Positions 1 through 64,000 of a DNA stretch of 64,000 bases are shown here, piece after piece. Position 1 is the stretch's first letter; every line of letters starts with the position of its first letter. The stretch is from Pseudorhizobium endolithicum (GTDB lineage: Bacteria > Pseudomonadota > Alphaproteobacteria > Rhizobiales > Rhizobiaceae): assembly GCF_902153245.2 (NCBI RefSeq), contig NZ_CABFWF030000012.1, positions 126,501-190,500 on the forward strand. The letters run 5' to 3'. The notes under the pieces were generated by a model, which saw only the letters and a program-made list of their open reading frames with translations, searched no databases and was not told the origin of the DNA. The position numbers and the translations under genes are program-made.

Positions 1-9
1 TACCTTACG

Positions 10-1071
10 TCAGCCGCGGCCCGTCACGGAAGGGCTGAAGACCATCAGGCTGAGGATTTCGAACAGTATCTGGGCACCAGCCTGCGCCGTGTTGGTCGTG
101 GCGTCGTATTGCGGAGCCACCTCCACGACATCGCCCCCGACAAGATTGATGCCCTTCAGGCCGCGAACGAGTTCGAGCACCTCGCGCGTCGTCAGCCCGC
201 CGATTTCCGGCGTCCCGGTGCCCGGTGCGAAGCTCGGGTCGAGGCTGTCTATGTCGAAGGAGAGATAGGTCGGGCCATCGCCAACGACCTGCCGTGCCTT
301 TTCGATGATCGCCGGCATCCCCATGCCGGTGACCTCTTCCGCATGGATGACGGTCATGCCGGAGGCATAGGAGAACTCCCAGATGTACTCTGCCGCACCC
401 CGGATACCGATCTGGATGGTGCGGGTGGGGTCGAGGACGCCGTCCAATACCGCATTGCGGAACGGCCCGGCATGATGGAACTTGGTATGGTCGAAGGGGC
501 CGCCGGTGTCGCAATGGGCGTCGATGTGGATCATGCCCACAGGTGCGTTCCTTCCGACGGCCTTCAGGATCGACTGGCTGATGGAATGATCCCCACCGAC
601 CGCGAGCGGAACGACACCCGCATCGACGATCTGGTTGAAGCGCTTCTCGATGTCCTCGTGACACATTTCCAGGCTGTAGCGGCTACGCAACGGAACGTCG
701 CCGATGTCGGCGACCCGCAGATCGAAGACCGGCGCCGTCTTCAGAAAGTGATTGTAGGGGCCGATCCGTTCGATCGCGCGAAGCGCCCGCGGTCCGAAGC
801 GTGAACCGTTGCGGTTCGTCACGCCGAGATCCATCGGCACGCCGGTGATGGCGACCTGGAGATTCCCGAAATCGGGATTTTCCGCCTCCACCGGCATGTG
901 CGGCGCTGAAAGGAAAGTCGGAATTCCGGCGTAAGGGGCAAGACGGGTGCCGCTCTTGGAGAAGATCTTGTCCGCGACCTTCTTGAAGTCCGGATCGTAC
1001 AGGTTGCCGCCGTGGCCCGAGCCGTATTTCTCGCGCAGCTCGCGGAGCTTGCTCTCATCCATCGCCATCAT
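10..1071 (-). CDS. speB: Agmatinase / guanidino-acid ureohydrolase
   Basis: Manganese ureohydrolase (arginase/agmatinase family) that releases urea from a guanidino compound. Visible metal-binding motifs are GGDHS at residues 159-163, DAHCDT at 184-189 and SFDIDSLDP at 271-279, supplying the usual His and Asp ligands. The 353-residue length and the N-terminal extension of about 60 residues before the core resemble bacterial guanidinobutyrases and guanidinopropionases as much as biosynthetic agmatinases, so the substrate is open. It diverges from a LysR gene, an arrangement known for gbuA/gpuA-type catabolic genes. The start is uncertain: in-frame ATGs lie at 1071, 1068 and 1062, and the AGGA just upstream is best spaced for one of the inner two. 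Confident of family, not of substrate. Confidence 0.85.
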   Translation of the reverse strand: MMAMDESKLRELREKYGSGHGGNLYDPDFKKVADKIFSKSGTRLAPYAGIPTFLSAPHMPVEAENPDFGNLQVAITGVPMDLGVTNRNGSRFGPRALRAIERIGPYNHFLKTAPVFDLRVADIGDVPLRSRYSLEMCHEDIEKRFNQIVDAGVVPLAVGGDHSISQSILKAVGRNAPVGMIHIDAHCDTGGPFDHTKFHHAGPFRNAVLDGVLDPTRTIQIGIRGAAEYIWEFSYASGMTVIHAEEVTGMGMPAIIEKARQVVGDGPTYLSFDIDSLDPSFAPGTGTPEIGGLTTREVLELVRGLKGINLVGGDVVEVAPQYDATTNTAQAGAQILFEILSLMVFSPSVTGRG

Positions 1072-1217
1072 GTCCTGTCGTTGAAGCTGGCTTGCCTAAT
1101 TTTGGTTCCCGGACGTTTTTCGCCTCTGTTTTGGGCATTATCGGCAGAACAGAGCTGGAAATGCAATTGACGTTGTTCTAGCAGATGCTGTGAGAAAAAT
1201 TCACGTCAGGCTTATGG

Positions 1218-2165
1218 ATGTCAAACCGTCTTCCCCCGCTCAATCCGTTGAAGGCCTTCGAGGCTGCCGCGCGCCTCGGCTCGGTATCGGCGGCGGCTCG
1301 TGAACTGCGGGTCACCCACGGCGCAATCAGCCATCAACTGAAAACGCTGGAGGAAGCGCTTGCGACCGCGCTCCTCGACCGCAGCGGCAAGCGGCTCAAA
1401 CTGACATCGGCCGGTGCGCTGCTTCTGCCGGCAGTGACGCAGGCATTCGGAGGGATCGCGGCTGCCACGGCCCAGATGAAGCGGCCGGCGACGTCCGGCA
1501 AGCTCGCCATCACCTGCGTACCGGCGCTCCTCTCCTTCTGGATCGTGCCACGGCTCAATTCCTTCACGGAACAGTATCCCGACGTCACGCTGACGCTGGC
1601 GGCGTCCAACGATCCGGCACACCTGCAGTCGCCCGAGGTCGACATCTGCATCCTTTACGGTGACGGGAACTGGCCGGACGTCTGGACGAGGTTGTGGAGC
1701 CATTTGCAGCTTTTCCCGATCGCCAGCCCGACGCTCCTGAACAGCCGGCCGCTTCGCTCGGTGAAGGATCTCGAAGACCATGTGCTCCTGCATGGGGACA
1801 CGGACGGGCGGGAATGGAAGACGTGGCTGGCGGCCGCCGACGGCGCGCACCTGTCTCGTTGCAGGCAGCATTTCATGGGGGACGCACGCTTCTCGACCGA
1901 GGCCGCACTGCATGGCCAAGGCATCGCGCTCGGCGACACGATCACGGCGGCGAAGATGATCGCCCAGGGGGACCTGCTCGTGCCGTTCGATCTCGGCGTG
2001 CCGGCGAACGACGCATTCTACGTCGCCTGCCGGCAGGAAATGCGTGCCGCGCCTATCGTCCGCGTCTTCATCGACTGGTTGTTTTCGTCGCTCGATGCCG
2101 ATCGGCTGCCGGAGCCGCGAAGCATGGCGAGGACCGTCCTTGCAGGCCGCATGGCAAAGTCGTGA
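1218..2165 (+). CDS. LysR-family transcriptional regulator (GcvA-like)
   Basis: LysR-type regulator of 315 residues, the usual length. The N-terminal winged helix-turn-helix is at about residues 6-65, with the recognition segment SVSAAARELRVTHGAISHQL. The periplasmic-binding-like effector domain follows from about residue 90. The opening NPLKAFEAAARLGS is typical of the GcvA/AmpR branch. It is divergent from the ureohydrolase with 146 bases between the two starts, so control of that gene together with autoregulation is the natural inference. The ligand cannot be told from the sequence. The ATG at 1218 is chosen because the ATG at 1214 is in another frame. Confidence 0.88.
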   Translation: MSNRLPPLNPLKAFEAAARLGSVSAAARELRVTHGAISHQLKTLEEALATALLDRSGKRLKLTSAGALLLPAVTQAFGGIAAATAQMKRPATSGKLAITCVPALLSFWIVPRLNSFTEQYPDVTLTLAASNDPAHLQSPEVDICILYGDGNWPDVWTRLWSHLQLFPIASPTLLNSRPLRSVKDLEDHVLLHGDTDGREWKTWLAAADGAHLSRCRQHFMGDARFSTEAALHGQGIALGDTITAAKMIAQGDLLVPFDLGVPANDAFYVACRQEMRAAPIVRVFIDWLFSSLDADRLPEPRSMARTVLAGRMAKS

Positions 2166-2220
2166 GCAGGACGTTAGTCTCTGGATGTGCGCCCGCACTG
2201 CGGCGTGAAGGAGCCTCGAC

Positions 2221-2643
2221 ATGAACGTCACTATCTACCACAATCCGGACTGCGGAACGTCGCGGAACGCGCTCGCGATGATCCGCAATTCCGGGATCGA
2301 ACCGGCCGTCATCGAATATCTGAAGATGCCTCCAAGTCGCGACCAACTGGTCGACATGATTGAGGCCGCGGGACTTTCTGTAAGGGAAGCGATCCGCCAG
2401 AACGGCACACCTTATGCCGAGCTTGGACTGGACGATCCCAGCCTCGGCGACGAACAACTCTTGGATGCCATGCTTGCGCATCCCATCCTCATCAATCGGC
2501 CGTTTGTCGTATCGCCGCTCGGCACGCGTCTTTGCCGCCCCTCCGAGGTCGTGCTGGACATCCTGCCCGACACGCACCGGGGCGCGTTTGCGAAGGAGGA
2601 TGGCGAGCCGGTTCTGGATCGGGACGGCCGGCGGATAGGCTGA
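2221..2643 (+). CDS. arsC: Arsenate reductase, glutaredoxin-coupled (ArsC)
   Basis: ArsC of the E. coli plasmid R773 type, 140 residues, which reduces arsenate to arsenite in the cytoplasm using glutathione and glutaredoxin. The catalytic cysteine is Cys11 in HNPDCGTSRN. The arginine-rich oxyanion site is the later INRPFVVSPLGTRLCRPSE segment. No arsR, arsB or acr3 lies beside it, so it stands outside a classical ars operon. It follows the LysR gene by 55 bases on the same strand. Some family members without arsenic genes nearby are annotated as YffB-like, but the CxxS-type site and length favour true ArsC. Confidence 0.9.
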   Translation: MNVTIYHNPDCGTSRNALAMIRNSGIEPAVIEYLKMPPSRDQLVDMIEAAGLSVREAIRQNGTPYAELGLDDPSLGDEQLLDAMLAHPILINRPFVVSPLGTRLCRPSEVVLDILPDTHRGAFAKEDGEPVLDRDGRRIG

Positions 2644-2668
2644 GGACGCGCCGGCCCCGAAAATCCGG

Positions 2669-2695
2669 AACGGCAGGCCCGGAGGGGCTGCCGTT
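2669..2695. terminator. Stem-loop between convergent arsC and DUF892 gene
   Basis: An 8-bp perfect stem (AACGGCAG at 2669-2676, CTGCCGTT at 2688-2695) extends by three more G-C pairs after one mismatch. It sits between the convergent stops at 2643 and 2730. There is no clear T-run on either side, so termination efficiency is uncertain. Confidence 0.45.
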
Positions 2696-2729
2696 CAGGT
2701 TATTGATCAGGCTGCCAGCACTGCAGTAT

Positions 2730-3245
2730 TCAGACCTTAGCGCTTTCGCCCGCTTCGCGCAGATTGGCGAAGCGCATGGTAACTGTGCGCAGGTTGTCGT
2801 CGAGCCATCTCGCCATGTTCTGCTCTTCCTGCAGGTTGGTCTGCAACGCAGACGTGGCGAAGGGGAAGCCTCCGAGTTCGGCCACCGTAAGGAGCGACTT
2901 GTAGGCGGCGATCTCGAAGTTTTCGAAAGCGAAGTTGGCGAAGGAGTTCTTGAGGATTTCGTCGCCCGCCATGGTATGGCCCATGGCCGCCATGGCGCCG
3001 GTAAACGAAAGAGCCATGTCCTTCATGGAGGAATGGCTTTCATCCAGTTGCTGGAGCAGTTCCTCCAGACGGGCGATCTGCCCTTCGGTTTCCCGAATGT
3101 GCTCCTCCAGCCGCCGTGCGACCTCGGGGTAGTTCTCGATCCGCGAGACCTGCGGCTTCATGATCGACAAAGCCTGGTTTTCCATCGCGTGGGCGTTCTT
3201 CAAGCCGGTCACGAAGATTTCGCGGGTTGCGCTGGTATCAGCCAT
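2730..3245 (-). CDS. Ferritin-like DUF892 family protein (YciE/YciF type)
   Basis: Four-helix-bundle ferritin-like protein of the DUF892 (YciE/YciF) family, 171 residues from the chosen start. It has the family hallmarks KNAHAMENQALSIM near the N-terminus and YPEVARRLEEHIRET, and an E-rich C-terminal helix (LQTNLQEEQNMARWL). The family is linked to stress and stationary phase, but its biochemical role is not established. The start at 3245 is preferred over 3257 because GGAG lies six bases upstream of it. A minus-strand GGAAC-N19-TT promoter lies at 3283-3308. It is paralogous to the gene at 21544-22053. Confidence 0.88.
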   Translation of the reverse strand: MADTSATREIFVTGLKNAHAMENQALSIMKPQVSRIENYPEVARRLEEHIRETEGQIARLEELLQQLDESHSSMKDMALSFTGAMAAMGHTMAGDEILKNSFANFAFENFEIAAYKSLLTVAELGGFPFATSALQTNLQEEQNMARWLDDNLRTVTMRFANLREAGESAKV

Positions 3246-3280
3246 TTCCTTCTCCATTCAAAGGTTGATGTGCCGGCACA

Positions 3281-3308
3281 GGAACCCTCGGCACAGCTGA
3301 AAGTTCCG
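3281..3308 (-). promoter_or_regulatory. EcfG/RpoE2-type promoter for the DUF892 gene
   Basis: On the minus strand GGAAC (3308-3304) is followed after 19 bases by TT (3284-3283) in a GGTT context, about 26-38 bases before the chosen start. The opposite strand also reads GGAAC (3281-3285) with TT 19 bases later (3305-3306), so the site is pseudo-palindromic and could also fire toward modB. Motif match only. Confidence 0.55.
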
Positions 3309-3384
3309 GGACGTCGATGTCCTGCGGGCCGATGGATTTTCTCATCTGGCCGGTTTATCCAGTTAGCCTTGGTTGGGGGATGGC

Positions 3385-4083
3385 GTGGACTGGTTGGTAC
3401 TGAGCGAAGAGGAATGGGTCGCAGTCCGGTTGAGCCTGAAGGTTGCAACGGTCGCGACGCTCTGCAGCCTGCCCGTGGGGATAGCCGTGGCCTATCTCCT
3501 GGCCCGCGGTCGGTTCTGGGGAAAATCGCTGGTGAACGGCATCGTGCATCTGCCGCTGATCCTGCCGCCCGTGGTCACCGGCTTCCTGCTGCTCCTCACA
3601 TTCGGGCGCCGCGGCGCGGTCGGGCAGTTCCTCTACGACTGGTTCGCAATCAGCTTCTCGTTCCGCTGGACGGGGGCCGCCTTGGCCAGTGCCATCATGG
3701 GATTTCCCCTGATGGTCCGGTCGATCCGTCTTTCGATGGAGGCAGTCGATCAGAAGCTGGAGGAGGCGGCAGGAACGCTCGGGGCCGCGCCTCTATGGGT
3801 TTTCCTCACGGTCACATTGCCCCTGACGCTGCCGGGAATAGTGGCAGGAACAATCCTGGCGTTTGCGAAGGCCATGGGAGAGTTCGGCGCCACGATCACC
3901 TTCGTCTCCAATATTCCCGGAGAAACCCAGACGCTTTCAGCGGCCATCTATGTGCTGACCCAGGTTCCAGGGGGAGACGCGGGTGCATTGCGTCTTACCG
4001 TGGTCGCCATCGTCATCTCCTTTGCGGCCCTTCTCGCATCGGAATGGCTGGCGCGACTGGCCGCCCGGCGGGTGGACGCGTGA
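3385..4083 (+). CDS. modB: Molybdate ABC transporter permease ModB
   Basis: Inner-membrane permease of the molybdate importer, 232 residues from a GTG start. Five or more hydrophobic segments are visible, and the EAA-loop motif EAAGTLGAAPLWVF lies at about residues 130-143. The GTG at 3385 (MDWLVLSEEEW) is preferred to the TTG at 3373 because GGGGGA lies at 3375-3380 and the resulting N-terminus matches the family. It overlaps modC by one base (TGATG), so translation is coupled. The usual upstream modA, for the periplasmic molybdate-binding protein, is missing here. A DUF892 gene on the other strand occupies that position instead. Confidence 0.92.
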   Translation: MDWLVLSEEEWVAVRLSLKVATVATLCSLPVGIAVAYLLARGRFWGKSLVNGIVHLPLILPPVVTGFLLLLTFGRRGAVGQFLYDWFAISFSFRWTGAALASAIMGFPLMVRSIRLSMEAVDQKLEEAAGTLGAAPLWVFLTVTLPLTLPGIVAGTILAFAKAMGEFGATITFVSNIPGETQTLSAAIYVLTQVPGGDAGALRLTVVAIVISFAALLASEWLARLAARRVDA

Positions 4084-5153
4084 TGAGGCTGTTCGTCGAG
4101 GTGAGACAATCGCTCGGGGCCTTCCATCTCGATGCATCCATCGCCGCCGACGGTGGTGTGACCGCTTTGTTCGGCCGGTCGGGCTCCGGCAAGACGTCGC
4201 TGATGCGGGTCATTGCAGGACTTGCCAGACCTCAGTGGGGCCGGGTCGTCTTCGACGAGACGGTGCTGCTGGACACGGAGCGGAGCATATTCGTGCCGCC
4301 TCACAAGCGTCGCTTCGGCTATGTTTTCCAGGAGGCGCGGCTGTTCCCGCATCTGAGCGTAAGGGGAAATCTCGGATATGGCCGGTGGTTTTCACCCCCT
4401 GCACGCGACCGTGAGGATTACGACCGGGTGGTGGAGTTGCTCGGGATCGCGCCCTTGCTGGACCGTGCACCGGCCAATCTCTCGGGCGGGGAGCGCCAGC
4501 GGGTTGCCATCGGCCGCGCCCTGCTGGCCTCGCCCCAACTGCTGCTCATGGACGAGCCGCTTGCTTCGCTGGACGAGGAGCGCAAGGGGGAGATACTTCC
4601 CTATCTGGAAAGGTTGCGCAACGAAACGGATATTCCGATCGTCTATGTCAGTCATTCGGTGGCCGAGGTGGGGCGCCTTGCCGATCGGGTCGCGATCATG
4701 GCGGGCGGGCGTGTCGCCGCGATAGGAACGCCTTCCGAGGTTCTCAAGGGGAAACTGCTGTCGGCCCACGAGCGCCGGGAAAGCGGCAGCATCCTCGCCG
4801 GTATCGTCCGGTCGGTCGACGGGCAGCACGGCCTGGCTACGGTGGCCGCGGACGGCCTTCTGGTGGCCGTTTCCGATCCGGCACTTCATGAGGGGCAATC
4901 TGTCCGGCTTCACATCCCGGAGAGGGACGTGATGATCGCCACTGTCATGCCGGTCGGTCTCAGCGCCCTCAACGTCTTCGAGGGGGTCATCTCGACGCTG
5001 GAGGATGAGGGCAGCGGCGTCGTCAGAGTTTGCATCGCCAGTGGTGACGCACAGATATTCGCCCGCGTCACGGCCTTTTCCTGCGAGCGCCTGGGTCTCA
5101 TTGCGGGCCGGCCGGTCTATGCCGTCGTCAAGTCGGTGGCGCTGGCGCGCTGA
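4083..5153 (+). CDS. modC: Molybdate ABC transporter ATP-binding protein ModC
   Basis: ATPase of the molybdate importer, 356 residues. The sequence shows Walker A GRSGSGKTS, signature LSGGERQRVAIGRAL, Walker B LLLMDEPLASLD and H-loop YVSHS. A C-terminal Mop/TOBE-like molybdate-binding region runs from about residue 290 (LSALNVFEGVISTLEDEGSG). It starts one base inside the modB stop. The pair would need ModA from elsewhere. Molybdate import would serve molybdopterin enzymes such as the oxidoreductase at 7365-8027. Confidence 0.94.
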   Translation: MRLFVEVRQSLGAFHLDASIAADGGVTALFGRSGSGKTSLMRVIAGLARPQWGRVVFDETVLLDTERSIFVPPHKRRFGYVFQEARLFPHLSVRGNLGYGRWFSPPARDREDYDRVVELLGIAPLLDRAPANLSGGERQRVAIGRALLASPQLLLMDEPLASLDEERKGEILPYLERLRNETDIPIVYVSHSVAEVGRLADRVAIMAGGRVAAIGTPSEVLKGKLLSAHERRESGSILAGIVRSVDGQHGLATVAADGLLVAVSDPALHEGQSVRLHIPERDVMIATVMPVGLSALNVFEGVISTLEDEGSGVVRVCIASGDAQIFARVTAFSCERLGLIAGRPVYAVVKSVALAR

Positions 5154-5261
5154 AGGGTCCATCGGCAAATCGCAGATTAGGTTCGAGACGTGCTGGCGCA
5201 TTCCCTCCGCTTGTGCAAAATCCGTCCGGAGCTTGGTGGAGGAGCCAGGGGAGGAATGTCC

Positions 5262-6407
5262 ATGGATTTCGTGCTCGACGAAGAGCAGGCCGCCATACGG
5301 CAGATGGCGCAGGATTTCGCTGATGAGGAGATCACCCCGTTCGCTCTCGAGTGGGACCAGAACAAGCACTTTCCGGTCGACACCATTCGCAAGGCCGGAA
5401 GGCTTGGGATGGGAGGGATCTACATACGCGAGGATGTCGGTGGATCAGGTCTCGGCCGCGTCGAATCGGCACTCATCATCGAGGCGCTGGCGAGCGGATG
5501 CCCGGCGGTTGCGTCCTACATATCCATCCACAACATGTGTGCCTGGATGATCGACCGTTTCGGCAGCGACGAACAGCGCCGGCGCTGGCTGCCAGGCCTC
5601 GTTACCATGGACATGCTGTCGAGCTATTGCCTCACCGAGCCAGCATCCGGGTCCGACGCTGCGGCCCTCAAGACCAAAGCGGTGCGGGACGGCGACCACT
5701 ACGTGGTGACCGGCGAGAAACAGTTTATCTCCGGTGCCGGTGCCTCCGACCTCTACGTCATCATGGTGCGAACGGGCGAGGACGGCCCGAAGGGCATTTC
5801 CACGCTGGTCGTTCCCGCAGACACGCCCGGCCTTTCCTTTGGCGCCAACGAGCGGAAGATGGGCTGGCACGCACAGCCGACGCGCGCCGTCATTCTTGAT
5901 GGAGTACGGGTTCCGGTCGCCAACCGGCTGGGGGAGGAAGGGGACGGCTTCAGGATCGCGATGGCAGGGCTCGACGGCGGGCGGTTGAACATCGCTGCCG
6001 CTTCACTGGGCGGCGCCCAGGCCGCGTTCGACAGGGCGCTGGCCTACATGAAGGAGAGGAAGGCCTTCGGCCAGCCGCTGACCGCATTCCAGGCCCTGCA
6101 GTTTTCGCTGGCGGACATGGCAGCAAACCTCGAAATGTGCCGGACCTTCCTCTGGCGCGCCGCAACAGCCCTGGAGGCGAAGGCGGATGATGCGACGACG
6201 CTGTGCGCGATGGCCAAACGTCTGGTGACGGACCGTTGCTTCGAGGTGGCCAACAGCGCGCTGCAGTTGCATGGCGGCTACGGCTACCTCGCAGATTACG
6301 GGATCGAGAAGATCGTGCGCGACCTCAGGGTGCACCAGATTCTGGAGGGCACGAACGAGATCATGAACGTCATCGTCGCCCGCTCGATCCTCGCGCGCTC
6401 GTCCTGA
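5262..6407 (+). CDS. Acyl-CoA dehydrogenase (isobutyryl-CoA dehydrogenase-like)
   Basis: FAD-dependent acyl-CoA dehydrogenase of 381 residues. It has the substrate/FAD motifs YCLTEPASGSDAAALKTKA and KQFISGAGASDLY, and the C-terminal HQILEGTNEIMNVI segment that carries the catalytic glutamate. The nearest recognisable relatives are ACAD8-type isobutyryl-CoA dehydrogenases of valine breakdown. The adjacent mmsB, 59 bases downstream, supports that. The ATG at 5262 is chosen because GGGGAGG ends seven bases before it; the in-frame ATG at 5256 abuts the ribosome site. No mmsA or enoyl-CoA hydratase is nearby, so the pathway is only partly clustered. Confidence 0.88.
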   Translation: MDFVLDEEQAAIRQMAQDFADEEITPFALEWDQNKHFPVDTIRKAGRLGMGGIYIREDVGGSGLGRVESALIIEALASGCPAVASYISIHNMCAWMIDRFGSDEQRRRWLPGLVTMDMLSSYCLTEPASGSDAAALKTKAVRDGDHYVVTGEKQFISGAGASDLYVIMVRTGEDGPKGISTLVVPADTPGLSFGANERKMGWHAQPTRAVILDGVRVPVANRLGEEGDGFRIAMAGLDGGRLNIAAASLGGAQAAFDRALAYMKERKAFGQPLTAFQALQFSLADMAANLEMCRTFLWRAATALEAKADDATTLCAMAKRLVTDRCFEVANSALQLHGGYGYLADYGIEKIVRDLRVHQILEGTNEIMNVIVARSILARSS

Positions 6408-6466
6408 AATCATAGCAATGGCATCCGGGCGGCAACCGTAACTCCGTCCGTTCATGGGAGGAAAAC

Positions 6467-7351
6467 ATGGCAAGCAATCTCGCATTCATCGGACTGGGCA
6501 ACATGGGCGGGCCGATGGCCGCCAACCTGGTGAAAGCCGGTTACGGCGTGAAGGGTTTCGACCTCTCCCCGGAATCGTGCGAGGCGGCGACGGCCAACGG
6601 GGTCACGGTCGTTGCCGGTGCAGTGGATGCGGTGAAGGATGCGGACGTGGTGGTGACGATGCTGCCTGCGGGCAAGCATGTGATTTCCGTCTGGAAGGAA
6701 ATCACCGCTGCCGTGCAACCGGGAACGCTGCTGATCGACTGCTCGACCATCGACGTCGATAGCGCCCGGCAAGCCCATGTCCTGGCCAAGGAGGCAAGCT
6801 GCCTCTCGCTCGATGCACCGGTCTCGGGCGGTACCGGAGGTGCGGCCGCCGGTACGCTGACCTTCATGGTCGGCGGTGCTGCCGAGGCTTTTGCCCGCGG
6901 CGAGGCGGTGCTGCAGAAGATGGGCAAGAAGATCGTCCATTGCGGCGATGCCGGAGCAGGGCAGGCCGCCAAGATCTGCAACAACATGATCCTAGGCATC
7001 ACCATGGCGGGTGTCTGCGAGGCGTTCGTCCTTGGAGAGAAACTCGGGCTTTCGCATCAGGCCCTGTTCGACGTCGCCTCCACCTCTTCCGGCCAATGCT
7101 GGTCTATCAATACCTACTGCCCCGTTCCGGGGCCGGTGCCGACCTCGCCGGCCAACAACGGCTACAAGCCCGGCTTTGCCGCCGCGCTGATGCTGAAGGA
7201 CCTCAAGCTGTCGCAGGAGGCTGCCGGGGCGGCAGGCGCAACCACCGAAATGGGTGCGCATGCGGCAGACCTCTATGAGCGGTTCAGCGCACTCGGCCAC
7301 GGCGGCGACGACTTTTCGGGGCTGATCAACTTCCTGCGGGAGAAACGTTAG
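6467..7351 (+). CDS. mmsB: 3-hydroxyisobutyrate dehydrogenase
   Basis: NAD-dependent beta-hydroxyacid dehydrogenase of 294 residues that oxidises 3-hydroxyisobutyrate to methylmalonate semialdehyde. The Rossmann motif FIGLGNMGGPMAANL is at residues 7-21, the substrate motif DAPVSGGTGGA at 116-126, and the catalytic lysine is Lys169 in AGQAAKICNNM. A GGGAGG ribosome site precedes the ATG. Clustering with the isobutyryl-CoA dehydrogenase-like gene supports a role in valine catabolism. Other beta-hydroxyacid dehydrogenases (tartronate, glyoxylate) share the fold, but the sequence and context favour MmsB. Confidence 0.93.
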   Translation: MASNLAFIGLGNMGGPMAANLVKAGYGVKGFDLSPESCEAATANGVTVVAGAVDAVKDADVVVTMLPAGKHVISVWKEITAAVQPGTLLIDCSTIDVDSARQAHVLAKEASCLSLDAPVSGGTGGAAAGTLTFMVGGAAEAFARGEAVLQKMGKKIVHCGDAGAGQAAKICNNMILGITMAGVCEAFVLGEKLGLSHQALFDVASTSSGQCWSINTYCPVPGPVPTSPANNGYKPGFAAALMLKDLKLSQEAAGAAGATTEMGAHAADLYERFSALGHGGDDFSGLINFLREKR

Positions 7352-7364
7352 CAAAGGCGCCGGT

Positions 7365-8027
7365 TCAATCGTCGGAATAGCGCTCCTCCGCCCAAGGGTC
7401 GCCACGCATATGGTAGCCGTTCTGTTCCCAGAAACCTGCCCGGTCGGCCGAGAGGAATTCGATCCGATTGAGCCACTTCGCGCTCTTCCAGAAGTAGAGG
7501 TGCGGCACGACGAGCCGCACCGGGCCGCCATGCTCCAGGCTCAGCGGCTCCCCCTGCCAACGGTGGACGAGCATTGCATCCTCGGCGGCGAAATCGGACA
7601 GCAACAGGTTGGTAGTATAGCCGTCATAGCTCGTCAGCATCACGGCGGCGGCCTCCGCCTTCGGACGGACGACTTGGAGAAGATCGCGGGTGGAAACGCC
7701 GGTCCACCGGTTGTCGTAGCGCGACCAGGTGGTCACGCAGTGGATATCGGAACGGGTTTCTGCCTGCGGCAGCTCCAGAAATTCGCTCCAGTCGAAGGTG
7801 CGGGCATTGTCGACGAGACCGCTGACCTCCAGCCGCCACTGCGCAGCCGAGACCTGCGGTTGCTGGCCGAGGTCGAGCACCGGCCAGTTCTTCACCAGGT
7901 GCTGCCCCGGCGGCAGCCGTTCCGTTTCGGAGCGTGAGACCCTGCCTGTGAGAAAGCGGCCCTCATCCGCCCATTGTCGCTTTGTACGTGTGAGCTTGGT
8001 GTCCTCGGGAGTGGGCTCGTCGGCCAT
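7365..8027 (-). CDS. Sulfite-oxidase-like molybdopterin oxidoreductase
   Basis: Oxidoreductase with a sulfite-oxidase-type molybdopterin domain, 220 residues. The molybdenum-coordinating cysteine is probably Cys97 in RSDIHCVTTWSRYDNRWTG. The C-terminal GGPVRLVVPHLYFWKSAKW segment is characteristic of this family. There is no Tat signal, so it appears cytoplasmic. The start at 8027 is preceded by AAAGGACAGG at the right distance. Longer in-frame readings begin further upstream but lack a ribosome site and would overlap the divergent aminotransferase. The substrate is unknown for this small subfamily. It is convergent with mmsB, with 13 bases between them. Confidence 0.85.
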   Translation of the reverse strand: MADEPTPEDTKLTRTKRQWADEGRFLTGRVSRSETERLPPGQHLVKNWPVLDLGQQPQVSAAQWRLEVSGLVDNARTFDWSEFLELPQAETRSDIHCVTTWSRYDNRWTGVSTRDLLQVVRPKAEAAAVMLTSYDGYTTNLLLSDFAAEDAMLVHRWQGEPLSLEHGGPVRLVVPHLYFWKSAKWLNRIEFLSADRAGFWEQNGYHMRGDPWAEERYSDD

Positions 8028-8130
8028 AACCTGTCCTTTCGTGGCGATCTCGTCCTTGCCAGCGGCGATATTCTGGTAAATGAGTGGGCAGATCAAATGC
8101 CGCGCGCCGTATCGGAGCGCCATCCTTGGA

Positions 8131-9318
8131 ATGTCTATGCCCGCCTTCAATCCTCTCGTAGAAAGACTTGCTCCGCCGCCAGTTCCATCCGTCTTCGCCT
8201 GGGGCAGGTCGTATGACGGCTCGCGCGGACCGCTGATCGACCTGTCGCAAGCCGTTCCAGGCTATCCGCCACATCCTCACATGCTGTCCCTGCTGGGCGA
8301 GATGGCTTCATCGACCGCCTATTGCGGCTACGGGCCGATCGAAGGCGATTCCGGCCTTCGCAGCGCCTATGCCGCGCATGTGAGCCAGATTTATGGTGTC
8401 GCGCTAACGCCCGATAACATGCACATCACCTCGGGCTGCAACGAAGCGTTCGTCAGCGCGATCATGGCAGTGGCCGGCCCCGGCCAGACTGTACTCATGA
8501 CCAATCCCTTCTATTTCAACCACGACACCACGCTGGCGATGATGGGCGTGAAGATGCGGACCGTCTCCTGCCATCCGGAGGACGGCTTCGTTCCGCGGGT
8601 GGAAGCCCTCGCCGCTGCCGTCACGGCAGAGGTCCGGGCCCTGGCGCTGGTGTCGCCGAACAATCCGACCGGCGCCGTTTATCCGCCGGATCTGCTGCTG
8701 CGGATTTTCGAACTCTGCCGCGACAAGGACATCTGGCTGATCCTCGACGAGACCTACCGCGATTTCCTGCCGGAGGCCGGCCGGCCTCCGCACGGTCTCT
8801 TTGCGCAGAAGGGCTGGCAGGACCGGCTGATCGGTCTCTACAGCTTTTCGAAATCCTTCTGCATTCCCGGCCATCGGCTCGGAGCCATTACGGCCGGCCC
8901 CAAAGTCGTCGAACAGGTCGCCAAGGTTATGGACAACCTGCAGATCTGTGCTCCCCGTGCGGCTCAGGCCGCCGTCGCCAAGGCTCTCCCGCTGCTTGCG
9001 GACTGGCGCGAGGAGAACCGCCGGGAGATCGTGCGCCGTGCGGAGGCGTTGAAAGCCGTTATGGCGACGGTGCCGGACTGGCGGGTGGATGCGGTCGGAG
9101 CCTATTTTGCCTTCGTCCGCCATCCGTTCCAGTCGCTGGAATCCGCTGCGGTGGCCGAGCGTCTTGCGAAGCAGGCAGGGATCCTCTGCATTCCCGGAGA
9201 CTATTTCGGGGAAGGCCAGCAGCACTACCTGCGCTTCGCCTTCGCCAATGCCGACGTGGGCACCATCATGACGCTCGGGGATCGGCTTCGGGAGTTCGAT
9301 AGCCTTCGTTCCGAATAA
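8131..9318 (+). CDS. PLP-dependent aminotransferase (class I/II)
   Basis: Fold-type I aminotransferase of 395 residues. It has the substrate/cofactor motifs SPNNPTGAVYP, ILDETYRDF and YSFSKSFCIPGHRLG, in which the lysine forms the Schiff base with pyridoxal phosphate. The C-terminal arginine region is HYLRFAFAN. Substrate specificity cannot be read from the sequence. It diverges from the molybdoenzyme gene, and the two starts are about 100 bases apart. ATG codons at 8131 and 8137 are both possible, since GGA at 8128-8130 is better spaced for the second. It is unrelated in detail to the second aminotransferase at 10674-11873. Confidence 0.86.
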   Translation: MSMPAFNPLVERLAPPPVPSVFAWGRSYDGSRGPLIDLSQAVPGYPPHPHMLSLLGEMASSTAYCGYGPIEGDSGLRSAYAAHVSQIYGVALTPDNMHITSGCNEAFVSAIMAVAGPGQTVLMTNPFYFNHDTTLAMMGVKMRTVSCHPEDGFVPRVEALAAAVTAEVRALALVSPNNPTGAVYPPDLLLRIFELCRDKDIWLILDETYRDFLPEAGRPPHGLFAQKGWQDRLIGLYSFSKSFCIPGHRLGAITAGPKVVEQVAKVMDNLQICAPRAAQAAVAKALPLLADWREENRREIVRRAEALKAVMATVPDWRVDAVGAYFAFVRHPFQSLESAAVAERLAKQAGILCIPGDYFGEGQQHYLRFAFANADVGTIMTLGDRLREFDSLRSE

Positions 9319-9377
9319 TCCTGTTTAGTTCTCCTAAGGCTGCTATATGCGTCCGATCCGAAACATCGGCTCATGAC

Positions 9378-10667
9378 ATGGCACAGAGATCAGGCAGCGC
9401 CGACCTTCCCCTTCACGGCGGACGAGTGCCACCGTGGCTCGGCCAGCGAATGACGCGTCTCGGTGCGTTGATCACCGAGGCGATCGTTCACCACTACGGG
9501 CGTGACGAGTTCCTGCGGCGCATGGCGCATCCGTTCTGGTTCCAGTCGTTCGGTGCCGTCATGGGGATGGACTGGCATTCATCCGGCATCACCACGAGCG
9601 TCATCGGGTCGCTCAAACGCGGCCTGGCACCGCTCTCGCGGGAACTCGGCATCCATGTCTGCGGCGGGCGCGGCCAGCATTCCCGCAAGACGCCGGAGGA
9701 ACTGGCGGCGATCAGCAACCGCGTCGGCATCGACGGCGGTGCCCTGGCCGGCACGAGCCGGCTGGTGGCGAAGGTCGACAGCGCCGCTGTCCAGGACGGC
9801 TTCGATCTCTACCTGCACGGCTTCATCGTCACCGACGACGGCAAGTGGGTGGTGGTGCAGCAGGGCATGAACGGCGACAGGCGCCAGGCCCGTCGTTACC
9901 ATTGGCTGTCGGAAGGCCTGGAGGGCTTTCTTGATTCTCCCCACGCCGCGATCGAAGGGCGGGGGCAGGGGGAGATCATCAACCTGGCGGACCACCGGGC
10001 GCACGCCTCCCGCTCCGTTCAACTCGACCTGCTCGCCTCGCTCGGCCCCGACAGGATCGTCTCCGAGGTGATTGCGCTGGAAGGTCGCGGACCGGTGGAG
10101 CGGGCTCAGCCCATGCTGCCGCATCTGGTCATGCCCGCGCATCACGACGTGCGGGAAAGCGACGTGAACATGAAGCGCCTTCACGGAACCCTGGCGGCCG
10201 CCGCAGACAGGGGACCGGCGGATTTCGAGCAATTGCTCCTGGTACCCGGAGTGGGCGCCCGCACGGTCAAGGCGCTCGCCATGGTGGCGGAGGTCGTGCA
10301 CGGTGCGCCGTGTCGTTTTTCCGATCCGGCGCGTTTCTCACTCGCCCACGGCGGAAAGGACCGCCATCCTTTCCCGGTGCCCCTCCAGGTCTATGACGAG
10401 ACGATCAGGGTGATGAAGTCGGCGGTCGGCAAGGGCAGGCTTGGGCGGGAGGAGGAACTGCAGGCACTCAAACGCCTCGACGACCAGGCGCGCCAACTGG
10501 AACGCTATGCGACGGGGCCCGATCTCAAAGAGATCGTCGCAGGCGAGTTTCGTGCCTCGCCAGCCCTCGGCGGACGCAGCGTGTTCGGCTGGGAAACTTC
10601 ATCCGGGCCGGAGGGCGCCGGAGGCGGTAACGGTGGCCGTCGCCGATCCTCCTCCAGCCGGCCGTAG
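9378..10667 (+). CDS. DUF763 domain-containing protein
   Basis: DUF763 family protein of 429 residues, recognised from the N-terminal GSADLPLHGGRVPPWL block, the SFGAVMGMDWHSSGITTS segment and HVCGGRGQHSRKTPEEL. A helix-hairpin-helix-like stretch, FEQLLLVPGVGARTVKAL, lies at about residues 277-294. This suggests nucleic-acid contact, but the family has no established function. The basic, serine-rich C-terminus looks disordered. It stands alone, 59 bases after the aminotransferase gene, and is convergent with the next one. The family is patchily shared between archaea and bacteria, so transfer is possible. Confidence 0.82.
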   Translation: MAQRSGSADLPLHGGRVPPWLGQRMTRLGALITEAIVHHYGRDEFLRRMAHPFWFQSFGAVMGMDWHSSGITTSVIGSLKRGLAPLSRELGIHVCGGRGQHSRKTPEELAAISNRVGIDGGALAGTSRLVAKVDSAAVQDGFDLYLHGFIVTDDGKWVVVQQGMNGDRRQARRYHWLSEGLEGFLDSPHAAIEGRGQGEIINLADHRAHASRSVQLDLLASLGPDRIVSEVIALEGRGPVERAQPMLPHLVMPAHHDVRESDVNMKRLHGTLAAAADRGPADFEQLLLVPGVGARTVKALAMVAEVVHGAPCRFSDPARFSLAHGGKDRHPFPVPLQVYDETIRVMKSAVGKGRLGREEELQALKRLDDQARQLERYATGPDLKEIVAGEFRASPALGGRSVFGWETSSGPEGAGGGNGGRRRSSSSRP

Positions 10668-10673
10668 ATCCGA

Positions 10674-11873
10674 TCAGGCGGTGGCGCGCCGGCCGGCGGG
10701 CGCCGTCAGTCGGTGAGCCAGATCGGAGATGCGCTTCATCGCCACGAGAAGGACGTCGTCCGGCACCGTCAGGGATATGCGAAGAAAGCCGCTCGCCTGC
10801 TCTCCGAATGACACTCCCGGCATTACCGCGACCTTCTCCTGGCGAAGCAGTTCCCATGCGAAGTCCAGGCCGGTCAGGCCGGTGGCGGAGACGTCGAGCA
10901 GGATGAACATGCCGCCTTCCGGCAGCATAGGCCTCACCAGATTATCGCCTGCCAAGGCCTCCTCCGCGAGGACGGCGCGACGGCGGTAGTTCGCACGCAT
11001 CGTCGGAGCCATGTGGAAGTCGCGGGAGAGCGCCAACGCCGTCATGTCAGCGATGAAGGGTTGCACTCCGAACAGCATGGTTTCGGAGACCGGCAGCAAT
11101 CTGCGGCAGAATTCGGCAGGACCGGCCGCCCAGCCGCTGCGGAAGCCGGGGGCGGCATGGGATTTCGAAATGGAGGAAACCACGATCGTCCGTTCCGCCA
11201 GTTCCGGCATGTCGAACGGAGACGCGAAGGTGACGTTGTCGAACACGAGTTGTTCGTAGACCTCGTCGCAGACGATCCAGAGGTCGTGCCTGCGGCAAAC
11301 TTCGCCGATAGCGGCAATCTCCTCGGCCGTCAGAACGGCGCCCGTGGGATTGTGGGGGGTGTTCAGCATGACGACGCGCGATTGCGGCGTCACGGCACGC
11401 TCGAGGTCGTCTGCCTGCATGTGGAACCGCTTCTCCGGACGCAACGGAACCATTACCGGATGCGCGCCGGTGGACGAGATGACGCCTTCATAGGTGGCAT
11501 AGAGGGGATCGCCGACGAGAACCGCATCGCCCGTTTCCACAAGTCCCGTCATCACGGCATAAAGGGCCGTCTGCGTACCGGGAAAGCAGAGGAAATTCTC
11601 TTCCGTCACACCCTGTCGGCGGGCAGAATACTTCTCCACGAGCGCCTTGAGCACGGATGCCTCGCCTCGTCCGTTCGAATACTTGATCCGGCCGGAATGC
11701 ATGGATCGCGCGGCTTCATCCAGCAGGGCCTTATCGGGAGCGACATCCGGCTCGCCGATGGTGAGCTCGATGATGTCTGCCCCCTCCTCCTTCATCCGGC
11801 GGGCGGCGATATGGACGGCCCAGCGGCCGGAGCCGAGATCTGCCAGTCGGTCGGTGATGGAGGCATAACGCAT
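10674..11873 (-). CDS. PLP-dependent aminotransferase (AspC/AlaT-like)
   Basis: Fold-type I aminotransferase of 399 residues. Motifs are LNTPHNPTGAVLTAEE, IVCDEVYEQLVFD and the Schiff-base site SSISKSHAAPGFRSGW. The N-terminal DIIELTIGEPDVAPDK matches aspartate/alanine aminotransferase-like enzymes. The ATG at 11873 is chosen because AAAGGA lies six bases upstream; an upstream extension would run into the TetR stop region. It follows the TetR gene by 25 bases in the same direction, so the two are probably co-transcribed, and MFS-TetR-aminotransferase may form one unit. The amino donor and acceptor are not determinable. Confidence 0.87.
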   Translation of the reverse strand: MRYASITDRLADLGSGRWAVHIAARRMKEEGADIIELTIGEPDVAPDKALLDEAARSMHSGRIKYSNGRGEASVLKALVEKYSARRQGVTEENFLCFPGTQTALYAVMTGLVETGDAVLVGDPLYATYEGVISSTGAHPVMVPLRPEKRFHMQADDLERAVTPQSRVVMLNTPHNPTGAVLTAEEIAAIGEVCRRHDLWIVCDEVYEQLVFDNVTFASPFDMPELAERTIVVSSISKSHAAPGFRSGWAAGPAEFCRRLLPVSETMLFGVQPFIADMTALALSRDFHMAPTMRANYRRRAVLAEEALAGDNLVRPMLPEGGMFILLDVSATGLTGLDFAWELLRQEKVAVMPGVSFGEQASGFLRISLTVPDDVLLVAMKRISDLAHRLTAPAGRRATA

Positions 11874-11898
11874 GTCTGGTCCTTTGCTGGTCACAATC

Positions 11899-12528
11899 TT
11901 AAGACAGTTCACCCCGGGAAAGCCTCAGCAGTGCTTCTACGGAAATGATGGCTGTTTCTGCGATTTCCTGATCCTTGAACATGTCCGGCGCAAGGGTGCC
12001 TTCGAGCCACAGTCCGTCGATCAGGCCGTTGAGCGCGATCGCTTGAAAACGGCATTCCCGCGAAGGCACCTGTCGGCCGCATTCCCGGAAGAAGTCCATC
12101 AACAGTTTCTCGGTCTCGCCGAGGAAGGTCAGGTAGCTTTCCCGGTGGATGGCTGCGAATGCGGGATCAAGCGGTATGTGGCTGATGAAGGCTGCCCACA
12201 GGGACAGCGTCCGGCTGTCGGTGACCGGGGGCGTGACGTTGGCGACGATGAAGCGCCGAAGCCGGGTGCGGGCATCGGTTCCCTCGGCGGCCGATGTCGT
12301 CGTCTCGGTAATCCCGCTCATCAACTGCCGGTAGGCCGCCTGCAGCATCTGATCCTTCGTGTTGAAGTAGTGGCGAATCAGGCCCGGCGTCACGCCGGCG
12401 CGTGCGGCGATCTCGCGGACGGTGGCACCCTGGATGCCGGCCTCGGCGATGCAGTCGAGGGTTGCGGCGATCAGTTCCTCACGGCGCTCCGTCTCGCTGG
12501 CACGGTGGTAACTGCGGCGCGTGTTCAT
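11899..12528 (-). CDS. TetR/AcrR-family regulator with BetI-like C-terminal domain
   Basis: TetR-type repressor of 209 residues. The helix-turn-helix ATVREIAARAGVTPGLIRHY is at about residues 34-53. The C-terminal ligand domain resembles the BetI_C group (SLWAAFISHIPLDPAFAAIH). The start at 12528 follows AAGGACAG; the longer in-frame reading to 12669 would enter the MFS gene and lacks a ribosome site. It lies between an MFS transporter upstream and an aminotransferase downstream on the same strand, so it probably regulates one or both. Despite the domain likeness there are no bet genes nearby, so betaine is not implied. Confidence 0.86.
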   Translation of the reverse strand: MNTRRSYHRASETERREELIAATLDCIAEAGIQGATVREIAARAGVTPGLIRHYFNTKDQMLQAAYRQLMSGITETTTSAAEGTDARTRLRRFIVANVTPPVTDSRTLSLWAAFISHIPLDPAFAAIHRESYLTFLGETEKLLMDFFRECGRQVPSRECRFQAIALNGLIDGLWLEGTLAPDMFKDQEIAETAIISVEALLRLSRGELS

Positions 12529-12655
12529 TCTGTCCTTGCTGGATATGCTGCGATCTGCGGGATGCGAGCGTCCGCCGCATTGCCTTTCATTCCGCTTTCC
12601 GTCTGTTGTTATACGTCCGGATAACAACTTGCAAGCCGCCAGTATGTTCGCTGCA

Positions 12656-13897
12656 TCAGCGGCGGCCATCGGCCAATTTCGCTGCCGCGGGAAGGCGGCG
12701 CAACCGCAGCATTGCGGCAGCGCCGACGAAAGGGCCGATAGCGAGGATCGAAAAGGTCCACTGCCAACCGCCCAGCACTTGCGCCAACCGTGGCAGTATC
12801 CATATCATTGCGATCGTGAGGGCAAACCCCATGCCCATCTGGAGGGAGAGTGCCGTGCCGATATAATTGCGATCGGCAAGTTCGGTGACCGCAGCGGAGA
12901 ACTGGGCGGAATCACCGATGATGGTAACGCCCCAGATGATGACGAGGAGCACCAGAAGCCATGGCGGACCCTCGAAAACAAAGCCGATCAACAGGGCGCA
13001 GGTTCCCGAGACGATCATCATGCCCGCGGTTGTAGCCGTGCGTCCGATCCGGTCGGACAGGATACCGCCTGCGAGGCAGCCGGCCACGCCGATGGCCACT
13101 GCCGCGAAGGTGAGAAGCGAGGCCTGCGCAGCCGTGCCATAGCTGCCGGCCTCAAAGGCGGCGGTAATATAGGCGAGCAGCCAGGCCCACATCGCATAGA
13201 GCTCCCACATATGCCCTAGATAGCCGATATTCACGAGGGCGACGTTACGATCCCGAAGTACCCGCCCGATCTGCCGTGGGTCGAACACCGCCTTGCCATA
13301 GGGGAACGGGCCTTCACGCACGCATACGAGGAAGATGAGCATGCTGCCGAAGGCGGCCGCGCTGGACAGGATGACGACCTGCTGCCATGCGACTCCGGCC
13401 ATGACGCCACGGAACAGGTGCGGCATGGATGAACCGGCCGTTATCGCGCCGATGACACCGGCGAAGGCAAGGCCGCGGCCCTGGACGAACCAGGTCGATA
13501 CGAGCTTCAGGGCCGATGGATAGACACCTGCGAGGGCAAAGCCCGTCATCACCCGGCACAGGACGGCCCATGCAGGTCCCGGTTCCAGCAGCAGGAGGCC
13601 GTTCGAGACAGCCGCGAGTGCGGATGAACCGGCCATCAGCCGGTTCATCCGGATCAGGTCCGGCAGGTTGAACAGGCTTGCGAGCAGCGCTCCCAGAACA
13701 AAGCCGATCTGGACGCCGTTGGTGAGCCAGGCCGCTGCTGCCGGCGAAAGGCCCCATGCCCGGCTGAGATCGGGGGCGATTGCGGTTGCGGAGAACCATG
13801 TGGAAAAAGACAGAACGACTGCAAGGCAGAGTATCGTGAAGGTCGTCCACTTTCCAAGGGTTTCGCTTTCCAGCGAGGGAGTCGATTCCGCCGCCAA
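12656..13897 (-). CDS. MFS transporter
   Basis: Major facilitator superfamily permease of 413 residues with about 12 hydrophobic segments. The loop 2-3 motif is degenerate (NLPDLIRMNRLM), and a clearer repeat lies in the second half (GGILSDRIGRTATT). The substrate is unknown. It is 127 bases upstream of the TetR gene on the same strand. The upstream gap to the DUF2474 stop (13898-14069) contains small GC-rich stem-loops but no open frame with a ribosome site. A glutamate- or sugar-like substrate cannot be argued from sequence alone. Confidence 0.85.
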   Translation of the reverse strand: MAAESTPSLESETLGKWTTFTILCLAVVLSFSTWFSATAIAPDLSRAWGLSPAAAAWLTNGVQIGFVLGALLASLFNLPDLIRMNRLMAGSSALAAVSNGLLLLEPGPAWAVLCRVMTGFALAGVYPSALKLVSTWFVQGRGLAFAGVIGAITAGSSMPHLFRGVMAGVAWQQVVILSSAAAFGSMLIFLVCVREGPFPYGKAVFDPRQIGRVLRDRNVALVNIGYLGHMWELYAMWAWLLAYITAAFEAGSYGTAAQASLLTFAAVAIGVAGCLAGGILSDRIGRTATTAGMMIVSGTCALLIGFVFEGPPWLLVLLVIIWGVTIIGDSAQFSAAVTELADRNYIGTALSLQMGMGFALTIAMIWILPRLAQVLGGWQWTFSILAIGPFVGAAAMLRLRRLPAAAKLADGRR

Positions 13898-14069
13898 TCC
13901 TCAGTCCTCCAGCCGGGCGTGCAGCTACGGTCCGGTCACGGACTGCTGCACTCCTCTCCTGGCTCAACTGTATCTTCCCTGCCGATGACGTCCAGCCCAC
14001 TTCGGGCCGGAGCGTCCCGAACGGGGGCACGCATCCGTCCGGCGGCGCATCGACGTCGGGGGAAGCTCT

Positions 14070-14183
14070 CTAGCCGCCGAGCCAGAACTTGATGATCAAG
14101 CCCAGGACACCCACGGCTAGGACGCCTGCCAGCCATAGTCCGACAAACCAGAATATCCGGCGCAAGGTGCCCGGCTCGGCCAT
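14070..14183 (-). CDS. DUF2474 microprotein of CIO-type bd oxidase
   Basis: Small open frame of 37 residues, beginning MAEPGTLRRIFWFVG and ending LIIKFWLGG, with one hydrophobic segment (residues 11-32). It fits the DUF2474 family, which sits directly after cydB in cyanide-insensitive bd oxidase operons and plays the part CydX plays in E. coli. Its ATG overlaps the cydB TGA by one base (TGATG), so it is translationally coupled to cydB. It is short enough to be missed by automated gene callers. Confidence 0.85.
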   Translation of the reverse strand: MAEPGTLRRIFWFVGLWLAGVLAVGVLGLIIKFWLGG

Positions 14184-15187
14184 CAGTGATATCCTTCTTC
14201 CGGATCCACCTTGCCGCGGAACACCCAATAGGCATAGCCGGTGTAAGCGAGGATCAGCGGGACGAGAATCAGGGCGCCGACGAGAAGGAAGGCGAGGCTT
14301 TCATCCGGCGCTGCGGCGTCCCAAATCGTGACCGAGGTGGGGACGATATAGGGATAGAAGCTGATGCCGATGCCCGCATAGCCGAGCACGAAGAGCCCGA
14401 GCGAGGCGAGAAAGGGCCGGCTGTCGTGCTGGGTCCGCAGGCCGTTGACCAACGCAAGGAAACAGCCGGCTACCAGCACCGGGACGATGATGCTGAAGGC
14501 GGCCGTCGGCCAGCCGAACCAGCGCTGCAGATAGGTCGGCTCCAGGAACGGCGTCCAGAGGCTGACGACGCCCATGGCAACCAGTGTCCCGAGCGCCGCG
14601 CTGTAGGCGTACCGCCTGGCCCGTTCGGCAAGTTCTCCGGTGGTTTTCATGACGAGCCAGGTTGCGCCCAGCAGGGCGTAGCCCACCAGGATGGCTAGCC
14701 CCGTGGCAAGGGAAAAGGGAGTGAGCCAGTCCCACCATCCCCCGGCATAGGCCCGGTTCTCCACCGGAATGCCCTGAACCAGGGCGCCGAGCGCGACGCC
14801 CTGGGCGAAAGCTGCGACCATCGAGCCGCCGGCGAACGCCCAGTTCCAGAGATACTCGCCCCTCGTGGTGCGCCAGCGGTACTCGAAAGCGACCCCCCGG
14901 AAGATCAGGCCGAGCAGCATTGCGATGATCGGGGCGTAAAGCGCCGGCAGGATCGTTGCATAGGCCAGAGGGAAAACGGCCAGAAGCCCGCCGCCGCCCA
15001 GCACCAGCCACGTTTCGTTGCCGTCCCAGACGGGCGCGACGCTGTTCATCATCACGTCCTTCTCGCGCTTTTCTGAGAAGAAGGGGAACAGGATGCCGAC
15101 GCCGAGATCAAAGCCGTCCAGGATCACATAGGCGAGGACGGCGAAGGCGATGATCGCGGCCCAGATGAAAGCGAGATCAAGTTCCAT
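14183..15187 (-). CDS. cydB: Cytochrome bd ubiquinol oxidase subunit II
   Basis: Subunit II of the bd-type quinol oxidase, 334 residues and about eight to nine membrane segments. The family signature is near the N-terminus (YVILDGFDLGVGILFPF, then APVWDGNETWLVLGGG). The ATG at 15187 (MELDLAFIW) is preferred to 15196. It lies inside the last codons of cydA, an 11-base overlap that points to translational coupling. It is transcribed after cydA and before the DUF2474 microprotein. Confidence 0.95.
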   Translation of the reverse strand: MELDLAFIWAAIIAFAVLAYVILDGFDLGVGILFPFFSEKREKDVMMNSVAPVWDGNETWLVLGGGGLLAVFPLAYATILPALYAPIIAMLLGLIFRGVAFEYRWRTTRGEYLWNWAFAGGSMVAAFAQGVALGALVQGIPVENRAYAGGWWDWLTPFSLATGLAILVGYALLGATWLVMKTTGELAERARRYAYSAALGTLVAMGVVSLWTPFLEPTYLQRWFGWPTAAFSIIVPVLVAGCFLALVNGLRTQHDSRPFLASLGLFVLGYAGIGISFYPYIVPTSVTIWDAAAPDESLAFLLVGALILVPLILAYTGYAYWVFRGKVDPEEGYH

Positions 15188-16592
15188 GGCGGGCACCTTC
15201 GTGTTTGGTGGCCTGCGGGGCAGGGGTAATGCCGGCGGTCCTGATCGGGCCCTCGTCCAGATCTCCCATGGGATCGCGGGGCAGGCGTGACATGAGGCGA
15301 AGGAGGTAGAATGTCCCTGCGCCGAAGATCAGGAAATAGACGATGATGAATGCGACCAGCGACGCGCCGACGGCCGGTGCTGAGATGGGAGATACGGAAT
15401 CCGCCGTCAGCAGATGGCCGTAGATCGTGAAGGGCTGCCGCCCGACCTCCGTTGTGATCCATCCCGCAAGGACAGCCACGAAGCCGGCCGGGCCCATGAC
15501 GATCGCCACCCTATGCAACCACTCGTTCCGGTAAAGCGTGCCGCGCCAGCGGCAATAGAGGCTCCAGACCCCGAGACCCAGCATGGAGAAGCCGATCAGG
15601 ATCATGACGCGGAACGACCAGAAGACGATTGGGACCGGCGGGTGCAGTTCCTCCGGCACCGTGTCCAAGCCGGCCAACGGTGCGTTGCGATCGTGCTTCA
15701 GGATCAGGCTGGAAAGTTTCGGGATTTCGATCGCATAGTCGATCCGCTTCTCCTCGGGGTTCGGGAGCCCGAACAGGATGAGGGGCGCTCCATCGGAGTG
15801 GCTTTCGTAGTGCCCCTCCATGGCCATGACCTTCACCGGCTGGTGTTCGAGCGTGTTGAGACCGTGCATATCCCCGGCGACGATCTGGATCGGGGCCACC
15901 AATGTGAGCATCCACATCGCCATCGAGAACATCGTGCCGGCCCGCAGCGGAGAGGTGCGGCGGAGAAGATGCAAAGCGCCGACGGCTCCGACCACGAGGG
16001 CAGTGGTCAGGTAGGCGGCGAGGACCATGTGCACCAGCCGGTAGGGGAAGGAGGGATTGAAGATCACCGCCCACCAGTCCGCCGGCACGAACTGGCCAAC
16101 CTCGTTGATGGCGAAACCGGTGGGCGTCTGCATCCAGGAGTTCACCGCCAGGATCCATGTTGCGGACATCAGCGTGCCGAAAGCGACCATAAGGGTGGCG
16201 AAGAAATGCAGGCTTGGGCCGACGCGGTTTCGCCCGAACAGCATCACGCCCAGAAAGCCTGCTTCCAGGAAGAAGGCGGACAGCACCTCGTAGCCCATCA
16301 GCGGTCCGATCACCGGGCCGGCCTTGTCGGAGAACACGCTCCAGTTCGTTCCGAACTGATAGGACATGACGATGCCGGACACGACGCCCATGCCGAAGGT
16401 GACCGCAAAGATCGTCTTCCAGAAGTCGAACAATTCCAGATAGACGTCCTGCTTCGTTCGCAGCCATAGCGCTTCGAGAACCGCCAGATAGCTCGCCAGT
16501 CCGATCGAGAATGCGGGAAAGATGATGTGGAACGACACGGTGAAGGCAAACTGGAACCGGGCCAGAAGCGTGGCGTCGAAGTTCTCGAACAT
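15177..16592 (-). CDS. cydA: Cytochrome bd ubiquinol oxidase subunit I (CIO type)
   Basis: Heme-carrying subunit I, about 471 residues. It has FTVSFHIIFPAFSIGLASYL near the N-terminus, which carries the heme ligand histidine, then GYEVLSAFFLEAGFLG and AGWITTEVGRQPFTIYG. The length and short Q-loop place it with cyanide-insensitive oxidases (CioA) rather than E. coli CydA (522 residues). Together with CydB it oxidises quinol and reduces oxygen at low oxygen or under respiratory inhibition. The start at 16592 (MFENFDATLLARFQ) fits the family; 16601 is an alternative with GAGAGAGG adjacent. No FNR box of full consensus was seen upstream. Confidence 0.93.
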   Translation of the reverse strand: MFENFDATLLARFQFAFTVSFHIIFPAFSIGLASYLAVLEALWLRTKQDVYLELFDFWKTIFAVTFGMGVVSGIVMSYQFGTNWSVFSDKAGPVIGPLMGYEVLSAFFLEAGFLGVMLFGRNRVGPSLHFFATLMVAFGTLMSATWILAVNSWMQTPTGFAINEVGQFVPADWWAVIFNPSFPYRLVHMVLAAYLTTALVVGAVGALHLLRRTSPLRAGTMFSMAMWMLTLVAPIQIVAGDMHGLNTLEHQPVKVMAMEGHYESHSDGAPLILFGLPNPEEKRIDYAIEIPKLSSLILKHDRNAPLAGLDTVPEELHPPVPIVFWSFRVMILIGFSMLGLGVWSLYCRWRGTLYRNEWLHRVAIVMGPAGFVAVLAGWITTEVGRQPFTIYGHLLTADSVSPISAPAVGASLVAFIIVYFLIFGAGTFYLLRLMSRLPRDPMGDLDEGPIRTAGITPAPQATKHEGARHGT

Positions 16593-16700
16593 CGCGTCCA
16601 TTCCTCTCTCTTCTCGGGCGGTCGTAGAGACACGGAGGAAGATGGGTTAGGACGGACCAACGTCAATGAAGACAGATTGTCCCACTTAGAACCCCGATGC

Positions 16701-16728
16701 AAAAAAGAAGCGCCTCCTGAGGAGGCGC
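16701..16728 (-). terminator. Rho-independent terminator on the minus strand
   Basis: Perfect 8-bp G-C-rich stem (GCGCCTCC / GGAGGCGC, loop of three, 16710-16728), followed on the minus strand by TTCTTTTTT (16709-16701). It faces toward cydA but lies upstream of the cydA start, and no minus-strand gene ends here. It therefore most likely ends the predicted sRNA. Confidence 0.75.
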
Positions 16729-16785
16729 CGAGGTGGGGAGGGTACTTATGACGCTGTCGGCTGCCCTGACGAGGCATTCGACGAG
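16701..16785 (-). ncRNA. Candidate small RNA with anti-Shine-Dalgarno motif
   Basis: A minus-strand transcript is predicted from three aligned signals. There is an EcfG-type promoter at 16791-16815, then about 85 bases containing the C-rich string ACCCTCCCCACCTC (complement of 16730-16743), then a Rho-independent terminator at 16701-16728. No minus-strand open frame with a ribosome site lies in this interval. Stress-induced alphaproteobacterial sRNAs with CCUCCUCCC-like motifs (the alpha-r14 / cuckoo RNA group) share this plan. Membership in that group is inference. It would end 109 bases before the cydA start. Confidence 0.5.
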
Positions 16786-16790
16786 GCCTC

Positions 16791-16815
16791 AACCCGGCGG
16801 CTGTCGAATTGTTCC
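16791..16815 (-). promoter_or_regulatory. EcfG/RpoE2-type promoter, minus strand (sRNA)
   Basis: On the minus strand GGAAC (16815-16811) is followed after 18 bases by TT (16792-16791) in a GGTT context. It is divergent from the matching plus-strand site at 16842-16866. The predicted start is near 16785. Confidence 0.55.
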
Positions 16816-16841
16816 CGGTCGATCCTCCACATTTTTCCTGC

Positions 16842-16866
16842 GGAACAATCCTCGATAGCCCCGGTT
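16842..16866 (+). promoter_or_regulatory. EcfG/RpoE2-type promoter for the 16893 gene
   Basis: GGAAC at 16842-16846, 16-base spacer, GGTT at 16863-16866. The predicted start near 16873 leaves a 20-base leader carrying AGGAGG before the ATG at 16893. Confidence 0.65.
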
Positions 16867-16892
16867 CTGATCTGAAGAATCAGGAGGCAATC

Positions 16893-17162
16893 ATGAGCAA
16901 ATCGATCGAAACCACCGATCACCAGGAAATTCGGAACTGGATCGAAGAGCGAGGCGGACATCCCGCGCGGGTAAAGTCTTCCGGCGAGGGCGGTATCCTG
17001 CGGGTCGACTTCGGCGAGCCTGAGGAGGCGCTCGAGGAAATCGGGTGGGACGACTTCTTCGAGGTGTTCGACAAGAGCAAGCTCGCCTTCCTCTATCAGG
17101 AGGAAACGTCTGGCGGGAAAACCAGCCGCTTCAACAAGTTCGTCTCCCGCACCAAACATTGA
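16893..17162 (+). CDS. Conserved small acidic protein
   Basis: A protein of 89 residues with an ideal ribosome site (AGGAGG, seven bases before the ATG). Blocks such as HQEIRNWIEERGGHPARVK, GGILRVDFGEP and FNKFVSRTKH resemble a family of small alphaproteobacterial proteins. To my recollection these are often mislabelled 1,4-alpha-glucan branching enzyme in databases, with no enzyme domain present. No signal peptide or membrane segment is seen. An EcfG-type promoter just upstream suggests general-stress expression. It is first in a run of three small genes (16893-17652). Confidence 0.85.
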   Translation: MSKSIETTDHQEIRNWIEERGGHPARVKSSGEGGILRVDFGEPEEALEEIGWDDFFEVFDKSKLAFLYQEETSGGKTSRFNKFVSRTKH

Positions 17163-17184
17163 CGTTCAGCCGAAGGAGGCCCCA

Positions 17185-17391
17185 ATGCCCACGAGCAAGC
17201 ATCTCCGCCCAGATCGCCCATCAGATGCCGACTTGGAGTCGGATCCCGGCATAGGGCAGTCGAAAGGTACCTCGAGATATTCCGGAGAGGACGACGCTGT
17301 CGGAACAAACACCGAGGAAGGTGACGTGATGAACGACACGCTGCCCACCGGCGGCATCGATCCGAACCAGCGGGGCCGCACCAACAAGTAA
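17185..17391 (+). CDS. Small disordered hydrophilic protein
   Basis: A protein of 68 residues, rich in Asp, Gly, Ser and Thr, with no hydrophobic segment, ending GGIDPNQRGRTNK. The start is fixed by GAAGGAGG seven bases upstream. It follows the 16893 gene by 22 bases, so it is probably co-transcribed under the EcfG-type promoter. I do not recognise a function. The composition is that of the short disordered proteins common in rhizobial stress regulons. Confidence 0.72.
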   Translation: MPTSKHLRPDRPSDADLESDPGIGQSKGTSRYSGEDDAVGTNTEEGDVMNDTLPTGGIDPNQRGRTNK

Positions 17392-17409
17392 GAGGAAGCG
17401 AGGCAAGTC

Positions 17410-17652
17410 ATGCAAGGCAACAAGACCCACCAGCAGCAGCGCAATATCATCGAGAAGCGCGAGAACACCGCGAATGCCGACGAGAGCTTCGATGCACGCG
17501 CGGATCTGAATCGGAGCGAGGCCGCGCGCGAGGCCTTCCGGAAGGGAGACAACCTCAACATGCGCACGGCCGAACTTTCGATGACGGACGATCCGTCGAT
17601 CGTCCGCGGCGTCAACCAGGAAAGCGAGCACAACAAGGGCAGCGGCTCCTAG
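17410..17652 (+). CDS. Small hydrophilic protein
   Basis: A protein of 80 residues, highly charged (KTHQQQRNIIEKRENTAN, DARADLNRSEAAREAFRK), without signal or membrane segment; the middle is probably helical. GAGGAAG and GAGGCAAG lie just upstream of the ATG. It is third in the small-gene run from 16893 and ends 14 bases before the convergent EEP gene. Function is unknown. Confidence 0.7.
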   Translation: MQGNKTHQQQRNIIEKRENTANADESFDARADLNRSEAAREAFRKGDNLNMRTAELSMTDDPSIVRGVNQESEHNKGSGS

Positions 17653-17665
17653 GCGTGTGCGTCGG

Positions 17666-18430
17666 TCAGGCTCCCGGAATGCGTATGGTTGCGAGCAGGG
17701 GAAGGTGGTCGGATGCCCTTCGCGCGAGAGGGGTGGAGATTACCTCCGCATCCAGGACCTCGATATTGTCGGAAACGAAGATATGGTCCAGGCGCATCAG
17801 AGGATAGCGAGAGGGGAAGGTGGGGCGTAAGACTTTTCCCGTCGAGGACTGGACATCCTTCATATGTCGGGAAACCAGGCGGTATGCCGCCGATCGCCCG
17901 ATGGAGTTCAGATCGCCGAGCAAAATCAGCGGCTGACCGTCTCCCGCCGGGCCATCCAGCCAGGACGGTCCGAGCAGCGTCCTCATCTGGGTTACACGAT
18001 CCTGCCGGCGTAAGCCGAGATGGGTGTTGAATATCTGGATCGGCTTTCCTCCGATCGTGACTTCTGTCCAGAGCGCTCCCCTTTGCTCGCCCGATGACGG
18101 CAGCATTCCGGCCTTCACGAGCTTCATCGGCAACGACGTCAGGATTGCGTCGCCATATCGCTCCTCCGCCACATGAAGAGCCGCGTGAAAATGGAAATCC
18201 ATCTGCAGAAGCGACGCGATGACGTGCGCCTGGTCCGCGCCGCCCGTGCGCCGCCTCCCCACATCCAGTTCCTGCAGCCCGATGACATCGGGTGCCACGC
18301 TGGCGATGACCTCGGCCACCCGGCCGCAATTCAGCTGGCGGTCGGTGCCGATGCAACTGTGGACATTGTAGCTGAGAACCTTGAGGATCATTTCCTGCCG
18401 GGCGGGCGGTGGGTGCGCGATGTCTGACAT
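17666..18430 (-). CDS. Endonuclease/exonuclease/phosphatase family protein (YbhP-like)
   Basis: EEP-fold hydrolase of 254 residues, metal dependent. The visible motifs in order are LSYNVHSC, GLQELDVG, FNTHLG, LLGDLNS, RLDHIFVS and ASDHLPLLA, covering the catalytic Asn, Glu, His and Asp residues. There is no signal peptide. E. coli YbhP is encoded with ClsB and YbhN; homologues of all three lie here within 3.3 kb. The divergent promoter region has a face-to-face EcfG-type site whose minus-strand start would fall only a few bases before the ATG at 18430. The alternative ATG at 18391 (MILKVLSYNV) is therefore possible. Confidence 0.85.
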   Translation of the reverse strand: MSDIAHPPPARQEMILKVLSYNVHSCIGTDRQLNCGRVAEVIASVAPDVIGLQELDVGRRRTGGADQAHVIASLLQMDFHFHAALHVAEERYGDAILTSLPMKLVKAGMLPSSGEQRGALWTEVTIGGKPIQIFNTHLGLRRQDRVTQMRTLLGPSWLDGPAGDGQPLILLGDLNSIGRSAAYRLVSRHMKDVQSSTGKVLRPTFPSRYPLMRLDHIFVSDNIEVLDAEVISTPLARRASDHLPLLATIRIPGA

Positions 18431-18437
18431 GAGGCGG

Positions 18438-18464
18438 GGAACCCGTTTCGCTTGCTTTCGTTCC
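18438..18464. promoter_or_regulatory. Overlapping divergent EcfG/RpoE2-type promoters
   Basis: Plus strand: GGAAC at 18438-18442, 16 bases, CGTT at 18459-18462, directed at the YbhN-like gene. Minus strand: GGAAC at 18464-18460, 18 bases, TT at 18441-18440 (GGTT context), directed at the YbhP-like gene. Each -10 element overlaps the other promoter's -35, so use should be mutually exclusive on one molecule. Confidence 0.68.
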
Positions 18465-18492
18465 CTCGTTACCGTCGAGAGAAGGGGGGAAG

Positions 18493-19437
18493 ATGATCAC
18501 GTGGCGCCGGGTTTTCCAGTTGCTCATCGTCATTGCGATCGGTGTCGCCGTCCTGCTCGTCTATCGCAGCCTGGGCCGCTACTCGATCGAGGAGATCGAG
18601 GAGTCGGTCATGGCGATCGGCCGCCACAGACTCGGCTTCGCTTTCGCCTTCGTGATCGCTTCCTACATCTGCCTGACAGGCTTCGACTGGCTGGCCGTCC
18701 GCTATGCGGGAAAACCGCTTGCCTATCGCCGGACCGCGGTCGCGTCCTTCACGAGCCTTTCCATCGGCCATAATGTCGGAATGGCCGCCTTAAGCAGCGG
18801 TGCCGTCCGCTACCGCTTCTATTCGCGGTGGGGGTTGACGGGCGAACAGGTGGCGAAGGTCATCGTCTTTTGCGGCTTCACGGTCGGGCTCGGCCTTGTC
18901 ACCCTGGCCGGCGTGGCGCTGCTGGCATCCCGCGGCGAGGGAGGAAATCTCCTCGACTTGAGTGGTCCCATGACGCTCCTGCTGGGGGCGACATGCTGGC
19001 TGGTTCCACTAGGTTACGTGGTGATATGCTGGCACGTGAAGCGCCCGATCGTGCTGCATCGCTGGCGGTTCGATCCGCCTCCGCTACGTCTTGCGGTCGC
19101 GCAGATTATCATCGGTACGCTGAATTTCGCCTGCGTCGCCGGCTGCATCCATCAACTCATGCTGGCCCTGTCCGACGTGGACTACCTGACCGTGGCGACC
19201 GCCTATGTCACAGCCAACATCGCAGCCTTGATCAGTCATGTTCCCGGTGGTCTCGGGGTCCTGGAAGCGACGATCCTCGGGATCCTGCCGTCGAGCGCCT
19301 CGATCGGCGCGCTCGTCGTTTTCCGGGTGCTCTACTTCTTCGTTCCGCTTCTGGTAGGGGTGCCTACTCTGATTGCGAGCGAGGCCTATTTCCGTCGGCA
19401 ACCGCCGCCGGCCACTTCAGGACCGCCGGCGGGTTAG
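18493..19437 (+). CDS. YbhN/UPF0104-type membrane protein
   Basis: Integral membrane protein of 314 residues related to YbhN and the LPG-synthase transmembrane region, with about eight hydrophobic segments. It has the conserved blocks LSIGHNVGMAALSSGAVRYR and ALISHVPGGLGVLEATILG. The catalytic domain of MprF is absent, so it is not a lysyl-transferase. AAGGGGGGAAG precedes the ATG. Its 3' end overlaps the convergent PLD gene by 21 bases. The clustered ClsB- and YbhP-like genes suggest a role with phospholipids of the inner membrane, which is inference. Confidence 0.85.
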   Translation: MITWRRVFQLLIVIAIGVAVLLVYRSLGRYSIEEIEESVMAIGRHRLGFAFAFVIASYICLTGFDWLAVRYAGKPLAYRRTAVASFTSLSIGHNVGMAALSSGAVRYRFYSRWGLTGEQVAKVIVFCGFTVGLGLVTLAGVALLASRGEGGNLLDLSGPMTLLLGATCWLVPLGYVVICWHVKRPIVLHRWRFDPPPLRLAVAQIIIGTLNFACVAGCIHQLMLALSDVDYLTVATAYVTANIAALISHVPGGLGVLEATILGILPSSASIGALVVFRVLYFFVPLLVGVPTLIASEAYFRRQPPPATSGPPAG

Positions 19438-20925
19438 GCGAGAAAATGCCCGTTTTACGAAGACCAGCATGGGCCTGACCGGCCAGAAGGGCTGCTTCGG
19501 ATCGATGATGCCGGTGCCCAACAGGGACTCGGTATCGCCCGTCCGAGGATCGACGTCGAAGGGGCGAAGGCCTCGCATGGAGGTGTTCAGCCTCTCGATC
19601 GCTGCAATCATCGAGCCGGTCTGCGCAACCAGTGCGGATACGCTCTCCGGTGATGCATCCAGATGTTCGGCGAGCAGGTCGTCACGAACCAGCCGGATTG
19701 CCTCGCGGCCTTCCACCGAACGGGTCTCGATTGCCAGATCGCACTCGGTGTCCAATCCCTCGGAACGGTTGTTGAGGTTGGATGAGCCGACGCGCACGAA
19801 GCGGTCGTCCACGATGATCACCTTCGAGTGGACCACGATTTCCCTTTCTCCACCCTTGCCGTCGGGCGCAACGGCATAGAAGACCCTAAGCCGATCATAG
19901 CGATCCGCCCGCTTCAGACGACGGATCAGGCGGTTACGATTCCTCCCCATCATCAGTTGCTCAAGAAAGCCGTGCGACTCGCGCGTGACGATCACCACGA
20001 TCTCGGGGCCATTTCGTTCCTTGAGCCGCTTCGCCAGCGTTCTCGCGACGCCGAACGAGGCGAGATACTGCGTCTCGATATACAGGTGGCGCTCCGCAGA
20101 CCGCAGGGCGTCGTGGGTGAGACGGATCGCTTCCCGGTGGCCGCGGCGGCCTTTCCATTTCCAGGCTTCCGTCAGGGCGAGTGCCGTGTGGCAGTTCGTC
20201 AGGGCCGGAGGCAGGTCCTCGGGCCAGGGTGTCGGCCCCTCGATCCGTCGCTCCGGCGGAAGCGTCTCGCCCGTCAGCTTGCGCCAGCGGCGCCTTGCCA
20301 CATCGCCGACGAGAGCGGCCGCCGCCCCGGCGACGATGCTCTGGACGTCATGAACCGGGCCATAGGACGTCCCGTCGGTGGATTTCCGGAGCGGATTGTC
20401 CGGCCTGTGCGTCCGGTCGTCCCACCGTCTCGCCGTGAGATCGATGCCGCCGAGGAAGGCGGTCCGGTCGTCGATCACGACGAGCTTCTGGTGGTGACTT
20501 GCGCGGAGCGGGTGTTTGAAGTCGAACTTCAGCATAATCCGGGGGTGGTCGCTCCATTCCATCTTCCCGAATATCTTCAGGCTTTTTCCGGAATAGACGG
20601 GCCCCATGCCCCAGACCAGCAGACGGATGTGAAGGTCGGGCTGTGCTTCCACCAGCGCCCTTAGACGGTCGCCCATGGTTGGGCAATCGGGGTCTTCCGG
20701 CCTTAACCGGATCGTCGGATTGAAATCCCATCCGATGATGAAGATCGATCGCCGGGCTTGTCCCAGCACCTGGTCCAGCCGGCGGAAGTAATCGGCGCCG
20801 TCGATCAGAAAGGCCGCCTTCTCGGCACGGGCGCTACGCCAGGCGTTACGGCCGGGCTTTATGATCGGATTGACCTGGAAACTGTCTTCTGACGAATAAG
20901 CGGTCGTCGTCACGTCCACCTGCAC
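19417..20925 (-). CDS. Phospholipase D family protein (ClsB/YbhO-like)
   Basis: Protein of 502 residues with two HKD motifs. The first is HHQKLVVIDDRTAFLGGID at about residues 144-162. The second is HSKVIIVDDRFVRVGSSNLN, in the C-terminal half. Two HKD motifs without the N-terminal membrane segments of ClsA match ClsB-type cardiolipin synthases or phosphatidyltransferases. The start is a GTG at 20925, or more likely the GTG at 20919 by spacing from AAGGGG. A minus-strand EcfG-type promoter lies at 20950-20975. It forms a ybhPON-like trio with the two preceding genes. Confidence 0.87.
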   Translation of the reverse strand: MQVDVTTTAYSSEDSFQVNPIIKPGRNAWRSARAEKAAFLIDGADYFRRLDQVLGQARRSIFIIGWDFNPTIRLRPEDPDCPTMGDRLRALVEAQPDLHIRLLVWGMGPVYSGKSLKIFGKMEWSDHPRIMLKFDFKHPLRASHHQKLVVIDDRTAFLGGIDLTARRWDDRTHRPDNPLRKSTDGTSYGPVHDVQSIVAGAAAALVGDVARRRWRKLTGETLPPERRIEGPTPWPEDLPPALTNCHTALALTEAWKWKGRRGHREAIRLTHDALRSAERHLYIETQYLASFGVARTLAKRLKERNGPEIVVIVTRESHGFLEQLMMGRNRNRLIRRLKRADRYDRLRVFYAVAPDGKGGEREIVVHSKVIIVDDRFVRVGSSNLNNRSEGLDTECDLAIETRSVEGREAIRLVRDDLLAEHLDASPESVSALVAQTGSMIAAIERLNTSMRGLRPFDVDPRTGDTESLLGTGIIDPKQPFWPVRPMLVFVKRAFSRLTRRRS

Positions 20926-20949
20926 ACCCCTTGCTTGCGATCGCGGATG

Positions 20950-20975
20950 AACGCACGGATCCTTCCGCTTGTTCC
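20950..20975 (-). promoter_or_regulatory. EcfG/RpoE2-type promoter for the PLD gene
   Basis: On the minus strand GGAAC (20975-20971), 17 bases, then CGTT (20953-20950). The predicted start is near 20943, 18-24 bases before the coding start. Confidence 0.62.
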
Positions 20976-21015
20976 GAAGCAGGCTGCATATTGCTGGGTG
21001 CTAGACAGGGCCTAG

Positions 21016-21183
21016 TCAAGCATAGGCGGGTGGGTTGCGTGTCTCGTCGGGGTTCGGGGTTGGAGTTTCATCTGGCAGCCTGTCCGGCTCCGGCTCGTCG
21101 ATAGCCGGCTCCGGGTTCAGGTCCGGAGTCGGGACTGGCGGCCTTTCGCGCGGTTCTCTCGGATCGGGCAATTCGTCCTCCAT
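21016..21183 (-). CDS. Proline/aspartate-rich small protein
   Basis: A protein of 55 residues dominated by Pro, Asp and Glu (RPPVPTPDLNPEPAIDEPEP), surely disordered. An in-frame GTG at 21225 would add 14 residues. The ribosome site is weak for either start. It follows the single-membrane-span gene at 21209-21406 and may be co-transcribed with it. The low-complexity composition makes coding status moderately uncertain. Confidence 0.5.
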   Translation of the reverse strand: MEDELPDPREPRERPPVPTPDLNPEPAIDEPEPDRLPDETPTPNPDETRNPPAYA

Positions 21184-21208
21184 CAGGTTCCGGGGTGGCC
21201 GGAAAGTC

Positions 21209-21406
21209 CTAGTTTTCGACCGCACCCGTCGGCTGTTCGTTGCCGGTGGCGCGGCCAGCCGGAAGATCCTGCACTGTGTCGGTGGGTTCAGGCTCGGCGA
21301 TTTCCGCCGTTTGCAGCGAGGATTGCAGGAAATAGCCTGCGATCACCATGAGAACGACTACGACGGCTGCGCCGATCAATGCCTTGGCCTGGTTGGAGTT
21401 GCGCAT
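21209..21406 (-). CDS. Small single-span membrane protein
   Basis: A protein of 65 residues with one membrane helix at about residues 8-28 (ALIGAAVVVVLMVIAGYFL) and an acidic, disordered tail. AGGGAA lies upstream of the ATG. A minus-strand EcfG-type promoter at 21441-21465 is well placed. No family is recognised. The position back to back with a DUF892 gene that has its own EcfG-type promoter suggests a shared stress role. Confidence 0.68.
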   Translation of the reverse strand: MRNSNQAKALIGAAVVVVLMVIAGYFLQSSLQTAEIAEPEPTDTVQDLPAGRATGNEQPTGAVEN

Positions 21407-21440
21407 CTTTTTCCCTGGTTCTTACATCGGTCGCATGAAG

Positions 21441-21465
21441 AACCGGCCGCACGGCCCAAAGTTCC
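21441..21465 (-). promoter_or_regulatory. EcfG/RpoE2-type promoter for the 21406 gene
   Basis: On the minus strand GGAAC (21465-21461), 16 bases, GGTT (21444-21441). The predicted start is near 21434, 28 bases before the ATG. Confidence 0.62.
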
Positions 21466-21475
21466 CTTGAAAGCC

Positions 21476-21501
21476 GGAACCGGTCGGATCGGCGTGGCGT
21501 T
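21476..21501 (+). promoter_or_regulatory. EcfG/RpoE2-type promoter for the second DUF892 gene
   Basis: GGAAC at 21476-21480, 17 bases, CGTT at 21498-21501. It is divergent from the site at 21441-21465. The predicted start near 21508 leaves a leader of about 36 bases. Confidence 0.65.
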
Positions 21502-21543
21502 CAAGGCACGGAACTGCAGCAGGCTTGCATTCAGGAGAAGACC

Positions 21544-22053
21544 GTGACGCATATGATGGATCATTTGGCAGCATGGCTCCGGGATGCCCATGCCATGGAG
21601 GAGCAGGCCCTTGCCATGCTTACCGCGCAGGCGAAACGTATCCAGAGCTATCCAGACCTGAAGGCGCGGATTGAGCAGCATATCGTAGAGACCAAGGGCC
21701 ATGTGCGGCTGCTGCAGGACCTGCTGGATGCGACGCCGGCGGCCAAGGTCTCGCGCCTGAAGGGTTTCACAGGCAGGTTGGCTGCAACGGCTCAAGGTTT
21801 CGGAGGCGCGCTGACTTCGGATGAGGTGGTCAAAGGGGCCATGGCGGCCTACTCCTTCGAGCACATTGAAATCGCAGCCTACCGCGTTCTCATCGCTACC
21901 GCGGACGAGCTCGGCGAGGCGGGGGCGAAATCGGTGTTCGAGCAGATACTGCAGGAAGAGATAGCCATGGCCGATTGGCTGGCAGACAATCTTGGCGAGA
22001 CGACCCGCCTCTACCTCCTCCGGGATGAGCGTGAGCTGCAGGCCAAGCGCTGA
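21544..22053 (+). CDS. Ferritin-like DUF892 family protein
   Basis: Second DUF892 (YciE/YciF) protein, 169 residues. The family block RDAHAMEEQALAML is at about residues 14-27, followed by SYPDLKARIEQHI and a C-terminal EQILQEEIAMADWLADNL, which matches the paralogue at 2730-3245. The GTG at 21544 is preferred because AGGAGA lies six bases upstream; ATG at 21553 is an alternative. The family is linked to stress and stationary phase, without known enzymology. An EcfG-type promoter precedes it. Confidence 0.87.
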   Translation: MTHMMDHLAAWLRDAHAMEEQALAMLTAQAKRIQSYPDLKARIEQHIVETKGHVRLLQDLLDATPAAKVSRLKGFTGRLAATAQGFGGALTSDEVVKGAMAAYSFEHIEIAAYRVLIATADELGEAGAKSVFEQILQEEIAMADWLADNLGETTRLYLLRDERELQAKR

Positions 22054-22061
22054 AGATCGCA

Positions 22062-22259
22062 CTACCCATGGAGGTGGAAACGAAGGTCCTTCTCTTCCCG
22101 GACACCCTGTCTATAAAGTTCGAATATGCGGGCGGCGAGATCGTTGGCGGCGTCGCCGCGATTGCTCAACCCGCGTTCGGCGCAGGCGCCGCTGAACAGC
22201 CTCTGTATGCAGGCAAGCTCTTGCGGTTCGAATGTATCGGCGTATCCATCGTGATTCAT
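22062..22259 (-). CDS. Conserved small helical protein
   Basis: A protein of 65 residues with a clear helical core (PQELACIQRLFSGACAERGL, then AANDLAARIFELYRQGV). The start is supported by GGAGG six bases upstream of the ATG. No signal or membrane segment is present. It is convergent with the DUF892 gene, eight bases away. I believe similar short proteins occur across Rhizobiaceae, but no function is known. No GGAAC promoter was found for it. Confidence 0.7.
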   Translation of the reverse strand: MNHDGYADTFEPQELACIQRLFSGACAERGLSNRGDAANDLAARIFELYRQGVREEKDLRFHLHG

Positions 22260-22399
22260 TGGCGGCCTCCGTGATCCGGAGCAGGGGACGGTAGTCCCGT
22301 CGCTTCCTAAATTGAGAGAGGCCAGCCTACTCCTTCCGCCACCGCTTGCAAGGGCGGCGGAAGGTCTTATCGCATCTGTTCAAGAATCTCACGCAGACG

Positions 22400-22624
22400 T
22401 TATTGATCGTCGTCCTGCAGATGATTGGCCCCGTGGTCATGGAACTGTTCGGTCTGCACAGCCTTGCTGTCGAGCCCACGTTCGCGCGAATGCTGCGACT
22501 TGTCCCGGTTGGACAGCACCATGTTTTCGGGAAGCATATCCTTGTCGATATCTGTCATCGCCCCGCTGCCGTCGGACTTGCCCTGCGCACCTGCGCCCAT
22601 GTGCCTCGAACTCGCATTCGCCAT
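22400..22624 (-). CDS. Small hydrophilic protein
   Basis: A protein of 74 residues, Asp- and Gln-rich with a His/Asp-rich tail (TEQFHDHGANHLQDDDQ), probably disordered. GAAGGAG lies eight bases before the ATG. It has the same style as the small proteins at 17185-17652 and 51224-51779. Function unknown; no membrane or export signal. The 111 bases upstream to the exopolysaccharide operon end show no further gene. Confidence 0.65.
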   Translation of the reverse strand: MANASSRHMGAGAQGKSDGSGAMTDIDKDMLPENMVLSNRDKSQHSRERGLDSKAVQTEQFHDHGANHLQDDDQ

Positions 22625-22735
22625 AGCTTTTTCTCCTTCTCTTTCGTCTGCGGTGCGCCGCAGGTCCCAGGCGGTGGATCGCCCGGCAGACTCCAAACCG
22701 CAGTGGGGGGAATTTGATCCTTGCGGCGGCGGAAT

Positions 22736-24910
22736 CTATTCGATTTCCAGGAGAAAAAAGGTCGTGGGGCCGTGAGGCGTCTCGTTGCTCATGTCCAGCC
22801 GGACAGGCCCGCTCCCGCGGTATAGTGGAGGGTGCACGACGCCATCCAGCCCCACGGGCGAAATCCTCCACCGGCCGGAGCGGCCAGCCAGGGCAAGCCT
22901 GACGCTCCCTGGACGGATGCGCACCGGCAACGTTCCGAAATCCTCGATCACCTTCTCTTCCGGGTCGCGGAAGCGCATCCTGGTACTGCGTGCATCGGTG
23001 GCGTAGACCAGCAGCATTCGCTTGCTGTCGAGCAGGGAAGGTGTCTGATCGATGGCAGAGAGGGCCAGCAGGCCGCTACCCTGGGCGCTCTCGACATGGA
23101 GGATGTCGAGAGCCGCCGGCGAGGGGAGGGACGAGAATGCGATCGCTTCGGTGCGGGGTGTGACGATCTTTAGGAGACTGTTTTCCGTATCCAGCTCAAG
23201 CTGGCCCGTGTCGCTCTCGAAGATGCCTTTGGCGAGGTCGGTGCGATTGGCCGCGGAAAGAAGACCGGCGGTCTTCAAGGCGGCGATCATGTCCCGCCCT
23301 TTCTCGGAACTGCGCGGCTGGTCCACGGCGTGGGGAGCCCGCAGGCCGTTGCCGCGGCGAAGGCCGATGGCGGAGACCAGCGCCAGCGAGGTCAGGTCGT
23401 CCGGCTCCCTCGCCTGCATGTCGCCGTCGAGGTCGTCCAGCCCACGCATTGCAAAGGGAATGGTGTTGGTGGCGGCGGAAACATCGCCTCGTCTGAAAAG
23501 AAGAGCGGCCAGCGTTTCTCCAGCCCGGGCGACCGGGTCAAGAGCAATGGCATAGGGCAACATGCCCCGCTTGTGTGGGAATGGTTCGCCGTATCGCAGC
23601 GCGATCGGCCCATGGCCGTGCCGGCAGAGGATGTCCCAGCCTTGGAGGGCTGCATAGGCGGGTATGACCAGCCCGCCTTCGTAGCGGTGACGGTTCCAGA
23701 ACACGTGGTCGTATTCGCTGATCGCGAACGGCTTGCCCAGCCACCGAGCTGCCGCGGCGGCCCGAAGGTAGGCGGCGGCCCCTGAAATTGCGCTATCATC
23801 CTTGATGGATGAGCCCGGCTCATACCCGTTGACACCGTCGTGGTAGGTGTTCATGGCGACCGCCTGGAGCTCCGATCGCGTCAGCGCTGTCTGGACGGTG
23901 GGCCAGTTGTTGTAGGAACTTATCAGCCCCTTGTAGCCAAGGCCGCGGAGGATGTCCGTCATTCTCCGCAGCAACGCCTGTTCGCTGTGGATGAAGTAGG
24001 CTTGGAGGTCACGCATGCGCGGCGTGTCGAGGTACCTGTCGCGCGGCAGCTCGATGCTCCCCGCCTCTAGCCGCTCCGAGGGCTGCAGGTCTCCCCAGGC
24101 TTCGCGCAACTCCGCGGTGGTTCTGTACTGCTGTTGAAGCCACGTGTTGAACGGCTGCTTCAGGCTGCTGGGATAGTGAGGCCGCCCCGGAATTTCATGA
24201 ACGACCGTCTCGAATTCCATGCCGCCCTCATTGGCCAGGATCAGCAGGCCGAGGGCTTCATCATGGATGGGTGCAGTGCCGGTATACGGGTTGACCCTGG
24301 TCAGCATCTCCGTGACAAGCTGGCGCCAGTGTTCGAATGCCCGGTCGTCGTAATGCATCTCCAGTTTCAACCCCGGCGCCGGACCCCACCGGTCGTCGAA
24401 GCCGCCGTGGCCTCCACGCCAAGAGGTCAAGCCGTCCACCATCCAGTAGATGCCGTTCCGCTTCAACGCAGCCATCAGATAGTGCACCCGATCCAACGTC
24501 TCCGGATCGAGGTCGAAGTCCCGGCGGCGGCCCATCATCAGACTGGCGTCGAGGAAATGAAAACGCGCGATGTTGTAGCCACGCATCGCTAGCTGACGTG
24601 CGTAGACATCCGCGGTGGCGTGATCGGGAAAACCGCCGGAAGCCGGGCTCCAGGCAAGCGATGCACAGTGAAAGACTTCTTTTCCTGTCGGCGAAGCCTG
24701 CCTCGCCAGATGACCGCCGTCACCGACAGTCAGCCGCGCCCCGGCGCCGTCGATCGGCCGGTTTCGCAAGAACCGAGAGAAGTCGAGCGGGCTTCCGGTT
24801 TGAATGGAGAGGTCGGTTTCGCGGACCGGGAGCCAATCATCCGAGGCGGTAGCGTGGTTCTGGCATGTGATGACCGTCAGCAGGCCCATCAGCCACAGCG
24901 TCTTCCGCAT
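22736..24910 (-). CDS. Secreted GH-A clan (GH5-like) glycoside hydrolase
   Basis: Protein of 724 residues with an N-terminal signal peptide (MRKTLWLMGLLTVITC, cleavage likely after residues 20-22). The fold looks like a TIM-barrel hydrolase of clan GH-A: Asn227-Glu228 in LILANEGG fits the acid/base strand, MNTYHDG the strand-6 motif, and Glu399 in FAISEYDHVFWN the nucleophile. A beta-rich domain follows from about residue 560. It is the last gene of the exopolysaccharide operon and may trim the polymer in the periplasm or outside. A strong GGAGG precedes the ATG, which lies 74 bases inside the upstream GT2 gene. The substrate is unknown. Confidence 0.68.
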   Translation of the reverse strand: MRKTLWLMGLLTVITCQNHATASDDWLPVRETDLSIQTGSPLDFSRFLRNRPIDGAGARLTVGDGGHLARQASPTGKEVFHCASLAWSPASGGFPDHATADVYARQLAMRGYNIARFHFLDASLMMGRRRDFDLDPETLDRVHYLMAALKRNGIYWMVDGLTSWRGGHGGFDDRWGPAPGLKLEMHYDDRAFEHWRQLVTEMLTRVNPYTGTAPIHDEALGLLILANEGGMEFETVVHEIPGRPHYPSSLKQPFNTWLQQQYRTTAELREAWGDLQPSERLEAGSIELPRDRYLDTPRMRDLQAYFIHSEQALLRRMTDILRGLGYKGLISSYNNWPTVQTALTRSELQAVAMNTYHDGVNGYEPGSSIKDDSAISGAAAYLRAAAAARWLGKPFAISEYDHVFWNRHRYEGGLVIPAYAALQGWDILCRHGHGPIALRYGEPFPHKRGMLPYAIALDPVARAGETLAALLFRRGDVSAATNTIPFAMRGLDDLDGDMQAREPDDLTSLALVSAIGLRRGNGLRAPHAVDQPRSSEKGRDMIAALKTAGLLSAANRTDLAKGIFESDTGQLELDTENSLLKIVTPRTEAIAFSSLPSPAALDILHVESAQGSGLLALSAIDQTPSLLDSKRMLLVYATDARSTRMRFRDPEEKVIEDFGTLPVRIRPGSVRLALAGRSGRWRISPVGLDGVVHPPLYRGSGPVRLDMSNETPHGPTTFFLLEIE

Positions 24911-25904
24911 CCCGTCCTCCTACCTCACGGCTTTCGACCCACAGGCGCGGATCCAGTCGCGGCCTGAAATATCCGAACGGCAGGGCGGCCGTGTGAAAAA
25001 GCCAGGCGACCACCGTGTAGATCCCCATCCGCAGGCTTGCCTTGCGAATGGATACCAGCCCGACCACGCACCCGGCCAGCAAAGACACCACGAAAACGGC
25101 GGCCAGCTTCTGGGGAATGAACAGAAGAAGCGCCACCGACAACAGCATCCAGCAGGCTACAGCTGCCCATAGCCTCAGTTCGGGCAGGCCGCCCAGAACC
25201 TGTTTCAGGTAGGGCTGGCCCATGGAAGCCCGCAGTACCTCACCGATCCCGAACAGGTATTTGGTCTTCCAACGGCGAACCAGCAGGCTGTAGGCATTGA
25301 CGGAGTGCCCGTAGTGGGAAACGAAACGCCGGTCGAGCCGGTGGAGGCTCCAGCCGGCATGGCGCAATCTTACGCCGAGGTCGAACTCCTCGTGGCAGTG
25401 TAGGTTGCGGTCGGTAAAGTAGCCGATGCCCTCGATGGCCGAGCGCCGGTAGACACCCCCGCCGTTCATCCGGTCGATGTCACCGACCCGCAGCTCCGGC
25501 GGATTGCGTCCGACCCGCCGGGCGTATTCGAGGTTGTCGAGCATCTTCTCCTCGACATGCCCCGTCACCCCCGCCGCCCGTGGATGATCATCGAGATATC
25601 CTATGGCTTCCTGGAGGAAATCCGGTTCCAGCTCCATGTCGCCGTCGATCAGGCAGACGTAGCGCCCCGTTGAATACTGGTACCCGAGTTGCGGGCCGAT
25701 GCCGCAGCTCGGCTGCGCCGGGGGCATGATCTGGACGATCCGCACAGGATAGCCTGAGGCGATCTCTATCGTGCGGTCGGACGACCCGCTATCGGCTAGG
25801 ATGATCTCGCCTGTCGTCACCGACAGCGCAGCCAGCGCCGCTTCTATCGTCTGCGCTATCCGTTTCTCTTCGTTCAGCGTCTTGATGATGATGGAGACGT
25901 TCAA
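24837..25904 (-). CDS. Glycosyltransferase family 2, membrane-anchored
   Basis: GT-A transferase of 355 residues starting at a TTG. The N-terminal VSIIIKTLNEEKRI opens the nucleotide-binding fold, ILADSGSSD and LIDGDMELEPDF supply the Asp motifs, and HEEFDLGVRLRHAGW is the catalytic-base region. Two to three membrane segments lie at the C-terminus (about residues 245-320). The TTG overlaps the TGA of the preceding GT4 gene, with AGAGG five bases before it. A much longer in-frame reading upstream has no start support. It extends an exopolysaccharide repeat unit on the cytoplasmic face. Confidence 0.85.
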   Translation of the reverse strand: MNVSIIIKTLNEEKRIAQTIEAALAALSVTTGEIILADSGSSDRTIEIASGYPVRIVQIMPPAQPSCGIGPQLGYQYSTGRYVCLIDGDMELEPDFLQEAIGYLDDHPRAAGVTGHVEEKMLDNLEYARRVGRNPPELRVGDIDRMNGGGVYRRSAIEGIGYFTDRNLHCHEEFDLGVRLRHAGWSLHRLDRRFVSHYGHSVNAYSLLVRRWKTKYLFGIGEVLRASMGQPYLKQVLGGLPELRLWAAVACWMLLSVALLLFIPQKLAAVFVVSLLAGCVVGLVSIRKASLRMGIYTVVAWLFHTAALPFGYFRPRLDPRLWVESREVGGRDAEDAVADGPADGHHMPEPRYRLG

Positions 25905-27301
25905 TGGGACCTCTTGCCGGTTCGTGCCTCCAGAACGGAGCGGTAGACATCGGCGGTCGTTCTCGCGATCGACGACCAGGTGTAGTTCCTTTCGACATGG
26001 CGGATGCGAGACAGGGCCCGAGGCTCCTCGAACGGCTCTGCCAGTTTCCGGCGCAGCGCGGCGGCAAGGGCTTCTATGTCGCCGGGAGGGAAATAGTCCT
26101 CCGGCGGGAGTTCCACCTCGTGATTTGCGGGAATGTCGCTTGCCAGAACCGGCAGGCCGTAGCTCAAGGCCTCGAGCAGGGAAATGGGCATGCCTTCGTG
26201 CAGGGAAGGAAGAACGAAGAGCCCGGCCTGCGAATACAGGGCCGCGAGGGCTTCGCCGCTCTGAAAACCGGTCATCACCACGCCCGGTACGGCATTGGCG
26301 AAGGCCTCCACCTCGTTGAAATAGCGGCTGCGATGGTCTGCGTCCCCGACAATCGCGAGCTTCCAACCGGCCTGCGGAAGCCTTGCAAAGGCCGCGATCA
26401 AGTCCATCTGGCGCTTTTCCGGCACGATCCGGGCTACCATCACGATATACCGGCGGCGTTCGAGGCCGAAGCGTTCCAGCATATCCGGCATGGCCGTCGC
26501 CGGCCGCACCCCGACGCCGTTCGGCACATGCGCGAGGTCTCGAGCGTAGCGACGCCTCATGCTTGCCTTCACATCACGCGAGACGGCGATGGCGGCATTC
26601 GACGTCTGAACGGCCAGTCGCTCCCCGAGCCGCAGAACTCTCTTCGCCAGAGGCCCCCATTTCTCGCGGTCGTAGTCATAGCCGTGATGGGTGGTGACGA
26701 CCTTCAAGCCGAAGACGCGTGCGAGGGGTGTGAAAAGACCAGGACCGATGGCATGGATATGCAGGATGTCCGGCCTCTTGAAGGCGGCGTAGACGACACC
26801 GGCAAACGTATGGACGAACGCTTCCAGCATCATCGACCGCGGCGCCCAGAGCGGCGTGACGAGGATGCCTTTCCAGATGGCATCCGTTTGCGATCGTAGA
26901 TAAGGACTCCGGCCGATGACCTCGACCCGCCAGCCGCCGCGGATAAGCTCCTGAGCGAGCATCTCCACGTGGCGCTCGACGCCACCTTGGATATCCGGAA
27001 CGCCCCGAAGGCCAAGCATCATGACGTGCCGTCCTGCGTTGGCTGCCTTTTGCGTTCCATCGGTCGGAAAAAGAACTTCCGATAGGGGTAACGGTGCAAG
27101 GTCCGGCGCCTCTGCGGCAACCACGCGAAGCGCCCCGCTTTCTTTCTGCTGCCGGTACGGTTCGGCGTCATCCTCGCGGACGGGATCAAGGGAACTGTCG
27201 AGGGGGGGAGGCGCAATTGCACGGGGCTGTACCTGCGGGCGCTTCTTCGTCGTCTCCAGGTGCAGCATCTTGTCGATCATGGGGTCCGGTCCAGAAATCA
27301 T
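25901..27301 (-). CDS. Glycosyltransferase family 4
   Basis: GT-B transferase of 466 residues. The N-terminal domain begins near residue 90 (MMLGLRGVPDIQGGVERHVE). The C-terminal domain has the EX7E motif LPSLHEGMPISLLEALSYG. The first roughly 80 residues are Pro-, Ala- and Gln-rich linker without homology I recognise, an unusual extension. The start is uncertain: ATGs occur at 27301 and 27280, and a further extension to 27385 is open. The sugar is unknown. It is coupled to the following GT2 gene through an overlapping TTGA. Confidence 0.85.
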   Translation of the reverse strand: MISGPDPMIDKMLHLETTKKRPQVQPRAIAPPPLDSSLDPVREDDAEPYRQQKESGALRVVAAEAPDLAPLPLSEVLFPTDGTQKAANAGRHVMMLGLRGVPDIQGGVERHVEMLAQELIRGGWRVEVIGRSPYLRSQTDAIWKGILVTPLWAPRSMMLEAFVHTFAGVVYAAFKRPDILHIHAIGPGLFTPLARVFGLKVVTTHHGYDYDREKWGPLAKRVLRLGERLAVQTSNAAIAVSRDVKASMRRRYARDLAHVPNGVGVRPATAMPDMLERFGLERRRYIVMVARIVPEKRQMDLIAAFARLPQAGWKLAIVGDADHRSRYFNEVEAFANAVPGVVMTGFQSGEALAALYSQAGLFVLPSLHEGMPISLLEALSYGLPVLASDIPANHEVELPPEDYFPPGDIEALAAALRRKLAEPFEEPRALSRIRHVERNYTWSSIARTTADVYRSVLEARTGKRSH

Positions 27302-27417
27302 TTCCGGTCCCGTTCTACCGACAGGATATTCCCGCTTTGCAAATCCGGATGATAAAATTCTAATGATCCTGTGCCTGTGTGGCACAGGATGGGGGAATTA
27401 AGTGTCTTCGTCCTGTC

Positions 27418-28698
27418 CTATTTCGAAAGGGCCGGCATCCTGGCCGTGATCGCGGGCGCGAGTTCGCCGTAGAGCGCCAGCATCCGGTCGCGATAGGACG
27501 TGCGGGAGAAATCGCGGGAAACCCACTCCCTTCCGGCGGCTCCCATCTCTCGTCGCCGCGCCGGGCCGGCGTCCGCCAGTTGCGAAAGGGTATCGGCCAG
27601 TGTATCGACGGAGGCTGCGGGCGACGTCAGGCCCGTTTCGCCGGCCCGGATCATTTCGGGGATGCCGCCGATCTCGCTGCCTATGACGGGCCTGGCAAGT
27701 GCGTAGGCTTCAAGGATGCTGATCGGCGCGTTTTCATACCATTCCGACGGCAGGATCAATGCACGGGATTGGCCGATCAGCCGATGCAGTGCTTCGCCTG
27801 CCACGAAACCTGCGAACGTGATGTCAGCCCCGGCTTCGTCGGCCAGTTTGCGCAGTGATGCCTCCTCGGGGCCGGTCCCCGCGATGACGACCTTCTGCTT
27901 TGCTTGAGCCGCCGCACGGATCAGCGTGGATATTCCCTTCTCGGGTGCTAGACGTCCGGCGAAGACGAAGTAGTCGCCTTCTTCCCAATCGGTCTGGAAG
28001 AGACCCAGATCGACGAAGTTGGGGATGTAGACCAGTCGCTCCGCCTCCCATCCCCATTCTTCGAGCTTGTTGCGGTAGAAGCGGCTGGGCACGACGATAC
28101 GATCGACCTTTGTCCGGTAGGTCCCGAGCAGGCGATGCAGGGAGGTCTCCGCATAGACGACCGCGCTCAGGGGAAGGGAGCCCTTGATGCAGCGGTGAAG
28201 GACGACATTGTGGATCTTTCCTCCCTTGCATTCCTCGCATATGCGCCCGTCGCGCAGCATCTTGTACGAGGGGCAGGCGATCTTCAGGTCATGGGCCGTC
28301 ATCACCGTCGGAATGCCGGCATCCTTCAAGGTCGAGAAGATCGCCGGCGAAAGGTGATGGTAGACGTTATGGGCATGGGCGATGTCCGGCCGAGCCCTGG
28401 AGAGAAGGCGGCCGAGGTTCGCCCGGGCCTCCAGGGAGTAGATGACCTTCGATGCCTGGATTGCCTTGGCCAGTGCTCCGCTCTGCTGGCCGTACTCGAT
28501 CTCCGAGACAAAATAGTCGGACCAAGGGGAGGGCAGGTTCTTCTCGTGCCGCATCGAGAATGGCACGACATTCCAGCCGATCTCCTCGAAGAGGGAGGAG
28601 TGATCGAGGAAGACGGCCTCCGCGCCGCCTCGCCGATAGAAGTAGTTGTTGATGTTCAGCAGGCGGGGAGACGGATAGATGCCGGGATGCAGGTTCAT
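27418..28698 (-). CDS. Glycosyltransferase family 4
   Basis: GT4 transferase of 426 residues. The N-terminal acceptor domain contains NNYFYRRGGAEAVFLDH and HAHNVYHHLSPAI. A cysteine cluster, CPSYKMLRDGRICEECKGG, is typical of a GT4 subgroup in capsule and EPS loci. The donor domain has FAGRLAPEKGI and LPSEWYENAPISILEAYA (EX7E). The ATG at 28698 overlaps the deacetylase stop (ATGA). It is a sugar transferase for the repeat unit; donor not predictable. Confidence 0.88.
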   Translation of the reverse strand: MNLHPGIYPSPRLLNINNYFYRRGGAEAVFLDHSSLFEEIGWNVVPFSMRHEKNLPSPWSDYFVSEIEYGQQSGALAKAIQASKVIYSLEARANLGRLLSRARPDIAHAHNVYHHLSPAIFSTLKDAGIPTVMTAHDLKIACPSYKMLRDGRICEECKGGKIHNVVLHRCIKGSLPLSAVVYAETSLHRLLGTYRTKVDRIVVPSRFYRNKLEEWGWEAERLVYIPNFVDLGLFQTDWEEGDYFVFAGRLAPEKGISTLIRAAAQAKQKVVIAGTGPEEASLRKLADEAGADITFAGFVAGEALHRLIGQSRALILPSEWYENAPISILEAYALARPVIGSEIGGIPEMIRAGETGLTSPAASVDTLADTLSQLADAGPARRREMGAAGREWVSRDFSRTSYRDRMLALYGELAPAITARMPALSK

Positions 28699-29462
28699 CG
28701 AGCTTGCTCCCAGCCCAGCCGGCGGATGGCCTCGGCAACCGTGACGACCGCGCAGCCGGCCTGGGCGGCATGGCCCACGAGGTGATCGAAGGTCGCGGGC
28801 GTGCATCCGTACGGCGTCGGTTCGTCGCTCACGTCATGGGTGAAGAAGATAAGCCAGCCGGGATTCTCCCTCACGTCATCGATCCAGCGCGTCAGTTGAA
28901 CGGCGTGATCCTCCGGCTGACGGATTTCCACCGACTTCAACATCCAGGGATCGACATCTCCCCGGTTCACCGCCTCGCCGGCGCCGCGGCAAGTGGCATA
29001 TCTTTGCTTCAGCGTTCGCCGCGCCGTCGGCCAGGCGGCGTTGTAGGGGAAGGCAAAATTCGTCGGGCGCTTGATTCCCAGATCGGCCAGATAACGGCCG
29101 TTGCGATCGAGATCGTCGGACAAGGAGCGGCCATAGCTGCGGACGCTGCGATGCGCATGGGTGTGGCAGCCGATCTCGTGCCCCCGTTCGAAGAGGGCGC
29201 GGCATCCTGCCGGGGAGATCAGCCTGCGATCGGGCTCCACCCGATCTGCCAAGCCGCCTGCGATGTAGAAGGTGCCTCGTGCGCCATGGTTTTCCAGGAT
29301 CGCCGCACCATTGGTCAAAGCCGTGTCTGGAACATCGTCGAAGGTGAACGAAACGAGCGGCACGGAGGTCGTGACCGACCGGGTCCGCGGCGCCATCGTC
29401 CAGATCAGCCGGTTGCCGAGGCGGTCGATGAGTTGGTTGGCGCGCAGGATGAGGTCAGACAT
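28695..29462 (-). CDS. Polysaccharide deacetylase family protein
   Basis: NodB-homology carbohydrate esterase of 255 residues. The metal-binding start motif is VSFTFDDVPDT, then HEIGCHTHAHRSV (the HxxxH element) and a C-terminal WLIFFTHDVSD. No signal peptide is evident, so it probably acts in the cytoplasm or on lipid-linked sugars. The start at 29462 has GGAGGAAG nine bases upstream and overlaps the polymerase gene by eight bases. It may remove acetyl groups from N-acetyl sugars of the repeat unit. Confidence 0.86.
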   Translation of the reverse strand: MSDLILRANQLIDRLGNRLIWTMAPRTRSVTTSVPLVSFTFDDVPDTALTNGAAILENHGARGTFYIAGGLADRVEPDRRLISPAGCRALFERGHEIGCHTHAHRSVRSYGRSLSDDLDRNGRYLADLGIKRPTNFAFPYNAAWPTARRTLKQRYATCRGAGEAVNRGDVDPWMLKSVEIRQPEDHAVQLTRWIDDVRENPGWLIFFTHDVSDEPTPYGCTPATFDHLVGHAAQAGCAVVTVAEAIRRLGWEQAR

Positions 29463-30786
29463 CCCGGCTTCCTCCCGCTCGCGCGTCTGCAACCTGCTGT
29501 GCGTCGGCCTCGTACTGGATACCGAAAAGGGCGATACCGAACATGAACCAGGTGAGATTGTAGCCGCTGGAGCTTTCGAAGAAGAAGCTCTCCAGGCCGG
29601 CACCGAAGATGAGGTAGAGCCAGATGCGCAGATAGAGCCGGGCGGCATGGCTGACATGGCCGCTTCGGTCGATCCTGCCAAAGGCACGCACCGGCACGAC
29701 CAGAAACCAGAGGAGCGAGAGGAACAGCCCCGGAAGCCCGGTGGTCAGCAGGATTTCCACGTAGCCATTGTGGCTGTGGGCAGCGGTGACGGCCCAGGTT
29801 GCGATACCGCTCCCGCCGTATACCAGTTCCTCGGTCCTCCAGAAGGATTTGAGTCCGTAGCCGGTAAGCGGAAACTCCGAAATGGCGTTCATGGCGAGTC
29901 TCCAGACATCGGCCCGGTTGGTGAACGTCGCATCAATGCCGAGGGACTCGACCAGGCCAGTCAACGAAGGGGAAACGGCAGCCCCAACGGCCAACAGGTT
30001 GAGAAGCAGGACACCGCCGACGGCGAGCGGGATGCGCAGCAGAGGGAAGCGTTCGAAAATCCACGCCAGCATCAGGATGGCCGGAAGCATCGCCGACGCG
30101 GTCTTGCCGCCAGTATGGAGCAGGAACCAGACGGCGCCTGCCAGCAGCAGCACTCCGATGGGCCGCGACCATGTGTTCATCACGAAGAGGGCACAGAACG
30201 CGACCAAAACCATGGCCGCGGCCGCGTTGTTCTTGTGCGGGAAGTAACCGCGCCACAGGCCGGCATGCATCGGCTCCACAACTTCCGCGGCCGAATGGAT
30301 GGAAAGCTCAGGCATGAAGCGCAGGCCGTAATAGCAGAGAAGCAGAACGGCACCGGTTCCGATGGCGAGCAGCTTGCCGAGATGCGGCTCGGACCGGGGC
30401 AGGAGAAGACAGCAGTTGGCAGCAACAAGAACCAGCGACGACAGGACCAGCGCCTTGAAGCTGTTGAAGCTGTGATTGGAGATTAGGGAGACGAGCAGGA
30501 ACCATAGGAAGGTCAGGCCTACCAGCCATGCCGGCGGCAGCAGCCTGGTGCGCATCGGCGTCGCCAATGCTGTCGCTGCGGCGGCGATCGGCAGGCAGAG
30601 AAACAGCAACTGATTGAACTTGTTCGAGTTGTCCGTCGAAATACTGGCCCGCGACTGGAGCGTGAGATCAACGAACGGATCCAGCGAAATCCAGAAGAAC
30701 AGGAAGATCGACACGAAGAGCAGACTGGCGAACAGCTTCCTGTCGACGATCGGCGGAGCGGCTTCGGCGGTTTCAACCTGCACCAT
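29455..30786 (-). CDS. O-antigen ligase / Wzy-type polymerase
   Basis: Polytopic membrane protein of 443 residues with 10-12 hydrophobic segments. The large periplasmic-loop motif is AAHSHNGYVEILLTTGLPGL (His and Asn conserved in the Wzy_C/WaaL family). LTGYGLKSFW precedes it. Context with a flippase and a Wzz-like gene makes it the polymerase of a Wzx/Wzy polysaccharide pathway rather than a lipid A ligase. GAGGAGG precedes the ATG. It lies seven bases after the Wzz-like gene. Confidence 0.87.
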   Translation of the reverse strand: MVQVETAEAAPPIVDRKLFASLLFVSIFLFFWISLDPFVDLTLQSRASISTDNSNKFNQLLFLCLPIAAAATALATPMRTRLLPPAWLVGLTFLWFLLVSLISNHSFNSFKALVLSSLVLVAANCCLLLPRSEPHLGKLLAIGTGAVLLLCYYGLRFMPELSIHSAAEVVEPMHAGLWRGYFPHKNNAAAAMVLVAFCALFVMNTWSRPIGVLLLAGAVWFLLHTGGKTASAMLPAILMLAWIFERFPLLRIPLAVGGVLLLNLLAVGAAVSPSLTGLVESLGIDATFTNRADVWRLAMNAISEFPLTGYGLKSFWRTEELVYGGSGIATWAVTAAHSHNGYVEILLTTGLPGLFLSLLWFLVVPVRAFGRIDRSGHVSHAARLYLRIWLYLIFGAGLESFFFESSSGYNLTWFMFGIALFGIQYEADAQQVADARAGGSRDV

Positions 30787-30793
30787 GCCCTCC

Positions 30794-32428
30794 TCACCAG
30801 GCCTGCGGCGCGGCCTGTGTCGCTGCCCGGCGAAGATGGCCGGTGAGGCCGAAGAGGAGTGCCAGCCCGATGCCCAGCGCGATACCGGCAACCGTTCCGG
30901 CACCGACAAGGATGACCGTGCGCGGAGGCCAGCTTTTCGCGCGTGGCGGCACGGCTGGAGAAATTACGCGGACATTGGTCGTGTCGATCTGTTGACGCTC
31001 GGTAATCTGATGGGTGCGGGCCAGGAAGGTCTCATAGACCGCCGCCTTCGCCTGCGCTTCCCGCTGCAGTTCCCGCAGGCGCACCTGGGCATCGTTGTTG
31101 GTATAGACGGTACTGCGTTCTTCCGTAGCACGGTCGCGGAACTCTGAAAGTGCCGCCTTGGCCTGGTCCATTTCCGTCCTTGCCGACTGAAGGATCCGCT
31201 GAGCTTCGTCTGCCAATGCCGTCTCCAGCGCCGCCTGCTCCGACTGCAGCGCAATGAGGCGCGGGTGGCGGGCTCCGTAGGTCCGGGACAAGGAGCCGAT
31301 CTCTTGCCGCAGGGTGTTGTAGCTGGCGCGCAGATTGGTCATGGCGGGAGAATCGAAAACGGCCGCATTGGCGGTCTGGCGGTTATCGAGAGCGGTCTGC
31401 ATCTGCGTGAAGCGCGCCTCCGCCTGTATCGCCCGCTGCTGGGCCTCGACTACCTGCGTATCCAGCAGCGACGAAATCCGGCTGTTGGCGAGTTCTCCCG
31501 CGGTCGATTGAAGATCGTTCTCGCGCCGGAATGCCTCGACCTTTTCCTCTGCTTCCGTTACGGCGTAGCGCAATTCATCCAGCCGCTCTGTCAGACCGGC
31601 AGCCACCCGACCGGCGCTCTCGGCGGTCGACTGGAACAGCTCCGCCTCGAAGGCCCGGACGATCGATTCGGACAGCTGCACGGCCTTTTCCGGGCTTTCG
31701 CTCCAAACGGACAGGACGACGACAAAGGACCGTTCCTCCCGCCCCGCGCTGACCCGCTCGCTCAACTGCCGGAGGACGACAAGTTCCCGTTCCTCCTGCG
31801 TCGGTGCCGACGACGCCAGCGTCGTCAGGGACTGAAGCAGACCCGGCTTGTTGAATTCTGGGTCCTCCGTCAGATCGAGGTCGGCGATCACCTGGCGCAG
31901 GACGTTGCGCGACGTCAGAACCCGCAAGCGGCTCTCCACCTCGAGCAGTTGCGCTTCGCGCTGCTGGCTGGAGGCGAAGACGTCGTCGGTCACGACGTTG
32001 AGGTTCTGCGGGTCGACGATCAAATCCGTATGGACGGTATAGCGCGGAGTCGCGGTGACGGCATAGCCGAGAGCGGCAAAGGCACCGATCAGCGCCATGG
32101 CTACGACCAGCCGGATGCGATGCTGTACCCACAGAAGCACGTCTGCCGGGCCGAGCTCGCCCAGGCTGCGGATCAGCACGTGGATCAGGTGCTGGAGGTT
32201 CGACCGGTCGTCGGTCAGGAGAACGGGAGTTTGTCTGCGGGGCGCGCCTTCAGCCTGCGGCGGTGCCGGGTTCGCTTCGGCCGCCATGCTGGTGTAGGCT
32301 GCAAGGTCGCGTTGGGCGCCGGAGCGCTCGATCAGGTCGAGAAGCGAGGAAGGGCGCCCGGCGGCAGAGCCGGCTGGAGCAGCTCTCCGATCCGCTCTTT
32401 GCTGTTCTGGCTCCTTCGGCCGATACAT
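30794..32428 (-). CDS. Wzz/GumC-like polysaccharide co-polymerase, no kinase domain
   Basis: Chain-length regulator of 544 residues. There is a disordered N-terminal tail of about 95 residues, a first membrane segment near residue 108 (RLVVAMALIGAFAALGYAV), a long periplasmic coiled coil at about 260-440, and a second membrane segment near the C-terminus (VILVGAGTVAGIALGIG). The protein stops about 10-20 residues after it, so the BY-kinase Walker motifs found in Wzc/ExoP are absent. The ATG at 32428 has GGAG six bases upstream; an in-frame TTG lies at 32440. It controls length and export of the polymer. Confidence 0.87.
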   Translation of the reverse strand: MYRPKEPEQQRADRRAAPAGSAAGRPSSLLDLIERSGAQRDLAAYTSMAAEANPAPPQAEGAPRRQTPVLLTDDRSNLQHLIHVLIRSLGELGPADVLLWVQHRIRLVVAMALIGAFAALGYAVTATPRYTVHTDLIVDPQNLNVVTDDVFASSQQREAQLLEVESRLRVLTSRNVLRQVIADLDLTEDPEFNKPGLLQSLTTLASSAPTQEERELVVLRQLSERVSAGREERSFVVVLSVWSESPEKAVQLSESIVRAFEAELFQSTAESAGRVAAGLTERLDELRYAVTEAEEKVEAFRRENDLQSTAGELANSRISSLLDTQVVEAQQRAIQAEARFTQMQTALDNRQTANAAVFDSPAMTNLRASYNTLRQEIGSLSRTYGARHPRLIALQSEQAALETALADEAQRILQSARTEMDQAKAALSEFRDRATEERSTVYTNNDAQVRLRELQREAQAKAAVYETFLARTHQITERQQIDTTNVRVISPAVPPRAKSWPPRTVILVGAGTVAGIALGIGLALLFGLTGHLRRAATQAAPQAW

Positions 32429-32517
32429 TCCAAACTCCAACCGAACTGTTTCGTAGGGAGAGACCGCGGGTACGCCAGACTAACCTCGATGGATAGGCGA
32501 ACGGCGTGAAGTTTGGG

Positions 32518-33660
32518 TTAATGGAAGTCCGACAGGAGGCGGCTCCAGCTCTCGGAAGCCAATCCCCCGACATAGATGTCACCGCTTGCGGCGGCTCGGC
32601 GCAAGTCGTCGTGACGGCTCACCATGCAGAAGTAGCCGCGGTGCCTGAAGCGCATCCTTCTGTTGCGCATCAGGGCGTTCATCAGGAAGGGCTGGGACAT
32701 TCCGCGGGCCGCAACATGGCCTTCGTGGTCGAGTTCGTGGAGCATGTGCGCCACAACCTCGGTCTCATGACCCGCAGAGGCGAGCACGTCCAGCACCTCC
32801 GCCGTTCGCCCGGGATTGCGGAAATAGAGCAGGCAGCCGATGTCCTTGCCGGCGGCGTCCGAGACGATCCGACACTGCAGCTCGCCGAGGGTCCTGTTCA
32901 ACCGGGCGCCGTCCATCAGCCAACGGACCTCCTCGGTGGTCCAGGCGGGCCGCAGCCAGAACCGTTCCGTCATTTCCTCGGCGTAGCGGCGGAAGTCGGA
33001 ACTCGTTGCGTTTCGGGAGCGCCATCCGCTCACGGGCTGCATCGTGAAGGCCGAGAGGCGGGACCGGATCAGCCCGTCGGCAAGACGAACAGGCAGGGAG
33101 GATGCCATGGGCCGAAGCCATGTGATCTTCGCTCCGGCCTTTTCGAGACAGGAGCCGATCGGCCGGAACGTACGGCGCCATTGGAGGCTCTGAACGGGCA
33201 GCATCATCCCGCCGCCGGTGGTCCAGTGGTCTGCGCTTACGGGCGATGCATTGTCCGAGAAGCAGAAATCCGGCTGCGAGACGCGGATTGCGCGCGCCAG
33301 GCGAGCGGCTCCGGCCAGTCCCGCCTTTCCGTCGGCCATGAAGGCGCACAGAAGACGGGCGGTAATCTCCTGCCCGCCCATGGAAAACGTCATGGGCAGA
33401 GCCAGGAGTGCGCTGTCTATGCCGCCGCTCGCATTCACGTGGACGATCGAGCCGTGTGCGGGATCATAGACCGGAGATTCGAAGAACAGTCGGTGCAGGT
33501 AGTCGAGCTGATCCGGCGAAGGATCTCCGCTCCGGCCGCGAAAGACCTTGTTGAAGAGCCTGGCGACGGCCGTCAGATCCTCCGCCCGCATGGGACGCAC
33601 GCCGCGGCAGGACGCTACGGTGGGAGCCAGGCGCTCGTCTTTTTCAACGATCTGCCTCAT
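32518..33660 (-). CDS. GNAT-like acyltransferase of the EPS operon
   Basis: A protein of 380 residues whose opening, VRPMRAEDLTAVARLFNKVF, resembles GNAT acetyltransferases. A second acetyltransferase-like half appears after residue 230 (two-lobed, FemAB-like in length). No signal or membrane segment is seen. Its ATG overlaps the flippase stop (ATGA), so the two are coupled. It probably modifies a sugar or amino-sugar precursor of the polymer with an acyl or aminoacyl group. Substrate and exact family are uncertain. Confidence 0.68.
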   Translation of the reverse strand: MRQIVEKDERLAPTVASCRGVRPMRAEDLTAVARLFNKVFRGRSGDPSPDQLDYLHRLFFESPVYDPAHGSIVHVNASGGIDSALLALPMTFSMGGQEITARLLCAFMADGKAGLAGAARLARAIRVSQPDFCFSDNASPVSADHWTTGGGMMLPVQSLQWRRTFRPIGSCLEKAGAKITWLRPMASSLPVRLADGLIRSRLSAFTMQPVSGWRSRNATSSDFRRYAEEMTERFWLRPAWTTEEVRWLMDGARLNRTLGELQCRIVSDAAGKDIGCLLYFRNPGRTAEVLDVLASAGHETEVVAHMLHELDHEGHVAARGMSQPFLMNALMRNRRMRFRHRGYFCMVSRHDDLRRAAASGDIYVGGLASESWSRLLSDFH

Positions 33661-34964
33661 TCCGCAGGTGCTCCCGAGCGCGGATAGCTTTCGCCGGCCG
33701 ATCTGAGCAGGGTCCGCAGATAGGTCAGCCAGGCCGCCATCATCATCGCGATCTCGATGACGTAGTAGGAGATCAGGGTTCCCTGCGGTGCCGCGTACCA
33801 TGTCGCCCAGGCGGCAAGGGCCGCCCCCATCAGGCTGCCGCCGCCCAGTACGGCGCCGCGGGCGCCCTGGTGTCCGGCCGCCCCGAGTGCTTCCAGCGGG
33901 ATTGCCCAGCAGGCGACCGGCACCACGACCCAGCAGAGGTAACGGACGAAGGTGACGAGCGAGGTATATTCGTGACCGAAGAGATAGGGCAGAATAGGCG
34001 CGCAGATCCAGACGGTGACCGAAGCGGTGATGCTGATGGCGAGTGCTGCCAGGAAGATACGCCGCACCCTGCCGACGGCATTGTGAAGGCCACCCATGCT
34101 GGCGCGCGCCGTTCCAGGATAAAGAATCCGGTTGAGGGCATCTACGGACAGGTAGCTGCTCTCGATGATCCGCCGCGCGACGCTGTAGCTCGACATGATC
34201 TCGGCGCTGGTGACGAGGCTGAGGACGAGGAGATCGGCGTTCTGGCGGGCGGCCTTCAGGATGAACGGGATGCTGAAGAAGAGCCCCAGCCGCAATTCCT
34301 CGCGGACGAGCTGGAAGCGTGGCAGTCCTAAGGGGGCGAGCACCTTGATGCACGCAACGAGAAAAAGCGCGTGGGCCGAGAACTGCCAGATGATCCAGCC
34401 ATCCAGCGTCGAGACGCCGAGGAGCAGGCATGCGCAGCCCGCAGCCGCAGTCCGGACCAGCGCAAAGCCCACGACGGCCTTGTTCGCCGATGCGAAATCG
34501 GAAAAGGCGATGAACACCTGCTCGGTGAAAAGAATGGCGCGGACGAGGACGATGTTCGTCGCCAGCATTACGGTGATCAGGACAATGTTGGCGACCGGGT
34601 CGTCCGCCACCTTGAAGAAGAACGGCAGCACCATTGCGCCGAGAATCACGAGCAGGAGGCCGCTCGTCGTGATGAGGATCAGGTTGTGGCCCAGCATGAC
34701 CGGGTAGATCTGCGGGTCGCGCGCCACACGGCGCACCAGGCACTCGGTGGCGCCCAGACCGCACAAGTGAACCGCGATGTTCGCCACGGCCGTGATGGCG
34801 ACGAACAGGCTGAATTCGTGAACGCCCAGAAAGCGGGCAAGAATGGCGAAAGTCAGCAGTTGCGCGGCGGAGCTGATGACCAGGCTGCCTCCCGAGGCGG
34901 CATAGGAGGCGATCATCGGGAGAAGGGCGCGGTATTTCCGTCCTGCGGCTGTGCCTGTGGTCAT
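33657..34964 (-). CDS. Oligosaccharide flippase (Wzx-like)
   Basis: Polytopic MOP-superfamily protein of 435 residues with 12 or more membrane segments. Family-like features are GGSLVISSAAQLLTFAILAR at the N-terminus and SYSVARRIIESSYLSVDALN in the middle. It would flip undecaprenyl-linked repeat units across the inner membrane. The ATG at 34964 lies five bases after the asparagine-synthase stop; the ribosome site is weak, so coupling to the upstream gene is likely. A longer in-frame reading to 35117 would overlap that gene heavily and is not favoured. Confidence 0.87.
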   Translation of the reverse strand: MTTGTAAGRKYRALLPMIASYAASGGSLVISSAAQLLTFAILARFLGVHEFSLFVAITAVANIAVHLCGLGATECLVRRVARDPQIYPVMLGHNLILITTSGLLLVILGAMVLPFFFKVADDPVANIVLITVMLATNIVLVRAILFTEQVFIAFSDFASANKAVVGFALVRTAAAGCACLLLGVSTLDGWIIWQFSAHALFLVACIKVLAPLGLPRFQLVREELRLGLFFSIPFILKAARQNADLLVLSLVTSAEIMSSYSVARRIIESSYLSVDALNRILYPGTARASMGGLHNAVGRVRRIFLAALAISITASVTVWICAPILPYLFGHEYTSLVTFVRYLCWVVVPVACWAIPLEALGAAGHQGARGAVLGGGSLMGAALAAWATWYAAPQGTLISYYVIEIAMMMAAWLTYLRTLLRSAGESYPRSGAPAE

Positions 34965-34969
34965 GGCGG

Positions 34970-36940
34970 TCACTCTGCGGCCGCAATCGTTGCAGCCGGC
35001 ATGGCGGTCAACGTCGGAGGTGATTTCCTCACGAATTGTTTGTGCCACAGTTGGGTGGACAGGATCCCAACGAAGGCCGCATTGTCGCGGAAGCCCGATG
35101 CGGGGCTCGTCCGGCATTTCTGGTGCAGTCTCGTGACCGCTTTCGGATTAAAGAGGCCCGCCGCCGCGATTTCTCCTTCGCCCAGGCAATCGGTCACATA
35201 GGCGTGCCCGCCGGGAGCGACGAAGGCGCTGCTGTCGGGTGCTCGGTAGGGCTGTTTCGAACGGCGGAGGATCCCGTCCGGGACCACTCCCTTCGCGACC
35301 TTCCGCAGGATGTGCTTTTCTTCGAGACCCCGCAGCTTCATCTCGGGGGAGAGCCTGCTGGAGAATTCCACGAGGCGATGGTCGAGGAACGGGAAGCGGC
35401 CTTCCACCCCGTGCGCCATCGCCATCCGGTCTCCCTGGCTGGAAAGGATGTAGCCGGGCAGGAGAAAACGCGCCTCAAGATACTGCGCCTGGTGAAGCGG
35501 GTGCCATCGGCGGAAATCGGCGGGGAGGCGCGAGGCGAGCTCTTCGGCGGCATCATATCCCTTCAGCATCAAACGCAGGTCGTCGGAATAGAAGATCTTC
35601 GCCGCAGCCGTGCTGCGGAAGCGTGGTCTGTGGGAAAACAACGGATCTTCGGGATGGTCGCTGCCCGCCCCGAAGAAGGCGGCGAGATAGTCCGGAGACT
35701 GCTGCTTCAGGCCCGGAAGATAGGGATAGAGCCTACGGAAGAGGTGCGGGCGAAGGCGCGATTGCGGCTGTCGTGCGCAGAAGCGCCGCACACGGGCCTC
35801 GCGGAAGATGTCATAGCCGGCGAAAACCTCGTCGGCGCCTTCTCCGGTCAGGACAACCTTCATCCCGGCGCTCCTGACCAGGCCGGAGAGACGGTGAAGC
35901 GGTGCAGGCGCAGTCCTCAGCACCGGCCTTTCGGCGAAGCGAACGACCTCGGGAAAATCGGCTGCGATGTCGCCTGCACCGCAACGCACGGATCGGTGTC
36001 GGGTGCCGAGGTTCTCTGCCACCATCTGCTGGAAGGGACTCTCGTCGTGCTCCCTGCTGTCGAAGGCGACGGAGAAGGTGTTTAATCCCTGGGGCGCCAT
36101 GGGTGCGGCAAGCGCGGTGATGAGGGATGAGTCGAGGCCGCCCGAGAGATAGGCGCCTACAGGCACGTCTGCGCGCATTCGCAGGCGGACGGCATCCATG
36201 AGCAGGGCCGCGAGTTCCTCCTCCCGCGCCACTTCCCCCCGATCGGCGGCATCCCCGATGTCAGGGAACTGCAGGCTCCAGTACGGCTTTTGCGTGAGGA
36301 CGCCATCTTCCACCGTCAGAAGGCTGCCGGGCTCGAGTTCGAGGATATTCCTGAACGCCGTTCGCGGTGCGATGGGCGCCCAGAGCGTGAAGATCTGGTC
36401 GAGGGCCAGCACATCGAGTTCTGCCTCGACGCCTGGAACCTCCAGAAGCGCCTTGATTTCCGAAGCGAAGTAGAGGGTGCCGTGGGACCGGGTGTAGAAG
36501 AGAGGACGGACCCCCATGCGGTCGCGGGCGAGGAGCAGCCGATGCCTGCGGCCATCCCAGATCGCGAAGGCGAAATCGCCGTTCAGGCGCTGAAGGCATT
36601 CATCGCCGAAGGTCTCGTAGAGCTGCAGCAGCACCTCCGTATCGGTCTCGGTGCGGAAGCGGCATCCTCGCGCCTTCAGTTCGTTGCGAAGTTCGACATA
36701 GTTGAAGATCTCGCCGTTGAAGGCGATGACGATGTCGCCTTCGGCATTGGCCATGGGCTGGCGGCCATCGTTGAGTCCGACGATGGAAAGGCGGACATGC
36801 GCAAGGCCGATGGCGGCCGCTGCAAAGGTTCCCCGCCCGTCGGGTCCGCGATGGGCGATCGCCTCCGCCATCGCGCCTAGAAGGCGTTCTGTTCCACTTG
36901 GATGATCTGCCTCACCCAGAAATCCTGCAAATCCGCACAT
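34970..36940 (-). CDS. asnB: Asparagine-synthase-like amidotransferase
   Basis: Class II glutamine amidotransferase fused to an ATP-pyrophosphatase synthase domain, 656 residues. Cys2 in MCGFAGF is the glutaminase nucleophile; AFNGEIFNYVELR and FAIWDGRR follow. The synthase half has the P-loop YLSGGLDSSL at about residues 262-271 and VLTGEGADEVFAGYD. As first gene of an exopolysaccharide operon it probably amidates a uronic acid or another sugar acid, or transfers an amino acid, rather than making free asparagine. That is inference from context; similar asnB genes head many EPS loci. Confidence 0.88.
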   Translation of the reverse strand: MCGFAGFLGEADHPSGTERLLGAMAEAIAHRGPDGRGTFAAAAIGLAHVRLSIVGLNDGRQPMANAEGDIVIAFNGEIFNYVELRNELKARGCRFRTETDTEVLLQLYETFGDECLQRLNGDFAFAIWDGRRHRLLLARDRMGVRPLFYTRSHGTLYFASEIKALLEVPGVEAELDVLALDQIFTLWAPIAPRTAFRNILELEPGSLLTVEDGVLTQKPYWSLQFPDIGDAADRGEVAREEELAALLMDAVRLRMRADVPVGAYLSGGLDSSLITALAAPMAPQGLNTFSVAFDSREHDESPFQQMVAENLGTRHRSVRCGAGDIAADFPEVVRFAERPVLRTAPAPLHRLSGLVRSAGMKVVLTGEGADEVFAGYDIFREARVRRFCARQPQSRLRPHLFRRLYPYLPGLKQQSPDYLAAFFGAGSDHPEDPLFSHRPRFRSTAAAKIFYSDDLRLMLKGYDAAEELASRLPADFRRWHPLHQAQYLEARFLLPGYILSSQGDRMAMAHGVEGRFPFLDHRLVEFSSRLSPEMKLRGLEEKHILRKVAKGVVPDGILRRSKQPYRAPDSSAFVAPGGHAYVTDCLGEGEIAAAGLFNPKAVTRLHQKCRTSPASGFRDNAAFVGILSTQLWHKQFVRKSPPTLTAMPAATIAAAE

Positions 36941-37033
36941 GCCCAGCCACCTTCCCGCGCCGGGAAGCTAGCGAAAAGCCCTGATTTCCAGGTTAAGGGT
37001 GACAGGCAAAAAGCGGAAAGGGTGAACGGAAGC

Positions 37034-38407
37034 TTAAATCGGGGACATCTCCTGGACGACCGTTGGCCAGAGCTCCGACACCGTGGGGTGGATAGGCACC
37101 GCCCAACGCAGCGTATCGAAGGTTGCTCCCGCGTTCATCATGTCCAGCACACCATGGATGGCCTCGTCTCCGCCGGTTCCCAGGATGGCTGCCCCGAGAA
37201 TGCTGCGGGTATCGGCGTCGGCGACGATCTTCATGAAGCCTTGCGTCTCGCCCTTTTCAATCGCACGTCCCACACGGCTCATCGGCCGTTTGCCGACCAG
37301 GACCTTCTTCCCGGCCTTTACCGCCTGGGTTTCGGTCATGCCCACCCGCCCCAATGACGGATCGATGTAGAGCGCGTAGCCCGGGATCCGGTCGGAAACC
37401 CGCCGGTCTTCCCCATCCAGAAGATTGGCCGCCACGATCTCGAAATCGTTGTAGGCGGTGTGGGTAAAGGCGCCCTTTCCGTTGCAGTCGCCCAGGGCCC
37501 ATATACCTTCGACGGTGGTGGAAAGGTCGTCCTGCACCTTGATGTAGCCGCGCTCGTCAACCTCCAGGCCCGCCTTGTCCACGCCCAGATCGTCGGTATT
37601 GGGACGTCTGCCGGTGGCGAGGAGGACGTCGGAGCCGATGACAGTGGGTGCACCTTCCGTGCAATCCACCCCGACTGCCATGCCGTCCGGATGAGGGTCG
37701 AGGCGGATGCATTCGGCTCCTGTCCGGAATCGGATGCCTTCCTCCTCCAGGATTTTCCGAATAGCCTCCGAAACATCCGGATCTTCCCTGCCGATGACGC
37801 GGTCGCCTTTTTCGACCACGGTGACCTCGGCGCCGAACCGGCGGTAGATCTGGGCGAACTCCAAGCCGATGTAACTGCCGCCGATGATGACAAGATGAGC
37901 TGGCACGCGATCCAGCAGGACAATGCTGCTGTTGGTCAGATAAGGCACGCGATCGATGCCGGGAAAGTCCGGAACTGCCGCTCTCCCGCCGACATTCACG
38001 AATATTCGCGGAGCGCGCAGAAGCTCCTCGCCGACCCGCACGGTATTTCGGGATTCGAAACGCGCATGCCCCTCGATCAGGCTGCATCTCTCCATCCCCT
38101 GCAACCACTCGATATTATTCTTTCGCGCGTTCAGCGTCACCTGATGGGAGCGGGCCTTGACCTTCGGCATGTCCACCCTCAGCGTTCCATCCAGCTCAAG
38201 GCCGTAATCGGAAGCCCGGCGGGCAAGGTGGGCGGCATAGGCACTGGCAACGAGCGCCTTCGTCGGCATGCAGCCGGTGTTGACGCATGTGCCTCCGACA
38301 TGCTTGCGCTCGATGATGGCGACGGTCATTCCCTCTGCCGCCAGACGTCCGGCGAGCGGCGGCCCAGCCTGCCCGGTGCCGATAATGATGGCGTCGAAGT
38401 CCCTCAT
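37034..38407 (-). CDS. FAD-dependent disulfide oxidoreductase (Lpd/MerA-like)
   Basis: Flavoprotein of 457 residues with the class I pyridine nucleotide-disulfide layout. FAD motif AIIIGTGQAGPPLAGRLAAE, redox-active GGTCVNTGCMPTK (CX4C), NAD motif IIGGSYIGLEFAQIYRR, FAD-ribityl motif WALGDCNGKGAF, and a C-terminal HPTVSELWPTV with the catalytic His-Glu. There is no N-terminal metal-binding domain, so it is not a classical mercuric reductase; 2-oxoacid dehydrogenase subunits are absent too. Substrate unknown. The ATG overlaps the DUF4126 stop (ATGA). Confidence 0.87.
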   Translation of the reverse strand: MRDFDAIIIGTGQAGPPLAGRLAAEGMTVAIIERKHVGGTCVNTGCMPTKALVASAYAAHLARRASDYGLELDGTLRVDMPKVKARSHQVTLNARKNNIEWLQGMERCSLIEGHARFESRNTVRVGEELLRAPRIFVNVGGRAAVPDFPGIDRVPYLTNSSIVLLDRVPAHLVIIGGSYIGLEFAQIYRRFGAEVTVVEKGDRVIGREDPDVSEAIRKILEEEGIRFRTGAECIRLDPHPDGMAVGVDCTEGAPTVIGSDVLLATGRRPNTDDLGVDKAGLEVDERGYIKVQDDLSTTVEGIWALGDCNGKGAFTHTAYNDFEIVAANLLDGEDRRVSDRIPGYALYIDPSLGRVGMTETQAVKAGKKVLVGKRPMSRVGRAIEKGETQGFMKIVADADTRSILGAAILGTGGDEAIHGVLDMMNAGATFDTLRWAVPIHPTVSELWPTVVQEMSPI

Positions 38408-38880
38408 GACACGGCAAAGACGGTGAGCGCGTTGATGATCAGCCATGCGCCCACGACGGCGATCGCATCCTCGATGAAGGCGGCTGGCGCATCGCGGCGG
38501 AAGGCTTTCGCCATTGCGGAGCGAAAAGCCGCCCCGCCGAACGTACCGGCCACCGCTCCTATGGCACCGGCGGCGAGGGCGCCCGGCCATTGCCCGAATC
38601 CGGCGCCGATAGCCGCTCCGGCGAAGGCTCCCGTGATCACCCGGGTCGCGAACTGCATCGGTACGGTTCGCTTGGGTGTGCTGGGAAGCTGATCCGTTAT
38701 CAGTTCGGCAATCGCCAGTGCCGTCAGGATCAGCACGGTCCAGATCGAGCCGAGGAAGGCCAACCAGGTGCCGGTCAATCCCAGGAAGCCGAAATAGGCC
38801 CCCCAGCTCACTGCGGCAGGAGCAGTCATGGCGCGCAATCCGGCGATTGTGCCCATCAAAAACGCAAGCAGATAGATCAT
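38404..38880 (-). CDS. DUF4126 membrane protein
   Basis: Small polytopic protein of 158 residues with four to five hydrophobic stretches rich in Ala and Gly (MGTIAGLRAMTAPAAVSWG, GALAAGAIGAVAGTFGG). The sequence fits DUF4126, function unknown. It is translationally coupled to the flavoprotein gene through an ATGA overlap, which suggests a membrane partner. The upstream 136 bases are shared with the divergent histidine kinase gene. Confidence 0.83.
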   Translation of the reverse strand: MIYLLAFLMGTIAGLRAMTAPAAVSWGAYFGFLGLTGTWLAFLGSIWTVLILTALAIAELITDQLPSTPKRTVPMQFATRVITGAFAGAAIGAGFGQWPGALAAGAIGAVAGTFGGAAFRSAMAKAFRRDAPAAFIEDAIAVVGAWLIINALTVFAVS

Positions 38881-39016
38881 CGGGCGCCTCTCCGCGGACG
38901 AGCTTGTTGACTATGCCCGCCGATGCAATCACGACCACCGGAAGAGTCAAGCTGCAAAGAGCGCATGCAATAGATGACTGCCGGGTAGGCAGGAGTTCTT
39001 CGCTGCGCGGAAGCAT

Positions 39017-40903
39017 ATGGGAAATATGCCCGGCATTCTCTATGATCGTGCGGGCCTGCCTGGAGGAGCCGAATACTTGCGACGCCGTACCCTTGTCTCA
39101 GCTGTGCTTTTTGTTCTGCTCGCAGTCGCCGCCGTTGTGGGAGGCGGAGAGATCGCAGCGCGCCGGTACATGGAGGAGACCGCCGCCCAGGCTCGCACCA
39201 CGCTTCGTCTTGCCGTCTCCGCGCTGGAGGGGCACCTGAAGCGATACGAGGCGCTGCCCGCCCTCATCGCCGACCAGACGCTCGTCGAGGAACTGGTACA
39301 GCAGCCGCATGACGAACAGCTCAGGGCTCAGACCAATGCCTATCTGAAGGAGATCAACAGCCTTCTCACCTCTTCCGACATCTATGTCATGACGCCGGAT
39401 GGCGAGACGATCGCCGCGAGCAATTACGACGGGCCCCTGAGCTTCGTCGGCGAAAACTTCAGCTATCGCCCCTATTTCCAGGACGCTGCATCCGGAAAGC
39501 AATCTCGATTCTACGCCCTGGGCACGACCTCCCTGAAGAGGGGCTACTATTTCGGCTCGCCCATCAGGGTGAATGGGGATGTACGCGGCGTGATCGTCTT
39601 CAAGGTCGACATCGACGGGATCGAGCGTTCCTGGACAGGTGGCGAGAGCCGTATCTTCGTCTCCGATCCGGAAGGCATCATCTTCATGACGGGATCGCCC
39701 GAATGGCTCTATTCGACGATCGAACCGCTGACGCCGGAGCGCCTGGCGCGAACGGAAGCCTCCCGCCGCTATGCGGACGCCTGGCTTCGGGAACTGCCGG
39801 TGAGGCGCGGCAGCTATGCCGGCCATGACAGCATGCTCATCTCTCAGAACGCCACCGAGCGCGAGTATCTCGTCGTTTCGGCCCCGATGCCGGACGCCGG
39901 CTGGACCGTCAATGTCCTCATGGACACGGGAACGGTGCGGGCGCAGACGCAGACGACAATGGCGGCCATTTTCCTTTTCCTCTGCCTCGCGGGGCTTTTC
40001 CTGGCGATCATCCTGCAGCGCCGGGCGCGTCTCAACGAGCGCATCCAGTTGCAAGCGGAGGCCCGCAACGAACTGGAACGGCGGGTTGCGGAACGCACGG
40101 CCGATCTCGCGCGGGTCAACAGCCGGATCGAGAAGGAGATCGCCGAGCGCCGGCTGACCGAGAAGCGTCTGCGCCAGACCCAGGCCGACCTTATCCAGGC
40201 CGGCAAGCTGGCCGGGCTCGGCCAGATGTCGGCCGCCCTTTCGCACGAGTTCAATCAGCCGCTCGCTGCCGCGAAGACCTATGCGGAGAGCGCTGCAGTG
40301 CTGATCGAACGCGGGCGGACGGAGGAGGCGAGCGACAACGTCCGGCGCATCTCGGCGCTGATCGACCGGATGGCGTCGATCAGCCGCCACCTTCGCAATT
40401 TCGCCCGCAAGCCGAACGAGAAGCTGGGCCCGGTGGCGCTCGACGAGGTGGTGCGCGATACGATGGAGATCGTGGCGGCCCGCCTCAATGCAGCCGATGC
40501 CAGGATCGAGGTGGAGCTCGACGAGCACCTGCCGCAGGTGAGGGCAGGCACGGTTCGGCTGCAGCAGGTTCTGGTCAACATCATCACCAATGCCGCAGAT
40601 GCCGTGGAAGGGCTCGAGAACCGCGTCATAACGCTTTCGGCGAACCGGAACGGTGCCAAGGTCGAAGTGCTCGTCCGCGACCGTGGCCCAGGGGTTGCCT
40701 CCGCCATCCGGGAGCGGATATTCGACCCATTCTTCACCACCAAGGGAGTGGGGCGGGGCTTGGGTCTCGGACTTTCCATCTCCTACACCATCGTCAAGGA
40801 TTTCGGCGGCAACCTGACGGTTGCGGATCATCCCGAAGGAGGAGCGGTCTTCCGCATCGAGCTGGATGCGGCGTCCGAATCGACGCTGGAGGCAGCCGAA
40901 TGA
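39017..40903 (+). CDS. DctB-like sensor histidine kinase
   Basis: Membrane-bound kinase of 628 residues. Membrane helix at about 25-44, periplasmic double-Cache sensor to about 312 (YFGSPIRVNGDVRGVIVFK is typical), second helix at 315-333, coiled coil, HisKA with phospho-acceptor His410 (ALSHEFNQPLAAAKTYAE), and ATPase domain with NIITNAADAV, DRGPGVA, FDPFFTTKG and GLGLGLSI. It overlaps the regulator gene (ATGA) and precedes tctCBA, so it probably senses the tricarboxylate or related organic acid. DctB itself senses C4-dicarboxylates. Confidence 0.9.
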   Translation: MGNMPGILYDRAGLPGGAEYLRRRTLVSAVLFVLLAVAAVVGGGEIAARRYMEETAAQARTTLRLAVSALEGHLKRYEALPALIADQTLVEELVQQPHDEQLRAQTNAYLKEINSLLTSSDIYVMTPDGETIAASNYDGPLSFVGENFSYRPYFQDAASGKQSRFYALGTTSLKRGYYFGSPIRVNGDVRGVIVFKVDIDGIERSWTGGESRIFVSDPEGIIFMTGSPEWLYSTIEPLTPERLARTEASRRYADAWLRELPVRRGSYAGHDSMLISQNATEREYLVVSAPMPDAGWTVNVLMDTGTVRAQTQTTMAAIFLFLCLAGLFLAIILQRRARLNERIQLQAEARNELERRVAERTADLARVNSRIEKEIAERRLTEKRLRQTQADLIQAGKLAGLGQMSAALSHEFNQPLAAAKTYAESAAVLIERGRTEEASDNVRRISALIDRMASISRHLRNFARKPNEKLGPVALDEVVRDTMEIVAARLNAADARIEVELDEHLPQVRAGTVRLQQVLVNIITNAADAVEGLENRVITLSANRNGAKVEVLVRDRGPGVASAIRERIFDPFFTTKGVGRGLGLGLSISYTIVKDFGGNLTVADHPEGGAVFRIELDAASESTLEAAE

Positions 40904-42273
40904 CCGAGCAGCGGGTTCTTCTGGTTGACGACGAGGAGGAACTGCGCCGTTCGACGGCGCAGGCGCTCGGGCTGTCGGGACTTTCTGTGCAGGCTTTTGC
41001 AAGCGCCGACCAGGTGCTGGAACTCATCGGCTACAGCTTCGACGGCGTTGTCGTGACCGACATCCGCATGCCTGGCATGGACGGCATGACGCTCCTGCAC
41101 CGCATCCGCGAGCTCGATGCAGAGATCCCGGTGATCCTCGTGACGGGGCATGGGGACGTGCAACTGGCGGTGAAGGCGATGCGGGAGGGCGCATATGATT
41201 TCCTGGAGAAGCCGTTCACGCCGCAGCATCTTGCCGGCATCATCCGTCGTGCGCTGGACCGGCGCGGGCTGGTCCTCGAGAACCGGCGTCTGCGGGCCGT
41301 TGCGGGCAAACGCGACGATCTGGAGACGCGCCTGCCGGGGCGCACGCAGGTCATGGTCGATCTGCGCTATCGCATCCGGGCCATCGGTGCCACCGATGCG
41401 GATACGCTGATCATCGGAGATACGGGTGCAGGCAAGGAGGTCGTGGCGCGCGCAGTGCACGACATCAGCCCTCGGGCCAACCGCCCCTTCATTGCCATCA
41501 ACTGTGCCGCGCTTCCGCAGAACCTCATCGAAAGCGAGCTCTTCGGCCACGAGGCCGGCGCCTTCCCGGGCGCCATTCGCGCCCGCTACGGCAAGTTCGA
41601 GCATGGCCGGGGCGGCACGATCCTCCTGGACGAAATCGGGTCCCTGCCGTTCGACCTGCAGGCGAAGTTCCTGCGCGTGTTGCAGGAGCGGGTCATCACC
41701 CGGTTAGGTTCCAACGAGGTCGTGCCCCTCGACGTCCGCTTCGTCGCCACCAGCAAGGTCGATCTGGCCGCCGAGGTGGCGGCGGGGCGCTTCCGCGCCG
41801 ACCTGCTCTACCGGCTGAACGTTGCGACCATTCATGTGCCGTCGCTGGAGCAAAGGCGAGCGGACATACCGCTTCTTTTCCTGCAACTGGTCCGCGAGGC
41901 GGCTGCCCGCTACGGACGTGAGGATCCGCAAGTGCCGCCGGACGTGATTTCCGCGATCGCCCAGCGCGACTGGCCGGGCAATGTCCGGGAACTGCGCAAT
42001 GCCGCGGACCGCCTCGTGCTCGGCCTGGAAGCCGGGCCGGGCGAGGCGGGTACAGGTCCGCGGGAGGGAGCCGGGCGCCTGGCGGACAAGGTCGCCGCCT
42101 TCGAGCGCAGCATCATCGCCGGGGCCATCGCCGCTCACGGCGGAGCGTTGAGGCCCGTCTACGAAGCGCTCGGCATCTCCCGCAAGACGCTCTACGAGAA
42201 GATGCAGAAATACGGATTGGACAAGCGGATGCTGGGTCCGGACCATATCCTTTACGAGGATCAGGACGGGTAG
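40900..42273 (+). CDS. DctD-like NtrC-family response regulator (GAFPGA variant)
   Basis: Regulator of 457 residues. Receiver domain with Asp54 (VVTDIRMPGMDG) and Lys104; AAA+ domain with Walker A GDTGAGKE at 173-180 and Walker B GGTILLDEIG; C-terminal Fis-type helix-turn-helix VYEALGISRKTLYEKM. The sigma-54 contact loop reads GAFPGA (220-225) instead of GAFTGA. The threonine is the key sigma-54 contact in studied members, so this protein may be altered in activation or belong to a divergent clade. It presumably controls tctCBA. Confidence 0.9.
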   Translation: MTEQRVLLVDDEEELRRSTAQALGLSGLSVQAFASADQVLELIGYSFDGVVVTDIRMPGMDGMTLLHRIRELDAEIPVILVTGHGDVQLAVKAMREGAYDFLEKPFTPQHLAGIIRRALDRRGLVLENRRLRAVAGKRDDLETRLPGRTQVMVDLRYRIRAIGATDADTLIIGDTGAGKEVVARAVHDISPRANRPFIAINCAALPQNLIESELFGHEAGAFPGAIRARYGKFEHGRGGTILLDEIGSLPFDLQAKFLRVLQERVITRLGSNEVVPLDVRFVATSKVDLAAEVAAGRFRADLLYRLNVATIHVPSLEQRRADIPLLFLQLVREAAARYGREDPQVPPDVISAIAQRDWPGNVRELRNAADRLVLGLEAGPGEAGTGPREGAGRLADKVAAFERSIIAGAIAAHGGALRPVYEALGISRKTLYEKMQKYGLDKRMLGPDHILYEDQDG

Positions 42274-42286
42274 TTCTCGAATGGTA

Positions 42287-42335
42287 TGGGTGGATTCCCA
42301 CACATGCCCGGCGCCGTTGTTTCCGAATCCACCCA
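42287..42335. promoter_or_regulatory. Paired inverted operator-like sites upstream of tctC
   Basis: TGGGTGGATTC at 42287-42297 and its exact reverse complement GAATCCACCCA at 42325-42335 lie with centres 38 bases apart. They sit 133-181 bases before the tctC start, a typical distance for an upstream activator of the NtrC family. Binding by the adjacent DctD-like protein is inference. Confidence 0.5.
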
Positions 42336-42373
42336 ATTCCCGGCTCAAAGCTGAAAATTCTACTGCCGAACAA

Positions 42374-42390
42374 TGGCACAAACGATTGCT
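42374..42390 (+). promoter_or_regulatory. Imperfect sigma-54 -24/-12 promoter candidate for tctC
   Basis: TGGCAC at 42374-42379 and TTGCT at 42386-42390 match the two boxes, but the spacer is six bases instead of five. One extra base is known to hurt sigma-54 promoters, so the call is weak. The predicted start would be near 42402. Confidence 0.3.
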
Positions 42391-42467
42391 TCGGACCCTG
42401 AGGGGGCAACAAGGTCCGGTCAGGCCGGCCTTGAGGAGCAGTGTCGGCTGGATTTTGGAGGATCCCA

Positions 42468-43451
42468 ATGAAAATCATGAACGCCATTCTTGGCGCGACG
42501 GCGATCGCTGCCGTCTCTCTTTTCGCTGCAACCGCCGGGGCACAAACCTATCCGGAGCGCACCATCACTATGGTGGTGCCGTTCTCCGCGGGCGGTCCAA
42601 CCGATACCGTCGCCCGGCTCGTTGCCGAATCCATGTCCAAGGACCTCGGCCAGCAGGTGCTCGTCGAGAACGTCGGCGGCGCCGGCGGCACCCTGGGTGC
42701 GGCTCGTGTCGCGAATGCCGAAGCAGACGGCTATACCGTGCTTCTGCACCATATCGGCATGGCAACCAGCGCCACGCTCTACCGTAAACTGCCCTACGAC
42801 ACCTTGAACGCGTTCGAATATGTCGGCCTCGTCACCGAGGTGCCGATGACGATCGTTGCCCGCAAGGACCTCGAACCGACGGACCTGAAGGGGCTCATCG
42901 AATACGCCAAGGCCAACAAGGATACGGTGACCGTGGCGAACGCCGGCATCGGCGCGGCCTCCCACCTGTGCGGCATGCTGTTCATGAGCGCGATCGAAAC
43001 GCCGCTCGTGACGGTTCCCTACAAGGGTACCGGTCCGGCGATGACGGATCTGCTCGGCGGGCAGGTCGACATCATGTGCGACCAGACGACCAATACGACC
43101 AAGCAGATCCAGGGTGGCACGATCAAGGCCTACGCCGTGACGTCGCCGGAGCGCCTCGACGTGCTCAAGGATATTCCGACGGCAACCGAAGGCGGGCTGG
43201 CCGACTTCCAGGTCGGCATCTGGCACGGGATCTACGCACCCAAGGGCACGCCGGCGGAAGCCGTCGACCGTCTGTCGCAGTCACTCAAGGTCGCGCTGAA
43301 GGATCCGAACGTCGCTGCACGCTTCGCGGAACTCGGCACCGAGCCTTCGCCGGAAGCCGATGCGACGCCGGATGCCCTGAAGGCGAAGCTGGAAAGCGAG
43401 ATCGCCCGCTGGAAGCCGGTGATCGAAGCTGCCGGCGAATACGCCGACTGA
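42468..43451 (+). CDS. tctC: Tripartite tricarboxylate transporter binding protein (TctC)
   Basis: Periplasmic solute-binding protein of the TTT family, 327 residues, with a signal peptide (MKIMNAILGATAIAAVSLFA, cleavage after GAQ-like residues near 26). The family blocks are ITMVVPFSAGGPTDTVARL, VPYKGTGPAMTDLLGG and the C-terminal WKPVIEAAGEYAD. GGAGGATC precedes the ATG. The ligand may be citrate, another carboxylate or an aromatic acid; the family is broad. A stem-loop follows the gene, and tctB and tctA lie downstream. Confidence 0.93.
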   Translation: MKIMNAILGATAIAAVSLFAATAGAQTYPERTITMVVPFSAGGPTDTVARLVAESMSKDLGQQVLVENVGGAGGTLGAARVANAEADGYTVLLHHIGMATSATLYRKLPYDTLNAFEYVGLVTEVPMTIVARKDLEPTDLKGLIEYAKANKDTVTVANAGIGAASHLCGMLFMSAIETPLVTVPYKGTGPAMTDLLGGQVDIMCDQTTNTTKQIQGGTIKAYAVTSPERLDVLKDIPTATEGGLADFQVGIWHGIYAPKGTPAEAVDRLSQSLKVALKDPNVAARFAELGTEPSPEADATPDALKAKLESEIARWKPVIEAAGEYAD

Positions 43452-43474
43452 GTTCAAATCTCCCGCAATTCACG

Positions 43475-43500
43475 CCCTCTCTCCGTTCGCGGGGAGAGGG
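43475..43500 (+). repeat. Intercistronic stem-loop after tctC
   Basis: Ten-base stem (CCCTCTCTCC, loop GTTCGC, GGGGAGAGGG) with one G-T pair, starting 24 bases after the tctC stop. It lacks a T-run. Such hairpins commonly stabilise the upstream binding-protein message relative to the permease genes. Confidence 0.6.
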
Positions 43501-43617
43501 ACGTGCCATGCCCGCCGAATCAGGGGCGGTACTGACCGAACTCCCTATTGTTCGAGCGATATTGCGGTGGCGTGAGGAGCGGCATTACCTGCCTGCTCCA
43601 TCCTCGACGGAGACATC

Positions 43618-44079
43618 ATGAAGTCCCTCAAATTCGACACGACCAACCTCTTGTGCGGTCTGCTGTTCATCGGCCTCGGCCTGTTCTTCGCTTTGCAGTC
43701 GCTTGCGCTGGAACTTGGAACCGCCTTCCGCATGGGCCCCGGCTATTTTCCGTTCGTGCTGGCCTGTGCGCTCATTCTGTTCGGGGCGATCATTCTGATC
43801 CAGTCGGTCCGGGTGGAAGGCGAGCCGATCGGCCATATCGCCTGGCGCGGCATCTTCTTCATTCTACCAGCCCCCGTCTTCTTCGGGCTGACGGTGCGGG
43901 GCCTTGGTTTCGTGCCGGCGCTCTTCCTGACGGCGCTGATCGCGTCCTTCGCTTCCGGCCGGATGCGACCGCTGACTGCCGTCATCCTGGCGGCCGGACT
44001 GACGATCTTCTCCGTGCTGGTCTTCAGCTACGGTCTCGGCTTGCCGTTCCGCCGTTTCGGCCCCTGGCTCGGTCTTTGA
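43618..44079 (+). CDS. tctB: Tripartite tricarboxylate transporter small membrane subunit (TctB)
   Basis: Membrane protein of 153 residues with four hydrophobic segments. The N-terminal LLCGLLFIGLGLFFALQSLAL and FRMGPGYFPFVLAC are the standard TctB opening. It pairs with TctA in the membrane; its mechanistic role is not well defined. It is separated from tctC by 166 bases that include a stem-loop, and from tctA by nine bases. Confidence 0.92.
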   Translation: MKSLKFDTTNLLCGLLFIGLGLFFALQSLALELGTAFRMGPGYFPFVLACALILFGAIILIQSVRVEGEPIGHIAWRGIFFILPAPVFFGLTVRGLGFVPALFLTALIASFASGRMRPLTAVILAAGLTIFSVLVFSYGLGLPFRRFGPWLGL

Positions 44080-44088
44080 GAGGGACAG

Positions 44089-45594
44089 ATGGATTTCTTC
44101 AATAACCTCGCGCTGGGCTTTTCTACCGCCTCATCCTTGGAAAACCTGTTCTTCTGCCTGATCGGGGTACTGCTGGGAACGCTGATCGGCGTCCTGCCGG
44201 GGATCGGCGCCACGGCCACCATCGCCATGCTGCTGCCGATCACCTTCCAGCTGGAGCCCGTCTCTTCACTCATCATGCTGGCCGGCATCTATTACGGTGC
44301 GCAATACGGCGGCTCGACGACCGCCATCCTCATCAACATGCCGGGGGAATCCTCCTCTGCCGTCACCGCCATCGACGGCTACCAGATGGCGAAGAGAGGG
44401 AGGGCAGGGGCAGCTCTGGCAATCGCCGCGCTCGGCTCCTTCTTCGCCGGAACGGTCTCGACGTTCCTCGTCGCCATCTTCGCCCCTCCGCTGACGGAGA
44501 TCGCGCTGCAGTTCGGGGCGGCGGAGTATTTCTCGCTGATGATCGTCGGTCTCGTGTCGTCGATCGCGCTCGCCCACGGCTCCATCATCAAGGCGCTCGC
44601 CATGGTGGCGCTCGGGTTGCTGCTCGGCCTCGTGGGCACCGACATCTACACCGGCACGCCGCGTTTCACGCTCGGCATCCGTGAGTATTCCGACGGGTTG
44701 AACTTCGTTGCCGTTGCCGTCGGCGTCTTCGGTATCGCCGAAATTCTGCGCAACTTGGAAAGCGAGAAGACGCGCTCGCTGCTGATGGCGAAGGTCAGCG
44801 GTCTGCTGCCGACGAAGGACGACTTCCGCCGCATGGTCGGGCCGGTGCTGAGGGGCACCGCCATCGGCTCGGCACTCGGCATCCTGCCGGGCGGCGGTGC
44901 CATCCTTGCCTCCTTCGCTTCCTATACCGTGGAGAAGCGGGTGTCCGACCGGCCGGAGGAATTCGGCCAAGGATCCGTCGCCGGTGTCGCCGGTCCGGAA
45001 TCGGCAAACAATGCCGGTGCCCAGACCTCCTTCATCCCGCTCCTGACCCTCGGCATCCCGGCGAACCCGGTGATGGCGCTGATGATCGGCGCCATGATCA
45101 TCCAGGGCATCGTTCCGGGTCCCAACGTGGCGACGGAGCAGCCGGCATTGTTCTGGGGCATCATCGCCTCCATGTGGATCGGCAATCTGATGCTCGTGGT
45201 ACTGAACCTGCCGCTGATCGGGCTGTGGGTGAAGCTGCTGACCATCCCCTATTACGTGCTCTTCCCGATCATCATGGCCTTCTGCTCGATCGGGGTCTAC
45301 AGCGTGAATTCGAACGTCTACGACCTCTTCGCAGTCGCCTTCTTCGGCTTCATCGGCTACGTGCTGGTCAAGCTGCGCTGCGAGCCGGCGCCGCTGCTGC
45401 TCGGCTTCGTACTCGGGCCGTTGCTCGAAGAGAACCTGCGCCGGGCCATGATCCTGTCGCGGGGCGATCCGAGCACCTTCTTCACGCGCCCGATCAGCGC
45501 CACGCTGCTCTTCATCGCGCTCGTGGTGCTTGTGATCGTCTTCCTGCCCAGCGTGCGCAAGAAACGCGAAGAGGTCTTCCAGGAAGAAGATTGA
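44089..45594 (+). CDS. tctA: Tripartite tricarboxylate transporter large membrane subunit (TctA)
   Basis: Main transport subunit, 501 residues with about 12 membrane segments. It has the duplicated family motif GTLIGVLPGIGATATIAMLLP near the N-terminus and GTAIGSALGILPGGGAILAS in the second half. AGLYYGAQYGGSTTAIL-like and PGESSSAVTAIDGYQMAKRG segments are also characteristic. GAGAGGGACAG precedes the ATG. Transport is driven by an ion gradient. The 3' end shares a 12-bp stem-loop with the convergent lacI-type gene. Confidence 0.95.
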   Translation: MDFFNNLALGFSTASSLENLFFCLIGVLLGTLIGVLPGIGATATIAMLLPITFQLEPVSSLIMLAGIYYGAQYGGSTTAILINMPGESSSAVTAIDGYQMAKRGRAGAALAIAALGSFFAGTVSTFLVAIFAPPLTEIALQFGAAEYFSLMIVGLVSSIALAHGSIIKALAMVALGLLLGLVGTDIYTGTPRFTLGIREYSDGLNFVAVAVGVFGIAEILRNLESEKTRSLLMAKVSGLLPTKDDFRRMVGPVLRGTAIGSALGILPGGGAILASFASYTVEKRVSDRPEEFGQGSVAGVAGPESANNAGAQTSFIPLLTLGIPANPVMALMIGAMIIQGIVPGPNVATEQPALFWGIIASMWIGNLMLVVLNLPLIGLWVKLLTIPYYVLFPIIMAFCSIGVYSVNSNVYDLFAVAFFGFIGYVLVKLRCEPAPLLLGFVLGPLLEENLRRAMILSRGDPSTFFTRPISATLLFIALVVLVIVFLPSVRKKREEVFQEED

Positions 45595-45602
45595 GACAGC
45601 CG

Positions 45603-45636
45603 CTGCAGGCGCTCAGATCGAGTGGAGCGCCTGCAG
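45603..45636. terminator. Stem-loop between convergent tctA and LacI-type gene
   Basis: Perfect 12-bp inverted repeat (CTGCAGGCGCTC at 45603-45614, GAGCGCCTGCAG at 45625-45636) with a 10-base loop. It overlaps the last codons of the LacI-type gene. There is no long T-run, but position and strength suit a bidirectional terminator. Confidence 0.55.
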
Positions 45637-46653
45637 TTCCGAGACCGGTGGCCGCTCGGCTATCCGGCGCAGCAGCAGCCGGCCCATGGTGGCGCCGGCC
45701 TCCGCCAGATCCTCATAAATCGTCTCGACACGCGGCCGGATCTGATCGAACAGGCCTGAGGTCTGCTTCGCCACCAGCATCACGTCGCGACAAAGTTCCA
45801 GTCCGCGATCGGAGGCGGCGGCCATCACCGCCATTGCGGAGACCTCGCCGCCGCAGATGAAACCATCCGGGCGATCCGGCTGCTGCAGCCGTCGATAGAT
45901 CACCTCGCGTATGGCGTCCGACTTGCTGTCGAGGGTCACCTCGGTCGGAATGTCGAAGGGAATGCCCTCTTCCCGAATGGCGGTCATGAAGCCATGGCGC
46001 ATGTGGTGCGCGAAGGTGAACCGATCCGGCGGCAGGACAATGCAGAGCTTGCGGGCGCCTGAGGCGATCAGCTTGCGTGCCGCCTGATAGGCGAAGGCGT
46101 AATTGTCGAAGTCCACGTAGGGATGTGGTGTCGCCAGTTCCGTCCGGCCGTGGCAGATGAAGGGAAAGTCCTTTTCCAGCAGCAGCCTCACGCGCTCGTC
46201 AGAGGGCTCGGTCCGGGTGAAGATGATCCCGTCGGCGAGACGGTTGCGCATGATGTAGCGTACCGGTTCGATTTGCGGCGTATCGGAGAAATGCGGCGTG
46301 ATCACCAGGTGATAGGGTGTCCCGCGCAGGGCTTCCGTCAGGCCGTTGATCATCGAGGTGGCATAGCCCAGAATTTCCTCGTGAGGGTCGAGCACCAGGC
46401 TGATGACATTGGTGCGGCCGGTCCGCAGCCTTTGCGCCGCCCGGTCGGGATGATAGCCGATCTCATCGGCCGCCCTTCGAACGCGAAGGCGCGTTTCAAG
46501 GGCGATCTGCGGAGCATCGGCAAGGGCGCGAGACACGGTCGTGACAGCAAGACCCGTCAGTTCCGCGAGCGTCTTCAGCGTCGGCTTCGTTTCCGATGCC
46601 TGGGCCGCCGTCCCCTCCCGCACGGCGTGCTTCTTGCGTCTGTCGTCAGACAT
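45613..46653 (-). CDS. LacI-family transcriptional regulator
   Basis: Regulator of 346 residues. A disordered lead of about 24 residues precedes the helix-turn-helix TLKTLAELTGLAVTTVSRAL (25-44) and the hinge helix (PDRAAQRLRTGRTNVISLVL). The sugar-binding core follows. It diverges from the sugar ABC operon, and TATCGTTA elements occur in front of both starts, so repression of the operon relieved by its sugar is likely. The ligand is unknown; relatives control alpha-glucoside, trehalose or glucose transport. Confidence 0.9.
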   Translation of the reverse strand: MSDDRRKKHAVREGTAAQASETKPTLKTLAELTGLAVTTVSRALADAPQIALETRLRVRRAADEIGYHPDRAAQRLRTGRTNVISLVLDPHEEILGYATSMINGLTEALRGTPYHLVITPHFSDTPQIEPVRYIMRNRLADGIIFTRTEPSDERVRLLLEKDFPFICHGRTELATPHPYVDFDNYAFAYQAARKLIASGARKLCIVLPPDRFTFAHHMRHGFMTAIREEGIPFDIPTEVTLDSKSDAIREVIYRRLQQPDRPDGFICGGEVSAMAVMAAASDRGLELCRDVMLVAKQTSGLFDQIRPRVETIYEDLAEAGATMGRLLLRRIAERPPVSELQALHSI

Positions 46654-46702
46654 TCATCTGGCCCTCGTCTCCCCGCGCTCCCGCAGCACCGGTGCCAAAT
46701 AT

Positions 46703-46710
46703 ATCGTTAC
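46703..46710. promoter_or_regulatory. Single LacI-type half operator upstream of the regulator gene
   Basis: ATCGTTAC at 46703-46710, 50 bases before the regulator start, resembles the repeated ATCGTTAT elements at 46838-46855. It suggests autoregulation. Confidence 0.4.
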
Positions 46711-46817
46711 AAATGCGTGTGGCAATGTGGCGCGAACCTTTTGTTCTCCCGTGGTGTGATTTCAAAAACAATAGGTTGACGGAATCGAAGGGCTATCGGC
46801 AGCGGTGGTCGTCGGGG

Positions 46818-46855
46818 TTGACATTCCCTCCGCTTGTATCGTTATAAATCGTTAT
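46818..46855 (+). promoter_or_regulatory. Promoter and overlapping operator of the sugar ABC operon
   Basis: TTGACA at 46818-46823 is followed after 18 bases by TTATAA at 46842-46847, a good sigma-70 arrangement. Two direct copies of ATCGTTAT (46838-46845 and 46848-46855), ten bases apart, cover the -10 region. Binding there would block transcription, as expected for LacI control. Confidence 0.6.
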
Positions 46856-46889
46856 CCGGAGAGGAGCCCGGATCTAGAGGGAGATTCTC

Positions 46890-48146
46890 ATGAACATCAG
46901 AACGTTTACGAAGCTGGCCGCCGGCGCCGCCGTCATCGCGCTTACCGCAGGTGCGGCAAAGGCCCAGGAAAGCGTCGAAGTCCTCCATTGGTGGACCTCG
47001 GGCGGAGAGGCCGCAGCGCTCAACGTGCTCAAGGAAAACCTGCAGAAGCAGGGGATTTCCTGGCAAGACATGCCGGTCGCGGGCGGCTCGGGCGTCCAGG
47101 CCATGACGGCCCTTCGCGCCCGTGTCACCTCCGGCGATCCGCCGACGGCCGTCCAGATGCTCGGCTTCGACATCAAGGACTGGGCCGAAATGGGGGTCGT
47201 CGGCAACCTGAACGATCTCGCCAACGAGCAGGGCTGGGACAAGGTCATCCCGGCTGCGCTTCAGGAATTTTCCAAGTATGACGGCGACTGGATCGCTGCG
47301 CCCGTGAACGTCCACTCCACCAACTGGCTGTGGCTGAACAAGGCAGCGCTCGACAAGGCCGGCGGTAAGGCGCCGGAAAACATGGACGAGCTTTTCGCCG
47401 TTCTCGACAAGTTCAAGGAGCAGGGCATCACACCGCTCGCCCATGGCGGTCAGCCGTGGCAGGACGGCACGCTGTGGGAGGCCGTCGTCCTTTCGGTCGG
47501 CGGCATGGATTTCTACAAAAAGGCCGTCATCGACGCCGATGCGGAAGCGCTTTCCAGCGACACGATGCGCAAGGTCTTCGACAACATGTCCAAGCTGCGC
47601 GAGTATTTCGACCCGAACTTCTCCGGCCGCGACTGGAACCTTTCCACCGCGCTGGTGATCGAAGGCAAGGCCGGCGCCCAGCAGATGGGCGACTGGTCGA
47701 AGGGTGAATGGCTGCGCGCGGAAAAGAAGCCCGGCGAGGACTTCGTCTGCATCCGCTTCCCCGGCACGCAAGGTTCCGTGCTCTTCAACTCCGACCAGTT
47801 CGTGATGTTCGACGTCGGCGAGGACAAGCGCAACGCTCAGCTCAAGATGGCTGCTGCGGTCGAGGACCCGGCCTTCCAGATCGCCTTCAACACGGTCAAG
47901 GGCTCGGTCCCGGCCCGCACCGACGTCCCGGACACGGACTTCGACGACTGCGGCAAGAAGGGCATGAAGGACCTGGCCGAAGCCGCTGCAAGCGGCAATC
48001 TTGCAGGCTCGCTCGCGCATGGCCACGCTCAGCCGTCCTCCGTCAAGGAAGCCGTCTTCGACGTCGTCACGCAGCACCTGAACGGCCAGATCACCACCGA
48101 TCAGGCCCTGGAGCGGCTGCCGCAGGCGGTAGCGTCCGCTCAGTAA
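46890..48146 (+). CDS. Sugar ABC transporter substrate-binding protein
   Basis: Family 1 (MalE/UgpB-like) solute-binding protein of 418 residues with a signal peptide ([20 protein letters not shown], cleaved after KAQ). [19 protein letters not shown] at the mature N-terminus and [15 protein letters not shown] are typical of glucose/mannose-binding GtsA-type proteins. The cysteine pair ([15 protein letters not shown]) may form a disulfide. AGAGGGAGA precedes the ATG. Glucose or mannose is the best guess but unproved. A strong stem-loop separates it from the permease genes. Confidence 0.9.
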
Positions 48147-48165
48147 CCGCAACGCGATACGCAAC

Positions 48166-48198
48166 TGGAAATGGCCGGGTCTCGCCCGGCCATTTCCA
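48166..48198 (+). repeat. Strong intercistronic stem-loop after the binding-protein gene
   Basis: Perfect 14-bp inverted repeat (48166-48179 and 48185-48198) with a five-base loop, 20 bases after the stop and without T-run. It is likely to give higher binding-protein than permease expression by message stabilisation or partial termination. It parallels the hairpin after tctC. Confidence 0.7.
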
Positions 48199-48241
48199 CA
48201 CCGACACATGGCAAGGATCCGGCTTCGACCGGAGGTGGTGC

Positions 48242-49168
48242 ATGACTCCAATCGAACCCGTTCCGTTTGTCACGCCAGAGCGTCCCAGACGCACCGTCGC
48301 AACCCGTCTCGGCACGCTGTTGCCGAAGATCGTGCTGGCGCCGTCATTCGCGATCACCCTCGTCTTCGTCTATGGCTTCATCCTCTGGACGGTCTATCTT
48401 TCGTTCACGCGGTCGCGCATCCTGCCTGTCTACGACCTCGTCGGCTTCGATGCCTATTACCGTCTCTGGTCGCAGCCGAACTGGTACATGGCGATCAAGA
48501 ACCTCGCCATCTTCGGCGTCCTCTATATCAGCCTGTGTATCGCCATCGGGCTCTTCATCGCGATCCTGATGGACCAGCGTATTCGGGCCGAAGGCCTGCT
48601 TCGGCCGATCTTTCTCTACCCCATGGCTCTTTCCTTCGTCGTCACCGGCACGGCCTGGAAGTGGTTCCTGAACCCGGGCCTCGGACTGGAGAAGACGATG
48701 CAGAACCTCGGCTGGGAGAGCTTCAAGTTCGACTGGCTGATCAATACCGACATGGCGATCTACACGATCGTCATCGCCGGCGTCTGGCAGGCGTCGGGCT
48801 TCGTCATGGCGATGTTCCTCGCCGGGCTGCGCGGGATCGACGGAGAGATCATCAAGGCGGCACAGATCGACGGCGCCTCGAATACGGCCATCTACCGGCG
48901 GATCATCATTCCGATGCTCCGGCCTGTCTTCCTGTCGGCGGTCATCGTGCTCGCCCACATGGCGATCAAGTCCTACGACCTCGTCATCGCGCTGACCGGC
49001 GGCGGTCCTGGGAATGCGACGGAGCTGCCTTCCACCTTCATGTATTCCTATACCTTCACGCGCAGCCAGATGGCCGTCGGCTCCGCGAGCGCGGTGATGA
49101 TGCTGATGGGCATCACCGCCATCATCGTTCCCTATCTTTATTCCGAGCTTCGGGAGAAGCGTTCATGA
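48242..49168 (+). CDS. Sugar ABC transporter permease (MalF/UgpA type)
   Basis: Permease of 308 residues with six membrane segments. The EAA-loop is IKAAQIDGASNTAIYRRIII at about residues 203-222. LSFTRSRILPVYDLVGFDAY in the first loop is typical of the glucose (GtsB) group. GGAGGTGG lies before the ATG at 48242. The next permease overlaps its stop (ATGA). Confidence 0.92.
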   Translation: MTPIEPVPFVTPERPRRTVATRLGTLLPKIVLAPSFAITLVFVYGFILWTVYLSFTRSRILPVYDLVGFDAYYRLWSQPNWYMAIKNLAIFGVLYISLCIAIGLFIAILMDQRIRAEGLLRPIFLYPMALSFVVTGTAWKWFLNPGLGLEKTMQNLGWESFKFDWLINTDMAIYTIVIAGVWQASGFVMAMFLAGLRGIDGEIIKAAQIDGASNTAIYRRIIIPMLRPVFLSAVIVLAHMAIKSYDLVIALTGGGPGNATELPSTFMYSYTFTRSQMAVGSASAVMMLMGITAIIVPYLYSELREKRS

Positions 49169-50046
49169 GTGCCGCCAGCGAAACCGTCAGCGCAGGCTCC
49201 GCCCGGACCGCGCGCATCGTCATCTACGGCTTGCTGTTCCTGCTGGCGGCCGTCTATCTCCTGCCGCTCTACGTGATGCTGACGACGTCGCTGAAGTCGC
49301 TGGCCGAGATCCGCGGAGGCGACATGCTCGCGCTGCCGCGCGAGCCTTCGGCGGAGGCATGGGTAAAGGCGTGGGGACAGGCCTGCATCGGCGTGACCTG
49401 CGAGGGGATCAAGGGCTACTTCTGGAACTCGATCAAGATGGTCGTGCCGGCGGTCGCCATCTCGACGGTACTCGGCGCCCTGAACGGCTATGTCCTGACC
49501 AAATGGCGCTTCCCCGGCCACAAGATCGTCTTCGGGCTGATGCTCTTCGCCTGTTTCATCCCGTTCCAGGCGGTGCTGATCCCGATGGCGCGAGTGCTCG
49601 GCGTGTTCGGTCTCGCGAATTCGACGGCCGGGCTGGTCTTCGTGCACGTGGTGTACGGCCTCGGCTTCACGACGCTGTTCTTCCGTAACTATTACGAGGC
49701 TTTCCCGGACGAACTCGTCAAGGCGGCGATGATCGACGGCGCGGGCTTCTTCAAGATCTTCTGGCGGATCCTGCTGCCCAGTTCGGGTCCGATCATCGTT
49801 GTCACCGTGATCTACCAGTTCACCAATATCTGGAACGACTTCCTGTTCGGCGTGTCCTTTTCCTCGGGTGCTGAGTCGCCGATGACGGTGGCGCTGAACA
49901 ACCTCGTTTCCTCCTCAACCGGCGTCAAGGAATACAATGTCGACATGGCTGCGGCCGTGTTCGCGGCACTGCCCACCTTGTTCGTCTACATCGTCGCCGG
50001 ACGCTATTTCGTGCGCGGCCTGATGGCCGGCGCAGTCAAGGGATAA
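49165..50046 (+). CDS. Sugar ABC transporter permease (MalG/UgpE type)
   Basis: Second permease, 293 residues and six membrane segments. The N-terminal LPLYVMLTTSLKSLAEIRGG and the EAA loop VKAAMIDGAGFFKIFWRILL are characteristic. An insertion with two cysteines (QACIGVTCEGIKGYFWNS) in the first periplasmic loop matches GtsC-like glucose permeases. It is translationally coupled to the preceding permease and lies five bases before the ATPase gene. Confidence 0.92.
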   Translation: MSAASETVSAGSARTARIVIYGLLFLLAAVYLLPLYVMLTTSLKSLAEIRGGDMLALPREPSAEAWVKAWGQACIGVTCEGIKGYFWNSIKMVVPAVAISTVLGALNGYVLTKWRFPGHKIVFGLMLFACFIPFQAVLIPMARVLGVFGLANSTAGLVFVHVVYGLGFTTLFFRNYYEAFPDELVKAAMIDGAGFFKIFWRILLPSSGPIIVVTVIYQFTNIWNDFLFGVSFSSGAESPMTVALNNLVSSSTGVKEYNVDMAAAVFAALPTLFVYIVAGRYFVRGLMAGAVKG

Positions 50047-50051
50047 ACGCA

Positions 50052-51155
50052 ATGAGCTTTCTCGAGATCAGGAACCTGACCAAGAAAATCGGCAGCAACG
50101 AGGTCCTGAAGAATATCAGCATCGAACTGGAGAAGGGCGAGTTCCTGGTGCTGGTCGGCCCCTCCGGCTGCGGAAAGTCGACGCTTCTCAACGCCATTGC
50201 CGGACTGATGCCGCTGACGTCGGGTCAAATCATCCTCGATGGTCAGGTCATCAATGACCTGCATCCCTCCAAGCGTGACATCGCCATGGTTTTCCAGAGC
50301 TATGCGCTCTATCCGAACATGACCGTCGAGGAAAACATCGGCTTCGCGCTGGAGATGCGAGGCGTGGACAAGGTGAAACGCAAGGAGGCGATCCGGGACG
50401 TGGCCGGCACGCTCCAGATCGAACACCTTCTGGACCGCCGGCCAAGTCAGCTCTCTGGGGGGCAGCGGCAGCGCGTCGCCATGGGGCGGGCACTCGTGCG
50501 GCAGCCGCGGGTCTTCCTCTTCGACGAACCGCTCTCGAACCTCGATGCAAAGCTCAGGGTCGAGATGCGGGCCGAGATCAAGGCGCTGCACCACAACACG
50601 AACACCACCATCATCTACGTCACGCACGACCAGATCGAGGCGATGACGCTGGCAACCAAGATCGTAGTGCTGAGGGACGGAGCGATCCAGCAGGTCGGCA
50701 CGCCCCACGAGATCTACAGCAGGCCAGCCAATCTGTTCGTCGCCGACTTCATGGGTTCGCCGGCAATGAACATGCTGAAGGGCAGGGTCGTCACCGTCGA
50801 CGGCGCCCGCCGGATCGCGATCTTCGACAACACCGTCAATGTCGCTGTGCCGGCTTCCGTCACGGTTGATCTTGCGGAGGGCAGGGACGTCATTCTCGGC
50901 CTGCGTCCCGAAGGCATCACGGACGAGAGTCTTGCCGATCCCGCTGCCGGTTCGGTCACACGCGTCGATGCCGAGGTGGCACTCGTGGAACCGACAGGAT
51001 CGGATACGTTCGTGACCGCCAAGCTGCAGGGCGGGACCTTCACCGCCCGCGTACGCGCCGATGTCTCGGTTGCTCCGAAGGAGCGGTTCACCTTCTTGTT
51101 CAACCTGGACAAGGCCGTCGTCTTCGACCCGGTCTCCAAGCAGCGCCTCTCGTAG
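50052..51155 (+). CDS. Sugar ABC transporter ATP-binding protein (MalK/UgpC type)
   Basis: ATPase of 367 residues. Walker A GPSGCGKST, Q-loop MVFQSYALYPNMTV, signature LSGGQRQRVAMGRAL, Walker B FLFDEPLSNLDAKLR, H-loop YVTHDQIEAM, and a C-terminal TOBE/OB regulatory region from about residue 240. It energises the two preceding permeases and closes the operon. UgpC/MalK-type ATPases can serve several importers. Confidence 0.94.
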   Translation: MSFLEIRNLTKKIGSNEVLKNISIELEKGEFLVLVGPSGCGKSTLLNAIAGLMPLTSGQIILDGQVINDLHPSKRDIAMVFQSYALYPNMTVEENIGFALEMRGVDKVKRKEAIRDVAGTLQIEHLLDRRPSQLSGGQRQRVAMGRALVRQPRVFLFDEPLSNLDAKLRVEMRAEIKALHHNTNTTIIYVTHDQIEAMTLATKIVVLRDGAIQQVGTPHEIYSRPANLFVADFMGSPAMNMLKGRVVTVDGARRIAIFDNTVNVAVPASVTVDLAEGRDVILGLRPEGITDESLADPAAGSVTRVDAEVALVEPTGSDTFVTAKLQGGTFTARVRADVSVAPKERFTFLFNLDKAVVFDPVSKQRLS

Positions 51156-51165
51156 GGGATCGTCC

Positions 51166-51190
51166 GGAACAAACAGGTATCGCCTCGGTT
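51166..51190 (+). promoter_or_regulatory. EcfG/RpoE2-type promoter for the 51224 gene
   Basis: GGAAC at 51166-51170, 16 bases, GGTT at 51187-51190. The predicted start near 51197 gives a leader of about 27 bases before the ATG. Confidence 0.65.
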
Positions 51191-51223
51191 GGATCGGTGG
51201 ACGAAATCGATTGAGAGGCGACG

Positions 51224-51502
51224 ATGATGGGCAGAGACCAGTCTGCATCCGGCGGCTACCGCAATGATGGGCTACGAAGCGAACGCGATCCGGCGATGGA
51301 CGAAGGCGGATCACGGCCTGAAGGCGATGCGGGCCGGCAGTCCGGTGACATGGCACGGGATGCCTACGGGCAGAACGAGATGTCGAAGGCCTGGGCGCGG
51401 GAATCCTATCGCGCCGACTATGGGCGAATCTCCCGGGAGACCCGCAACGATTTCGGCACCAGGCGCGTTGATCATGTCGAGGAGCCGCGCAAGCCGGAGT
51501 AG
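51224..51502 (+). CDS. Small hydrophilic disordered protein
   Basis: A protein of 92 residues, rich in Gly, Arg, Asp and Ser, without signal or membrane segment (YRNDGLRSERDPAMDEGG; RADYGRISRETRNDFG). GAGAGGCGACG precedes two adjacent ATGs. An EcfG-type promoter at 51166-51190 supports stress expression. No family is recognised; it resembles the other short disordered stress proteins of this window in composition. Confidence 0.7.
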   Translation: MMGRDQSASGGYRNDGLRSERDPAMDEGGSRPEGDAGRQSGDMARDAYGQNEMSKAWARESYRADYGRISRETRNDFGTRRVDHVEEPRKPE

Positions 51503-51548
51503 ATCATCCGTCTCCCCGTGTGCATTCCGAAGTCCGCAGGAGCGAAAA

Positions 51549-51779
51549 ATGACGCAATCGAGAAAGCCGTCCGACGCCGAGGCGATCAGGCACGACGCAA
51601 AGGCGCAGTTTGCCAACGTCAAGGCAGGCGCGAAGAGTTCCGGCGTCGCGAGCGCCAAGCCCACCGTCATCACCGGATCGGAGGATGCGACCGCCCACAA
51701 GGCGCCTCCGGGCAAGCAGATGCCCAAGAACGAATGGGATTCGAACTACGACGCCGGTGAACATCCTACCGACCGGTAA
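51549..51779 (+). CDS. Small hydrophilic protein
   Basis: A protein of 76 residues with Lys/Ala-rich helices and an Asp-rich tail (PKNEWDSNYDAGEHPTDR). GCAGGAG lies seven bases before the ATG. It starts 46 bases after the previous small gene and is likely co-transcribed. Function unknown. The 244 bases after it, up to the HWE kinase, hold an inverted-repeat structure but no gene. Confidence 0.7.
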   Translation: MTQSRKPSDAEAIRHDAKAQFANVKAGAKSSGVASAKPTVITGSEDATAHKAPPGKQMPKNEWDSNYDAGEHPTDR

Positions 51780-51786
51780 CGATATC

Positions 51787-51846
51787 TTCTGCTGTCCCGG
51801 ATCGGCTCGAAACAGACGGAGACGACGTCAAATAGGGACAGCAGAA
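51787..51846. repeat. Long-spaced inverted repeat upstream of the HWE kinase
   Basis: TTCTGCTGTCCC (51787-51798) recurs as its exact reverse complement at 51835-51846. The second arm also pairs with CTGCTG at 51848-51853 (CAGCAG-AAC-CTGCTG), so two alternative stems are possible. It could be a terminator of the small genes, a leader structure of the kinase or an operator pair. Confidence 0.4.
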
Positions 51847-52023
51847 CCTGCTGCCGCCGACAGATTTTTACCCCGACCGCGAAATCTCCATTGCAGGCAA
51901 TCGATAATATTGGACGCTTTCGAAAAAGCGGCTAAGAAGTCGTCGTGCTATATTAGCAAAGGGCGGGAAAATGCGGTTTTCTGCTGATGCGACGTGGACT
52001 GACGTCGCAGAGGGGGTGTGCTA

Positions 52024-53736
52024 GTGCGGAAACTTTTCCGGTTTTCGCGTTCTGTCCCCACAGCGTCCATCGGTGTCTATCTCGTGGCGCTTTCGGCTGT
52101 GGTCGCCCTGCCGCTTGTCGTTTTCGTCATGCTGCTCATGATGGAACTGGAGCGCAGGGACCGGGAAATACTCGCCGCAAACACGGCAGAAGAAGCGCAG
52201 ACGGTGGCCCGCTCGATGGACCGTACGCTGCAGGACATGACCACCACGCTGCGCGTCCTGGCAACGTCGCCGGAGCTGGAAGCGGGCAATCTCCAATCCT
52301 TCCACAACAGAACCCAAAAGAGCCTGCGCTCCAACTCGCTTTACGTCCTGGCGGCTGCAGCCGACGGGCAGCAGTTGCTGAATACACGCGTTCCGTTCGG
52401 CGCTCCATTGCGGAAGGTCTCCGATCCGGAGTCACTTGCGACTGCGCTTGAGACCAGGGTGACTCATGTCTCCGATGTCTTCTTCGGCGCAACCAGCCAG
52501 CAGTTCGTCTTCAATGTCGTCATGCCGCTGCCCGAGGATGTTGCGCGCTCTTCGGGCGCCGCGGCGTTGATCATGACCCAGAATGCCGCCGATCTGGGGA
52601 GGTTGATCTCCATAGAAGGGCTGCCGCCGCAATGGTCGGTGGCGATCGTGGACGGAGCAGGCAAGATTGTCATGTCGGCGGGGGAAAGCAACGCGTCTTC
52701 CATCAGTGCCTTTCCGGAGGAAACGTTGAAGTTGATGACGGGTATCAACGGGACGATCGAAGACGTCGACGGAGAGCCGCGGCAAATCTATGGTTATGCA
52801 CAGGTACTCGGCTCGACTTGGAAGGCGGTCGTCTGGGGTCCCATCGAGGCTGCCCAGAGTGCCGTGATCGCCACCTCGCGGCGCCTGCTGATCGGCAGCC
52901 TGCTTTTCCTCGGCATCGGGATGCTCTGCGGCTACTTGATCGCCCGTCAGCTCAGAATCCCGATCAGTCAGATCGCCCGGATGGCGGAACGCATCGGCAA
53001 GGGTGAGATCGTCTCTCCCGTCGAGACCCGAATCAAGGAGGCGAGCCAGATCGCCGTCGCGCTGTCCAATGCATCCTTCGACCGCAGTCAGGCGGAAGAC
53101 CGGATGCATCTCATCCTTCATGAACTGGTCCACCGAACCAAGAACATCCTGACGCTGGTGCAGGCGATGATGCGGCAACTCGCCCGGCAGTCCCGAAGCA
53201 TGGATGAGTTCCAGAAGGCGATCTCGGAGCGGTTGCAGGGCCTCGGCAAGTCGATCGAGGCTCTCGCCAGCGAGCAGTGGGCGGGAGTGCCGCTCAAGAG
53301 GCTCGTCACCATCCAGCTCGACACGTTCGCGGAGGCGTCGGACCGGGTGGAACTCGACGGGGAAGATTTTGCCCTGCGGGCGGAGGCGGTGCAGAACCTC
53401 GGCCTCGTGCTTCATGAACTTGCGACGAACTCGCTCAAGTATGGGGCACTTTCGGTGCCGGAGGGAAGGGTTCGGGTTTCCTGGAGGCAGGACGACCCGG
53501 CGGATCCGCATTCGCTGCTCCACCTGACCTGGGAGGAGTTGGACGGCCCGGCGGCGCATGAGCCGAGCGAGACAGGATTCGGTACGACCATCATCCGCCG
53601 GCACGCCGCAGCGGCATTCGGCGGCAACGTCCAGATACAGTACCTTCCCACCGGTCTTGTCTGGACGCTGGTCGCACCGCGCGAGGCGTTCGAGCGGGGT
53701 GCGGGCGATTCAGTGCAGGATCTGATGTCGGGATGA
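52024..53736 (+). CDS. HWE/HisKA_2 sensor histidine kinase
   Basis: Membrane-bound kinase of 570 residues. First membrane helix at about 13-40, periplasmic sensor to about 285 (double-Cache-like, SWAVIVDGAGKI-type segment), second helix at 286-306, HAMP, then the HWE-type dimerisation domain with His370 in LHELVHRTKN. The N box is LHELATNSLKYGALS, with a late TWEELDGP element and a shortened ATPase domain. The GTG at 52024 has AGGGGG seven bases upstream; the GTG at 52018 is too close. No response regulator is adjacent. HWE kinases often feed PhyR and the general stress response. Confidence 0.88.
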   Translation: MRKLFRFSRSVPTASIGVYLVALSAVVALPLVVFVMLLMMELERRDREILAANTAEEAQTVARSMDRTLQDMTTTLRVLATSPELEAGNLQSFHNRTQKSLRSNSLYVLAAAADGQQLLNTRVPFGAPLRKVSDPESLATALETRVTHVSDVFFGATSQQFVFNVVMPLPEDVARSSGAAALIMTQNAADLGRLISIEGLPPQWSVAIVDGAGKIVMSAGESNASSISAFPEETLKLMTGINGTIEDVDGEPRQIYGYAQVLGSTWKAVVWGPIEAAQSAVIATSRRLLIGSLLFLGIGMLCGYLIARQLRIPISQIARMAERIGKGEIVSPVETRIKEASQIAVALSNASFDRSQAEDRMHLILHELVHRTKNILTLVQAMMRQLARQSRSMDEFQKAISERLQGLGKSIEALASEQWAGVPLKRLVTIQLDTFAEASDRVELDGEDFALRAEAVQNLGLVLHELATNSLKYGALSVPEGRVRVSWRQDDPADPHSLLHLTWEELDGPAAHEPSETGFGTTIIRRHAAAAFGGNVQIQYLPTGLVWTLVAPREAFERGAGDSVQDLMSG

Positions 53737-53744
53737 GCCGGTCC

Positions 53745-53769
53745 GGAACGAAGATCGCCGCTTGCCGTT
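53745..53769 (+). promoter_or_regulatory. EcfG/RpoE2-type promoter for topoisomerase IB
   Basis: GGAAC at 53745-53749, 16 bases, CGTT at 53766-53769, a full consensus match. The predicted start near 53776 is only a few bases before the ATG at 53779, so the message would be nearly leaderless. Confidence 0.68.
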
Positions 53770-53778
53770 CTATGGCCC

Positions 53779-54879
53779 ATGGATGCCGTCACCGATCTTT
53801 CTGTTCTTGATGAACAGTATCTCCAGGCTGCGGGCCTGACCTATGTCAACGACACTGAACCCGGCATAAGGCGGCTGCGGAAAGGCAAGGGATTTTGCTA
53901 CCGCCTTCCCGACGGAAGCCTTCTTTCCGACCCCGACGAAAAGCGCCGGATCACGTCCCTCGGACTTCCTCCGGCCTATGAGAACGTCTGGATCTGCCTT
54001 GATCCGCGCGGCCATCTGCAGGCAACCGGCTATGACGCCAGAGGACGCAAGCAATACCGCTACCATCAGGACTGGCAGGCGCTGCGCAGCGAGCTGAAGT
54101 TCGACCAACTGGTCCGCTTCGGAGAGGTGCTGCCGCGAATACGCCGTCGGATCGAGCGCGACCTTGCCCTCGGCCTGGATACGCCCGAGGCGGTTCTCGC
54201 AGCGATCGTGGCATTGATGGACACGGCGCATCTGCGCGTCGGCAACTTGGCCTATGCCAGGGAAAACCGAACCTACGGCGCCACCACGCTTCTGAAGCGT
54301 CACATGACCGTGTCTGACGAAGCGGTGATCCTGCGGTTCACGGCCAAGGGGGGCAAGAGGGTCAGCCATACGATCAAGCATCCGCGCCTGCAGCGCATCT
54401 TCGAGGAGATTGCCGACCTTCCGGGACGGCAGCTTTTCTCGTGGCCGGACGAGGGTGGCGTGCCGCGCGCCGTCGATTCCGGCAGGCTGAACGCATACCT
54501 CGCCGAGGTGGCAGGCTTTCCCGTGTCCGCGAAGACGTTTCGCACCTGGGGCGGAAGCCTTGCCGGCTTCTCCGCGGTCTGGCAGGCGGTGAAGGAGGGA
54601 GAGAGGCCGCGCGTCAAGCTCATCTGCCGTGCGGCGTCCGAACGGCTTCACAACACGCCGGCGGTCTGCCGTTCGAGCTACATCCACCCTGCCATCCTGT
54701 CTCTGGTGGATGATATGGCGCCGCTGGAAAGAATCTTTGCCACGCCGGGAAAGCTGCCGCAGGCGCGAGGACTGAGGGCAGACGAGCGACGCATGCTGGC
54801 ATTCCTGAAGCACGCGGCCGAGGAGGCTGCATTTGCCACACCTGTCGAAAGGTGGCGGGCTGCTGCCGAGAGGGCATGA
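53779..54879 (+). CDS. DNA topoisomerase IB (poxvirus/Deinococcus type)
   Basis: Type IB topoisomerase of 366 residues that relaxes supercoils through a 3'-phosphotyrosyl intermediate. The catalytic set is visible: Arg153 (TAHLRVGN), Lys190 (FTAKGGKR), Arg255 (KTFRTWGGS) and Tyr301 (NTPAVCRSSYIHPAI). The N-terminal SLGLPPAYENVWICLDPRG block is typical of the bacterial family. No ribosome site lies before the ATG, consistent with the nearly leaderless EcfG-type start. The enzyme is accessory in bacteria and often appears in stress regulons of rhizobia. Confidence 0.92.
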   Translation: MDAVTDLSVLDEQYLQAAGLTYVNDTEPGIRRLRKGKGFCYRLPDGSLLSDPDEKRRITSLGLPPAYENVWICLDPRGHLQATGYDARGRKQYRYHQDWQALRSELKFDQLVRFGEVLPRIRRRIERDLALGLDTPEAVLAAIVALMDTAHLRVGNLAYARENRTYGATTLLKRHMTVSDEAVILRFTAKGGKRVSHTIKHPRLQRIFEEIADLPGRQLFSWPDEGGVPRAVDSGRLNAYLAEVAGFPVSAKTFRTWGGSLAGFSAVWQAVKEGERPRVKLICRAASERLHNTPAVCRSSYIHPAILSLVDDMAPLERIFATPGKLPQARGLRADERRMLAFLKHAAEEAAFATPVERWRAAAERA

Positions 54880-54938
54880 TCAGGGGGCGCGGATGCCGCT
54901 CCACCTTCTCCCGTCTTCTCGACCGGGAGCCATGTCGC

Positions 54939-55133
54939 CTAAAGCCGGCCGCTCGACAAATCCCGCCCGTTGATCGAAGCGGGCACGCTGATTTCTTCCT
55001 GAGGTGCCTTGGGCAGCGGCAGTTCAACCGCTTCCGGAACAAGTACCTGCATTTCTTCGGAGTGTTGCTCCCTGGCCGCAGGCTCCGCCCTGCCGCTGAT
55101 GCTGCCGAAAAACCGTCGGAAGAAGTTGTGCAT
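54939..55133 (-). CDS. Small hypothetical protein
   Basis: A protein of 64 residues with a basic, aromatic N-terminus (MHNFFRRFFGSISGRAE), possibly amphipathic and membrane-binding, followed by a Pro/Glu-rich segment. AAAGGA lies eight bases before the ATG. A minus-strand EcfG-type promoter is at 55178-55202. It is convergent with topoisomerase IB. No family is recognised. Confidence 0.6.
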   Translation of the reverse strand: MHNFFRRFFGSISGRAEPAAREQHSEEMQVLVPEAVELPLPKAPQEEISVPASINGRDLSSGRL

Positions 55134-55177
55134 CGTGACATCCTTTCCTGGAGAATGGGCGTCGGGCCCGGAACGAA

Positions 55178-55202
55178 AACACTTCACTGCCAGTAACGTT
55201 CC
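55178..55202 (-). promoter_or_regulatory. EcfG/RpoE2-type promoter for the 55133 gene
   Basis: On the minus strand GGAAC (55202-55198), 18 bases, TT (55179-55178) in a TGTT context, about 40 bases before the ATG. Confidence 0.5.
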
Positions 55203-55242
55203 GCCTTTCTTTCGCCAAGAGATGGAACTTGATCAAGGCGAG

Positions 55243-55267
55243 GGAACAAAAGCCCCTTTGCGGAGTT
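55243..55267 (+). promoter_or_regulatory. Possible EcfG-type promoter upstream of the caa3 operon
   Basis: GGAAC at 55243-55247, 18 bases, TT at 55266-55267 (AGTT context). It would leave a leader of about 145 bases before the oxidase start at 55418, longer than for the other sites, so the link is weak. Confidence 0.35.
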
Positions 55268-55417
55268 GCAGCCGCAAGGCCAGCGGGGGTGTCCTCCGGA
55301 GGCAGTTTGGGGGCGAGGGGTGGCTTGGAGGATCTAGGCATTATCGAGGGATACGGTGTCGTAGGTCCGCGGCGCCGACGATCAGCAACAGACTGTCGTG
55401 GCGGGCGATGGGCCTGC

Positions 55418-56389
55418 ATGCTCGGTGCGCTCTTCGTTTGTCTTTCCCTTTCCTCATGTTCGGGGGTTCAGTCGGCGCTCGATCCGGCAGGCTTGGAAGC
55501 TTCCAAGGTTGCGACGCTGTTCTACGTCATGCTGGCCGGCGGCGGCCTGATCTGGCTCGGAGTGGTCGGCGCACTTTTTTATGCGACGCGAACAGGAAGG
55601 GAGCCGCATTCGGAGCGATCGGCAGGCCGCGTGATCCTGTGGTGCGGTGTGATCGTTCCCGTGACGGTGTTGGCCGCGTTGCTCTCCTACGCAGTCTGGC
55701 TCATGCCGAATATGCGTCCTTGGGCGCCGGGCGGCGAGGGGGGATTGCGCCGGATCGAGGTGACGGGGGAGCAGTTCTGGTGGCGGGTGCGCTATCTCAG
55801 AGCCGACGGCAGCCTGTTGTTCGAAACGGCCAACGAGGTGTTCGTTCCTGTGGGTGAGCGCGTGCTCTTCGTGCTGAAGTCGCCTGACGTGATCCATTCC
55901 TTCTGGATTCCCTCCCTTGGCGGTAAGATGGACATGATCCCCGGGCGCATCAACCACGTTGCGCTAGAGGCCACGAAGCCGGGGACCTATCGCGGCGTCT
56001 GCGCCGAATTCTGCGGTCCCTCCCATGCGCTGATGGCTTTCTCGGTCGAAGCGGTCGATGCGGCTGAATTCGAGGATTGGATCGCTTCCCGCCGGGCCGG
56101 CCGACCTGCCGCGGACCCGGGCGGTCTCGAATTGTTCCTCCGGCACGGTTGCGATGCCTGCCATGCAATCGCCGGAACGACGGCCGACGGCACGATCGGG
56201 CCGAGCCTCACGGCATTCGGCGCTCGAGGCAGCGTCGGCGCGGGGACGTTGCCGAACACGGTGGAGGATGTCGCCCGCTTCATCCGTTATCCCGACGAAA
56301 TCAAGCCCGGCTCGCGGATGCCTTCCTTCGGCATGCTGCCGGAGGGGGATGCGGAGCGGATCGCCGCCTATCTGAAGGGGCTCAGATGA
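55418..56389 (+). CDS. Cytochrome c oxidase subunit II with fused cytochrome c (caa3)
   Basis: Subunit II of a caa3-type oxidase, 323 residues. It starts with a lipoprotein signal (LSLSSCSG, lipobox Cys14), then two membrane helices, the cupredoxin domain with CuA ligands in CAEFCGPSHALM, and a C-terminal cytochrome c domain with CDACH. It accepts electrons at the fused heme c and passes them via CuA. The ATG at 55418 is chosen because the signal begins there, although no clear ribosome site precedes it. It overlaps the next gene (ATGA). CoxM-like naming could apply. Confidence 0.9.
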   Translation: MLGALFVCLSLSSCSGVQSALDPAGLEASKVATLFYVMLAGGGLIWLGVVGALFYATRTGREPHSERSAGRVILWCGVIVPVTVLAALLSYAVWLMPNMRPWAPGGEGGLRRIEVTGEQFWWRVRYLRADGSLLFETANEVFVPVGERVLFVLKSPDVIHSFWIPSLGGKMDMIPGRINHVALEATKPGTYRGVCAEFCGPSHALMAFSVEAVDAAEFEDWIASRRAGRPAADPGGLELFLRHGCDACHAIAGTTADGTIGPSLTAFGARGSVGAGTLPNTVEDVARFIRYPDEIKPGSRMPSFGMLPEGDAERIAAYLKGLR

Positions 56390-58896
56390 CGAAGGTACTT
56401 GGTGATTTCTCCCCGGAAGAGAGGGCGGCCCAGGAGGAGCGGCTTCGCAAGGTCTGGGAGACGCCGGGCGGCTGGCGTTACTGGACCTCGGTGAACAACA
56501 GCGACATCGGCCTCTGGTACGGCGTCGCGTCGTTCGGCTTCATGCTCTTTGCCGGAACGCTGGCGCTGCTCATGCGACTGCAACTGGCGGTGCCGGACAA
56601 CGATCTGCTGACGGCGGACTTCTTCAACCAGGCCTTCACCCTGCACGGCACGGTGATGATGTTTCTCTTTGCGGTACCGATCTTCGAGGCGATCGCGATC
56701 TTCCTGCTGCCGTCGATGCTGGGGGCTCGCGAACTGCCGTTCCCCAGGCTGTCCGCCTTCGGATTCTGGAGCTTCCTGCTGGGCGGCGTCTTCGTGTGCG
56801 GCTCGATCTTCTTCAATTCGGCGCCCAGCACCGGCTGGTTCATGTACCCGCCGCTCGCGACCGACAAGGAATTTTCCGGCATCGGGGCGGACATCTGGCT
56901 CCTGGGCCTGTCGTTCATCGAGGTGGCATCCATCGCCGCTGCAGTCGAGATCATCGTCGGCATCATGAAATGCCGCGCTCCCGGCATGCGGATCAATCTC
57001 ATGCCGATGTTCGCATGGTATCTCCTGATCGTCGCAGGGATGATCCTGTTCGCATTCCCGCCGCTGATCGCCGGGGACATCCTGTTCGAAATGGAGCGGA
57101 TGTTCGACTGGCCGTTCTTTGACGCCGAGCGGGGCGGAGATCCGCTTCTCTGGCAGCATCTCTTCTGGATCTTCGGCCATCCGGAAGTCTACATCATCTT
57201 CCTGCCGGCCATCGCTCTCATGGCGATGATCGTGCCGACCTTCGCGCAGCGTCCGATCGTCGGCTATTCCTGGATCGTTCTGGCGGCGGTCGGGACCGGC
57301 TTCCTGAGCTTCGGCCTGTGGGTGCACCACATGTTCACCACGGGCCTGCCGCAGATCTCCCTCGCCTTCTTCTCAGCCGCATCTGAAGCCGTGGTCATCC
57401 CGACGGGCGTGCAGATATTCGTGTTCATCGCCACGATGCTCGCCGGCCGCGTGATCTTTTCCGTTCCCATGCTGTTCGGCGCGGGCGGCCTGATCACCTT
57501 CGTGATCGGCGGGCTGACCGGGGTCATGGTGGCGCTCGTGCCCTTCGACTGGCAGGCGCACGACACCTACTTCGTCGTTGCCCATCTCCACTACGTGCTG
57601 ATCGGCGGAATGCTGTTCCCGGTGGTGGCGGGGATCTATTACTACTTCCCGTTCGTTACCGGAAAAAAGCTCAGCGACGCATGGGGCAAGGTCGCGTTCT
57701 GGCTGATGTTCATCGGCTTCAATGTCGGCTTCTTCCCCATGCACTTCTCAGGCCTGAGGGGCATGCCGCGCCGCGTCTTCACCTATCCGGGCGACCTCGG
57801 ATGGGACTGGTTCAATCTTATCTCCACCATCGGCGCCTTCGTCTTCGCAGCCGGGGTGTTGACCATCATTGTCGACATGTTCCGGCCCAAGTACAAGCTG
57901 AACGACCTCAACCCGTGGCGCTCCGGAACCCTCGAGTGGACCAACAACCCAGACGAAAGCTGGGGGATGCGATCGGTACCGATCATCACCAGCCGCTATC
58001 CTCTGTGGGACCAGCCCAATCTGCAGCGCGACATCGACGAAGGACGATATTATCTGCCGGATGCCAAGTCGGGGCGGCGGGAGACGCTGGTTACGTCGGT
58101 GCTGGATGCGGAGCCTATCCAATGCCTTCGGGTCGGAGGAACCTCCTACGTTACGATCGTCGCCGCCATGGCTCTGGGTGGCGTCTTCATAGCGCTGACC
58201 TTCCACTGGTGGATCACGACCATCGTCTGCGCCATCATCACTTTGATGGCAATCCTGTACTGGCTATGGACGGGAACGGCCGAAATCCCGGAAGCACCGG
58301 AGATCGACGTCGGACTGGGCGAGCGCCTGCCCATCTACCGCTCCGGTCCGGCCTCCGTGGGGTGGTGGGCGATGTTCATCACGATGGTGGGCGACGGAAC
58401 GGCTTTCGCCAGCCTCGTCTTCGGCTATTTCTTCTATTGGACCATCCATGAGGACTTCACCGCGGGCATCAGTGGGCCCGGCGCCTTCTGGCCGATGGCC
58501 GCGCTTCTGCTGTTTCTTTTCTCCTGGGTGCTGATGCTGGCGGCTCGTCATCTCAACCGCGACGACAATATCATTGCTGCCCGCACGGCATTGGTCGTCG
58601 CTTTGGTCGTGACAGTGGCTGCCTCGGTATCGGGTTTGATGGGACCGTTCACCCACGATATGGACCCGACATCCCATGTCTATCCGGCTACGGTCTGGAT
58701 CATCTCGATCTGGACGGTTGTCCATGCCGTTGTCGGCTGCATCATGCAGGCCTACTGCCTGGCGCGCAGTTTCGCCGGCAGGATGACGGCGCGCTACGAT
58801 CAGGACATCGTCAACGTGACCCTCTACTGGCACTTCCTGGCGGTCACCGCCATCGTATCCTTCGGCGTGCTCGGGCTGTTCCCGATGATGAGGTAG
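56386..58896 (+). CDS. Cytochrome c oxidase subunit I-III fusion
   Basis: Fused oxidase core of 836 residues. The subunit I part has the heme a ligand in FTLHGTVMMF, CuB/proton motif FWIFGHPEVYIIFLP (HPEVY, A1-type), LWVHHMFTTG and the heme pair in HDTYFVVAHLHYV. From about residue 630 the protein continues into a subunit III-like domain (ASVGWWAMFITMVGDGTAFA, then about five helices) in the same frame. Such CtaD-CtaE fusions occur in caa3/CoxMNOP-type operons. The ATG overlaps the subunit II stop. Confidence 0.92.
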   Translation: MTKVLGDFSPEERAAQEERLRKVWETPGGWRYWTSVNNSDIGLWYGVASFGFMLFAGTLALLMRLQLAVPDNDLLTADFFNQAFTLHGTVMMFLFAVPIFEAIAIFLLPSMLGARELPFPRLSAFGFWSFLLGGVFVCGSIFFNSAPSTGWFMYPPLATDKEFSGIGADIWLLGLSFIEVASIAAAVEIIVGIMKCRAPGMRINLMPMFAWYLLIVAGMILFAFPPLIAGDILFEMERMFDWPFFDAERGGDPLLWQHLFWIFGHPEVYIIFLPAIALMAMIVPTFAQRPIVGYSWIVLAAVGTGFLSFGLWVHHMFTTGLPQISLAFFSAASEAVVIPTGVQIFVFIATMLAGRVIFSVPMLFGAGGLITFVIGGLTGVMVALVPFDWQAHDTYFVVAHLHYVLIGGMLFPVVAGIYYYFPFVTGKKLSDAWGKVAFWLMFIGFNVGFFPMHFSGLRGMPRRVFTYPGDLGWDWFNLISTIGAFVFAAGVLTIIVDMFRPKYKLNDLNPWRSGTLEWTNNPDESWGMRSVPIITSRYPLWDQPNLQRDIDEGRYYLPDAKSGRRETLVTSVLDAEPIQCLRVGGTSYVTIVAAMALGGVFIALTFHWWITTIVCAIITLMAILYWLWTGTAEIPEAPEIDVGLGERLPIYRSGPASVGWWAMFITMVGDGTAFASLVFGYFFYWTIHEDFTAGISGPGAFWPMAALLLFLFSWVLMLAARHLNRDDNIIAARTALVVALVVTVAASVSGLMGPFTHDMDPTSHVYPATVWIISIWTVVHAVVGCIMQAYCLARSFAGRMTARYDQDIVNVTLYWHFLAVTAIVSFGVLGLFPMMR

Positions 58897-58898
58897 CG

Positions 58899-59282
58899 AT
58901 GAGGAGCATCTTACCCCGCGAGATAGAAAGCCTTTGGACGCTGTTCACCGCGCCTGTCGTATGGGCGCTCCATTTCATCGTCTGTTATGTCGTGGTCGCG
59001 ATCTACTGCGAGAAGGCCGGCGTCTGGGAAATCGATTTCAACAGCATCAGGATCGGTCTCGGCCTGCTGACGCTGGCGGCGCTCGGGATGATCGTCCTGT
59101 CCGCCTACCTGGCCTGGCGACAGTGGGGATTCGGTTCGGGCGACCCGCCCCATGACCGGCCTACGGACCATGACCGGCGGCTCTTCCAGGGTTTCGCCAC
59201 CCTGCTGCTGTCGGGCCTGAGTTTCGTCGCCGTCGTCTATGTGGCCATTCCCCTGATCTTCATCGCGGGGTGTCAGCAATGA
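58899..59282 (+). CDS. Small membrane protein of the caa3 operon
   Basis: A protein of 127 residues with three hydrophobic segments (WALHFIVCYVVVAIYCE, GLLTLAALGMIVLSAYLA, FVAVVYVAIPLIFIAG). It starts two bases after the oxidase stop and its own stop overlaps the CtaG gene (ATGA). No known oxidase subunit is recognised. By position it may be a small structural subunit or assembly factor; similar unnamed genes sit here in related operons. Confidence 0.75.
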   Translation: MRSILPREIESLWTLFTAPVVWALHFIVCYVVVAIYCEKAGVWEIDFNSIRIGLGLLTLAALGMIVLSAYLAWRQWGFGSGDPPHDRPTDHDRRLFQGFATLLLSGLSFVAVVYVAIPLIFIAGCQQ

Positions 59283-59914
59283 AGATCGCCTGCCTCTCGT
59301 TCGGCATTCTCCTTCTCGTCGTCGCATGGCTGGTGATCCTTCCCTTCGGCGGGCGTGGCTCCTTCACAATCCACATGATCGTGCACATGAGCGTCGTTGC
59401 CGGCGCCGCGCCGCTGATCGCCATCGCGCTGTCCGGCACGCGATACGACCTGACGATGCGCTGGTCATGGTTCTCCCCCGTCGTCGCGTCCCTGGTAGAG
59501 CTGTTCGCCGTCTGGGGATGGCATCTGCCGAGCGCGCGCGCCTTCGCGGAAGCCTCCTGGTTTGCGACCGCTCTGGAGCAGATGACCTTCTTCGGCGCCG
59601 GGACGCTGCTTTGGCTGTCTTGCCTCGGCGGGGCGCTGGATGGACGGGAGGGGCGCCGTCTGGCGGGCACGTGCGGGCTGCTCTTCACATCCATGCACAT
59701 GACGCTCCTGGGGGCTCTGCTGGCATTGTCGCCCCGGCCGCTCTACGGCACCGCCGAGGTTACCTGCTTCGGCATTCCGTTGGGCGCAGGGGTCGATCAG
59801 CAGGCCGGCGGCGTCGTGATGCTGCTGGTGGGGGCCATCGTCTATCTGGCAGGCGGCGTCGTTCTCCTGTCCTCCGCGCTTGAACCCGGCAAAGCATCGG
59901 GAGGCCCTGCATGA
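59279..59914 (+). CDS. CtaG_caa3-type cytochrome c oxidase assembly protein
   Basis: Membrane protein of 211 residues with five to seven helices. The block HMIVHMSVVAGAAPLIAIALSG-like opening (split as HMIVHMSVVAGAAP and LIAIALSG), AVWGWHLPSARAFAEAS and LFTSMHMTLLGALLALSP match the caa3_CtaG family. These are believed to help copper insertion and are unrelated to Cox11-type CtaG. The start at 59279 overlaps the previous stop, and the 3' end overlaps the cytochrome gene (ATGA). Confidence 0.85.
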   Translation: MKIACLSFGILLLVVAWLVILPFGGRGSFTIHMIVHMSVVAGAAPLIAIALSGTRYDLTMRWSWFSPVVASLVELFAVWGWHLPSARAFAEASWFATALEQMTFFGAGTLLWLSCLGGALDGREGRRLAGTCGLLFTSMHMTLLGALLALSPRPLYGTAEVTCFGIPLGAGVDQQAGGVVMLLVGAIVYLAGGVVLLSSALEPGKASGGPA

Positions 59915-60978
59915 TCGTCCGCTGGAAACATCTGATCATCGGCGCCGTGCTGTTGCCCGTCATAGGATTGCTGGTCGGATGGTCCGGGTTGATCGGGGTG
60001 GGGGCCAGCAGCGGTCATTGGGCCGTTACCGACTGGTTTCTGCACTGGGTGATGCGCAACTCCGTCCGCACCGCTGCAATTTCGGTGGACGCTCCGCCGC
60101 TTGACGACCCGGCCCTGCTGCCGCACGCGGCCGGGCACTATGAAACCGGCTGCGCCATCTGTCACGGCTCGCCGACGCAGCCGCGCTCCGAGGCGGTGCT
60201 GGCCATGCTGCCGGTGCCTCCGGACCTGAAGATGGTGGTGCCGACCTGGACCGATGAGGAATTGTTCCAGATCGTGCAGCATGGCGTTCGCTTCACCGGC
60301 ATGCCCGCATGGCCAACCGAGGTCAGGCCCGACGAAGTCTGGGCGATGGTGGCGTTTCTCCGCGAGCTTCCCGAAATGAGTGCGGAACGATATCATGAGG
60401 TGTCCGGCCTGCACCCACCCCCAATGGAAGGGGAGGTTTCGCCGCTTCCCATCACCTGCGAAAGTTGCCACAGCGAACGCAAGCTTTCGGCGAGCAGTCT
60501 GATTCCCAGTCTCGCCGGGCAGTCGGAAGCTTACTTGCTGGAGAGCTTGCGCGCCTATTCCGAAGGCGAACGGCCGAGCGGCATCATGGAGGTTGCAGCC
60601 GGGACGCTCCCCGAGGCTGCATTGCCGGATCTGGCGAGATATTATGCGAGGCAGCAGCGCCCGCAAAGGCCTCCGCTGCCGGCCGACCAGGCATTGCTCG
60701 ACAAGGGCCGCATGCTGGCCGAGCGAGGGCGCCCGGGAGAGAAAGTGCCGGCCTGCCTTTCATGCCATGAAAAGGCGGGGGCGAACCCGGTTTATCCGAA
60801 GCTTTCAGGACAGAGCCGGCCTTACCTGGAGCGGCAGTTGAACTTGTTCAAGCAGGGGGTTCGCGGCGGCACGTCCTACAGCCACCTGATGACCGAGGCG
60901 GCGCGCAAGCTCACGGATGAAGACATAGCGGCGGCGGCGGCTTACTTCGCGCAGCGACGCGTCCCGTCCATGCCTTAG
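59911..60978 (+). CDS. Triheme cytochrome c
   Basis: A protein of 355 residues anchored by one N-terminal helix (about 8-30). It carries three heme c sites: CAICH (81-85), CESCH (183-187) and CLSCH (282-286), with likely axial methionines at GMPAW (131), SGIME (226) and SHLM near the C-terminus. The second and third domains look like a tandem c4-type pair; the first resembles a single small c-type domain. It is the last gene of the caa3 operon and probably feeds electrons to subunit II. Its stop overlaps a convergent 25-residue open frame. Confidence 0.9.
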   Translation: MIVRWKHLIIGAVLLPVIGLLVGWSGLIGVGASSGHWAVTDWFLHWVMRNSVRTAAISVDAPPLDDPALLPHAAGHYETGCAICHGSPTQPRSEAVLAMLPVPPDLKMVVPTWTDEELFQIVQHGVRFTGMPAWPTEVRPDEVWAMVAFLRELPEMSAERYHEVSGLHPPPMEGEVSPLPITCESCHSERKLSASSLIPSLAGQSEAYLLESLRAYSEGERPSGIMEVAAGTLPEAALPDLARYYARQQRPQRPPLPADQALLDKGRMLAERGRPGEKVPACLSCHEKAGANPVYPKLSGQSRPYLERQLNLFKQGVRGGTSYSHLMTEAARKLTDEDIAAAAAYFAQRRVPSMP

Positions 60979-61052
60979 ATCGGTACCACCATCATGTAGC
61001 AGGCGGCAACGACCATGACAAAGCCGGCTGCTTCGACCCATTCCCTGACCAT
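60975..61052 (-). CDS. Candidate 25-residue membrane microprotein
   Basis: A short frame of 25 residues (MVREWVEAAGFVMVVA, ending CYMMVVPI) that is almost entirely one membrane helix. GGAGG lies five bases before its ATG. Its stop overlaps the triheme cytochrome stop on the other strand. It could be a small oxidase-associated peptide, by analogy to CydX-like proteins, but no family is recognised. Size makes chance possible. Confidence 0.4.
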   Translation of the reverse strand: MVREWVEAAGFVMVVAACYMMVVPI

Positions 61053-61149
61053 GACTGCCTCCATTGCTCGTGAGCAGTGAACGACGACATGGTCATCCTG
61101 TTCCACGGAATGGACACAAAGATGACAAACCTGCCTTAAACGTGAAAAT

Positions 61150-61422
61150 TTAGTTAGCGTCGGCCGCTGCGCGTGCTCGTGCTGCCTCCAGAATGGCGCG
61201 GATTTCCCGCGCCGAGGCGTTGGCGATCGCAAATCCCTCATCCGGCAGGACACCCGGATCCTCCTCGTTATCCTTGAAGGTGGCGTCGTCGCGCAGTCGC
61301 TGCAAGAATTGGGTGATCGTGATCTCGCCCCCGATCATGGCGGCGAGCATGTCGATCATCAGTTCGCGATGCGCATTGAGCCGGCCTTCGAGTGCCTCGA
61401 TCGTGGGGGCTGTCATGGTCAT
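61150..61422 (-). CDS. Small helical protein
   Basis: A protein of 90 residues, predicted mostly helical (ALEGRLNAHRELMIDMLAAM, then ASAREIRAILEAARARAAA). No signal or membrane segment. GTGAGGAGAC lies just before the ATGs at 61422 and 61416. It diverges from the 61519 gene, whose EcfG-type promoter lies between them. Function unknown. Confidence 0.7.
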   Translation of the reverse strand: MTMTAPTIEALEGRLNAHRELMIDMLAAMIGGEITITQFLQRLRDDATFKDNEEDPGVLPDEGFAIANASAREIRAILEAARARAAADAN

Positions 61423-61470
61423 GTCTCCTCACTTTGGCGATGCTTGAGAAATAGGCGCGCGGCAAGAAAG

Positions 61471-61496
61471 GGAACCAGGGACGTAGAGGCGAAGTT
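61471..61496 (+). promoter_or_regulatory. EcfG/RpoE2-type promoter for the 61519 gene
   Basis: GGAAC at 61471-61475, 19 bases, TT at 61495-61496 (AGTT context). The predicted start near 61503 leaves a short leader carrying AAAGGAG. Confidence 0.55.
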
Positions 61497-61518
61497 TAAC
61501 ACGGCAAAGGAGAATGCC

Positions 61519-61794
61519 ATGGGAAGAATGGTCAATGCGGCCGCAGGCCCGATACGTGACGTGAAGGATCGGCTCATCATCGCCCTCTACGCGCAGTTGA
61601 AGGCCGAGAGGCATACGCGCGAAGCCCTCGAAGATGCCATCCGCAGTGGCGCTGTTTCATCGGAGGTGCTGGAGGCGATCGCAGGCGATCCCGTCCCTGT
61701 CGCCTCCGGCGATGACCTGGCGGCGATAGAGAGAGTGATCGCGATCGACAGGCGCAGGCGCCAAACTTTGTCCACCGTCCTTCATGAAGAGTGA
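61519..61794 (+). CDS. Small helical protein
   Basis: A protein of 91 residues (MGRMVNAAAGPIRDVKDRL, LKAERHTREALEDAIRSG, ending RRQTLSTVLHEE). AAAGGAG lies seven bases before the ATG. It is followed within five bases by a lipoprotein gene. No family is recognised. The preceding EcfG-type site suggests stress expression. Confidence 0.7.
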   Translation: MGRMVNAAAGPIRDVKDRLIIALYAQLKAERHTREALEDAIRSGAVSSEVLEAIAGDPVPVASGDDLAAIERVIAIDRRRRQTLSTVLHEE

Positions 61795-61799
61795 ATGCC

Positions 61800-62003
61800 A
61801 TGAAAAAGTTCATAGTCCCGTTGATGTCCGTCCTGCTCCTCTCCGCCTGCGGCGACGGTGGAAACAACAGCCAGTCCGATCCCGTGGACAATACGCCCGC
61901 CAGCGGTGCAACATCGGCACCGGCAGATCAGGACCCGACACCCCAGACCGGCACCGGAGGGCAGAGCCCGGTCGAAAGTCCGGCCGGCACCGAGAAGCGA
62001 TAA
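61800..62003 (+). CDS. Small lipoprotein
   Basis: A protein of 67 residues with a lipoprotein signal (MKKFIVPLMSVLLLSACGDG, lipobox LSAC) and a disordered Pro-, Thr- and Ser-rich mature part. It starts five bases after the previous stop, so it is in the same transcript. It would be anchored to the membrane through Cys19. Function unknown. Confidence 0.75.
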   Translation: MKKFIVPLMSVLLLSACGDGGNNSQSDPVDNTPASGATSAPADQDPTPQTGTGGQSPVESPAGTEKR

Positions 62004-62019
62004 TTGTCAACTGGTGGAA

Positions 62020-62044
62020 GGAACGAATGCTGCGTCGCTCCATT
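62020..62044 (+). promoter_or_regulatory. Possible EcfG/RpoE2-type promoter for glgX
   Basis: GGAAC at 62020-62024, 18 bases, TT at 62043-62044 (CATT context). The predicted start near 62051 is 22 bases before the glgX ATG. The -10 context is off consensus. Confidence 0.45.
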
Positions 62045-62072
62045 GTTAGGGAGTTACGCACAGGGGCGACGC

Positions 62073-64000
62073 ATGAAATCCGAAAACCAGTCCTTCACAA
62101 TCCAGCCCGGCAGTTGGTCCGAGCTCGGCGCGACGTATGATGGCGATGGCACCAATTTCGCGATCTTCTCGGCCCACGCGGAGCGGGTGGAGCTATGCCT
62201 CTTCGACAGCACGGGCACCAGGGAGATCGCGCGGCTCGAGCTTCCCGAATATACGCACGAGATCTGGCATGGATATGTCCCCGGCCTTAGGCCCGGTGCG
62301 CTGTATGGCTACCGCGTTTACGGCCCTTTCGAGCCGGAGAACGGCCACAGGTTCAACCCGAACAAGCTGGTGATCGACCCATACGCCCGCGAACTCGTGG
62401 GGGATGTGAACTGGAACGAGGCACACTTCGCCTATGATTTGCTGCATGAGGACAAGGACCTCACCTTCGACGAGCGCGACAGCGCGCCGTTCATGCCCAA
62501 GTGCCGGGTAACGGACCCGAACGGCTTCGACTGGCACGATGCGACCCGGCCCAACATCTCCTGGCCCTCGGCAATTGTCTATGAAACGCACGTGAAAGGC
62601 TTCACGCAGCTCAACCCGGCCATCCCTCAGGAGTTGCGGGGAACGTTCGAGGGCATGGGCCACAAGGCAAGCGTCGACTACATCAAGAGCCTGGGCATCA
62701 CATCCGTCGAATTGATGCCCGTCCATTACTTCCCGGATGACCAGCATCTGCTGGACAAGGGGCTGCACAACTTCTGGGGCTACAACACCCTCGGATTCTT
62801 CGCACCCGCTCCCCGCTATTACGGGTCGCGCGGTCTGGAGGGCTTCCGGGAGATGGTCCGCAACTTCCACGACGCGGGGATCGAGGTGATCCTCGACGTC
62901 GTCTACAACCATACCGCCGAAGGCAACGAACTCGGGCCAACCCTGTCCTTCAAGGGGATCGACAACTTCTCCTACTACAGGACCATGCCCGACCAGCACC
63001 GGTACTACATCAACGATACCGGCACCGGAAACACGGTCAACACTTCGCATCCGCGGGTCCTGCAGATGATCATGGATTCGCTGCGCTACTGGGTGCAGCA
63101 CATGCATGTCGACGGCTTCCGCTTCGACCTCGGCACGATTCTCGGCCGGGAGCCGGCGGGTTTTGACGAGCGGGGCGGCTTCTTCGACGCCGTAACGCAG
63201 GATCCGGTGCTCTCGAAGGTCAAGCTGATCGGCGAGCCTTGGGACATAGGTCCGGGTGGATATCAGGTCGGCGGCTTTCCCCCCGGCTGGGCGGAGTGGA
63301 ATGATAAGTACAGGGATACCGTTCGCGAGTACTGGATGGGCGTCAACGTCTCGACCGACTTCGCCGCCCGCCTTCTAGGCTCCGGCGATATCTACGACCT
63401 GCGCGGCCGGCGCCCCTGGGCAAGCGTCAATTTCATCGCGGCCCATGACGGCTTTACCCTCAACGACCTCGTCTCCTACAACGAGAAGCACAACGAGGCG
63501 AACGGCGAGGACAACAACGACGGTCACAACGACAACCGCAGCTTCAACTACGGCGCCGAAGGCCCTACGGACGACGAGGGCATCAACGACGTCCGCGAGC
63601 GCCAGAAGCGCAACTTCCTGGCGACGCTCTTCCTGTCGCACGGTACGCCGATGCTGCTCGCCGGCGACGAGTTCGGCCGCAGCCAGATGGGCAACAACAA
63701 CGGCTACTGCCAGGACAGCGAGATCTCCTGGGTCCACTGGGAGAACCTTCCCGATGCGAACGAGCAACTGCGAGAGTTCACTCGCCAGATCATCGCGCTG
63801 AGAAAGGCGCAGCCGATCTTCCGGCGCGAGAGCTGGCGCGACGGCATGGAGGTCCGCTGGTTCAACGCGGGAGGCGGCGAGCAGCTTCCGGAACAGTGGC
63901 AGGAGGGGACGACACTGGGCCTCAACCTCCGCCGTGCGGATCTTGCGGAGGAGGGGGTGTGGTCCAACGTCCTCGTGCTGTTCAATCCCTTCGAGGGAAC
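62073..64000 (+). CDS. glgX: Glycogen debranching enzyme GlgX (3' end beyond window)
   Basis: GH13 debranching enzyme, 642 codons visible and open at the window edge. An N-terminal CBM48-like domain (ATYDGDGTNFAIFSAHAERV) precedes the barrel: region I DVVYNHTAEG, region II DGFRFDLGTI with nucleophile Asp352, region III LIGEPWDIG with Glu388, and region IV AAHDGFTLNDLVSYN with Asp459. It removes limit-dextrin branches in glycogen breakdown. The catalytic domain is complete; only the C-terminal beta domain is cut. The start is the ATG at 62073, preceded by weak GGGGCGACGC. No other glg gene is in view. Confidence 0.95.
   Translation, partial: MKSENQSFTIQPGSWSELGATYDGDGTNFAIFSAHAERVELCLFDSTGTREIARLELPEYTHEIWHGYVPGLRPGALYGYRVYGPFEPENGHRFNPNKLVIDPYARELVGDVNWNEAHFAYDLLHEDKDLTFDERDSAPFMPKCRVTDPNGFDWHDATRPNISWPSAIVYETHVKGFTQLNPAIPQELRGTFEGMGHKASVDYIKSLGITSVELMPVHYFPDDQHLLDKGLHNFWGYNTLGFFAPAPRYYGSRGLEGFREMVRNFHDAGIEVILDVVYNHTAEGNELGPTLSFKGIDNFSYYRTMPDQHRYYINDTGTGNTVNTSHPRVLQMIMDSLRYWVQHMHVDGFRFDLGTILGREPAGFDERGGFFDAVTQDPVLSKVKLIGEPWDIGPGGYQVGGFPPGWAEWNDKYRDTVREYWMGVNVSTDFAARLLGSGDIYDLRGRRPWASVNFIAAHDGFTLNDLVSYNEKHNEANGEDNNDGHNDNRSFNYGAEGPTDDEGINDVRERQKRNFLATLFLSHGTPMLLAGDEFGRSQMGNNNGYCQDSEISWVHWENLPDANEQLREFTRQIIALRKAQPIFRRESWRDGMEVRWFNAGGGEQLPEQWQEGTTLGLNLRRADLAEEGVWSNVLVLFNPFEG

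Follow-up and report, generated by a model that had tools for sequence, protein, structure and literature searches.

Genes and features of the locus

In the window, i.e. the whole analysed stretch of 64,000 nucleotides from Pseudorhizobium endolithicum, the order along the minus strand is an exonuclease/phosphatase-fold gene, a small-protein operon on the opposite strand, a predicted small RNA (sRNA) and cydAB (Table 1). The two GGAAC-N18-TT strings reported in a preliminary description of this DNA (minus 16815-16791 and plus 16842-16866) are indeed arranged back to back, and both read GGAAC-N16-GGTT. The plus-strand copy lies 26 bases before the ATG of smallP1 (16893) and is present in all 19 sRNA loci that keep the smallP1 gene. 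SmallP1, smallP2 and smallP3 are all hydrophilic and have no Pfam or NCBIfam match. Of 40 relatives, 12 possess smallP1, and two of these 12 belong to other genera; in one genome (G015, locus L026) the smallP1 gene matches in two overlapping pieces, which suggests a frameshift.

The window sequence contains no minus-strand gene directly upstream of the sRNA terminator that would explain it, as had been noted before; the nearest upstream gene on this strand is the exonuclease/phosphatase-fold gene, which ends at 17666. Direct reading likewise bears out the C-rich motif ACCCTCCCCACCTC (minus 16743-16730) and the perfect 8-bp stem of the terminator, which is GC-rich and followed by TTCTTTTTT (minus 16728-16701). 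The terminator scan counts 9 pairs in this stem, including a G-T pair.

Table 1. Positions of the predicted sRNA, its elements and the neighbouring genes in the window
Feature	Position	Strand	Basis or remark
EcfG-type promoter of the sRNA, GGAAC-N16-GGTT	16791..16815	-	sequence GGAACAATTCGACAGCCGCCGGGTT; same promoter at 36/38 genus matches
Divergent EcfG-type promoter of the small-protein operon, GGAAC-N16-GGTT	16842..16866	+	sequence GGAACAATCCTCGATAGCCCCGGTT
Predicted sRNA, 82 nt	16701..16782	-	covariance model matches in 37/57 genomes; 5' end inferred
5' hairpin	16756..16782	-	fold of the 82-nt RNA; 5/8 stem pairs changed on both sides
Unpaired linker with GUCAU (16752-16748, anti-start) and CCUCCCC (16741-16735, anti-Shine-Dalgarno)	16730..16755	-	accessibility in 37 copies
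Intrinsic terminator	16701..16729	-	terminator scan; 4/10 stem pairs changed on both sides
cydA, downstream neighbour outside the sRNA	15177..16601	-	Pfam PF01654
smallP1, small acidic protein, 89 aa	16893..17162	+	beside the sRNA in 19/37 loci
smallP2, small protein, 68 aa	17185..17391	+	in part of the sRNA loci
smallP3, small protein, 80 aa	17410..17652	+	in part of the sRNA loci

The terminator by itself is not decisive, because the scan finds 7 terminator-like sites in 14000-20000 where 4.3 are expected. Promoter strings are weak evidence on their own as well, since GGAAC-N17-GTT occurs 176 times genome-wide versus 133 times for the reversed control. With both of these weak when taken alone, the case for an sRNA gene rests on conservation. 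The stretch 16699-16785 folds better than its shuffles (z -2.71), only one of 200 being as good.

The 5' end is placed at 16782 by applying the spacing of Sinorhizobium meliloti SmelB126, where the listed 5' end is 33 nt from the start of GGAAC. Position 16782 corresponds exactly to alignment column 9, which is G in 37 of 37 copies; columns 1-8 are variable in these copies and conservation begins at column 9. A minus-strand transcript of about 85 nt had been proposed. The sRNA itself is upheld by the model matches in the genus, but its predicted length is more likely 82 nt (16782-16701), in which case the transcript begins with its hairpin.

Conservation within the genus

The first DNA search matched 8 of 40 genomes, including that of P. 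endolithicum itself, all of a single genus. From the alignment of these 8 genomes a covariance model (R1) was built of the transcript only, with the promoter left out. Over 57 genomes of the genus, R1 yields 38 matches in 37 genomes at E <= 0.01. At 36 of the 38 matches the EcfG promoter ends between 4 nt before and 2 nt after model position 1, with 13 other sense-strand promoter matches in the 117,463 bases of the R1 loci. This is the promoter position expected of a sigma-EcfG-dependent sRNA, and the SmelB126 spacing agrees with it. Of the remaining two matches, L058 has a promoter with a one-base variant. L059, the second and weakest-scoring match, located in G012, lacks both a promoter and the syntenic genes. 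We set it aside as a false positive, which leaves 37 sRNA copies, one per genome.

In all 20 genomes without an R1 match, the neighbouring exonuclease-fold gene is still represented by a close relative. One of these genomes (G019) possesses a diverged sRNA copy with a promoter at the syntenic place (22.4 bits with a model R2), so the sRNA is carried by 38 of the 57 genomes. R1 and inspection of the syntenic place give no copy in the other 19; two of these (G067 and G044) retain the flanking genes and lack the RNA. A short non-coding RNA is thus very probably made from this locus and conserved across much of the genus, judging from the comparison of genomes.

The position upstream of cydA, given in the preliminary description, applies to the window and not to the genus at large: cydA follows codirectionally in 19 of the 37 copies and is absent from the 1.5 kb downstream in the other 18. 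This distribution bears on a reading of the RNA as an EcfG-driven 5' leader or attenuator of cydAB, in which the terminator would stop most transcripts and conditional read-through would feed cydAB. The codirectional cydA some 100 nt past the terminator, together with its presence after half of the copies, would suit such a leader. Against this, the 18 copies without cydA still keep promoter, fold and terminator, and the terminator is conserved with covariation. Because of these 18 copies a cydA leader does not suffice as an account of the RNA, and we reject this very unlikely reading on synteny.

Secondary structure and covariation

The fold was first predicted on an unfitted alignment of 8 rows, where 4 of 18 pairs are changed on both sides. 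In an alignment of 37 rows, fitted to the model and thereby favouring the structure, the fold forms in 95.4% of cells, and 9 of the 18 pairs, distributed over both stems (5' hairpin and terminator), are changed on both sides. Such double-sided changes occupy 44 cells, a number reached by none of 500 shuffles, which ignore relatedness. If the pairing partner is slid by 1-3 columns, pairing in the same alignment falls to 44-51%. Covariation, the absence of codon periodicity on the opposite strand (see below) and the independence from cydA together point to a stand-alone non-coding transcript with its own terminator.

The unpaired linker

The most conserved unpaired part of the sRNA is GUCAUAAGUACCCUCCCC. 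Its reverse complement, GGGGAGGGUACUUAUGAC, reads as a Shine-Dalgarno sequence followed, after a spacer of six bases, by AUG; the linker is thus exactly antisense to a ribosome-binding site with its start codon. Of the 37 copies, 32 have the CAU and five lack it, and the bases between CAU and the C-tract vary among lineages. Over the 37 copies the C-tract (columns 83-92) has a mean unpaired probability of 0.86 (lowest 0.12). The probability exceeds 0.8 in 26 copies, giving the accessible anti-Shine-Dalgarno sequence expected of trans-acting repressor sRNAs that function like AbcR or NfeR1, and is below 0.5 in three, whose models show the tract largely paired.

A sequence of this kind allows two readings, as antisense to initiation regions or as a coding start on the other strand. 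In the latter, GGGGAGGGTACTTATGAC would supply a small protein with its ribosome-binding site and start, and the plus strand does offer a good Shine-Dalgarno sequence and ATG at the conserved element, with similar ORFs of 17-19 aa in about half of the sRNA copies. Yet in the 16 copies with similar short ORFs the pairwise differences are spread evenly over the codon positions (384/378/386), in other copies either the frame is broken or the ATG is gone, and the EcfG promoter and the T-tract lie on the minus strand. An antisense small protein is hardly credible in view of these figures and is rejected on the codon-position statistics. The reading as antisense to initiation regions is the one followed below.

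Comparison with known small RNAs

In the window every Rfam family stays below its gathering score. The best permissive match is suhB/MmgR (RF00519), at 17 bits versus a gathering score of 41, and permissive Rfam searches of 20 of the 37 loci give only chance-like matches. RNAs of the CcaF1 type were compared through Rfam only. Among the papers listed in literature searches, no title or abstract describes this sRNA, supplementary tables being outside the scope of the search. The comparisons below draw on excerpts of the papers cited.

The alpha-r14 (NfeR1, cuckoo) RNAs resemble the sRNA in carrying an anti-Shine-Dalgarno motif in unpaired sequence (PMC10746234). They are built of three hairpins, and every hairpin presents CCUCCUCCC in unpaired sequence (PMC10746234), whereas the sRNA has one hairpin besides the terminator, and CCCUCCCC in its linker in place of three CCUCCUCCC. 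The promoter listed for NfeR1 is of the RpoD class (PMC7143759), that of the sRNA is EcfG-type. The identification with alpha-r14/cuckoo made from the sequence alone is consequently not supported, as the three CCUCCUCCC hairpins are absent and the Rfam covariance search in the window stays below the gathering score. MmgR/suhB (alpha-r8, RF00519), represented in the Rfam model as a 77-nt RNA with a hairpin, an unpaired CCUCCC and a terminator, is similar in build; it is activated by NtrC (PMC7143759), unlike the EcfG-type promoter here, and the score of 17 bits speaks against membership. AbcR1 and AbcR2 share anti-Shine-Dalgarno regulation, in their case of transport mRNAs (PMC10746234), but differ in promoter class (PMC7143759) and in the lack of an Rfam match in the window at their gathering score.

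GsrN of Caulobacter and the GsrN-like candidates of Rhizobiaceae agree with the sRNA in having an EcfG-type promoter, a short RNA and an exposed C-rich sequence (PMC5869019). The C-tract is in the 5' loop of GsrN and in the linker of the sRNA, as compared from the published description. Proximity to the ecfG/phyR locus was the criterion by which the Rhizobiaceae candidates had been selected (PMC5869019); the sRNA differs from them in lying about 94 kb away from the nepR/ecfG/phyR locus, on the same contig. GsrN of C. crescentus is itself distal to this locus, and in the excerpted text its authors' BLASTn matches are confined to Caulobacteraceae (PMC5869019).

In S. meliloti, sigma-E2 motifs precede 23 sRNAs (PMC3616915). 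The comparison with this species covers four loci of the RpoE2 class, the same promoter class as here (SmelB126, SmelA018, SmelA001 and SmelB008; PMC7143759), with chromosomal ones such as SmelC601 left out. The promoter string occurs upstream of the listed 5' end in one of the four (SmelB126), and model R2 finds no member among them, the best match being partial (9.2 bits, E 0.36). On the evidence of these comparisons the RNA represents a genuine sRNA family, new and unmatched in Rfam, of a kind already known, namely EcfG-dependent anti-Shine-Dalgarno sRNAs.

Distribution beyond the genus

Searches with R2 in the order (397 genomes) and in the family (394 genomes) find strong matches in the genus alone, with 11 candidates scored per genome among the matches listed. 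None of the weak matches (9 in the order, 6 in the family) is preceded by an EcfG promoter string. A combined pattern of promoter and core gives 12 matches over the 394 family genomes, six in the genus, five in another genus and one in a third, with none for the reversed control among the matches listed. Four of the five matches in the other genus turn out to be the beginning of a short coding gene, and the last match shows no matching terminator by eye. In named genome records the promoter-plus-core pattern gives 46 matches. Fifteen fall in records of Neorhizobium, Rhizobium or "Rhizobiales bacterium"; the remaining 31, dispersed among unrelated groups, are taken collectively as chance. Within the limited sensitivity of these searches there is nothing convincing beyond the genus. 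At four loci of another Rhizobiaceae genus (L121, L122, L124 and L125) an EcfG-like promoter string is located before a conserved protein of 75 aa, which by eye looks DNA-binding.

Proposed mechanism and candidate targets

Stress frees sigma-EcfG from NepR through PhyR. The P. endolithicum genome possesses a NepR gene, adjoined by genes for an EcfG-type ECF sigma factor (typed by position), PhyR and a HWE kinase. Between phyR and the HWE kinase gene lies a further EcfG-type promoter string (L164:5869-5893, contig C12, at about 238.9 kb), which may serve the kinase gene or a GsrN-like RNA.

Promoter, boundaries, fold and the unpaired anti-Shine-Dalgarno and anti-start linker of the sRNA are supported by comparison of its copies, as is the proposed arrangement of a terminator-ended sRNA divergent from an EcfG-driven small-protein operon; from these features we infer EcfG-dependent expression and repression by pairing. 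Upon release of sigma-EcfG from NepR via PhyR, EcfG-RNA polymerase would start at about 16782 and stop at the terminator at 16701, giving an RNA of about 82 nt with the hairpin first. Its exposed linker 5'-GUCAUAAGUACCCUCCCC-3' would then base-pair with target mRNAs at their Shine-Dalgarno sequence and start codon, repressing translation during stress. Translation start regions are the most likely partners, because the linker matches such a region exactly in reverse complement, and NfeR1 and similar anti-Shine-Dalgarno sRNAs exert repression by masking initiation regions, as stated in an excerpt of PMC10746234. We therefore consider the RNA a probable stand-alone, trans-acting sRNA of the general stress response, whose linker would pair with start regions and repress translation.

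Candidate targets were counted against the reversed pattern as a control. Linker-complementary sites are not enriched in the genome of P. endolithicum (12 at <= 3 mismatches, one of which is the sRNA locus itself, versus 13 in the control), nor over 17 genomes (10 non-self sites at <= 2 mismatches versus 11). The sites in the P. endolithicum genome include the starts of genes named by eye from their translations as an EamA-like transporter, two ABC solute-binding proteins, ScpA and a peroxidase-like protein. Neither search yields a conserved target: the sole gene with a recurrent non-self site, by eye that of an ABC sugar-binding protein (3 of 17 genomes), is accessory and present in 4 of the 57 genomes (L196, L198, L200 and L208). 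Its start reads GGGAGG-spacer-AUGAC and is nearly complementary to the linker. In G049, the fourth genome with this gene, the RNA has a shorter Shine-Dalgarno-to-AUG spacing, and the spacing of the ABC sugar-binding gene is shorter too, a suggestive coincidence in a single case.

Among the 42 window genes with ATG starts (mean linker duplex energy -14.4 kcal/mol), the lowest energy (-33.4 kcal/mol) belongs to the gene at 22736-24910 on the minus strand, a candidate target for which conservation gives no support; smallP1 (-12.9) and cydA (-14.2) do not stand out. The protein encoded at 22736-24910 (724 aa) has no Pfam or NCBIfam match and appears glycosidase-like by eye.

The lack of enrichment in the genomes searched would agree with an EcfG-dependent sRNA acting mainly as an activator by leader pairing, or as a sponge of RNA or protein. 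The former has a precedent in sigT-dependent GsrN, which activates katG by leader pairing through an exposed C-rich loop, according to an excerpt of PMC5869019. The complementarity of the linker to Shine-Dalgarno sequence and AUG at natural spacing, however, suits the covering of a start site better than the opening of a leader, and we hold an activator or sponge to be unlikely. Repression at start sites thus stays the preferred reading. It may tentatively, and with considerable doubt, be taken further: the RNA could be an antisense image of the whole initiation region, its linker covering both Shine-Dalgarno sequence and start codon with a lineage-specific spacing that tracks the targets, and hence a stress-induced, genus-specific start blocker, perhaps chiefly of sugar-uptake proteins.

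GsrN is the only EcfG-dependent sRNA in the literature consulted with a worked-out function. The present family is conserved and well delimited, with base-level predictions for its promoter, 5' end, fold and interaction element, and would make gene silencing in the general stress response of rhizobia testable.
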